Shown here in pieces: positions 1 to 37,377 of a stretch of DNA of 37,377 nt. The notes under the pieces were generated by a model, which saw nothing but the letters and a program-made list of their open reading frames with translations, did not search any database and was not told the DNA's origin. The position numbers were made by a program, and so were the translations under genes. The DNA is taken from assembly GCA_007119175.1 (NCBI GenBank), contig SKQC01000120.1, positions 1 to 37,377 of the forward strand, read 5' to 3'. Numbering within the stretch: the first letter of the stretch is position 1; each line of letters begins with the position of its first letter. The DNA is from Myxococcales bacterium. GTDB lineage: Bacteria; Myxococcota_A; Bradymonadia; Bradymonadales; Bradymonadaceae.

Positions 1-186
1 AGAAAGCAGAGTTTATACTTCCCTAAAAGATACCTCGATGAGATCCGCGCAGAGTCGATTCGACAGGACCGGTCGATGTCGTGGATTGTGCAGAAAGCCT
101 GGGAGCTATCCCGCGATACGGTCAAAGAATTCCCCTCCGCCAATGATTTTATCCCCGGTGATAGCGAGAGCGAGTCGGACGACTAA
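1..186 (+). CDS. C-terminal part of a small TIGR04563-like (ribbon-helix-helix-like) protein; start lies outside the window
   Basis: Frame 1 open from base 1 to TAA 184-186: RKQSLYFPKRYLDEIRAESIRQDRSMSWIVQKAWELSRDTVKEFPSANDFIPGDSESESDD. Clearly paralogous to the - strand ORF 16762-16950 (LYF...RQDRS-SWI...AW). Not in the supplied ORF track. Confidence 0.8.
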   Translation, partial: RKQSLYFPKRYLDEIRAESIRQDRSMSWIVQKAWELSRDTVKEFPSANDFIPGDSESESDD

Positions 187-204
187 GTGACAACCGATTC
201 AAAC

Positions 205-244
205 AAAAACCCCGGATGGCCTTATGGCTCATCCGGGGTTTTTT
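205..244. terminator. Bidirectional intrinsic terminator between converging genes
   Basis: AAAAACCCCGGATG (205-218) / CATCCGGGGTTTTT (230-243), perfect 14-bp stem counting the A/T tract, with inner GCC-TTAT-GGC and T-run on both strands; lies between converging stops at 186 and 269. Confidence 0.85.
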
Positions 245-268
245 AATGGCTCAGCGGCCCGGCATTAC

Positions 269-2131
269 TCAATCGTCGTCGCCATTAGAGTCGCCTTCGC
301 CGTTATCTTCGTGTTGGTTATCCAGTTCTGTCTGGTTGTCGTCGTCCTCGGACTCATCCTCGCCGGCGTGGACGGCGACCTCCAGCGCGGAATGGGCGCC
401 GGACAATCCGCCGATGCGCATCGGCTGTGTACCGTCTCGGCGAACTCGCCAGATCTCCTTGCGATTTTCCGCCAGTCCCGGCGAAACGGTGGGGTTACTT
501 CCCATGAAGACCAGCTCGTTTCCGCGAGGTGAAAGCCGCGCGTTGTCGATAAATATATAGCACTCTGAGCCCACGGAGGTTCCCGCATCGCCACTGCAAT
601 CGGCAGCCGAATAGTCTTCGCCGTCGAGATTGCCATAGATCTCCTCGTATTCGCCGGTCGTCAAATCACCGGCCAGAATTGCCGTCCTCGGGATATCGGA
701 CTCCACATCGTCTTCCGGATCGGCTGCCGTTCGAATGCAATGGCGCTGCCCGACAAAATAAACCCGGTGGTCAGGACCGAAGGTAATTGGGCCTTCGATG
801 TCGGTAAACGCAAAGGACCCGTCATTACGGGTCGCCTCGCAGCCCGGTCCGGGGCTAACGGGAAGGCCGACGGGGATCCGCTGTGGCTGACATACCCCAC
901 CGTCGAAATCGTCGGATCCCGAATCGCAGCGATTCACCGGCCCACAATCATCATGCGACGTACAGGGAGCGCTGCTGGCGACTTTGTCGGCATAGGCCAT
1001 ATCGATGACGTGAACCGTGGGTTCGACAGCGACACACCGGCCGTCGGTTCCGCAAACATGCCCGGTCTGGCTACATTCACTATCACTTGAGCAAAACTCA
1101 TGATCATTGGGGCCGGACGTGGCATAAGCCACAAAGCGGCCGTCCTCCGAAAACCCGCTGACGCTGCTCTCACTGACGAAGAGACTTCCCGCGTCGCCAG
1201 GGCGATTACTCCCGTCAATATGGGCCAGAATATCTCCGAGCGGTGGCTCCCCGTCGAGATTGCTGACGTAAATATTCAGTGAGTCCAGCGAGCTGGGAAC
1301 CAAATTCAGGATGCGTTCGCTGGTGGGATCAAAATCATAGGCCTCAGGAAGCGATGCGTTGACGTCATGAAGGGTCACCAACTCCTGCTTTGCTCCGTCA
1401 TGGGCCTGAAAATAACCGACATGAGTGCCACTTTCAGCCTGGCGAAATTTAACGCCGTTGCCTCGGACTCGCGGGCGGGTCACCGACTCCACCATAGGGG
1501 TCGGATCCTCCTGAACACTCAGCGAATCCACATCGACAGGCGCCGTCAAGACGTCGAATCCGTCGCCCGAGGAGGCATCATCGATGATAATAAGGTGGGT
1601 CTGATCCTCGCTAAGGGTGCAGCTTCGCACTTCGCCGCAGTCGATATTTCCGGTGTCGAGTTGGCTGGCATTGGCGTCGTTGTCGACAATCCATATCTCA
1701 GTTTCAGCGCTATCGAGGGCCGGGTCGGCCAGAAACGAAGCAAAATAGTGCTCGTCCTCGATTTCCACCGGTTCCGCAAAGGGCCCGAAGGGATCGATGA
1801 CGCAGATTTCATCCTCACAGAATCGCCCATCCGGGCATTCATCCTGTGAGGTGCAGGCGATCTCGCCTTCATCTTCGACGCAGATATCACCGTCCTCGCA
1901 TAGCATCCCTGAGGGGCAGTCCTCGTGGAGCTCGCAGTCAATATCCCCCTCGGGCTCGACGCAGACCTCGTCCTCGCATATCTCGCCATCTTCGCAGTCA
2001 TCCATGCTCGTACAGACCTCGCCTTCCTCGGTGCCATTGGAGCAGGCTCCCACGCTCAGACCCATCATCGCCAGAGCGGCGAGGCAAACGCCTGCCATCC
2101 AATATTGCCCGTTTAATACCTGTCGTCTCAT
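269..2131 (-). CDS. Lipoprotein with repeated Cys-rich (Dickkopf-like) motifs and a probable beta-propeller-like body, acidic C-terminal tail
   Basis: ORF with signal peptide and lipobox (LSVGAC), five Cys-rich motifs such as CTSMDDCEDGEICEDEVC, CELHEDCPSGMLCEDGDIC, CTSQDECPDGRFCEDEIC, acidic end ESEDDDNQTELDNQHEDNGEGDSNGDDD. GTG start at 2134 also possible. Confidence 0.8.
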   Translation of the reverse strand: MRRQVLNGQYWMAGVCLAALAMMGLSVGACSNGTEEGEVCTSMDDCEDGEICEDEVCVEPEGDIDCELHEDCPSGMLCEDGDICVEDEGEIACTSQDECPDGRFCEDEICVIDPFGPFAEPVEIEDEHYFASFLADPALDSAETEIWIVDNDANASQLDTGNIDCGEVRSCTLSEDQTHLIIIDDASSGDGFDVLTAPVDVDSLSVQEDPTPMVESVTRPRVRGNGVKFRQAESGTHVGYFQAHDGAKQELVTLHDVNASLPEAYDFDPTSERILNLVPSSLDSLNIYVSNLDGEPPLGDILAHIDGSNRPGDAGSLFVSESSVSGFSEDGRFVAYATSGPNDHEFCSSDSECSQTGHVCGTDGRCVAVEPTVHVIDMAYADKVASSAPCTSHDDCGPVNRCDSGSDDFDGGVCQPQRIPVGLPVSPGPGCEATRNDGSFAFTDIEGPITFGPDHRVYFVGQRHCIRTAADPEDDVESDIPRTAILAGDLTTGEYEEIYGNLDGEDYSAADCSGDAGTSVGSECYIFIDNARLSPRGNELVFMGSNPTVSPGLAENRKEIWRVRRDGTQPMRIGGLSGAHSALEVAVHAGEDESEDDDNQTELDNQHEDNGEGDSNGDDD

Positions 2132-2359
2132 CACGTTCTCACTCCCTGAATCGGATTTTCATCGCCCGGTATCTTCGGCGGTGTCTCCAACCACTGGAAA
2201 CACTGCACTGATCGTCTGCGGCAGAATTCCACAATCGACGCACTATAAGTTTCTCACCGATCCGTATCAAGCGCGCGCAGCCCCCCTTTCGAGCAAGTGA
2301 GGAATCGAACCATCGAGCTCGCGAGTGGACACGGTAGCTGTCAATTCCTGTAACTTGTG

Positions 2360-2389
2360 TTGAATGAAATGAACTCACCAGCTTAGAAT
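2360..2389 (+). promoter_or_regulatory. Candidate sigma70-like promoter
   Basis: TTGAAT (2360-2365), 18-bp spacer, TAGAAT (2384-2389), upstream of the + strand ORF at 2419/2458. Confidence 0.3.
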
Positions 2390-2457
2390 GCGGCAGGTAC
2401 TTCCGATGGAACTCCAAATTGCATTTACAGGCTTTTTCCCTTTTCCCCCGACATCAC

Positions 2458-4536
2458 ATGAATAGCCGACCTCGAGACTGCCCCCGGGCAGTACGTCGAA
2501 GTTGGGGGGACTCTGTCGCTGCTCGCGGCGTGTGGACATTGTTGATATTTGCCCTCGCCCTGATGGCAGTCTTTGCCCCGGCGACGGTTGAAGCTGACGA
2601 GGAACCGAGCATTGAGGGGATGTTGCAGGCCATGGATCGGAGCGATGTTCCGGACGCCACCTCCGCTTTACCGGAGGCGACGACGAGTCCGGTCAACGTC
2701 GAAGTTCAGTGGCGACTGTGGAATCGAACCGTGGTGGAGGGCCGCCCCGGTCTCGACGAATTAGACACGCTGCGCTACGACGCCTCGAGCATCGGCGTTC
2801 CGAGCCTGCCGCATCACCAGCTCGCCGTGCTGCACCGCGCCCAACGCGGCGAGGAGTATGGGCTCTCCCACGATGAAATCCGCCGCCTGAAGCGAGCCGC
2901 ACACAGCCTGGCCCCCCACCTTCCGTACGCCCAATTCGAATTGGCCCGCTGGGAGGTCGAGACATCACTTTCCACAAGTTATCGCGCTATTTCTCCGTAT
3001 ATGAATGGCGTCAGTACGGCCTATGGGTGGCTCGATCTGCGAATTGGTTGGGCGCTTAAGTGGGCGATGATCCTATTTATGGCCGCATCGATCGCCTTTA
3101 TCGGCTTCGTCCTCGCCCAATTGCTTCGCTATTTTGGCATCGCCGCCTACGACGGCACGCGCGTGCTTCCCCGGGGATTTTCGAGCACTCAGACGGTGAT
3201 TCTACTGGTGGCGATCGTCTTGGTCCCGGGGCTGTTGATGCAATCGCCATTGCTGTCGATGATCCTGCTATTGGCCCTTGTGATTCCTTTTCAGCAGATC
3301 AACGAGAGGATCGTATCGATCTGTTTCTTCGCGCTAATCGCCGCCCTTCCCTTCGCCGACGACAACCTGGGTCAATTTCTGACCTATCCGGGAAGTGATG
3401 CCCAGAATCTTCTGCACGCTCACTATCACGGATGCGACGAGGCCTGCCACGACTGGTTAGAATCGCTTGCCGAGGACGACGAATACGGCGTGGCCCGATT
3501 TGTCGAGCGCACCGCCGCTTTTCGGACTGCTTCTCATGAGCAAATGTTGGAGTTGCACGATTGGTTTGGAGAGCACGAGCCGGAAAGAGATTCCGACCTG
3601 GCAGCAAATTGGCTGAATTTAGAGGGAGGGGTGGCGATTGCCGTCGGTGAGTCCGAGGAGGCCCTCGATCCACTGGAGGAGGCCACACGAGCTGATCCAA
3701 TGGCCGCCGCGCCCTGGTTTAATCAAATGCGTGCCTACCAGATATTGGACGAAGAAGGGCCGAGCCAGCAAGCGCTGGAGGCGGCCTTTAATCGCGACCT
3801 GAACGCCACCTCGCAGAGGTTGGACTACACCCGGCGCGACGCCCACAGCTTTTTGATGCTCGATCTCGTCGACAGCGACCTCATCTGGCGGCATCACGCA
3901 CCAAAAGCCGATGATGCACCGAGCCTGCTCAGTCCCTTCTGGACACTCGCGGCCGGCGAGCGCTTGGAGCTGCGGTGGGCTCCCTGGATTGGGTTTGTGG
4001 GGATTCTTTTGGTGTTGCTGACCCTTCCGCTATATCTGCGCCGCACCATCAGCGCCCCCTGTCCCAAATGTGGCCTGGCCCGCGACCCGCAAGAAGCCGA
4101 ACAGACCGGAGATCACCACTATTGTTTTCCCTGCTACCAGACCTTCGTGTCCGGCTCGGCACTCGAATATCACGCGCGGATTCACAGTGAGGCGACCCTC
4201 GGACGCCGCGATCGTCTCCAGAGTTTTCTGCGACGGGCGTTTTCACTCATCACCCCCGGTGTCGGACATATATTGGGTGGCCACGCCATCCGGGGAATCC
4301 TGGCCTTTTTGGCCCTGACCACGGGAGCTTTACTCTTATTATATCCGCTCGGTCCGTTTGGCGCCTGGCGCGGCGCCTTCGAGCTCTTTCGAGAACACTG
4401 GGCCGGTCAGGGCTTGCTGGCCTGGATTTTGATCTCCATCGGGGCCTCCGTCGGGCTCACCGGCCTGATTCGAGGCGTGGAGTCGACGCGGGTCCGGCCA
4501 AAATCAAAAACCAAAGACAAAGGGGGCGCCAGATGA
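2458..4536 (+). CDS. Multi-pass membrane protein with TPR-like region and zinc-ribbon-like CxxC pairs
   Basis: ORF 2419..4536; ATG at 2458 (MNSRPRDC) is an alternative to 2419. Hydrophobic segments, TPR-like stretch, CPKCG...YCFPCYQ, and PGVGHILGGHAIRGIL near the C-terminus. Confidence 0.7.
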   Translation: MNSRPRDCPRAVRRSWGDSVAARGVWTLLIFALALMAVFAPATVEADEEPSIEGMLQAMDRSDVPDATSALPEATTSPVNVEVQWRLWNRTVVEGRPGLDELDTLRYDASSIGVPSLPHHQLAVLHRAQRGEEYGLSHDEIRRLKRAAHSLAPHLPYAQFELARWEVETSLSTSYRAISPYMNGVSTAYGWLDLRIGWALKWAMILFMAASIAFIGFVLAQLLRYFGIAAYDGTRVLPRGFSSTQTVILLVAIVLVPGLLMQSPLLSMILLLALVIPFQQINERIVSICFFALIAALPFADDNLGQFLTYPGSDAQNLLHAHYHGCDEACHDWLESLAEDDEYGVARFVERTAAFRTASHEQMLELHDWFGEHEPERDSDLAANWLNLEGGVAIAVGESEEALDPLEEATRADPMAAAPWFNQMRAYQILDEEGPSQQALEAAFNRDLNATSQRLDYTRRDAHSFLMLDLVDSDLIWRHHAPKADDAPSLLSPFWTLAAGERLELRWAPWIGFVGILLVLLTLPLYLRRTISAPCPKCGLARDPQEAEQTGDHHYCFPCYQTFVSGSALEYHARIHSEATLGRRDRLQSFLRRAFSLITPGVGHILGGHAIRGILAFLALTTGALLLLYPLGPFGAWRGAFELFREHWAGQGLLAWILISIGASVGLTGLIRGVESTRVRPKSKTKDKGGAR

Positions 4537-4970
4537 GCCCTTCTCCCCCGGCAGTCCCCGAAAAAAATGGTGATGACACGACCGAGGCCGATGCGCGAAA
4601 AGTCGGGATCACCACGTTGATTGTGCATCACAGCATCACTGTGTTGATTTTAGTTCTCTTTTTGGGGCTCGGAGTCTGGAGTTATCTCAATTTTCAGAAT
4701 ACCGACTTTTTTGCCTCCGTCGACCGCGTAGAATTAGAGGCCCAGCTTCAGCCCTCGCTGGAGTCGGCGCAGCAATCACGCCTCGAAGTCGCACTTGAGG
4801 TCTATGCCCTCCTCAACGACCGCTATCCGACTCGATTTGAAGAGTTGGTCAACGCGGGATTGTTATTGCCCTCTGATCTGTACTATCCAAGAGGTCCGCA
4901 GAGCTGGCTATACGAGCCCCACGCCGACGGCTTTACGCTCGAGTCACGGCCCCCGGACAATTCGCAATAA
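4533..4970 (+). CDS. Single-TM protein with pseudopilin-like extracytoplasmic region
   Basis: ATGA overlap with previous stop; one TM (ITVLILVLFLGLGVWSYL), then ALEVYALLNDRYPTRFEELVNAGLLLPSDLYYP...WLYEPHADGFTLES, reminiscent of T2SS pseudopilin C-terminal regions. Confidence 0.65.
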   Translation: MSPSPPAVPEKNGDDTTEADARKVGITTLIVHHSITVLILVLFLGLGVWSYLNFQNTDFFASVDRVELEAQLQPSLESAQQSRLEVALEVYALLNDRYPTRFEELVNAGLLLPSDLYYPRGPQSWLYEPHADGFTLESRPPDNSQ

Positions 4971-4973
4971 GCC

Positions 4974-4991
4974 AGTGTCGACATCGACACT
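4974..4991. repeat. Perfect inverted repeat upstream of phoH
   Basis: AGTGTCGA-CA-TCGACACT. Confidence 0.6.
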
Positions 4992-4998
4992 CACCAGC

Positions 4999-5012
4999 AT
5001 TTACCAGTAAAT
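4999..5012. repeat. Perfect inverted repeat upstream of phoH
   Basis: ATTTAC-CA-GTAAAT, 7 bp downstream of the first palindrome. Confidence 0.5.
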
Positions 5013-5024
5013 AGAGGTACGCGT

Positions 5025-5990
5025 TTGACTGAGTCCCTCACCCGCCAATTGAGTTTTGCCGAATCCGACGTCGCCCGATATATCTACGGTCATCGCGACG
5101 CATTTCTCCGACTTATCGAAGAGGAACTCGACGTGCGCCTCGGCGCTCGCGGAAAAGAGATCAACGTCGAGGGGAGCCCATCGGACGTCGAGATCGCGGT
5201 GCGAATCCTCGAAGAGCTCTACGCCCTGGGCGAAATGGGCTATCACTTGAGCTCTATGGACGTCGGCCGGGCCATCGATATTCTGAGCCGGGAGCCCGAT
5301 ACCGATCTGGTTTCCATTTTCTCCGACGAGGTCTTCTCGTCAAAACACTCCCGCGTCATCTCACCGAAAGGACTGTCGCAGAAGGTCTATGTGGACGCCA
5401 TTCGCCGAAACGACATCGTCTTCGGCGTCGGCCCGGCCGGCACCGGTAAGACCTACCTGGCAATGGCAATGGCGCTCGCCGCCTATTTCGACAAGAAGAT
5501 CAAACGCATCATCCTCACCCGCCCCGCCGTCGAAGCCGGCGAAAATCTGGGCTTTCTCCCCGGCGATCTTGCCGAGAAGGTCAATCCCTACCTGCGCCCC
5601 CTATACGACGCACTCCACGATATGGTGGAGGTCGAAAAAGCAGAGCGCATGCTGGAACACGGCACCGTCGAGGTGGCGCCGCTGGCCTTTATGCGCGGTC
5701 GCACATTAAATGATGCCTTCATCATCTTTGATGAGGCTCAAAACGCCACCTCGGCGCAGGTAAAGATGTTTTTGACCCGTATTGGCTTTAATTCCAAAGC
5801 CGTTATCACCGGTGATATCACTCAAATTGACCTGCCCTCTCACCGCCGCAGTGGACTAGTGGAGGCCGTCGACCTGCTGGGCGATATCTCGGGCATCGAA
5901 TTTTGCCGATTCAACAAGCACGATGTCGTGCGACACCCGCTGGTCCAGAAGATTATCGCTGCCTACGAAGAGCAGGCCGAGGAGCGTTGA
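5025..5990 (+). CDS. phoH: PhoH family P-loop ATPase
   Basis: TTG start; GPAGTGKT Walker A, LTRPAVEAGENLGFLPGDLAEKVNPYLRPLYDAL, IIFDEAQNAT, GDITQIDLP are hallmark PhoH motifs. Confidence 0.95.
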   Translation: MTESLTRQLSFAESDVARYIYGHRDAFLRLIEEELDVRLGARGKEINVEGSPSDVEIAVRILEELYALGEMGYHLSSMDVGRAIDILSREPDTDLVSIFSDEVFSSKHSRVISPKGLSQKVYVDAIRRNDIVFGVGPAGTGKTYLAMAMALAAYFDKKIKRIILTRPAVEAGENLGFLPGDLAEKVNPYLRPLYDALHDMVEVEKAERMLEHGTVEVAPLAFMRGRTLNDAFIIFDEAQNATSAQVKMFLTRIGFNSKAVITGDITQIDLPSHRRSGLVEAVDLLGDISGIEFCRFNKHDVVRHPLVQKIIAAYEEQAEER

Positions 5991-6098
5991 TAGCGCGGGC
6001 TAAACGCTTATATCGCGACTCGTTTTCCACACCGAGGGCCTGTGTTACCATCGTCGCTTGAGCGCCGATTCACCGCCTATCGGTTGGAGTTCTGGCCC

Positions 6099-9000
6099 AT
6101 GACAGGGTTTCGTTATCTTGCTTTCGCCGCAGCCTTTGTCGGTTGCGCCCTCGCCGTCGGTTGTAGCTGGACGCAGTCGCCGAGCAAATCCAAAAATTTT
6201 GCCGTCAGCTGGCAGATTCAGGAGCCGACTCGCACCTCGGCAAGCGCCGAGTTATTTCTGACGGATACTGGCTACTGGGCATATAAGGCCGAAGATAGAG
6301 GTGGTTTCGAGCCCGAATTTGCGCCGGGCCAACTGGTGCTCATGGAGGCAGAGGCGAGCGACCATTTTTTCGTTGTCGTCGAGGCAGAGCGATGGGGATA
6401 TAGGCTTCAACGCCTCGATGACCGTCCACTTCACGCCACTTTATCGGGGCAGTTATTGCCGGTGACTAAAGAAGTGGTCGGCGAACGCCACGACCTGTGT
6501 GCAGTATCTGATCTCGATAATATCGACGGGGAATGCGGATTGAGCTATCGCCACCGGCGATGGCATCTCTTCGCCTCCGTTAGTGGCGATGAAGATGCCG
6601 AGTCCCCGCTGTCGATCGAGGGTGATTTCGACGACGTGGCTACCGATCGCAGATTTCCTGTCAACCGCCGTGCTCTCGCCGGCGGTGACGTCCTGGGAAG
6701 CTGGGTCGAAACGGCCGGTAATTTTGAAGACGACACCTCCTTTATTGCCATCGGCGCCCATGAGCGCTCGGGCAGCACTTTGCGGGCCACCGTGACCGCC
6801 GATGAGGCCTGTTCTCTTTCGCTGTCGGACTCCGACCTGGTGCGCACTGATACGGTCGCGTTCGAAAAGATGGAGATTTCCCTCGGCAACAATCCTCACC
6901 CCGTCGCCGTCGAAGGGGCTGCGCTTCGCCTCGGCAGCGACGCGCTATTGACCTGCGACGAGGACATATCTGGACTGATGGTGCCCATGATCTCACGGCC
7001 CTTGCTGGCCGATGATTCAGATCGCTTCTTTGCTCCGCCCTCGATCGGATTGCACCGCCGTGATTTAAGCGAAATGTCAGCAGATGCCCGCCAGGCCTGG
7101 ACGCGCGCCGGCGCACTGATCGCCGTCGGCGATCCGGCAGCCGCCTCTTATTGGCTCGAGGAGGCATTGGCCGCCGAAGATATTCCTGAATTTTCTCTGA
7201 CAGCCATGCCGGTCCTCGCCGGTGCCGGCCAGCCGGAGCGCTCAATGCAACTCGGCACGCGGGCTACGCGACGGGCCTGGAATCCGGAAAATATCCCCGA
7301 TTATCTCGACGGTTTGATCGTTTTGCTCGGTCAATACGGCGAGCATGACGCCCTGCAGGACCGGTTGGAGCGGCGACAGAGCCTCGCCAGTCGCCGTCTC
7401 GACGGCCACCGGGTCGGCTTTTATCGCTGGGCCGACCTGCGCCTGGAAGTCTCGGAACGAAAGAGCTCCTATGGACCGGCCTACGAGCAGTGGATCGCCG
7501 ATCTCCAGAGTCGCGGACTCGACGGCTGGGCGGTGGCGATGTGGGCTACCCTGGCAATGGGCGGCATGGAGCTACCGATTGTCGATGATCCCGACGACTT
7601 GATTCCCCGATTTGCCGAATTCGATGCCGCCAATCTGTGGTCGGCGATTCGCGATCAGCTTCACTCCGCATCGTGCGACGAGAAAGAGGTCGCAGGCTGT
7701 GATCCTCGATCGTATGGCTGGTCGAATCGTCGGATGCCCGGCGATTCGGATATCCTCGACATCCTCCGTACCACGGCGGCCATGCAGCTTCGCACCGGGT
7801 TTGGAGGCCCCCAATTAGGCCAACGGGCGGCCGAGTTTGCTTCCGGCGCCGAGCAAGCCGCCTATTGGCTCGCCATCGCTCCGCTGGTTGACGACGTCGA
7901 CCGTGAATTGCTCACCCGGTCTTTGACCCGCGCCCTGCGAGACGATCTCGCCGACCTCAGAAGTGGCGGTAAAGTCTGCGAAAATCTCGAGTTATGGCAG
8001 GCCCGCTTTGAAAATGCCGCCGCTCGCAGCCGAGCTCCCGACAACAATCGATCCCGTACAGAATGGACCCAATTTGCGAGCTGGTGGGCTGATAGCGGCC
8101 TGCACGGATTCTGCTCGACGACTGACGACTTTCTCGATGCCATCGAGGAATTTGCTTCTGACGCCAACCCCTGGCTCGCAGGTATCCTGCCCCTTTTAGA
8201 AGACCGAATATTGGCCGAAAGGCTCGCACCAGCCGATCTAAAAAACCTGGAGCGAGCTGCCGAGCTTGCTCGACTGACCGGTGCCCGCGACACCTGCGCG
8301 CACTGGAACCTCGGCGTGAGCATCGGCGCCATTCGCAACGGTCATTTCGGGGCCGCCGAAGATCACCTCGTGCGGGCCCATAATTGTCTCGACGGCGACC
8401 GCTCACTGCGCGACACCCACAACCTGGTGGCTGCCTACCTCGATTTTGAACGCGGCGGTGGGCGCCGACTGATCCGAGATGGCGGCGTCGAATCAGCGAT
8501 CGCCGCGGCGACGCGCCGCCGAATCGATGACTCGGCAACCTGTGTCGGTCTCCTCCCGATTGGATTTCATCTCGAAGCTCACCTGCCGGACTCGGTGTTG
8601 CGAATTGCCGAACAACTCGACGTCGAGCCCGCTCCCTACGATGGCTTCGGTCTGCGAACGGCCAGTGGCTTCATCGACGAGGCACGCGCCGCATACCTGA
8701 GCGGCCTGCGCGATCTGCAGCGAGGGCAGTTCGAGACGGCCGCAAATGCCCTGCAACGGGCACAGGCCAATTTTCGGCGTCTCGATCACCTTCCCGGACT
8801 GGCCCGGATTGCCCTTATCGACGATGTCGTTTTCGATGGACTACTTCACGACGTTGCCGACGGCGAGGAATTCCCGGAGCTGTCGACGGAGAGCGAGGAG
8901 CGCGACAAACTACGCCGCGGTCAGGCATTTCGGCTCATTGACGAAGTGGCCCTGCCCGTTGACTTCTCCGCGCACCCCGACCCTCCGGCGCTGATCACTG

Positions 9001-9221
9001 CGTTTTTGCTCACCGGCAAGACCTCAGAAATCGAGGACTCCGTCAGCGACCTTCACACTCTCTCGCCGATGCTCTGCGACTCGGACAAGATCCGGTATGC
9101 AATCTCCGGTGATGGTGGAGATGACACCTCTATCATCGTCGATGACGGGACTTTTGACGACGGCGAAAATATCTCGACTGAAGTGGGCGACGACAATGGC
9201 GAACGGCTCGATCCCCGCTGA
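6099..9221 (+). CDS. Large lipoprotein, helical/TPR-like repeats
   Basis: ORF 6042..9221; internal ATG at 6099 gives MTGFRYLAFAAAFVGCALAVGCSW (lipobox AVGC). Helix-rich body; acidic C-terminus DDTSIIVDDGTFDDGENISTEVGDDNGERLDPR. Confidence 0.75.
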   Translation: MTGFRYLAFAAAFVGCALAVGCSWTQSPSKSKNFAVSWQIQEPTRTSASAELFLTDTGYWAYKAEDRGGFEPEFAPGQLVLMEAEASDHFFVVVEAERWGYRLQRLDDRPLHATLSGQLLPVTKEVVGERHDLCAVSDLDNIDGECGLSYRHRRWHLFASVSGDEDAESPLSIEGDFDDVATDRRFPVNRRALAGGDVLGSWVETAGNFEDDTSFIAIGAHERSGSTLRATVTADEACSLSLSDSDLVRTDTVAFEKMEISLGNNPHPVAVEGAALRLGSDALLTCDEDISGLMVPMISRPLLADDSDRFFAPPSIGLHRRDLSEMSADARQAWTRAGALIAVGDPAAASYWLEEALAAEDIPEFSLTAMPVLAGAGQPERSMQLGTRATRRAWNPENIPDYLDGLIVLLGQYGEHDALQDRLERRQSLASRRLDGHRVGFYRWADLRLEVSERKSSYGPAYEQWIADLQSRGLDGWAVAMWATLAMGGMELPIVDDPDDLIPRFAEFDAANLWSAIRDQLHSASCDEKEVAGCDPRSYGWSNRRMPGDSDILDILRTTAAMQLRTGFGGPQLGQRAAEFASGAEQAAYWLAIAPLVDDVDRELLTRSLTRALRDDLADLRSGGKVCENLELWQARFENAAARSRAPDNNRSRTEWTQFASWWADSGLHGFCSTTDDFLDAIEEFASDANPWLAGILPLLEDRILAERLAPADLKNLERAAELARLTGARDTCAHWNLGVSIGAIRNGHFGAAEDHLVRAHNCLDGDRSLRDTHNLVAAYLDFERGGGRRLIRDGGVESAIAAATRRRIDDSATCVGLLPIGFHLEAHLPDSVLRIAEQLDVEPAPYDGFGLRTASGFIDEARAAYLSGLRDLQRGQFETAANALQRAQANFRRLDHLPGLARIALIDDVVFDGLLHDVADGEEFPELSTESEERDKLRRGQAFRLIDEVALPVDFSAHPDPPALITAFLLTGKTSEIEDSVSDLHTLSPMLCDSDKIRYAISGDGGDDTSIIVDDGTFDDGENISTEVGDDNGERLDPR

Positions 9222-11145
9222 GTGGAAGGCGGCAATACAGAGTCTTACGGGAGATCGGTACGAGCTGGATGTCGAGTTGGGATCCGGTGGGATGGCCACC
9301 GTCTATCGGGCCCGTGACAAAGAACTAAAGCGCTCGGTGGCCATCAAGATTCTCCACCGACATCTTATCGGCAATGCCGAGCACGATGCGCGCTTTCGGC
9401 GCGAGGCGGAATCTATCGCCCGCCTCGACCATCCCGGCATTGTCGAAATCTATGATCTGCTTGAAGTGCCCGGGGAATTTCTCGCCATCGTTATGGAGTA
9501 TGTGCCGGGCGAGTCACTGGCGGCCCTGCTCGACGAATCGCTGCCCCTTCCCCCGGAGTTGGCCGCTCAGATCATGCTGCCTGTTCTCCACGCCCTGTCG
9601 TACGCCCATAAACAGGGAGTGATTCATCGCGATCTAAAACCGGCCAATATCCTCGTAGATGACGATGCCGTACCCAGGCTGAGCGATTTCGGAATTGCCC
9701 ATATCGAGGCCGAGGAGACTCTCACCACGACGGGCTCCATCGTCGGCAGCCCGGCCTTTATGGCTCCCGAGGTTGCCGAGGGACAACCAGCAGATGAGCG
9801 AAGCGATCTCTTCGCTGTGGGATCGATTTTATTTTTGATGGTTACCGGCGAAATGCCATTTTCCGGGCATTCACCGCCAGAATTATTGCGCAATATCGCC
9901 GATGGGCGCCGAAAACGAGCCGATGTCGTCCGCGAGACTGTCGGCCGGCATTTCGCCGATATTTTGGAAGTTTTTCTGAGCACAGATCCAGACGAACGGC
10001 CGTCGACCGCCTCGGAAATTGCCGAGATTCTGAGCGAGTTTTCTTCGGCATCACCGGTATTTGAGCCTCCAGATCCAAACCTATGGCTTAAAGAACCTAA
10101 AAGTTACACTTTAGAGGTTCAGCGCGAAATTGAGGCCGGCCTTCGCAAAAAGGCCCGACGAGCTGTGGAGTTACAAGATTTCCCCGGAGCGCTCGCCGCT
10201 GTGGAAAGACTCCTCTCGATCACCCCCGGCGACTCGGAGGCCACGGAACTTCTCGACCGACTCCACAGCGATGATTCTCGGCGACCTATCGTCATCGCTG
10301 CCGGTATTATAGCAGCTATATTCGCCCTTGGTGCGGTGGGCTTTTTCGCCTATTCGCCGGCTTCCCAGGATGATCCGGTGTCGAGCAAATCCATCTCAGC
10401 CCCGGAGCATTCGGCATTGCCAGGCGCAGGCGAACGCGTCTTAGACTACGTCGAAACCTACTCGAGGTTTACGTCCCGGCTTTCCGCCATCGAGGCCGCC
10501 CTCGACACTGCCGACACGGCGGAGTTTGGCGCCGGCGAAATGGACTCCGATTCCAGATCTGCTGCCAGACAGGACGATATGCCTGCAACTCCGGATGCCG
10601 GCCTGCCCGATGACGCCGGTGACGCAACAGAAACTCCCCCTCCAAATGCCGAGGACGACGTGGCGGCACAGGAAACGGAGACGATTCGCTTTCGACTCAT
10701 TCCCACGTCGGCAATCCTTCACGTCGACGGACGCGAATTTGACGCCATGGAGGCTGCCCGGGGAGTTGAGCTTTCCCACGGCGACGTGGAAATAGCTATC
10801 CGCGCCCCCGGTTGTGAGACTCACCGTGAAGTTGTCTCCGTCGGCCCCGACAGCAGCGACGATTACTCCGTTGTCCTGTCCTGGCAAGACGGGTACATTC
10901 GCCTCGCCGTCGATCGCGATTCGCTGGTATGGGTCGATGGTGACAACACGCCACAGCGAGTGTCAGCGGCGCAGGAGAATCTCCTCACCGTTGAATTCGG
11001 GCCCGCCGACGAAGTCGCAAATAAGCGCGAGGTAGCGCTGAGGGTGGCTCCTCGCGACGATCTTGAACGAGCTCGCACCACCACCGCTTCCGTCCGTCCC
11101 GGAACAGAGACCCCTATCGCCGTATCGCTCCATGAGGAACGATAA
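9196..11145 (+). CDS. Transmembrane Ser/Thr protein kinase with PEGA-like extracytoplasmic region
   Basis: ATG at 9196 (MANGSIPAEW), overlapping the upstream gene by 26 nt; GSGGMATVYRA, VAIKIL, HRDLKPANIL, DFGIAH, APE; TM PIVIAAGIIAAIFALGAVGFFAY; C-terminal RLIPTSAILHVDGREF...VEIAIRAPGCETHREVV (PEGA-like). Confidence 0.93.
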   Translation: MANGSIPAEWKAAIQSLTGDRYELDVELGSGGMATVYRARDKELKRSVAIKILHRHLIGNAEHDARFRREAESIARLDHPGIVEIYDLLEVPGEFLAIVMEYVPGESLAALLDESLPLPPELAAQIMLPVLHALSYAHKQGVIHRDLKPANILVDDDAVPRLSDFGIAHIEAEETLTTTGSIVGSPAFMAPEVAEGQPADERSDLFAVGSILFLMVTGEMPFSGHSPPELLRNIADGRRKRADVVRETVGRHFADILEVFLSTDPDERPSTASEIAEILSEFSSASPVFEPPDPNLWLKEPKSYTLEVQREIEAGLRKKARRAVELQDFPGALAAVERLLSITPGDSEATELLDRLHSDDSRRPIVIAAGIIAAIFALGAVGFFAYSPASQDDPVSSKSISAPEHSALPGAGERVLDYVETYSRFTSRLSAIEAALDTADTAEFGAGEMDSDSRSAARQDDMPATPDAGLPDDAGDATETPPPNAEDDVAAQETETIRFRLIPTSAILHVDGREFDAMEAARGVELSHGDVEIAIRAPGCETHREVVSVGPDSSDDYSVVLSWQDGYIRLAVDRDSLVWVDGDNTPQRVSAAQENLLTVEFGPADEVANKREVALRVAPRDDLERARTTTASVRPGTETPIAVSLHEER

Positions 11146-11992
11146 ATATCGCACCTTTCTGGTGCTCTTTTTGTTGGCGGTGGGCCTTCCCGTACAGGCC
11201 AGTGCACAGCCCGACGCGGCTGTCATCGAAGGCGATGACTCCGTCGACCGTGCCGAAATCGCCCTGAAAGGTGCAAATTTCGAAGACCTCACGGAAATCC
11301 TCGAGAATACCGTAACTGATGGCGAGACCAACCGCCCTGCTCGAGCCCATCTTCTATACGCTCTCGGCTTGTACTACGAAGCCCGCGCCGATGACGACGA
11401 GGCCCTGGTCGCGCAGGCTGACGGGCATATAAAACAGGCTCTGACCATCGATCCGGGACTGGAATTGGATCCACAGGTCTATCCGCCGCGCTTTATCAAT
11501 CGGGTCACCGAAGTCCGCCAGCAGGCGCTCCCCGAGCTCGACAGCGCGGCGGATCCACCGCAGGTAGAGCATTTTTATTTCGAGCGCTACGTGGAGACCC
11601 GGTCGCGGCTTCCGCTCTTTTTACCGGGCGGCATTGGCCAGTTTTATAACGGCTCGACGTTTCGCGGGATCACCTTTTTGACAGTGCAACTGCTCGGCCT
11701 CGCCACCAACGCCGCGGGATATTGGAAGGTGGAATCGATGCGAACTTCGTCGGGCACCATCGAAGCCCAGGATCTAAATCGCGCCAATGCCTGGCGTCGA
11801 GCCCAGATGGCGGGCATCGCCACCTTCGCCGCCGGGTGGTTATTCGGGAGCCTGGAGGCCAACCTGGGGTTTGAGCGCAAGCGCGTTCGCGTCCGCACCC
11901 TGGACTCTCCCCCACCGGAATTCAGCCAACTCCCCGGACACGACCTTGGCCTCGGCAGTGCTCTGCAACTACAATGGACAGCAATATTTTAG
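11132..11992 (+). CDS. Exported/membrane protein with PGGIGQFYNG motif (DUF5683-like)
   Basis: ATG at 11132 with signal peptide MRNDKYRTFLVLFLLAVGLPVQASA; overlaps the kinase by 14 nt; LPLFLPGGIGQFYNGSTFRGITFLTVQLLGL. Confidence 0.75.
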   Translation: MRNDKYRTFLVLFLLAVGLPVQASAQPDAAVIEGDDSVDRAEIALKGANFEDLTEILENTVTDGETNRPARAHLLYALGLYYEARADDDEALVAQADGHIKQALTIDPGLELDPQVYPPRFINRVTEVRQQALPELDSAADPPQVEHFYFERYVETRSRLPLFLPGGIGQFYNGSTFRGITFLTVQLLGLATNAAGYWKVESMRTSSGTIEAQDLNRANAWRRAQMAGIATFAAGWLFGSLEANLGFERKRVRVRTLDSPPPEFSQLPGHDLGLGSALQLQWTAIF

Positions 11993-12034
11993 TCGCCAAT
12001 CCCGTCGTCTTACCCCCCCTTTTTCGCAGTCTTT

Positions 12035-13840
12035 ATGGCCTCTATACGCACCGTGCAGAAATCTTCTTCCGATGCACCGGAGGAGTACTTTCTTCGGCGG
12101 CGGATCACCACCGTGGGCAGCGCCTCCGACAGTGATATTCAGCTATTAGGTGACAACATTTTTGGTCACCATGCGACGATCACCTGCGAGGGCCCACATT
12201 TCGTTGTGCGCCCGGCGGCGAAAAAAGCGACGCTGAAGATCAACGGCAAAAAGTGCCGGCGAAAAAAGGTCCTGGAACACGACGATGAACTCACCGTCGG
12301 TGACGCAGAACTGCGTTTTCGTATTCTCGACGATCGAAGCCCGGCGCAGGTGGCTAAACCTCAGGTCCATCGACGCCTCGAGGGTCTGGAGCGAATCCAC
12401 CAATTATCGATTGAATTGTTGCAGGCCAATGAGCTCGATGAACTCCTCGATGAACTCATCGACTCTGCGATTGCCCTCACCGGTGCCGACAAGGGGTTTT
12501 TGGTCCTTACCGACGGCGATGACTGGTCGATTCGAGTGGCCCGAAACGTCGACCTGGAGGCCATCATCGATGATTCCTCTCATCTGTCGGACTCCGTATT
12601 GCAGGAGGTAATGAGGGTCCAAAAGCCGATTATCATCGCCGATGCCCGCACGGACGAACAATTCCGCGACGCCCAGTCGGTCATCGATCTCGAATTATGC
12701 AGTGTGATGTGTGTACCGCTTCTCGACCGGGGACAACTGCTGGGCGTCATCTACGTGGGGAATGACCGGGTCGCCGATCTCTTCGATGAACTACACCTGG
12801 ATTTACTCTCGATTTTCGCCGCCAAACTCAGCCTGGTCATCGCCAACGCGATTCTGATGGACGAGTTGCGCTCCGATAACCGATCGCTGAAAAACCGGCT
12901 GCGAAGCCGGCGATTTGGCTCCCTGATTGGCGCCAGTGATGCGATGAAACCCGTATTTCACGCCATCGATCGCGTCGCTCCCACAAATGTTACCGTTTTG
13001 ATTACGGGAGAAACTGGAACTGGCAAAGAATTAGTAGCTGCCGAACTTCACCGCCGCAGCGACCGCGCCGACGGACCGTTCGTGACCCTTAATTGTGGGG
13101 CGATTCCAGAAAACCTTTTGGAAAGCGAGCTCTTCGGCCACGTCGAGGGGGCATTTACGGGCGCCTCGCAAAAACGCAATGGAAAATTCCACGCCGCTGA
13201 TGGAGGGACCTTATTTCTCGATGAGGTCGGGGAGATGCCCCCGAATTTACAGGTCAAATTGCTCCGCGTGCTACAGGAACGCACTTTTACCCGCGTCGGC
13301 TCCAATACTGCGGAGTCCGTCGATATCCGCATCCTCGCCGCCACGAACCGCAACCTCGCCGACGATGTCTCCTCCGGGAATTTTCGCGAGGATCTCTACT
13401 ACCGGCTCCACGTCGTCGAGATCACCTTGCCGGCGCTGCGGGAACGGGAAAATGATATCATTCTCATTGCCGAGTATCTCATCGACCAGATAAGTGATGA
13501 GCTTCAAATTTCTCCCCGCAAATTGAGCGCCGACGCCACTCGTGCGATGCGCAAATTTGACTGGCCGGGCAATGTGCGGCAATTGGAAAACCGCCTTAAA
13601 AAAGCACTGGTTTTGGCTCAAGGTTCCACCCTCAGTGCCGAGGATCTCGACTTATCTCCAGCGCTATTGCCCGAACCTACGTCACTGGCTGAGGCCAAGG
13701 AAAAATTCGCGCTCAAATACGTGCTCCAGGTCCTGGAGAAAAACGACGGCAATCGATCGCAGACCGCCAGGGACCTCGATATCGACCCGCGCACCGTCTT
13801 TCGTTATCTCGAAAAGTCCTCGTCCCCTGCAGATGGCTGA
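12035..13840 (+). CDS. FHA-GAF-sigma54-dependent transcriptional activator (bacterial enhancer-binding protein)
   Basis: N-terminal FHA-like fold; GAF domain; GETGTGKE, GAFTGA, GGTLFLDEVGEMP, R-finger region; C-terminal Fis-type HTH (NRSQTARDLDIDPRTVFRYLEK). Confidence 0.93.
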   Translation: MASIRTVQKSSSDAPEEYFLRRRITTVGSASDSDIQLLGDNIFGHHATITCEGPHFVVRPAAKKATLKINGKKCRRKKVLEHDDELTVGDAELRFRILDDRSPAQVAKPQVHRRLEGLERIHQLSIELLQANELDELLDELIDSAIALTGADKGFLVLTDGDDWSIRVARNVDLEAIIDDSSHLSDSVLQEVMRVQKPIIIADARTDEQFRDAQSVIDLELCSVMCVPLLDRGQLLGVIYVGNDRVADLFDELHLDLLSIFAAKLSLVIANAILMDELRSDNRSLKNRLRSRRFGSLIGASDAMKPVFHAIDRVAPTNVTVLITGETGTGKELVAAELHRRSDRADGPFVTLNCGAIPENLLESELFGHVEGAFTGASQKRNGKFHAADGGTLFLDEVGEMPPNLQVKLLRVLQERTFTRVGSNTAESVDIRILAATNRNLADDVSSGNFREDLYYRLHVVEITLPALRERENDIILIAEYLIDQISDELQISPRKLSADATRAMRKFDWPGNVRQLENRLKKALVLAQGSTLSAEDLDLSPALLPEPTSLAEAKEKFALKYVLQVLEKNDGNRSQTARDLDIDPRTVFRYLEKSSSPADG

Positions 13841-13915
13841 CATTTATGTCGCATCTTTTGCCTGTCGATTGTCGCCAGATTTTGCAACCCATCCAAATTC
13901 CAACCTCAGGCGCTC

Positions 13916-14437
13916 ATGAATCCGCGATATCCACAATTTCTAGTGTCGGTGGCATGGTTCATGCTTTTTATCGGGTGTAGTGCGTGCTTGAGCCCGTCAC
14001 TTGAAGAGGATCCACCAGACGTGAATTTAGCTCCTCATATCGCCGACGAATTCCTGACCCCGGCCGAAGATGTCCTGCGCGTGGAATCCCCGGATCCGCT
14101 GGTATTGGGCGCGGAGTCACTACTCGATCCGAACCCGGAAGACGCGCTTTACTACGCCTTTATCGGTGAGCACAGCGGAATCATCGAGCAGGCCACCAGT
14201 TCACGCCACCCCACCGACGAGCTCTACAGAGACGCCCTATATCTCTTCGATCGCGTCGACGTCGAAATTGATCCCTGTAGCGAGCGGCTGCGCGGTCGTG
14301 ACAATGAGCTGATTCGCCTTTTCGTCAGTGATCGGCCCTTTCATCGAGTCACAGAGAGCGGGGCCGAACCCGACGATGACGGATTTATCACCAGCCATCG
14401 CTGGCTCTTGCGTTTTCGCTCCCAATTATGCCCGTGA
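13916..14437 (+). CDS. Small putative lipoprotein
   Basis: MNPRYPQFLVSVAWFMLFIGCSACLSP signal/lipobox; follows the activator. Confidence 0.65.
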   Translation: MNPRYPQFLVSVAWFMLFIGCSACLSPSLEEDPPDVNLAPHIADEFLTPAEDVLRVESPDPLVLGAESLLDPNPEDALYYAFIGEHSGIIEQATSSRHPTDELYRDALYLFDRVDVEIDPCSERLRGRDNELIRLFVSDRPFHRVTESGAEPDDDGFITSHRWLLRFRSQLCP

Positions 14438-14444
14438 GGACCGA

Positions 14445-16040
14445 ATGCACCCATTGATCACCGGCGTGCCCATGCAGAGGGGGCTTTTATTTGCCACTTT
14501 CATCGTCCTCCTTATGGGATGTTCGGAGCCGGCACCGGCGACCGACGAGGATGACGAGCCCGCCCTGCCCGATAATTGGTGTATCTCTGACGGCGAATGC
14601 GACAGCGACGAAATCTGCCGATTCGGCATCTGCGGCCTCGACACGTCGGTGACCTCGCTGGACTATGGACTGCTCATCACGCCGCGTCACCGCGGAGATG
14701 TGCCTCGCCAGCAACTCGACGTCGCATCACGCGCCCTGACCGGTGCCGAAGTGGACGTGTCGGCATTTCAAGTCATTGCGGGTGAGGTGATTACCGCCGA
14801 TGGGGACCCGGCACCAAATGGAACTCTGGTTGTCGAACCCGTATCCCCATCAAACCCATCCTCGGCGCAGCCTCCGGTTCGCGACGGCGACTTTGAGATG
14901 CACGTCGCCGCCGGTGAATACCGACTACAATATCTGGTGGACGACGACAGGTGGCCCGAGTTGCATTTTGATGCTCAAGAGATCATCGACCCCGCCGACG
15001 GACTTGCTCTTGAAATTCCAGAATTAGGCGATCTGCCCGTTGTTTCGGGGACCCTGACCAGAGACGTAAGCGACCTGGTCGACATCCTCACAGAGCCCGT
15101 AGAAGGTGCCGAAATTATCGCCGTCGGAGCGAATACGGGTTATCGCTCCACGCTCGCCAGGACCGACGACGAAGGCGAATTCGAGCTCCGGCTTCCCCCC
15201 GGTGACGATACCTTTGACGTCCTCGTCGCCCCGGGCGACGACACAGATTTGATTCCCTATGCCTCGTTTGCAGAAGAAATCACAGCCGGCACAGACGATA
15301 TTTCCATCTCCATCGGTGAGTTCGAGCTCGAACTCCTCACGGCTGCCGCCGAGGTATCCGTGGAGTCTGTCGATGGACACACGCCAGATTGGGAGGATTA
15401 TCGGGTTAATTTTCGCCGCTCAGTGGACCTCGGCGAGCTACTGGTAAGCCCGAGTCTCGACGACACTGGTGGCGCCGAAGTGGATTTATTGCCCGGAAGC
15501 TACGAGGTGGAAGTTATCACTCCCGATGGGGCACCCTGGGGTCCGGCATCGGAACAAGTCGATCTTCTCGACGGCCTCACAAGTCTCGACATCGAATTGC
15601 CACTCCGCACCCTCGTCGAGGGCACCGTCGTCGATCCTGCAGGCCAACCTGTCGAAGATGTCCGTATTTTGGTGAAGTCCACCGACGACTCGGCAACGGC
15701 CGCGCCGGCGGTATTTTCCGATGATCAGGGGGAGTTTCAATTGTGGCTCGGAGCCGGTGATTTTCTGGCGTATATGCGCCCGCCAGCAGCCATCGGTCTT
15801 CCCCCTTTTGTTGAATCGTTTTCTGTGGATACCGCCGACGATGTCCATACCCTATCGGCCCAATTTCCCCGCCCTGTCGTCGCCACCGGGTTTCTCGATA
15901 CTACAGACGGCCAGCCAATCACTCAGGCCAGATTGCGCGCCTTCGTTCCCGATGCACCAGATCGCATCGTCGGTGAGGGACTCACGAATAGCGACGGCTT
16001 TTTTCACATCGTCTTTTCCGCCGATATCGTCGACCCCTAA
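14445..16040 (+). CDS. Lipoprotein with multiple carboxypeptidase-regulatory-like (beta-sandwich) repeats
   Basis: ORF 14328..16040; starts at 14445 or 14472 (MQRGLLFATFIVLLMGCSEP). Repeats VEGTVVDPAGQPVEDVRILVKS...DDQGEFQLWL and VSGTLTRD...DDEGEFELRLPPG; one Cys-rich motif CISDGECDSDEICRFGIC. Confidence 0.8.
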   Translation: MHPLITGVPMQRGLLFATFIVLLMGCSEPAPATDEDDEPALPDNWCISDGECDSDEICRFGICGLDTSVTSLDYGLLITPRHRGDVPRQQLDVASRALTGAEVDVSAFQVIAGEVITADGDPAPNGTLVVEPVSPSNPSSAQPPVRDGDFEMHVAAGEYRLQYLVDDDRWPELHFDAQEIIDPADGLALEIPELGDLPVVSGTLTRDVSDLVDILTEPVEGAEIIAVGANTGYRSTLARTDDEGEFELRLPPGDDTFDVLVAPGDDTDLIPYASFAEEITAGTDDISISIGEFELELLTAAAEVSVESVDGHTPDWEDYRVNFRRSVDLGELLVSPSLDDTGGAEVDLLPGSYEVEVITPDGAPWGPASEQVDLLDGLTSLDIELPLRTLVEGTVVDPAGQPVEDVRILVKSTDDSATAAPAVFSDDQGEFQLWLGAGDFLAYMRPPAAIGLPPFVESFSVDTADDVHTLSAQFPRPVVATGFLDTTDGQPITQARLRAFVPDAPDRIVGEGLTNSDGFFHIVFSADIVDP

Positions 16041-16079
16041 AATCAGGTAATAGGTAGGGCTCGCAACAGGTGTTTGGGG

Positions 16080-16517
16080 CTATTCATCGAGTTCTGGCAG
16101 CGCTTCATCGCCGCGAAGCCGTTCTCGAGTCTGAGTCAGCAACTGATATAACTGCGGCTCCTCATCCTGGCATCGCACCCGCCAGCGCCGAAAGCGCTGC
16201 TCCCAGCGGGGTTCATACTCGCCGTGCGCCCCCGCCAGATACATCAGGTCACCGGCCTCACGTACGCACTCCAATTCGGGATCATCCATGGCCACTGGAA
16301 GATCAGTAAAAGGATCCCAGATCTCGTCGTCCTGAACCCCTGTGATCGCACCAATAACCATGGGAATGAAAATGGCGAACCCCGCCCCGAAGAGCAGCAC
16401 ATAGCCGATGCGCCGGCTGATCTTTTCGGTGCGCTCGAAGACAGCCCTGGCCTCTTTGAGCCCGGTGTCCTCACCATCGCCGTCTATCTCATCGTCTCGT
16501 CGTATTTCTTCGCTCAT
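16080..16517 (-). CDS. Hypothetical membrane protein
   Basis: ORF 16080..16553; MSEEIRRDDE start at 16517; hydrophobic IGYVLLFGAGFAIFIPMVIGAI. Confidence 0.6.
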   Translation of the reverse strand: MSEEIRRDDEIDGDGEDTGLKEARAVFERTEKISRRIGYVLLFGAGFAIFIPMVIGAITGVQDDEIWDPFTDLPVAMDDPELECVREAGDLMYLAGAHGEYEPRWEQRFRRWRVRCQDEEPQLYQLLTQTRERLRGDEALPELDE

Positions 16518-16761
16518 ATTCTGACCGCAACGACCGCCACTGACGCCCTGCACATAGCGCCCTGAAGCTGAGGTTAATTCTCGTTCTGCTCATCTAAATC
16601 CAACACGTGATAAAACAACGGCGTGGACGACGCAATCACCGACTGCGGTGAATAGATGCGACTCCATATTTGCTTTTCTCAGTGCTGACCGCCGGAAGTA
16701 CGCAGGTGCTCCCGGCGAGGTCTGAGCGACAAGAGTCCCGGCGGACCTTCGAAGCTCAGCA

Positions 16762-16950
16762 TCAGGTCGACGGTTCGGCATCCTCGACGAATTCATCCAC
16801 TCCGGGCATGGACTCCAATTTTTGGTGCGCGATCTTCCAGGCCACTTCCATGATCCAGCTCAATGAGCGATCCTGGCGCAGCGCCTCCTGTTTGGTCTGA
16901 TTGACGATTTCCTCGGAAAAATACAGGGTCATCTTCTTTTTGGCAGCCAT
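16762..16950 (-). CDS. Small TIGR04563-like, ribbon-helix-helix-like protein
   Basis: MAAKKKMTLYFSEEIVNQTKQEALRQDRSLSWIMEVAWKIAHQKLESMPGVDEFVEDAEPST; paralogue of the partial ORF at 1-186. Confidence 0.8.
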   Translation of the reverse strand: MAAKKKMTLYFSEEIVNQTKQEALRQDRSLSWIMEVAWKIAHQKLESMPGVDEFVEDAEPST

Positions 16951-17016
16951 CTTTAGATTCCTTTCATTCCATGATCAACGATTACCAGCAGACCGCGGGC
17001 CGACCGCGGCGGATGA

Positions 17017-17059
17017 AGGTGGATGTCGGTGTGTGTATGCGTTTATCCTACATCCACCT
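17017..17059. repeat. Inverted repeat upstream of the ribbon-helix-helix-like gene; candidate operator
   Basis: AGGTGGATGT (17017-17026) / ACATCCACCT (17050-17059), perfect 10-bp arms, 23-nt spacer, in the divergent intergenic region 16951-17114. Confidence 0.6.
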
Positions 17060-17114
17060 CCACCATAGGTGAGCGATCGTCGCCGTCAAAAAAATTTAAG
17101 GAGAACTTCAACCT

Positions 17115-17990
17115 TTGCGCCCCACCGAACTTAAACCTCTGCTTGAAGAAACGATCCGGCAATGCTCTCACGTGGAGCGATTGCGCGAAGATCCCGTCGG
17201 TCTTGTCCACCCCTATCCCCGCGACGACGATCGGGAGGTTGTAGCTCTCTTCGCCAGTTGCCTGGCTTATGGGCGCGTTGAACTACTGCGCCGCGGGGTG
17301 CTCGATATCTTGGACCCGCTCGGCGATCACCCAGCAGAATTTCTCCGCCAGGCTGATGAAGCACACCTCGACAGTCTGTGGAGAAATTTCCGCTACCGCA
17401 TGACCGGCGGTGATGACGTCCGCGATCTTGCCTCGGCAATTGCCTCCACCTTAAAGCATGAAGCATCACTTCAAGGACTTTATCTGGATGGCCATAGCTC
17501 TTCAGAGCCCATCGCCGATCGCGACGCCCATCTACAATTGGCATCGGCTTTTGTCCGCCGCCTACGCGCACGCCGCCGACGCGACGAGCTACACCGTGGC
17601 TTTCGCTATCTCTTGCCCGATCCCGCCGACGGCAGTGCCTGCAAAAGATTGCATCTTTATTTTCGCTGGATAGCCCGGGGCCCCGATCCCATCGACCTCG
17701 GCATCTGGGATTGTATCGACCCCTGCGCCCTCATCATGCCACTCGATACCCATACCAGTCGGATCTGCCGGTATCTGGGCCTTCTGGAACGCAAGAGCGT
17801 TGACGGCAAGGCGGCTCGTCAGGTCACTGAAGAGCTCGCTCGCTTCGACGCCGAAGATCCCCTTCGCTACGATTTTGCACTCTGTCATCTGGGAATCAGC
17901 CAGCAATGTATTCACCGCCGCTGTCCCGATCGATGCCCCAGATGCCCCATCGAGCCGGCGTGCATCCTCGCCGCTCAGCCCCCGCTATAA
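17115..17990 (+). CDS. TIGR02757/DUF2400 family protein with C-terminal Cys cluster
   Basis: TTG start preceded by AAGGAG (17098-17103); LYFRWIARGPDPIDLGIWDCIDPCALIMPLDTHTSRICRYLGLLERKS...DPLRYDFALCHLGISQQCIHRRCPDRCPRCPIEPAC. Confidence 0.85.
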   Translation: MRPTELKPLLEETIRQCSHVERLREDPVGLVHPYPRDDDREVVALFASCLAYGRVELLRRGVLDILDPLGDHPAEFLRQADEAHLDSLWRNFRYRMTGGDDVRDLASAIASTLKHEASLQGLYLDGHSSSEPIADRDAHLQLASAFVRRLRARRRRDELHRGFRYLLPDPADGSACKRLHLYFRWIARGPDPIDLGIWDCIDPCALIMPLDTHTSRICRYLGLLERKSVDGKAARQVTEELARFDAEDPLRYDFALCHLGISQQCIHRRCPDRCPRCPIEPACILAAQPPL

Positions 17991-18226
17991 TCGAGTCGTC
18001 CAATGGCCTCGACGTGGATTAATTCCACGCCGGCGATCCACTGCACGATGACGCCGACGAGGCAGGTGCTTAAGAGAAAGCAGATCGCAAAGATGACCGC
18101 CAATTCAAACCACCGTCGATTCGGTGACACGATGGCCGTCAGCGCTAAGCTCATAAAAAAGCTAATCGATGCCACCCAGGCCAATAACTCCGGCTGCACC
18201 GTCGTAATGAGAACTACTGCTTCCAT
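17975..18226 (-). CDS. Small membrane protein, two predicted TM helices
   Basis: MEAVVLITTVQPELLAWVASISFFMSLALTAIVSPNRRWFELAVIFAICFLLSTCLVGVIV...; converges on and overlaps the 17115 ORF by 16 nt. Confidence 0.6.
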   Translation of the reverse strand: MEAVVLITTVQPELLAWVASISFFMSLALTAIVSPNRRWFELAVIFAICFLLSTCLVGVIVQWIAGVELIHVEAIGRLDYSGG

Positions 18227-18235
18227 GATTGGTCT

Positions 18236-18907
18236 CTACCCGTCGCCGCTTTCTGAAGACGGCGTGGGATCTTGTGGGCGGGCGGCGATATGCATCAGGT
18301 TAAAAAAGTTGATCGTAAAATGGGCAATCACCGGGGCGAGAATATTTCCCGTATATAAATAGAGAAGTCCGAAGAGAAAACCCAGGACGACGGCCATGAT
18401 GGTCCAGGGTAGAAATTTCTTTCGATCCGGACCGATATGAATCAGCCCGAATATCAGGCTCGCCACGACCAGGCCTATCCAGTCGTTATAAAAGACCAGT
18501 TCACTCAATGCCTGCTGGAGAAATCCTCGAAAAAACACCTCCTCGGCAATTCCACTTGTCAGGGCAAAGATCAGCACCTGTGTCGGCGTCAACCTGCCGA
18601 GGATCTTACGGAATTCGTCGGTGAGCGTGCGGGCCCACTCGGTGGTCTTTTCTAGAATCCGGCTGGCAACAACCGTAGCGATGCCCAGCCCGGCGCCGAG
18701 CACCACATCGAGCCAGCGCGCCGTCTCCCATTGGTCGTGCCACTCGATGAGATTCAGATCGAGCCACACCGATCCCAGCAAGATCGCCAGGGCCAACATC
18801 AGCCCGTAAAATACGACGGCCATCGTCGTATAGGCGCTCGCCGGCGGCGGCGAGGGATGCTGCTCCGACGGCTCGCTCACGTCGACTCCTCGTTGGTATC
18901 GAGCCAC
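18236..18907 (-). CDS. CPBP (CAAX/Abi) family intramembrane metalloprotease
   Basis: EEVFFRGFLQQ and FGLIHIG motifs plus multiple TM segments. Confidence 0.88.
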   Translation of the reverse strand: MARYQRGVDVSEPSEQHPSPPPASAYTTMAVVFYGLMLALAILLGSVWLDLNLIEWHDQWETARWLDVVLGAGLGIATVVASRILEKTTEWARTLTDEFRKILGRLTPTQVLIFALTSGIAEEVFFRGFLQQALSELVFYNDWIGLVVASLIFGLIHIGPDRKKFLPWTIMAVVLGFLFGLLYLYTGNILAPVIAHFTINFFNLMHIAARPQDPTPSSESGDG

Positions 18908-19341
18908 TCGTCGGCCCGCTCCTCCAATTCCGGATGACGAAGCCGGCCGCGAAATCGCACTGTGGCGGCCTTAAATGGATATAACCGCCAGTCGATATGA
19001 AAACGAATCCGGCGCTGGCTACGGAAATACTCCTCCAATTTCTCGGAGAGAAATTCGATCGCTCCCAATACTCGCGCTCGCGAGGTGGTCGCCGACACAA
19101 AGCGTCGGTCCTGGTCCTGGACGATCATCGCCGCTTCTAAATCGAGGCGAAACTCACCGTCCGGTGACTGCAGCGACATCTGAGCGTAGACGAAGTCCTT
19201 TTCGTCCTCCACGGTCAGCGACAGTCGCTCTCCGGGCCGAAAATAAGCGCGAAGGCGGGTTTTTAATCGATCTTCAATCCGTCGAAGCGCCGCCTTTCTG
19301 ACGACGACCTCCGACGAGCTCGGTTTATTTTCGTCCATCAC
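18877..19341 (-). CDS. Conserved-looking hypothetical protein
   Basis: 154-aa ORF between tsaE and the CPBP gene with short overlaps on both sides (4 nt with tsaE). Confidence 0.6.
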   Translation of the reverse strand: MMDENKPSSSEVVVRKAALRRIEDRLKTRLRAYFRPGERLSLTVEDEKDFVYAQMSLQSPDGEFRLDLEAAMIVQDQDRRFVSATTSRARVLGAIEFLSEKLEEYFRSQRRIRFHIDWRLYPFKAATVRFRGRLRHPELEERADEWLDTNEEST

Positions 19342-19985
19342 GATAACTCCCGGTTCGCTGATTGATCCGGTGATGATAATTCGAGGGACTCAATTCGCTG
19401 TGCCCAGTCGTCGTCGGCCCATAATCGCGCCACTCGACGGTTGGCATTGCGCTCTAATTCCACGATTAGCCCCCTCCCCGGCCAGGCTCCGGGAATTCGG
19501 TTGAGCCACTCCACACAACTGATGCCCCGGCCACTTTCCACAGCATCCCAATATCCGATCGATTCCAGATCTGACCACCCCTCGAGGCGATATAGGTCGA
19601 TATGAAAGATGGGCGGCCTCGTCTCGTAGACCTGCATTAATGCATAGGTCGGACTCGTGGCCTGCCATCGATCGCTGTCGTCGATGGCGGCGACCACGCC
19701 CTGCATCATCGTCGTCTTTCCCGCCCCCAGCTCTCCAATAAGCCCGATAAAATCTCCGGGCTTTGCCTGAGAGGACAGCGAGATTCCGAGTTGGCGGGTC
19801 TGGTCCGCGTCGGCCAGCGCGAGCTGAGCCACCGGCGAGTCATGGACCCCCGAGTAGACTTGCGATTTCACACCTATCCCTGATTTGCGGTATTGAGCCG
19901 AAGCTGATTTGACTGAAATGGGGCACCGACGCGAAAAAGGGCGCGAATTAAACTGTGTTCCGCCTACTCCCACCGTAGAAATCAC
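19338..19985 (-). CDS. tsaE: tRNA threonylcarbamoyladenosine biosynthesis protein TsaE
   Basis: GELGAGKTTMMQGVV, SPTYALMQVYETRPPIFHIDLYRLEGWSDLESIGYWD, ISCVEWLNRIP. GTG at 19985 overlaps the upstream stop; an internal GTG at 19871 may be the true start. Confidence 0.92.
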   Translation of the reverse strand: MISTVGVGGTQFNSRPFSRRCPISVKSASAQYRKSGIGVKSQVYSGVHDSPVAQLALADADQTRQLGISLSSQAKPGDFIGLIGELGAGKTTMMQGVVAAIDDSDRWQATSPTYALMQVYETRPPIFHIDLYRLEGWSDLESIGYWDAVESGRGISCVEWLNRIPGAWPGRGLIVELERNANRRVARLWADDDWAQRIESLELSSPDQSANRELS

Positions 19986-21985
19986 TGAACATACAGCGGA
20001 AATTCCACTCCACGTTCATGCACCGCACCGTGTTCGGGAAACCGCATGCCGCGAAATCGATCGATGAGACACTGACCGACCGGCCGGTTCTGATACTGCG
20101 ACTCCTGCAAACCCACTCCTCCGGTGGTACCGGTGGGGCGGATGAAGAATTTGATCGTCACGCCGCGAAACGAGGGATCGCTGTTGATCTCTTTCATTAC
20201 ACAGTCCCGCAACCTCGAAAAGTCGGCCATGATCACCTGGTTGATCTCCTGATCGGTCAGATGATGATCGGTTCCACTATCGTCGCTTAAATCAACGACC
20301 TGCTCTTCCCGTTCTTCTGTGGGACGCTCTCGGGCGGCGCTGCCGGCCGATGACGGTGCTGCTGCCGACTGGGCCTGGGCGACCTGGCGGGCCACTTCCT
20401 CCTCCGTCGCCTCCGGATTGAAGATCCCCTCCATGACGTCCGGATCGACCTCCATGGTCTGAAATTCAGTCGGCGGCGGCGAGAAGTGATAATCCATCGA
20501 CGCAAAGGCGCTCTCCATTGGGATCGGCTCCGGATCCGGCAGATTCAGCCACACCTGAATCATTCCGGCGAGCACGAAAAGTGCGACCACAATTCCTATC
20601 AATAACGCCGCCTTGCCACCTTTTTTGGCTTTACCGACCAGTTCGGCGCGTCGCTCAGCCTCTCGGCGCAATCTCTCTTCGCGCTCCGGAATATAGGCCA
20701 GCACCTTTTCTCGAAAGGCGTCGTGCTCCTGCAGCGGCCGACGTCCCTGGCTGACGCGATCGAGCACCTGAGAGTGCTCGTCGATTTCGTCGGCATATAA
20801 TTGCTCGAGGATCTCCTCCTCGGTAAACGGCCCGTAGTCGAGACCGTCCTTTTGGACCAGATAGCGATCCTCGCTGGTATCCCCTCGCGCCGGAGTCCCG
20901 ATCTCGTCCGGATCGAAAAGATCGAAAAGATCGGCCTCCGCCTCGTCGGGAGCTGCCTGCACAGCGGGTTTTATCGGCAGCGCTCCCGGCGGTGGCGGAC
21001 CGGTCAGTTTCGCCTCTGCATCGCGGGCGATCTCTTCGAATTCGTCGCGAAATTCCATCACCGACGACGGGCGCTGACCCGGATCGGAGCTAATACATCC
21101 ACTGATGAGACTAAATAGCGATGGCGGATAATTGGCCAGCACATCGACCGCCATATCATGGGCTTCTTTGCGATCGCTGGGAAGCCCGGTGGGACTGAGC
21201 AATTCAGCGGCGATCATCCCCAGGCTATACAGATCTGCTTGTTGCGACGCCTGCGACGGGTCCGCGGCCACTTCGGGGGCCACGTAGATACTGTCGACGT
21301 ACGCCCCTTCGCCCCGCTCATACAGATAGCCACTGACCACACGGCCATAGCCGAGGTTGCCGACTCGGACGTCTCCATCGCCGGTGACGTAGATGTTGTA
21401 AGGCGTCAATACAGCGTGGCAGATATTTCGGTCGTGGACGTCGCTCAACGCATCACAGGTATGGGCGAGCACGGTAAACGCATCACGCAAACTCAGCGTG
21501 CGTCCGCTCTCGCGCCGCTCGGACACCAACTGTGAGAGCGTCGCCCCCTCCACATACTCCATGGCAATAAAGATATCGCCGGAATCGCTGCGCCCCATTC
21601 CCACCGCACCGGTCAGGTTCGGGTGATCGATGGAACTTGCTTTACCGATGGCGGAGCGCATCCGCTTGAACTCGTCGTCTCCCGGATAGGTCATCTCCAG
21701 CAGCTTTAAAACCACCGGTTCTTGCGTTTTGCGATCATTGCACAAATAGCTTACGGCGCCACCGGAGCTGCCGAGGTAGCGCTCGACGAAAAAGCGTCCG
21801 CCCACTGAATCACCGGTCTTCAATGCCGTCGTCTCCGGGGCCTGACGACTGTCGCGAACGCCCGGTGCTTGAGGACGCACTGCCGGCTTCGGTGGTGGTC
21901 CGGGAGGGCCCTTTTTACCCTGTGGCTTCGGGGGACCTCCCGGAGGGGGGGCGGTGGCCTGCTTGTCATCTGAAGAATTACTCAT
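19982..21985 (-). CDS. Pseudokinase - GYF_2-like - TM - AgmX/TonB-C-like multidomain protein
   Basis: Kinase-like fold (YLGSSGGAVSYL, VVLKLLEM, MEYVEGATLSQL, APEV, DLYSLGMIAAELLS) but ICHAVLTPYN in place of HRDLKPxN and GNLG in place of DFG; GYF-like DGLDYGPFTEEEILEQL; TM AALLIGIVVALFVLAGMIQVWL; C-terminus DFSRLRDCVMKEINSDPSFRGVTIKFFIRPTGTTGGVGLQESQYQNRPVGQCLIDRFRGMRFP. Confidence 0.85.
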   Translation of the reverse strand: MSNSSDDKQATAPPPGGPPKPQGKKGPPGPPPKPAVRPQAPGVRDSRQAPETTALKTGDSVGGRFFVERYLGSSGGAVSYLCNDRKTQEPVVLKLLEMTYPGDDEFKRMRSAIGKASSIDHPNLTGAVGMGRSDSGDIFIAMEYVEGATLSQLVSERRESGRTLSLRDAFTVLAHTCDALSDVHDRNICHAVLTPYNIYVTGDGDVRVGNLGYGRVVSGYLYERGEGAYVDSIYVAPEVAADPSQASQQADLYSLGMIAAELLSPTGLPSDRKEAHDMAVDVLANYPPSLFSLISGCISSDPGQRPSSVMEFRDEFEEIARDAEAKLTGPPPPGALPIKPAVQAAPDEAEADLFDLFDPDEIGTPARGDTSEDRYLVQKDGLDYGPFTEEEILEQLYADEIDEHSQVLDRVSQGRRPLQEHDAFREKVLAYIPEREERLRREAERRAELVGKAKKGGKAALLIGIVVALFVLAGMIQVWLNLPDPEPIPMESAFASMDYHFSPPPTEFQTMEVDPDVMEGIFNPEATEEEVARQVAQAQSAAAPSSAGSAARERPTEEREEQVVDLSDDSGTDHHLTDQEINQVIMADFSRLRDCVMKEINSDPSFRGVTIKFFIRPTGTTGGVGLQESQYQNRPVGQCLIDRFRGMRFPEHGAVHERGVEFPLYVQ

Positions 21986-22550
21986 CAGTTACATTCTCGT
22001 CGGACACAGATTCGTGCTCGCTGGCTTCACTGTCCACTTCTGGTTCGGGCGACGGCTCATCAATCCCATCATCCACTAAAATCGGGCGACGCTCGTCGAC
22101 GGGGAGGTCGACAAACCAACGCTGCTTCTCAGCTCCCCATCGCATGGGGATTTTCGCATCTCGGTCGTCGCGAAACTCGACGGTCAACTCTACCACGTCT
22201 CCATCCGAGGGGCCTTCGGGCACACTATCATCGGTGCTGATCCTCGAGATGAGCATCGGGCTCTCCAGTCGTGTCACCACGAGCATTCGCGATCGGTCCA
22301 CCGTTAACTCACCGTCGAATAGATCCGCCAGATCATCGTGCGCGGCTTCCAGCTCCCGCCGCGTCGGCGGCCAGACGGCGTCCATCGCCGATGCCCGCTC
22401 ACCGCGACGCAAATCGTCGAGAAACGCCGTCGCCACATCCTCCGGGCCCTCCACGCCATCGTCGCAGCCCATAAGCGCTCCCGACGCAACGGTGATGAGC
22501 AATATGACGAGGGCAATAACCGATTGGGCTTTAAGAGGTAAATGGTCCAT
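21978..22550 (-). CDS. Putative lipoprotein, DUF4878-like
   Basis: MDHLPLKAQSVIALVILLITVASGALMGCDD; ATAFLDDLRRGERASAMDAVWPPTRRELEAAHDDL; acidic C-terminal tail. Confidence 0.7.
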   Translation of the reverse strand: MDHLPLKAQSVIALVILLITVASGALMGCDDGVEGPEDVATAFLDDLRRGERASAMDAVWPPTRRELEAAHDDLADLFDGELTVDRSRMLVVTRLESPMLISRISTDDSVPEGPSDGDVVELTVEFRDDRDAKIPMRWGAEKQRWFVDLPVDERRPILVDDGIDEPSPEPEVDSEASEHESVSDENVTDE

Positions 22551-22633
22551 GGCGATGGTACTCGCGGGGGGCAAAAAGCGTCAAGGCAGCAGCATGTATT
22601 TAACGGCGTTCGCCACCGCAAGCTGCGCTATAT

Positions 22634-24688
22634 TCAGTGGGGCTCTTCGCCAGATTCCGAATCATCATCGGCGAGGGGCTGGCTCGGCTCCCGTCCGACC
22701 TTATTGGGAGCACCTGTCGACTTATCTCGCGAGAAATCGTCGGGGACTCCCAGCGAAAAACCGACGTCCTCTTCGGTTTCTTCCGCCGGATCCGCCCATA
22801 CGTCGGACGAAACGTCGTCGCCTGTATCTACTTCGTCCAATATCTGCAAATCCCAGCTCGACTCCACTGCGGTCGGCTTTTTTTGCGGATCGTCGGTAAT
22901 ATTAGAGACCTCCGAAATCGATGTGCGCCGGGTCGCTTCCTGCTGATCGGCGCCAGTGGCAGCCGTTGCGTTCTGGCCCAGTCGACGCAGTAACTCCAGA
23001 CGCTTTAGGCGCTGGATGACCTGATCGACGGATTCGTCGGTATCGCCGAGTAAGTCCCGTGCGTCCTCGATGCTCTGGCCATCCTCGAAAAACGCCAACA
23101 GGCGCCGTTCACTCTCCGTGAGGGTCTCCGGTGCCAACTGAGAAGCGCGCTCGATATCGATGACCAAGTCGGAGCGCGTCACCGGCCCTGACTGATCGGT
23201 CGCAAGTGTGCCCTTGCGATATAACTCCAGCAATAAAGCGTCCACATTGAGATTCAACCCCTGTGTCGGCCAGGCTTGACCGCCGTCGCGAGGCACATCG
23301 ATAAAGGCAAAGGTGCCGTGTTTGCCCTGGCACATCTTGCCCAGCAGGTATTTTGCCCGCGCGGTTTTTGCTTCCATCAAATCGCTGTCGTCGACGACTC
23401 CGTCGCGGCGAAGCTTCATCTCCAGCGGTTCTCCGCTCAACTCGGTGACAAGCTGGCGATAATGGCGGTGATTATGGTCGTCGAGAGCACCGTTTTTTCT
23501 CAGAAACTCAATGAGCAGACCGGCCGTATTTTCTCCCAGCGAATCGATCCCCTGCAGAGTCGTTCGATCGATGTACAGCACGAAACTATGGCCATCGAGC
23601 CCCACTTCCAGCCGGCCACGCAACCGGCGGTCGCGGATGGTATGCAACAAATCAACGACCGGCATCGACTGCAGACACCCTGAAAATCCGGAGACCGGAG
23701 GGATTCGCTTTAATTCATCGAGGACGCCGTCGAGTCCCTGACGTAACATTGCCGTCAATACTCGTTGCAGACGTTCGGCCCGATCCGTTGGCCGGGCTGT
23801 CAGTCCCAATTGATCCCAGTGCTCAGCGACCAGACTCGCCACCCGATGAGCCCCGGAAAAGTCATTGCTCGCCATATCGCCCAGTGGCGATATAGCCGTC
23901 ACTTCGGCACGCAATGCCGGCGCGCTGCCCGACGATGATTCGATGCGTGAGCGGGACTGCAACTCCGTCGATTCTCGCTCCCGGCCTCCCTCCACCGCCG
24001 TATCCGGCTCGTCGGCCCAGGGGTTTTCCTCGACCAATTCCTCGGCATCATAGCTGCGCCGCCGTCCGCTCCCAGTCAGCTTTCCGCCCGCCTCCTCGGT
24101 ATCGGAGATTTCTTCGACCTCCAGGATCATGCTCCCCGATCCATCGAGATCGATGACGTCGAGCAATTCTTCGGGGCTGACCCGGGCGGTGGGGAGATCG
24201 TTTTGAGTCGGTGGAGCATCGTTATCGAGGTCAGCTCCGTGAGTGGGAACCTCGACGGTCGGCGTGCGGTGGGCGTTGGAGCCCACCTCGATAGGAGGCG
24301 GAATTTCGTCGGCGCCATGCTCGTCGTCGCCCGATGCTCCGAGCAATTCGTGGCACAAATTGATCAGCTGCGAGCCCGAAAACGGGCGGCTCAACCAGGG
24401 GCGGTCAGCAAACGCATCGCGCGATCGCTCCACACCGCTGACCAGCACCGGAAGTTGGCGTCCGTCGCAGTGATGAATCCACTGCTCGGCAGCCTCGATA
24501 CCGCTGTCGACATCGATAATCGCCAGTTGAGCACGTGCAGCCCCGGGAGGCGAACCCCTGAGGAGCTCGACTTCAAAGAAATCCGAGCTCTCCAGGCATT
24601 CGCTCATCACTTGCGCGACCGTGGCGTTTCCCTGAAGAATCGCCACCTTTTTCAACGCGTCCGGGGCCATCGAGCTCGCTCGGTTCAA
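22634..24688 (-). CDS. Degenerate receiver-like plus DUF4388 (PATAN-like) domain protein
   Basis: N-terminal receiver-like KKVAILQGNATVAQVMSECLES...LAIIDVDSG...RPF; central SGFSGCLQSMPVVDLLHTIRDRRLRGRLEVGLDGHSFVLYIDRTTLQGIDS. Confidence 0.7.
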   Translation of the reverse strand: MNRASSMAPDALKKVAILQGNATVAQVMSECLESSDFFEVELLRGSPPGAARAQLAIIDVDSGIEAAEQWIHHCDGRQLPVLVSGVERSRDAFADRPWLSRPFSGSQLINLCHELLGASGDDEHGADEIPPPIEVGSNAHRTPTVEVPTHGADLDNDAPPTQNDLPTARVSPEELLDVIDLDGSGSMILEVEEISDTEEAGGKLTGSGRRRSYDAEELVEENPWADEPDTAVEGGRERESTELQSRSRIESSSGSAPALRAEVTAISPLGDMASNDFSGAHRVASLVAEHWDQLGLTARPTDRAERLQRVLTAMLRQGLDGVLDELKRIPPVSGFSGCLQSMPVVDLLHTIRDRRLRGRLEVGLDGHSFVLYIDRTTLQGIDSLGENTAGLLIEFLRKNGALDDHNHRHYRQLVTELSGEPLEMKLRRDGVVDDSDLMEAKTARAKYLLGKMCQGKHGTFAFIDVPRDGGQAWPTQGLNLNVDALLLELYRKGTLATDQSGPVTRSDLVIDIERASQLAPETLTESERRLLAFFEDGQSIEDARDLLGDTDESVDQVIQRLKRLELLRRLGQNATAATGADQQEATRRTSISEVSNITDDPQKKPTAVESSWDLQILDEVDTGDDVSSDVWADPAEETEEDVGFSLGVPDDFSRDKSTGAPNKVGREPSQPLADDDSESGEEPH

Positions 24689-26442
24689 GTATCTTGATGC
24701 TGCAACCAGGCCTGAAGCATTCGCAGCCGCCGGTGGTCACGCTGATATTCAGAGCCAGAACGGGCCGACTCCGACTCCAAAACGTCCTCGATCGCCGCTG
24801 CGAGCTCGGCACTTGGCACGCGATAGCCGGCAAAGGTCAGAGTCTCCCGCAGATCGAGATCCCGCGTATCGAGTGCCTCGGCAACCACCGGACCGGCCGC
24901 CGCTGCCGGCATTCGACTCAATTCCATGACGGCCTTTGTGGCTTTGTGCTCGTCTTCGGAGCCGATATAGCCACCGAAGCATGCGGCCTGAGCTGCATCG
25001 TCGTCGGCTTCTTCACACTCGTCCATCACATCAAAGGCTCCTGTAAACGATGCCAGCTTCTCATTGAGCTCTTCGTCCTCGATTTCCTCGACGAGCGATT
25101 CGAATTCCTCGCGATCTTCGGCTTCTGCGAGCAGGGTAAACGACTGAGCGGCGATCCACTGCGGGCGCAACTGCTCGGTGAGCGGAACTGGGTTTATATC
25201 GTCGTCTTCTTCGGCAGCGCGCTCCATGGCCTGAAAACGAGCGGCCATGCCGGGAATGATATCGGCACCGGTCATCTCCATCAGGGTCGACCGCGAATCA
25301 CGGTCCCCCAGACGGGCCAGTGCCCGAGCACTGTCCTGAAGCATCTGAAAGCCGGCCGGTCCGTCAATGACCTCCTCCCAGTCGCTAAACGTCTCGCCCT
25401 GAACGGTGGCTTCTAAAATCGGCCGGGCGTCGGAATCGCCGATATCGCCGAGGCCACGCACCATCTCGTTGATCGTTCGCACTTCGGTGGCTCGCCAATG
25501 TCCGAGTCGATCACCGCTCAAATCCGGCGCTTCAACTTCCGATTCCAACTCCTCAACATATAACTCCACCGCCTCTGGTGCCCGTAGCGCTGACAGGTGC
25601 TCGGCGGCCGTATGCTTCGATGTGTTTTGCGGAAAATGCTCGTTGTCACCCGGGCTGTCATAGGTCATCAACAGCCTTTGAATATCTTCGTTCTCTCCTT
25701 GAAATGCCTCGATAAGAAGTGGCGCCATCGACGGTCCGACCTGCTGAATTGCCAGACCACAGGCCTCGGAGGTCGTTCTGCCGTCTTCTCCGGAGAGAAA
25801 CCGTGCAAAGACCAATGCCCGCTTTAGATCCTCGTCCACCGATTCCGGTTGCTCCTGCGCGAGACCGCCTACGAACTCACAGGCTGCTCGGTGGAGATCG
25901 ATGGGATAGTTGTCGACATCGAGCTCGAAGACCTCGAGAGCCTTTTCAATGGCGTCTGGCTCCGGCATATACGATAAGCCACGCAGGATTCCCACCCGCC
26001 GGCTATTGTCGCCGGTCTCGTCGAATACCTCGATCATTCTCGGAATCGCATCGCTGGCACCGATTTCGCCGAGGGTGCGGGCGGCGGCATCGCCGTATCC
26101 GGTGTGGTCTTCGGCGAGCTCCTCGAGATAGGCTTCCTTCGCGCCCGGAAGCCGCCACTCGATGAGCCGACGCATCACGTCTGATCGAAGCCGCTCTTCT
26201 TCGAGGTATACATTGGCCGTGGACTCGGCAATCTCGTCGCGCCGGTCTTCCGGAAAATACCGCAACTGCTCCACCGCCAAACGGCGCTGCGAGGAGTCGC
26301 CCTCCTCCAGCATCTCTGCGACGTAATCCGGGTCCTCCCAATCGGGGCGTTCACACCCCGTGGTGACGAACACCATAGACACGATTCCAACCAGCACCGT
26401 AGCGAGCACGGCGCACCGATTTGCATCCACCGATTCTGTCAT
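24685..26442 (-). CDS. HEAT-repeat lipoprotein
   Basis: ATG at 26442 gives MTESVDANRCAVLATVLVGIVSMVFVTTGCERP lipobox; repeats such as AAARTLGEIGASDAIPRMIEVFDETGDNSRRVGILRGL. Confidence 0.8.
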   Translation of the reverse strand: MTESVDANRCAVLATVLVGIVSMVFVTTGCERPDWEDPDYVAEMLEEGDSSQRRLAVEQLRYFPEDRRDEIAESTANVYLEEERLRSDVMRRLIEWRLPGAKEAYLEELAEDHTGYGDAAARTLGEIGASDAIPRMIEVFDETGDNSRRVGILRGLSYMPEPDAIEKALEVFELDVDNYPIDLHRAACEFVGGLAQEQPESVDEDLKRALVFARFLSGEDGRTTSEACGLAIQQVGPSMAPLLIEAFQGENEDIQRLLMTYDSPGDNEHFPQNTSKHTAAEHLSALRAPEAVELYVEELESEVEAPDLSGDRLGHWRATEVRTINEMVRGLGDIGDSDARPILEATVQGETFSDWEEVIDGPAGFQMLQDSARALARLGDRDSRSTLMEMTGADIIPGMAARFQAMERAAEEDDDINPVPLTEQLRPQWIAAQSFTLLAEAEDREEFESLVEEIEDEELNEKLASFTGAFDVMDECEEADDDAAQAACFGGYIGSEDEHKATKAVMELSRMPAAAAGPVVAEALDTRDLDLRETLTFAGYRVPSAELAAAIEDVLESESARSGSEYQRDHRRLRMLQAWLQHQDT

Positions 26443-26485
26443 GGGTCTCTCCGTATGAACGAAAACTGCGTCCGAGAACTGTTGT

Positions 26486-27028
26486 TCATCCATCTTTGTC
26501 TTGTGAAACCACCCCAATATAGGGCAAATGGCGCGAAAATTCAGCGTCATCCAGACCGTACCCGATGACGAACTTATCGGGAATTTCAAATCCCACATAA
26601 TCGACGGGCACATCGACCCGACGATTGGAGGGTTTATCCAACAAGGTGCATGTCGCCAACGACCTGGGCATTCGCGTCTTTAAATTGTCGAGAAGATATT
26701 TCATCGTCAGTCCCGTATCGATGATATCCTCGACGATCAGCACATGCCTCTCCTTTATCGGCAGCGCCAGATCGGAGGTCATTCGCACGACTCCGCTCGT
26801 TGCTTTACGGCTACCGTAACTTGAAAGGCCGAGAAAATCGATGGAAACATCGACGTCGATATAGCGCACCAGGTCAGCGAGAAACATAAAGGAGCCCTTC
26901 AATACGGCCACGGCATGCAATTCTTCGCCGGCGTAGTCCCTGGAAATCTCCTCCCCCAGCTGCCGGCAGCGCTGATCTAACTGCTCGGCTGAAAGCAATA
27001 CATCCAGTTTTTTTCCTCGCGACTCCAT
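26486..27028 (-). CDS. hpt: Hypoxanthine phosphoribosyltransferase
   Basis: VAVLKGSFMFLADLVR, VLIVEDIIDTGLTMKYL (PRPP motif), CTLLDKPSNRRVDVPVDYVGFEIPDKFVIGYGLD. Confidence 0.95.
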   Translation of the reverse strand: MESRGKKLDVLLSAEQLDQRCRQLGEEISRDYAGEELHAVAVLKGSFMFLADLVRYIDVDVSIDFLGLSSYGSRKATSGVVRMTSDLALPIKERHVLIVEDIIDTGLTMKYLLDNLKTRMPRSLATCTLLDKPSNRRVDVPVDYVGFEIPDKFVIGYGLDDAEFSRHLPYIGVVSQDKDG

Positions 27029-27037
27029 AGAACTTCC

Positions 27038-27634
27038 TTACTGCTGGTGATCGTCGGACGACGGACTCGAAGATGGGTATCCCTCGACGAAACACCGGCG
27101 GCAGCGCGCCTCGTATTGCTCGTCGGTACCCACCAAAACCTGTTGCGGATCTTCGGCGAGGCGATAGCTGCGATGGGCGGGATTGCCACACCGGACACAG
27201 ATCGCCATCAATTTCGTAATATATTCGGCGACACACAACAGGCTCGGCATCGGTCCGAATGGACGCCCTCGATAGTCCTGATCGAGGCCGGCGACAACAA
27301 TCCTTCTGCCCTCACTGGCCAATTCCTCACAGAATTCGACGATTTGATCGTCGAAAAACTGCACTTCGTCGATGCCGATGACCTCCACCTGCGACGACAA
27401 TGCCCCTTTGAGTTGTGCGAGATTCTCGACGGCCACACCGGGCAGCTTTTGTTCGCTGTGGCTGACGACTGCCTCATCGTCATAGCGATCGTCGATCTTC
27501 GGTTTGAAAATCTGCACATTTTGACGGGCATAATACGCCCGGGTCAGCCGCCGGATCAGTTCTTCGGTTTTGCCGGAGAACATGGGGCCGCAGATGACCT
27601 CGAGCCAGCCGACGTCGCGAGGTTGTAATATCAT
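27038..27634 (-). CDS. tdk: Thymidine kinase
   Basis: VICGPMFSGKTEELIRRL, IGIDEVQFFDD, VAGLDQDYRGRPFGPMP, Zn-site CVRCG/CRRC. Confidence 0.95.
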   Translation of the reverse strand: MILQPRDVGWLEVICGPMFSGKTEELIRRLTRAYYARQNVQIFKPKIDDRYDDEAVVSHSEQKLPGVAVENLAQLKGALSSQVEVIGIDEVQFFDDQIVEFCEELASEGRRIVVAGLDQDYRGRPFGPMPSLLCVAEYITKLMAICVRCGNPAHRSYRLAEDPQQVLVGTDEQYEARCRRCFVEGYPSSSPSSDDHQQ

Positions 27635-27732
27635 GGAGGAAATGGGGATTCGTAGGACCGCCGAATATCGGCCATCTCAATTGGCATCGACGCCCCATCA
27701 TTAACGGCCTTTGCGCCCCGGTGCAAGCGCCC

Positions 27733-28353
27733 TCAGAGGTCGAATTCACTCATAAAATAACCGCCGATATCGAAGGCCAACCCCATGGCCCCTTTCACCG
27801 TCACCTTGCGGGCAGCCTCAACCGGCGACAGACGCCCATTGGCCAACTCCTCGAGGATCGACCAGCCCACGGTCAACTCCGCCCGGCGTGCCCGGGGAGG
27901 CTCGTCATAATCGTTGAGGATCACCTCGAATTGCAGTGGCACTCCGCCGTCTGGCAGATCGACGATTTGCACCTGCAAAACACCATCAAAGCGCTCAAAG
28001 CCATCGCGAACCTTGTCTGTGATTTCGAAGCGCCCCTGGTATTTTTCGATCTGCTCATCGGCGGGCTGCGCAAGCAGGCGCGACAACTCCACCGACCGGC
28101 GCCACTTCTTGGCCTCCCCACGGATACTCGCCTGGGGAAAGTCGATCATCGCCCCTCGCTCAACCCGGGCCTCATCGGGGGTGAGCATGATGGTAAATCG
28201 CTCCTGCGTATCGGCGAATTCGAGACTAAAAATAAGCGGCGTCGCCACATATTGGCGAAATTGCTCAATTCGGTCCTCATGCAGGGCGGGCACTCGCTTT
28301 AAGAGTACCTCATCGGGCTCCAGGTCGGGATCGAGCACATCGGTCCAGTCCAT
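27733..28353 (-). CDS. Putative SCP2-like lipid-binding protein
   Basis: ORF 27733..28467 with ATG at 28353 (MDWTDVLDPDLEPDE); C-terminal NGRLSPVEAARKVTVKGAMGLAFDIGG resembles SCP2 signatures. Confidence 0.5.
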   Translation of the reverse strand: MDWTDVLDPDLEPDEVLLKRVPALHEDRIEQFRQYVATPLIFSLEFADTQERFTIMLTPDEARVERGAMIDFPQASIRGEAKKWRRSVELSRLLAQPADEQIEKYQGRFEITDKVRDGFERFDGVLQVQIVDLPDGGVPLQFEVILNDYDEPPRARRAELTVGWSILEELANGRLSPVEAARKVTVKGAMGLAFDIGGYFMSEFDL

Positions 28354-28355
28354 CG

Positions 28356-28520
28356 TCACGCTCCCTCGTCGTCGCGTCGTCGATTGATATTGACAGTGGA
28401 CCACAACAGCGCCGTCGCCACCAGCATGGATGCGCCGTTTCCGGCGAGTGTGGCGGACTCCGCACACCCCGTCGCCAGCCCCGCCACCAGGACAATTGCT
28501 ATCGGCCAGATCGCTTTCAT
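28356..28520 (-). CDS. Small lipoprotein-like ORF (54 aa), not in supplied ORF track
   Basis: ATG at 28520, stop 28358-28356; MKAIWPIAIVLVAGLATGCAESATLAGNGASMLVATALLWSTVNINRRRDDEGA; Shine-Dalgarno-like AAGGAGAG 8 nt upstream; stops 2 nt before the 28353 start. Confidence 0.7.
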   Translation of the reverse strand: MKAIWPIAIVLVAGLATGCAESATLAGNGASMLVATALLWSTVNINRRRDDEGA

Positions 28521-28566
28521 GATGTCATCTCTCCTTCGAAAAATACTGTCGGCAATTGCCGTTTCA

Positions 28567-29373
28567 TCAATGCCAATTCCACACCCCGGAAAACACCTCC
28601 ACCGCTGGACCGGTCATCCAGAGGCGATCCTCCCGGGAGTCGATCGTCAGCGCACCGCCGGGCAATTCGACGACCAACTCACAGTCGCGGCCGGCACGGC
28701 CCGTCGTCCAGGCCGCCTCGGCAACGGCGCAGGCCCCGGTGCCGCAGGCTTGCGTCAAGCCAACCCCACGTTCATACACCACGGTCTCATAATGTCTCCC
28801 GCCGTCATTTGCCACTGCAAATTCGACATTGACCCCGTCGGGAAATGCCGGATGTCCGTCATTTGCATATACCCCGACCTCTTCAACTAATTCGATGGAG
28901 GCATCGGCAAAAATAACGGCGTGAGGATTGCCGACATCGACCGATATATACTTAAAGCACCGACCGGCGACATCCAGCGTACCCTCAACCTGTTGGGCCG
29001 CAGCCACGCCCATATCGACGGCGACGGACCACCGTTTTTCGCCACCGTCGACGATGACGCATCGGCGAGGGCCGGCGTCACTTTTGACCACCATCTCATC
29101 GCCAATACCCCAGCGCCATCTAGCAAAGGCGGCCACGCAGCGAACGCCATTGCCGCACATCTCCGGGCGACTTCCGTCGCGGTTGAAGATGACCATCGAT
29201 ATCCGCGGCACCGACTCGCCGGGCATCTGCTCTGCGAGGATAACGCCATCGGCGCCGACCCCTCGATGGCGCCGACAGAGCGCAATAATTTGCTCTGTGG
29301 ACAGTGTCGACGCCGTGCCTTCGGCGACGATAAAGTCGTTTCCCAACCCGTGATATTTTCGAAACTCGAACAT
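28567..29373 (-). CDS. dapF: Diaminopimelate epimerase
   Basis: KYHGLGNDFIV, PEMCGNGVRC, VGLTQACGTGACAV with both catalytic Cys. Confidence 0.97.
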   Translation of the reverse strand: MFEFRKYHGLGNDFIVAEGTASTLSTEQIIALCRRHRGVGADGVILAEQMPGESVPRISMVIFNRDGSRPEMCGNGVRCVAAFARWRWGIGDEMVVKSDAGPRRCVIVDGGEKRWSVAVDMGVAAAQQVEGTLDVAGRCFKYISVDVGNPHAVIFADASIELVEEVGVYANDGHPAFPDGVNVEFAVANDGGRHYETVVYERGVGLTQACGTGACAVAEAAWTTGRAGRDCELVVELPGGALTIDSREDRLWMTGPAVEVFSGVWNWH

Positions 29374-29409
29374 AGTGGCGCCGCTATCACTGGATGGAAA
29401 ACCGCGATC

Positions 29410-29805
29410 TTAAACCCGCCTGGCGAGACCGAGCAGTCGCTCCCGTTTTTCCTCGGCAAGATCGATAAACTCGTAGGCCATCCCGGGGACTACACCGTCT
29501 CCGTTGTCACTGAATTGGGCGTCGTCTTTTTCAACGCGCACGATCTGGGCGTGGACCGAAAAGAGTTCCTGTCCGTCGGGACCGCGAAAAATCAAGTGAT
29601 GAATCGTTCCAACCTCAAAGAGAAGAGTGGAACGCACGAACATTCCCATCGGGCTAAAATCAAAACTCTCCAGCGGAATCTCCCAGCCCTCGGAATCCTG
29701 TGCCAGGACCTCCACGCTGAATTCCTTACGCGGATACCGGCGCAAACCGGCGAAGGTCAAGCTGGACTTTGGTCGGCGGCGAATGCTTCCTTGCATGCCT
29801 TTCAT
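29410..29805 (-). CDS. PilZ domain protein
   Basis: RxxxR (RRYPR) and DxSxxG (DFSPMG) c-di-GMP motifs. ATG at 29805 is preceded by GGGAGGAC, favouring it over 29829. Confidence 0.85.
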   Translation of the reverse strand: MKGMQGSIRRRPKSSLTFAGLRRYPRKEFSVEVLAQDSEGWEIPLESFDFSPMGMFVRSTLLFEVGTIHHLIFRGPDGQELFSVHAQIVRVEKDDAQFSDNGDGVVPGMAYEFIDLAEEKRERLLGLARRV

Positions 29806-29935
29806 GACGTCCTCCCTGGACGAAACCATCTTGTGGGACCGGCCCCCTCGGCCGGTTTGTCGAATCTACTGCCCCACGGTAGCGCACCGGTGGAAGCCGT
29901 CAAAAATTTTTTCGTCATCCCGCCCTGGGCGCCGG

Positions 29936-31786
29936 TCATCGATCCCGGAACAGATCCTCAATTTCGCGCCAAAAACGGCGCCTCACCACGGCACGACGGA
30001 CGGTTCCCGATGCGGTCAGCGTCCCGTCTCGGGTCGTGAGAAACTCCGGCAATACACAGAATCGCTGAATATGCTCATAGGTCGTCCGGTGTCGATTGAC
30101 CCCATCGATATGGGCTTTGAGCGCCTGGCGAACGCGCGGGTCGCCGGTCAGGCTTCGCACCGGCCGACGACCATCGAGGTCGTGGCGATCGACAAAGTCT
30201 AGCACTCCGTCTGGCTCGAGGGCGAACGCAGCCGCCAAAAACGGGCGTCCCTCCCCCACTAAAATCGCGTGCGCCACCAGCGGATGGTTGCACAACTCAC
30301 GCTCAATCGCTGCCGGCACGACATGTCTGCCGGTCGACGTAATAATCACATCACGCTTTCGATCCGTGAGGTGTAAAAACCCGTCGCTATCGAAATGGCC
30401 GATATCACCGGTATGAAGCCATCCGTCCTCATCAATCCCCTGAATGTCGCGATCTTTGTCCTCCAGATAGCCCTGCATCACAGTCGGTCCTCGAACCAGA
30501 ATTTCACCGTCCTCGGCAATCGTCGTATCCACTCCTGGAAGTGGCTTTCCCACGCTGCTGAAGCGAAAGTCATCGGGCATATTAAACGAGACGGCCCCGG
30601 CGGTTTCTGTCAATCCATACCCCTCAAGGAGGAGGACACCGGCGGAGAAGAAAAACTCCGCCGTTTCCCTATCCAGGGGAGCCCCACCGGAGATTAAAAA
30701 CCGCATCTCTCCGCCCAGCCATTGACGGACATCCTCCAGCAACAACTGCGAAAAAAAGCGATGCTCCCAGCCCAGAAACAGCCCGACTCTATCTCCCCCG
30801 CGGGTTCGTCGACTCACAGCTTTTCCCACTTCGAGCGCCACCGGAAGTAGCCGGGAGCGAATCTGACGTTGGCGGATTCGCTCCACAATCTCTTGCTGCA
30901 GACGCTGGTAGACCCTGGGAACACTGGCCATCAGCGTGGGTTTGACCTCCGCCAGATCCTCCACCAATCGCCCTCTGCCCCGGGCGAAGACGGTGGTCAT
31001 TCCGTAGCCGACAGCCGCCAGGTACAGCACACGTGCGAATATGTGGGCCAGCGGCAAAAAGAGAAGCTGAATATCGTCGCTGGAAAAGAGCTTGAGGCTC
31101 GACATCGCCTCTACCTGGGCGGCCAGATTGGCGTGGGTCAATACAACGCCGCGGGGCTGATCGCTGACGCCGGCGGTATATAAGATGGTGGCCACCGTCT
31201 GAGCGTCAACGGAGCGTCTTCGCCGGGCGACAAACCGGGGCTCCTCGGCGAGCGCCGCCCGTCCGCGCCCCATGACATCGATCAACGACTCCCGCTGGAG
31301 TTCGCCGGGCAACCCCATCGACTCCAAGCGCATATAATCACCGCCCTGTCGTCCGCGGGTCTCCACGAGGACGTCATCGTCAAAATAGATGACACGGCGC
31401 AACAAAGTGTCTTGACCGATGGCCTCCGCAACCTTTCCGAGTTGAATTGGATCTTCAACGATCACCGTACCGATCTGATTGTCGGTCAATGCCTGCCTCA
31501 GCTCGTGTGCCGAAGCCGCCGCCGACAGTGGCACCGAAACCGCGCCCGCCATGGCCAATCCCATATCGACGACAACCCACTCCAGTCGCGTCGACGACAC
31601 CACACAGACCTTCTCGCCGGGCTCAAGCCCCGAGGTGATCAGTCCCGCCGCCAGACGCTCCGAGGCCTCCCACCATTCCTTCCAGGTCGTCGTCTCCCAC
31701 ACCCCGTCGCGATATCGACGCAACGCCACACGCACGCTGGAACGATGCACCTGCTCTTCGAATAATTCGACGATGGTCCGGGCCAT
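29936..31786 (-). CDS. Long-chain acyl-CoA synthetase (FadD/FAA1-like) homologue with divergent active-site motifs
   Basis: AMP-binding family: GYGLTETAG, WLHTGDIG, DRKRDVIITSTGRHVVPAAIE; GGAGGG RBS-like site upstream. P-loop is YTAGVSDQPRGVVLTHAN and the C-terminal motif is LTASGTVRRAVV. Confidence 0.88.
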   Translation of the reverse strand: MARTIVELFEEQVHRSSVRVALRRYRDGVWETTTWKEWWEASERLAAGLITSGLEPGEKVCVVSSTRLEWVVVDMGLAMAGAVSVPLSAAASAHELRQALTDNQIGTVIVEDPIQLGKVAEAIGQDTLLRRVIYFDDDVLVETRGRQGGDYMRLESMGLPGELQRESLIDVMGRGRAALAEEPRFVARRRRSVDAQTVATILYTAGVSDQPRGVVLTHANLAAQVEAMSSLKLFSSDDIQLLFLPLAHIFARVLYLAAVGYGMTTVFARGRGRLVEDLAEVKPTLMASVPRVYQRLQQEIVERIRQRQIRSRLLPVALEVGKAVSRRTRGGDRVGLFLGWEHRFFSQLLLEDVRQWLGGEMRFLISGGAPLDRETAEFFFSAGVLLLEGYGLTETAGAVSFNMPDDFRFSSVGKPLPGVDTTIAEDGEILVRGPTVMQGYLEDKDRDIQGIDEDGWLHTGDIGHFDSDGFLHLTDRKRDVIITSTGRHVVPAAIERELCNHPLVAHAILVGEGRPFLAAAFALEPDGVLDFVDRHDLDGRRPVRSLTGDPRVRQALKAHIDGVNRHRTTYEHIQRFCVLPEFLTTRDGTLTASGTVRRAVVRRRFWREIEDLFRDR

Positions 31787-31811
31787 GGTCCCTCCACCGA
31801 GGTAAAAAACA

Positions 31812-31848
31812 AAGGCCCTCGCCCCCTTAGACGGTGGGCGCGGGCCTT
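31812..31848 (-). terminator. Intrinsic terminator-like hairpin downstream of the 31876-33213 gene
   Basis: AAGGCCCTCGCCC (31812-31824) / GGGCGCGGGCCTT (31836-31848), 12/13 paired; on the - strand followed by TTTGTTTTTT. Confidence 0.75.
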
Positions 31849-31875
31849 CGTGGCTGTTGAGTGTCGGAGATGGTT

Positions 31876-33213
31876 TTAGTCGTCGTCGGTGATCCCGTCG
31901 TCGGCCTCCGGGAGATCGTCGATCTCCTCGAGTTCCTCATCGGGATCACTTGCCCCGCGAAGGGTAAATAGGGGCGGCGAGTCGGCCTCCGCCGTCTCAC
32001 TGACCGCTTCCATCAATCGCTCGATATCCGAGTCTAGCTCGTCAGCCAGGTCCTGCATCTGCGCCACTCTCGACGAATATCGCTGCATTGCATTATCGGT
32101 ATCGATGTCCAGAAAATCGGACTCCACAATGGGAACCAGCGACCGCACATCGACGCGATCGGAGGAGCCGGCCGCGAAGACAAACACTTCGATTTGTCCA
32201 TCGTCATTGGGCTCCGCATCCTCGGCAACCCCGACCAGACGTCCTTTGAGAGGATTGTATTCGGAGGGTTCCTCGTCCTGAATAAAATGCCGTTGAAGAT
32301 TCGGCAGGTCAAAGACCACCGCGACCTGATCGCCCTCATCCAGGGCCTCTTCGCGATCGCTGATAAAGGCTTCCAGCTCCTCGCGATCTGCCCCCGTCGT
32401 TGCACGGCTATGCTCAACGGCCAGTTGGTGCAGCCACCTCGCATCGGCGATATACTCGTGGAGGGGGCCGACGATCCGGTCGCCCAACAGGATTCGATTG
32501 CCGGGCAAAAATCGGGGATCGTAGTTAAAATTGAGCTCCCCCAACTGCTCGGCGGCCTCAAAGTCGACATTCATCGGATCGAGGCCGTCGATAATCTCCT
32601 GGGCGGCGTAGAATTCCTCAACGGTCTCCTCGAGCCGCTCCTGAAGCGCTGTGGCGTCGTCGATCCGGGTCTGTTCGACAGCCCGCGTCTGGTTACTCTG
32701 GGCGGCGAGAAATCCGAATACGATCCCCACCATTGCCAGGACTGCAAACAGGACCAGCACGGGCGGAGAAAACATGCTGCCGCCGTCCAAATCCTCCAGG
32801 CCGACGTCGTCAACACCGGTGGCGTCAAGATCGACCGAGCGCGACGGCGTCGGCTCCGCTTTTTTGGGCTCCTTGCTGCTCATCGCCGTCGGCGGCGGCC
32901 CCTTGGCCCCCGGAGGCGGCCCCGCCTTGCGCGGCGCCGGCTGAGCCGGTTGAGCTGGCTCAGCCGGTTGGGCTGGCTGAGCTGGCTGAGCCGACGCGGC
33001 TTGCTGAGGTTGTCGTTGCTGTTGCGGCGCCGAACTTGCCGGCGCTTTTTGCGACGACACATTCTGTTGGCCGTCGCGGGAAGCGCCGCCGGCGCTCTTC
33101 GAACTCGCTTCGTCGTCCTGACTCTCTTTGGTCTTGCCGGCCGACTTACTCAGGCCCAGCCGTGACTTCAGATTGGAAAGGTCCGGTTTGTTGTCTTTTG
33201 TCGACAAGGACAT
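31876..33213 (-). CDS. Membrane protein with Pro/Ala/Gln-rich N-terminal region
   Basis: PAQ repeats (QPAQPAQPAEPAQPAQPAP), TM PPVLVLFAVLAMVGIVFGFLA, coiled-coil-like region, acidic C-terminus EELEEIDDLPEADDGITDDD. AGGAGG abuts the ATG, so TTG at 33207 may be the real start. Confidence 0.7.
   Translation of the reverse strand: MSLSTKDNKPDLSNLKSRLGLSKSAGKTKESQDDEASSKSAGGASRDGQQNVSSQKAPASSAPQQQRQPQQAASAQPAQPAQPAEPAQPAQPAPRKAGPPPGAKGPPPTAMSSKEPKKAEPTPSRSVDLDATGVDDVGLEDLDGGSMFSPPVLVLFAVLAMVGIVFGFLAAQSNQTRAVEQTRIDDATALQERLEETVEEFYAAQEIIDGLDPMNVDFEAAEQLGELNFNYDPRFLPGNRILLGDRIVGPLHEYIADARWLHQLAVEHSRATTGADREELEAFISDREEALDEGDQVAVVFDLPNLQRHFIQDEEPSEYNPLKGRLVGVAEDAEPNDDGQIEVFVFAAGSSDRVDVRSLVPIVESDFLDIDTDNAMQRYSSRVAQMQDLADELDSDIERLMEAVSETAEADSPPLFTLRGASDPDEELEEIDDLPEADDGITDDD
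32940..32998. repeat. Imperfect 9-nt tandem repeat encoding PAQ/PAE units
   Basis: ggctgagccggttgagctggctcagccggttgggctggctgagctggctgagcc, coding on - strand. Confidence 0.6.
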
Positions 33214-33532
33214 CCTCCTGCGTTGAAAACAGCCACTACCGCTGAACCAGAGATCTATGAACGAGACTGGTCGAATCGAAAAAGCGCTCGCACGTGATTT
33301 ACCGACAATCTGGTGCTGCTCACGCTATCTCAGCGGTCTAAATCCCGTCAAGTACCACTGGCTGTCGTCGGCGAGTCTCAAGAACAGATATCCTTGAAAA
33401 GTGCGGCCCCTTTCAACAGAATTGGCTGTTCCGAGTCTGCTCGCCCTTGCGGGGATGGGTTTGTAGCAGTTACAGGTATTTGGCCTGATGTCGACGTCGT
33501 TTCCTACCTCTTCCACCAAGTGTGATGGGCTC

Positions 33533-36500
33533 ATGACCGTGCAATCGAACCTCAACAACACGAGGCCCCCGGGCTCTCGCTTCGCCCTTACTTTTTTTGT
33601 GCTCGCCACATTCGCCGCGGCATCGCCCCTGATAGCCTGCGGCAGCGATGACGCTGATGCCGGTGGAGAGTTGGTCGACGTGCTGGTCACCCCCGAGGCC
33701 GGGTACCCCGAGGTCGATATCGAGGTCAGCCTTGGCATCGAGCCAGAAAGCGATTCCGATGAAGACGAGTACGGCTGGAACGTCGACTTTGGCGATGGAA
33801 ATAGCCGAGCCGGCGACGGATTGTCCGGCACTGCCGTCCACGCCTACGCTGCAGCCGGCGACTTCGATATCGTTGTGGAAGCGCTCTATGATGGCAACGT
33901 CGTTGATACTTTTGAAGTCTCTATTCCCATCTATGACCCCATCGATCTGAGCGTGGATTCCGTTCAGATCCAACCGGCCAACGTCTTAGTAGGAGAAAAC
34001 GCCACCGTTTCCTTCGATATCCGAAACGAAACCGCCAGTCCCATTTTGACCCCGTTTACAGTCCGCGCCTACCTGTCGGAGGATTCCGATATCAGCCGTT
34101 CCGATCTCGACGATGACGGCTTCGACGACCTGGAGCCCATCGGCGATCAACATCTGGAGCTCGATGGTGACGTCGTCATGACCGGAGGACAGGTCCGAAA
34201 TATCAGCGTCACCGCCGAGATCCCGGATGTCCCCACCGGTAATTATTATGGTGTCGTCGTCATCGACCCTGACCAACAACTCCAGACTACAAATCCGGAG
34301 CAGACCGTCGCCTCCAGCACCAATGATATTCTCGTCGAAAATGTCGACTCTGGCCTGCCCAATATCGACGTCGACCAACTCGAGGTGCTGCCGGACCGCG
34401 CGTTTCCCGAGCTCAATCAATTTACGCGGGCCTTTTCGCTGGCCAATATCGGCGGCGAAGACGTCTTTAACGTCGTCCACCGAACCTACCTGCAAGTCGG
34501 GTCTGCGCAGCGCGACGAGTCGGCAATCCTGATCCACACAAGTGATCCTGTGAATCTGGGAACACAAGACGAACGAGTCGTCGGTCCCGACAGCTTTGTC
34601 CTCCCCGACCCCATCGTCCCTCCGGCCGGTGTGGAAGAAGAGGTCTACGTGATCGTCGAGGCTTTTTCGGAAGACGGCGATGTTCAGGAGGCAACGGAAT
34701 CCAACAATATTCGCGCCTCCGAGGATCCGATCATCGTCTCCGACGAGCCGGTAGACGGTCCCGATATCGCCGTTCACGACTTCTCAATTGCCCCGGAGAG
34801 CACATTCCTCGGCGGCACCCTTGAGCTCAACGTGACCATCGCCAACGAGGGAACTCACGATGTTCCCAGTTTTTTCTGCGGGCTATTTATGAATCCGGAG
34901 CCGCAGATCAACTTCGACACCGACCCTCAGATCAGCACGGTCAACGTGCTCGGACTCGACGCCGGGGATGAAACAGTCATTGAACGCGAGATCACCGTCC
35001 CCGCCCTTCACGATCCGGGAATCTATTATATGTATATCGTCTGCGATCCGGTGGGGGCCATCGATCAGCCCTTCCGCGGCAACAGTCAGGCGATGCACCT
35101 CGACCCCATTCAGATCACCGACGAAGCAGATATCGATCTATATGTGCAGAGCGTGTCCGTTCCCGAAACCGCCGACGACGGCGAGTTAATCACCGTCGAG
35201 GTGACCGCCTGCGTCGCCGGCACCAATTCCACCGGGTCGACCACTGGCGCCCTGTACACCAACGCTGGCAACACGGTGGACTTCGATGCCGAACCGCACA
35301 AAACTTTTGAACTTCCCAATATCAATCCCGGCGATTGTCTGGAAAAAGAATTTGAAATTGTAGCAGAGTGCAGCGATTTCAACGACGAATTAAGTGTCGG
35401 CGCTTTCGTGGATTACGAAGGCAATCTACCGGAGGATGACACCTCAAATAATCAAAGCGCCTCTGAGCAGCCGATCTTATTAGAGGGGCCCCATTGCGAG
35501 TGCATCGAGGACGACTTCGGGCCCAATCAAAATCCTCAGAGCGCATATGTCGTCGATCCCGGCGCTGACCAACCCAAAGAAGGCGCACTGTGTGTCGCCG
35601 ACGAATGCGACTTTTATACGGTCGTCGTAAACGAGGGAGAGTCTCTGCTGGTGGATACCGAACACGACTCCAGCCGAGGCCCTCTAGAAACCAGAATCTA
35701 CGCCCCCGGCGGTGTCACTCAGCTCGACAGTGACGATAGCGAAAACCACCAACAAGTCGGCATCTTCAACGTCGGAAGCGATGGATTGTCCTACGTCTTC
35801 TCTGTCTGCGGCGCTGACTCCTCGGCGCGAAATTACTATAATTTTAGCGCCGAAGTCGTCCCGCAGGCGCCGAACGTCGACGTGTTGCCACGCAATATCC
35901 AATTGCCACCGCAGGATTCTTTTTCAATCGGCTCCATCGTCGACGTCAGCATGCGCATCTATAATATTGGCGCCGAGGTCACCGGCGATTTCGATGCCGA
36001 GCTTATCCTTACGAAAAATCGGGATGCCGAGGAGCTCGGTGGACCGGAGGACATCACGCTCGCCACCCAACCTATCGAATCCATGAGTCCCAGCAGCCAC
36101 CGCGACGTCACCCTCGACGCTCCGCTATCCTCTCAGATCGACGACGGCGAGTATTATATCGGCGTCGTCCTCGACCCCAACGAAGTCCTCAACGAGGACA
36201 ACCGGGACAATAATATCGATTTCTCCCCCGAGTTTACCGTCGAAACCGGATGCTACGATGCGTTTAGCCCCAACGATTCCTTCTCCCAGGCGACCAATAT
36301 CGACGCCGGCAGCTACAGCAATCTCGTCGCCTGCAAGGGAAGCAGCGACTACTACGAGATCTGTGCCCCCAATGCCACATCCCTTCAGGCCACCGTTCAT
36401 GGCTTCGATCCCGACGATGGTGATATCGATATCACCCTCTTCGACCAATCCCTGACCAGCATCGATTCTTCGGCGCAGACCGGTGTCAGCTCCGAAGAAG

Positions 36501-37377
36501 TCGGCGTCGATTACGTCGACGGCGAGCAATGTTATTATCTGCGAGTCGTCCTCGTCACCACGGCCGACGAAGCCGAGAGTTCTTATAGCCTCGACGTCGA
36601 TATCGACGAAGTCGACCCCGAGCTGCAATGCGATCCCATGTTTGAGCCCAACGACGACTTTCAGACAGCCTCCAGCCTGTGGGCGGCGCTTGATTACGAA
36701 AATACCATCGACCGCTGCCCGAAAGACGACGTCGACGTCTACACCGTTCAGCTATCGCCGACGTCGACGGTCGACTTCAGCGCTACCCTCGATCCCGCCG
36801 ATCAACCGGGCACTCTGCGGCTGCAACTTTATCGACCCAATCAGAGTCCGGAGGTGACCGTGGAGACCGCGCCCGGTATTCCCACCGCGGCCATCGAGGA
36901 TTATTCTCCGCCGACGACGGGAACGTATTATCTTCAGGTCTCGATCGGCGGTGACGAGCACAAGGTGACCTACACCCTCGACGCCTCCGGGCTGCCGGGC
37001 GTTGATTTGGCCGCAGAAAACCTCAATATCGGCTCCGGTACCTACGAAGAGGGAGACCAGATTCGGTATGACTTCGACCTGCTGAATTACGGCGGTGATG
37101 CCGTCTCATCGGTGGACTATCAGGTGAGTATCGGCGACGCCTCGTCGCCCGATCCGGGAAATGACGAATTTCTCGGGAGTTTTAGCGTCGACGACGTCGA
37201 ATCCGATGACCTCATCGAGATCGAGGGGCAGGTCAACGTCCCGGCCGGCATCGACGAGGGAAGCAAGTATTTCCACGTGCACGTCGATCCCGATGACGAA
37301 CACGACGACGTAAATCTCAACAATAATACGGATACCGTCCCCATCGAGATCGTTGAGTCCAGTGATGACAATGGCGA
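33533..37377 (+). CDS. Giant lipoprotein with PKD-like, CARDB-like and PPC-like modules; C-terminus beyond window
   Basis: Open to the window end (1281 codons, no stop). Signal/lipobox ...AAASPLIACGSDD; PKD-like WNVDFGDGN...HAYAAAGDFDIVVEA; about six CARDB-like units (e.g. PDIAVHDFSIAPESTFLGGTLELNVTIANEGTHDV); three PPC-like units (CYDAFSPNDSFSQATNID, CDPMFEPNDDFQTASSL, CIEDDFGPNQNPQSAY). Alternative in-frame ATG at 33488. Absent from the ORF track. Confidence 0.88.
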   Translation, partial: MTVQSNLNNTRPPGSRFALTFFVLATFAAASPLIACGSDDADAGGELVDVLVTPEAGYPEVDIEVSLGIEPESDSDEDEYGWNVDFGDGNSRAGDGLSGTAVHAYAAAGDFDIVVEALYDGNVVDTFEVSIPIYDPIDLSVDSVQIQPANVLVGENATVSFDIRNETASPILTPFTVRAYLSEDSDISRSDLDDDGFDDLEPIGDQHLELDGDVVMTGGQVRNISVTAEIPDVPTGNYYGVVVIDPDQQLQTTNPEQTVASSTNDILVENVDSGLPNIDVDQLEVLPDRAFPELNQFTRAFSLANIGGEDVFNVVHRTYLQVGSAQRDESAILIHTSDPVNLGTQDERVVGPDSFVLPDPIVPPAGVEEEVYVIVEAFSEDGDVQEATESNNIRASEDPIIVSDEPVDGPDIAVHDFSIAPESTFLGGTLELNVTIANEGTHDVPSFFCGLFMNPEPQINFDTDPQISTVNVLGLDAGDETVIEREITVPALHDPGIYYMYIVCDPVGAIDQPFRGNSQAMHLDPIQITDEADIDLYVQSVSVPETADDGELITVEVTACVAGTNSTGSTTGALYTNAGNTVDFDAEPHKTFELPNINPGDCLEKEFEIVAECSDFNDELSVGAFVDYEGNLPEDDTSNNQSASEQPILLEGPHCECIEDDFGPNQNPQSAYVVDPGADQPKEGALCVADECDFYTVVVNEGESLLVDTEHDSSRGPLETRIYAPGGVTQLDSDDSENHQQVGIFNVGSDGLSYVFSVCGADSSARNYYNFSAEVVPQAPNVDVLPRNIQLPPQDSFSIGSIVDVSMRIYNIGAEVTGDFDAELILTKNRDAEELGGPEDITLATQPIESMSPSSHRDVTLDAPLSSQIDDGEYYIGVVLDPNEVLNEDNRDNNIDFSPEFTVETGCYDAFSPNDSFSQATNIDAGSYSNLVACKGSSDYYEICAPNATSLQATVHGFDPDDGDIDITLFDQSLTSIDSSAQTGVSSEEVGVDYVDGEQCYYLRVVLVTTADEAESSYSLDVDIDEVDPELQCDPMFEPNDDFQTASSLWAALDYENTIDRCPKDDVDVYTVQLSPTSTVDFSATLDPADQPGTLRLQLYRPNQSPEVTVETAPGIPTAAIEDYSPPTTGTYYLQVSIGGDEHKVTYTLDASGLPGVDLAAENLNIGSGTYEEGDQIRYDFDLLNYGGDAVSSVDYQVSIGDASSPDPGNDEFLGSFSVDDVESDDLIEIEGQVNVPAGIDEGSKYFHVHVDPDDEHDDVNLNNNTDTVPIEIVESSDDNG

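Follow-up and report, generated by a model that had tools for sequence, protein, structure and literature searches.

The window, a stretch of DNA of 37,377 nucleotides, encodes on its minus strand, at positions 19982 to 21985, a protein of 667 residues in a single open reading frame that joins, from N to C terminus, a kinase fold devoid of catalytic motifs, a GYF domain, one transmembrane helix, and a TonB-like AgmX/PglI tail. This architecture is demonstrated by the translation, by Pfam and NCBIfam matches, and by orthologs; in a 44-member alignment, the kinase model was matched by all 44 sequences and the tail model by 43 (E ≤ 0.01 for the tail). As to function, we infer that evolution has kept this kinase dead for a nonenzymatic job, probably that of a docking platform in a cell-envelope machine. 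The first-pass annotation of the gene is upheld in part: its pseudokinase, GYF domain, membrane helix, and tail stand, but its proline-rich partners do not, and it lacked the upstream lipoprotein gene, the linkage to tsaE, and the kinship with GltJ and GltG described below. Coordinates of features refer to the minus strand unless the plus strand is given.

The kinase-like head and its lost motifs

The protein begins with a proline-rich, variable, and probably disordered tail (residues 1 to 55; 21821 to 21985); about half of the family to which the window belongs has it, and most other members have a short version or none. The kinase-fold domain follows (residues 56 to 325; 21011 to 21820). Pfam PF00069 matches residues 68 to 308 with an E value of 1.5e-23, and the best PDB matches to the region by sequence are StkP, PknA, and PknB. 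Since a full-length AF2 model built from five sequences was poor (pLDDT 36.5) and played no part in the claims about folds, the assignment rests on sequence profiles. Weak NCBIfam matches to MADS6, PknB-PASTA, LanL, and similar models were set aside as kinase-domain matches scoring far under their cutoffs.

The first-pass annotation had read this region as a kinase fold that keeps the lysine of a VVLK motif but has lost its catalytic loop and DFG motif, and each of these calls is borne out, the positions of both losses included. The lysine at the VAIK position, K94 (21704 to 21706), is present here and in 34 of 51 aligned orthologs, an alignment that comprises members from the window's class together with members from other families of the phylum. 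The former catalytic loop, ICHAVLTPYNIYV (residues 188 to 200; 21386 to 21424), has V192 where the HRD aspartate would lie, and no sequence among the 51 has an aspartate there. The window copy reads HAV at the HRD position, while GLW occurs in none of the aligned members. The former DFG motif reads NLG (residues 210 to 212; 21350 to 21358), and its aspartate is kept in only 12/51. The window copy does keep the catalytic-loop asparagine N197 along with K94, as the window's family does in the alignment, and its activation segment is present, with YVAPE.

The two remaining hallmarks do not occur together. None of the 51 members combines the VAIK lysine with the DFG aspartate (independence would predict 8 that do, although the states cluster by lineage): in nearly all lysine-keeping members the DFG aspartate is replaced by asparagine, and where the aspartate stays, the lysine is gone. 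Judged by these motifs, the protein is a pseudokinase, as the first pass had claimed. In two further members read apart from the alignment, L283 (HGALSPATV) and L284 (HGALTSDSV), the HRD aspartate is likewise missing when judged by eye. A single early loss of the catalytic aspartate, followed by different further losses in different lineages, explains this most simply.

The pseudokinase is conserved and under purifying selection. A search of 58 whole genomes, including the window's own, at a threshold of E ≤ 1e-30 returned a match in 49, and each of the 20 further genomes in the window's family has exactly one full-length ortholog, at 41 to 75% identity. Most of the genomes searched are drafts or metagenome-assembled genomes. 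The single-copy orthologs come from independent assemblies, single-contig genomes among them. Among three close relatives, dN/dS for the kinase domain is 0.036 to 0.039 at a dS of about 0.5, as low as that of the tail. The loss of catalytic motifs could in principle reflect a decayed paralog or an assembly or sequencing error, and homologs with intact HRD and DFG motifs would have spoken for this; we looked for such homologs and found none. With a motif loss common to 51/51 orthologs, single-copy conservation across assemblies, and an omega of about 0.04, decay or error is refuted for practical purposes, and we assign it next to no probability.

The window's own genome, a 5.4-Mb draft, contains 109 matches to the Pkinase domain. 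Of 94 kinase domains sampled locus by locus, 18 were flagged by a script as lacking, or not showing, the lysine, the HRD aspartate, or the DFG aspartate, some of them in truncated open reading frames; for comparison, M. xanthus is reported to have 99 Ser/Thr protein kinases and 11 pseudokinases (PMC6791715). A quick maximum-likelihood tree built from kinase domains, without bootstrap, separates the family from 45 of the 46 other kinases taken from this genome; the exception sits on a very long, uncertain branch.

A shared chassis with a variable head

A low-complexity linker containing a short DLFD motif (20921 to 20932; F354 in 46/51 orthologs) lies between the kinase-like head and a GYF_2-fold domain (residues 373 to 437; 20675 to 20869) whose family signature is D[YHF]GP[FY]. 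The GYF call made in the first pass is weak by direct sequence comparison: the window protein scores 12.7 bits against a Pfam gathering cutoff of 25.8 for GYF_2 (PF14237), and the model is matched at E ≤ 0.01 by no more than 8 of the 44 aligned members. It is supported by other means. Profile-profile comparison of the family's columns with two GYF_2 domains, both from the window's own genome and both over the Pfam cutoff, gave a probability of 95.4% (E = 1.9e-8), against 0.05% for the kinase-region control; the isolated domain was modeled by AF2 with a mean pLDDT of 88; and the best Foldseek match was a solution structure of the GYF domain from Myxococcus GltJ (7z3c; probability 0.98, TM 0.64). 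Nine of the ten best Foldseek matches were GYF-domain chains, none with an E value below 0.001 for this 73-residue query. Proline-binding GYF domains carry the signature GP[YF]xxxx[MV]xxWxxx[GN]YF (PMC12034629). At the W position, the 51 members have Q, K, R, or M, and none of them has Y at the Y position. Since the family as a whole has lost the W and the GYF triad, the proline-rich ligand that would be the first guess for such a domain, and that the first pass had proposed, is not supported.

A transmembrane helix follows at approximately residues 460 to 478 (20552 to 20608), recognized by hydropathy and sequence. By the positive-inside rule, the Arg/Lys-rich helix just before it places the kinase side in the cytoplasm and the tail in the periplasm. 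In the predicted periplasmic linker (20258 to 20539), P485 is conserved, and PPPxEF and FNPxA boxes occur across much of the class. The linker leads to the AgmX/PglI C-terminal domain (19994 to 20257), in which C595 (51/51) and C639 (50/51) are near invariant. Residues 577 to 664 match NCBIfam NF033768 with 48.4 bits, above the curated cutoff of 40, and TonB C-terminal domains make up six of the seven PDB matches to the core profile, though the best reaches only E = 0.046. The membrane helix and the AgmX/TonB-like tail had both been called correctly in the first pass.

The same layout of cytoplasmic GYF_2 domain, one transmembrane helix, and AgmX/PglI tail is found in GltJ/AgmX (NF033761) of Myxococcus gliding. 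GltJ-type proteins have a zinc ribbon at the N terminus where the window protein has a pseudokinase, and their GYF signature differs from that of the window's family. Against the NF033761 model, the window protein scores 43.2 bits as a whole protein, with a cutoff of 450 and the tail as the best-matching stretch; given a score so far under the cutoff and the missing zinc ribbon, it is not GltJ. Two GltJ-like proteins with the zinc ribbon-GYF-TM-tail order are encoded elsewhere in the same genome (L243, G000:C25; L244, G000:C395), one of which bears a long proline/lysine repeat. GltG/PglI (NF033760) likewise combines a cytoplasmic signaling-type head, one transmembrane helix, and a TonB-like tail, but its head is an FHA domain rather than a pseudokinase-GYF pair, and only the tail of the window protein matches its model (27.5 bits against a cutoff of 650). 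GltG/PglI, with its FHA domain, membrane helix, and TonB-like region, is reported to interact with the motor subunit AglR (PMC3169522). Set beside the zinc ribbon and FHA heads on this chassis, the pseudokinase-GYF family represents a third head type.

Orthologs were also drawn from a phylum-level search of 120 genomes; beyond the window's class, orthology is based on architecture and profile score. A profile of the GYF-TM-tail part alone found relatives across Myxococcota. In the ten loci that we read, the head is graded. A full-length inactive kinase region occurs in L283 (f28) and L284 (f32), and only a C-lobe remnant, aligned by eye, precedes the GYF domain in four genomes of f14 (L288, L289, L291, and L292). 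Proteins of about 300 residues in L286 (f21), L287 (f16), and L290 (f36) have no kinase at all, nor does any kinase match occur elsewhere in their 6- to 8-kb loci; the 359-residue open reading frame in L285 (f18) also has no kinase match. Inside the window's own class, L061 (f4) encodes a member without a kinase, with no kinase match in the remaining 10 kb, and keeps tsaE about 2 kb downstream. Across Myxococcota, the head in front of the GYF-TM-tail core is thus a complete but dead kinase, reduced to the remnant of a C-lobe, or missing, a gradation that is new. Because relatives with a reduced or absent kinase keep everything else, we take the GYF-TM-tail part to be the core and the head to be reducible or losable.

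Gene neighborhood

The gene lies in a same-strand run that encodes a HEAT-repeat protein, a DUF4388 protein, a small lipoprotein, the pseudokinase, TsaE, a 154-residue protein of unknown function, and a CPBP-type membrane protein. The lipoprotein gene (21978 to 22550; lipobox LMGC) overlaps the start of the pseudokinase gene, and its product, which we leave unnamed, has at most a match to DUF4878, below threshold at E = 0.05. tsaE (PF02367; 19338 to 19985) is directly downstream. Synteny with both genes is maintained through the window's family, and in many members of other family codes a small lipobox open reading frame likewise lies directly upstream, often with an overlap of a few bases.

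We compared these upstream proteins by hhalign, using one alignment per family code drawn from loci with a recognized lipobox (a single sequence for f6 and two for f3). The lipoproteins of f1, f2, f5, and f6 are mutually homologous (96.9 to 99.0%), and that of f4 matches f1 (85.0%), f2 (96.3%), and f5 (94.5%), while its comparison with f6 is unsupported (3.0%). The f3 protein is supported with f2 (96.7%) and unsupported with f1, f4, f5, and f6 (1.9 to 24.7%), so that this sixth code is linked to the other five indirectly. No such lipoprotein was recognized beside the members in f18, f25, and f30.

Downstream, tsaE occurs on the same strand in f1, f2, f3, and f4 wherever the flank is long enough. 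In part of the family (L081, L082, L083, L087, L088, and others), an open reading frame of about 95 to 110 residues, with shared-looking sequence, lies between the pseudokinase gene and tsaE. tsaE was not found in the loci of f5, f18, f25, or f30, and other genes intervene in many members; on these grounds we rejected a role in the t6A pathway. The context of the gene varies, as f5 illustrates: in L045, the next gene is not tsaE but an ECF sigma factor identified by Pfam (L045:2646-3245, minus strand), which starts 25 nt after the family member, and the open reading frames that follow the gene in L046, L047, L070, and L071 begin like it. What is new for the window's class is the usual presence of a small lipoprotein gene ahead of the pseudokinase gene and, often, of tsaE behind it.

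About 9 kb from the pseudokinase gene, on the plus strand, are a canonical Ser/Thr kinase with intact HRD and DFG motifs (9097 to 11145) and, near it, an FHA-GAF-sigma54 activator (12035 to 13840). This pair is near the pseudokinase gene in 9 of 12 genomes of the family; since it is kept alongside many other conserved genes, the linkage looks like ordinary synteny, and we do not regard the kinase as an obligate partner. At the f32 locus (L284, minus strand), a canonical kinase open reading frame is directly upstream of the family member (2023 to 3741 and 3742 to 5691).

A putative trans-envelope adaptor

Few bacterial pseudokinases have an assigned role. We found no bacterial pseudokinase family with the pseudokinase-GYF-TM-AgmX/PglI layout in the published literature, and the family falls outside the definitions of ActPs3, GLW, and CP1. 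These three are treated, together with ActPs1, ActPs2, DYD, and DLHK, in a 2025 review of bacterial Ser/Thr pseudokinases, the main text of which mentions none of GYF, TonB, or myxobacteria (PMC12599244). MviN, an ActPs3 member, resembles the window protein in being a membrane-bound bacterial pseudokinase tied to envelope biology, but the hallmark of ActPs3 is a deleted activation loop with full motif loss, whereas the window protein has an activation segment and keeps K94 and N197. GLW pseudokinases have GLW in place of HRD and Leu or Trp in place of the lysine, where the window protein has HAV and K, and CP1 proteins are COG3899 fusions without a transmembrane helix, where it has a helix and a C-terminal half made up of GYF domain, helix, and tail. 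EssB/YukC of type VII secretion likewise places a cytoplasmic pseudokinase, one membrane helix, and an outer domain in a noncatalytic scaffold of an envelope machine. EssB is not known to have a GYF domain or an AgmX tail, and no EssB model is among the NCBIfam matches of the window protein. By analogy, EssB/YukC and MviN, membrane-bound pseudokinases that act without catalysis, would be the nearest functional counterparts.

The reading that we favor, and for which we see somewhat better than even chances, is that the protein is a noncatalytic trans-envelope adaptor built on the chassis of GltJ/AgmX and GltG/PglI, with a head of pseudokinase and GYF_2 that docks cytosolic partners and a tail that works with the lipoprotein, a partnership that we infer from gene order alone. 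Docking by the pseudokinase and GYF domain might be set by nucleotide in the lineages that keep the lysine or, alternatively, by phosphorylation from one of many active kinases. The binding state of the head would then be passed through the membrane helix to the periplasmic tail, and the tail, together with the lipoprotein, would assemble or regulate an envelope complex at the cell wall or outer membrane. The pseudokinase would be a regulatory accessory, shortened or discarded in some lineages, and the GYF-TM-tail part the core. Kinship, and kinship only, suggests gliding as the machine that may be served. The first-pass idea of a scaffold coupling cytoplasmic state to the envelope fits this picture and gains strength from the relatives that have only a C-lobe or no kinase at all and from the lipoprotein gene found upstream across much of the class.

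It is also possible, though unlikely, that the protein acts as an MviN-like phospho-switch, with a phosphosite, placed on the pseudokinase or its linker by an active Ser/Thr kinase, that recruits an FHA protein to the envelope complex. There is precedent in MviN, whose pseudokinase tail recruits FhaA once phosphorylated by PknB (PMC12599244), and the genome's many Pkinase domains, the nearby kinase and FHA-GAF-sigma54 pair, and the kinase directly upstream in f32 speak for it. A candidate site is S232 in the former P+1 loop, a serine in 30 of 51 members, but no phosphosite is conserved across all members, relatives without a kinase exist, and the linkage of the neighboring kinase is of the ordinary kind noted above. 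A transmembrane sensor of envelope stress, in which the tail and lipoprotein respond to a periplasmic signal and the cytoplasmic head frees or switches on a regulator such as the neighboring ECF sigma factor of f5, strikes us as distinctly improbable. The lipoprotein linkage across much of the class and the gene order in L045 and similar loci fit such a sensor, yet the sigma factor gene is identified by Pfam at one locus only, the examined loci of other families contain no linked sigma factor, and the features of the head indicate docking rather than anti-sigma folds.

We give very little credence to a noncanonical enzyme that uses ATP for another transfer, such as SelO-type AMPylation. The likeness lies in the catalytic loop of SelO, Hgvmntdn, in which HGV stands for HRD (PMC12599244), and in the retention of K94 and N197 by the window's family. 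SelO, however, keeps the lysine and the aspartate at the DFG position together, a combination that no member of the window's family has; members with only a C-lobe or without a kinase exist, and the model matched is PF00069 rather than that of SelO.

A broader version of the adaptor reading, whose chances we put a little short of even, is that of a phylum-wide adaptor family in which a protein kinase was first taken up as a docking head, then became inactive in a common ancestor, and was later trimmed stepwise to a C-lobe and finally removed, while the GYF-TM-tail part stayed and, in the window's class, came to form a two-component module with the lipoprotein.

One chassis of the GltJ/GltG type is thus seen with three heads, a zinc ribbon, an FHA domain, and a dead kinase, and the last is whole, halved, or gone in relatives. 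With this variation, exchanging or deleting the head would test directly what the dead kinase contributes, and the linked lipoprotein is a concrete first candidate partner. If the adaptor family is as we propose, it would be part of an undescribed envelope-spanning signaling or assembly complex, one that preserves natural intermediates in the evolution of a kinase into a scaffold.
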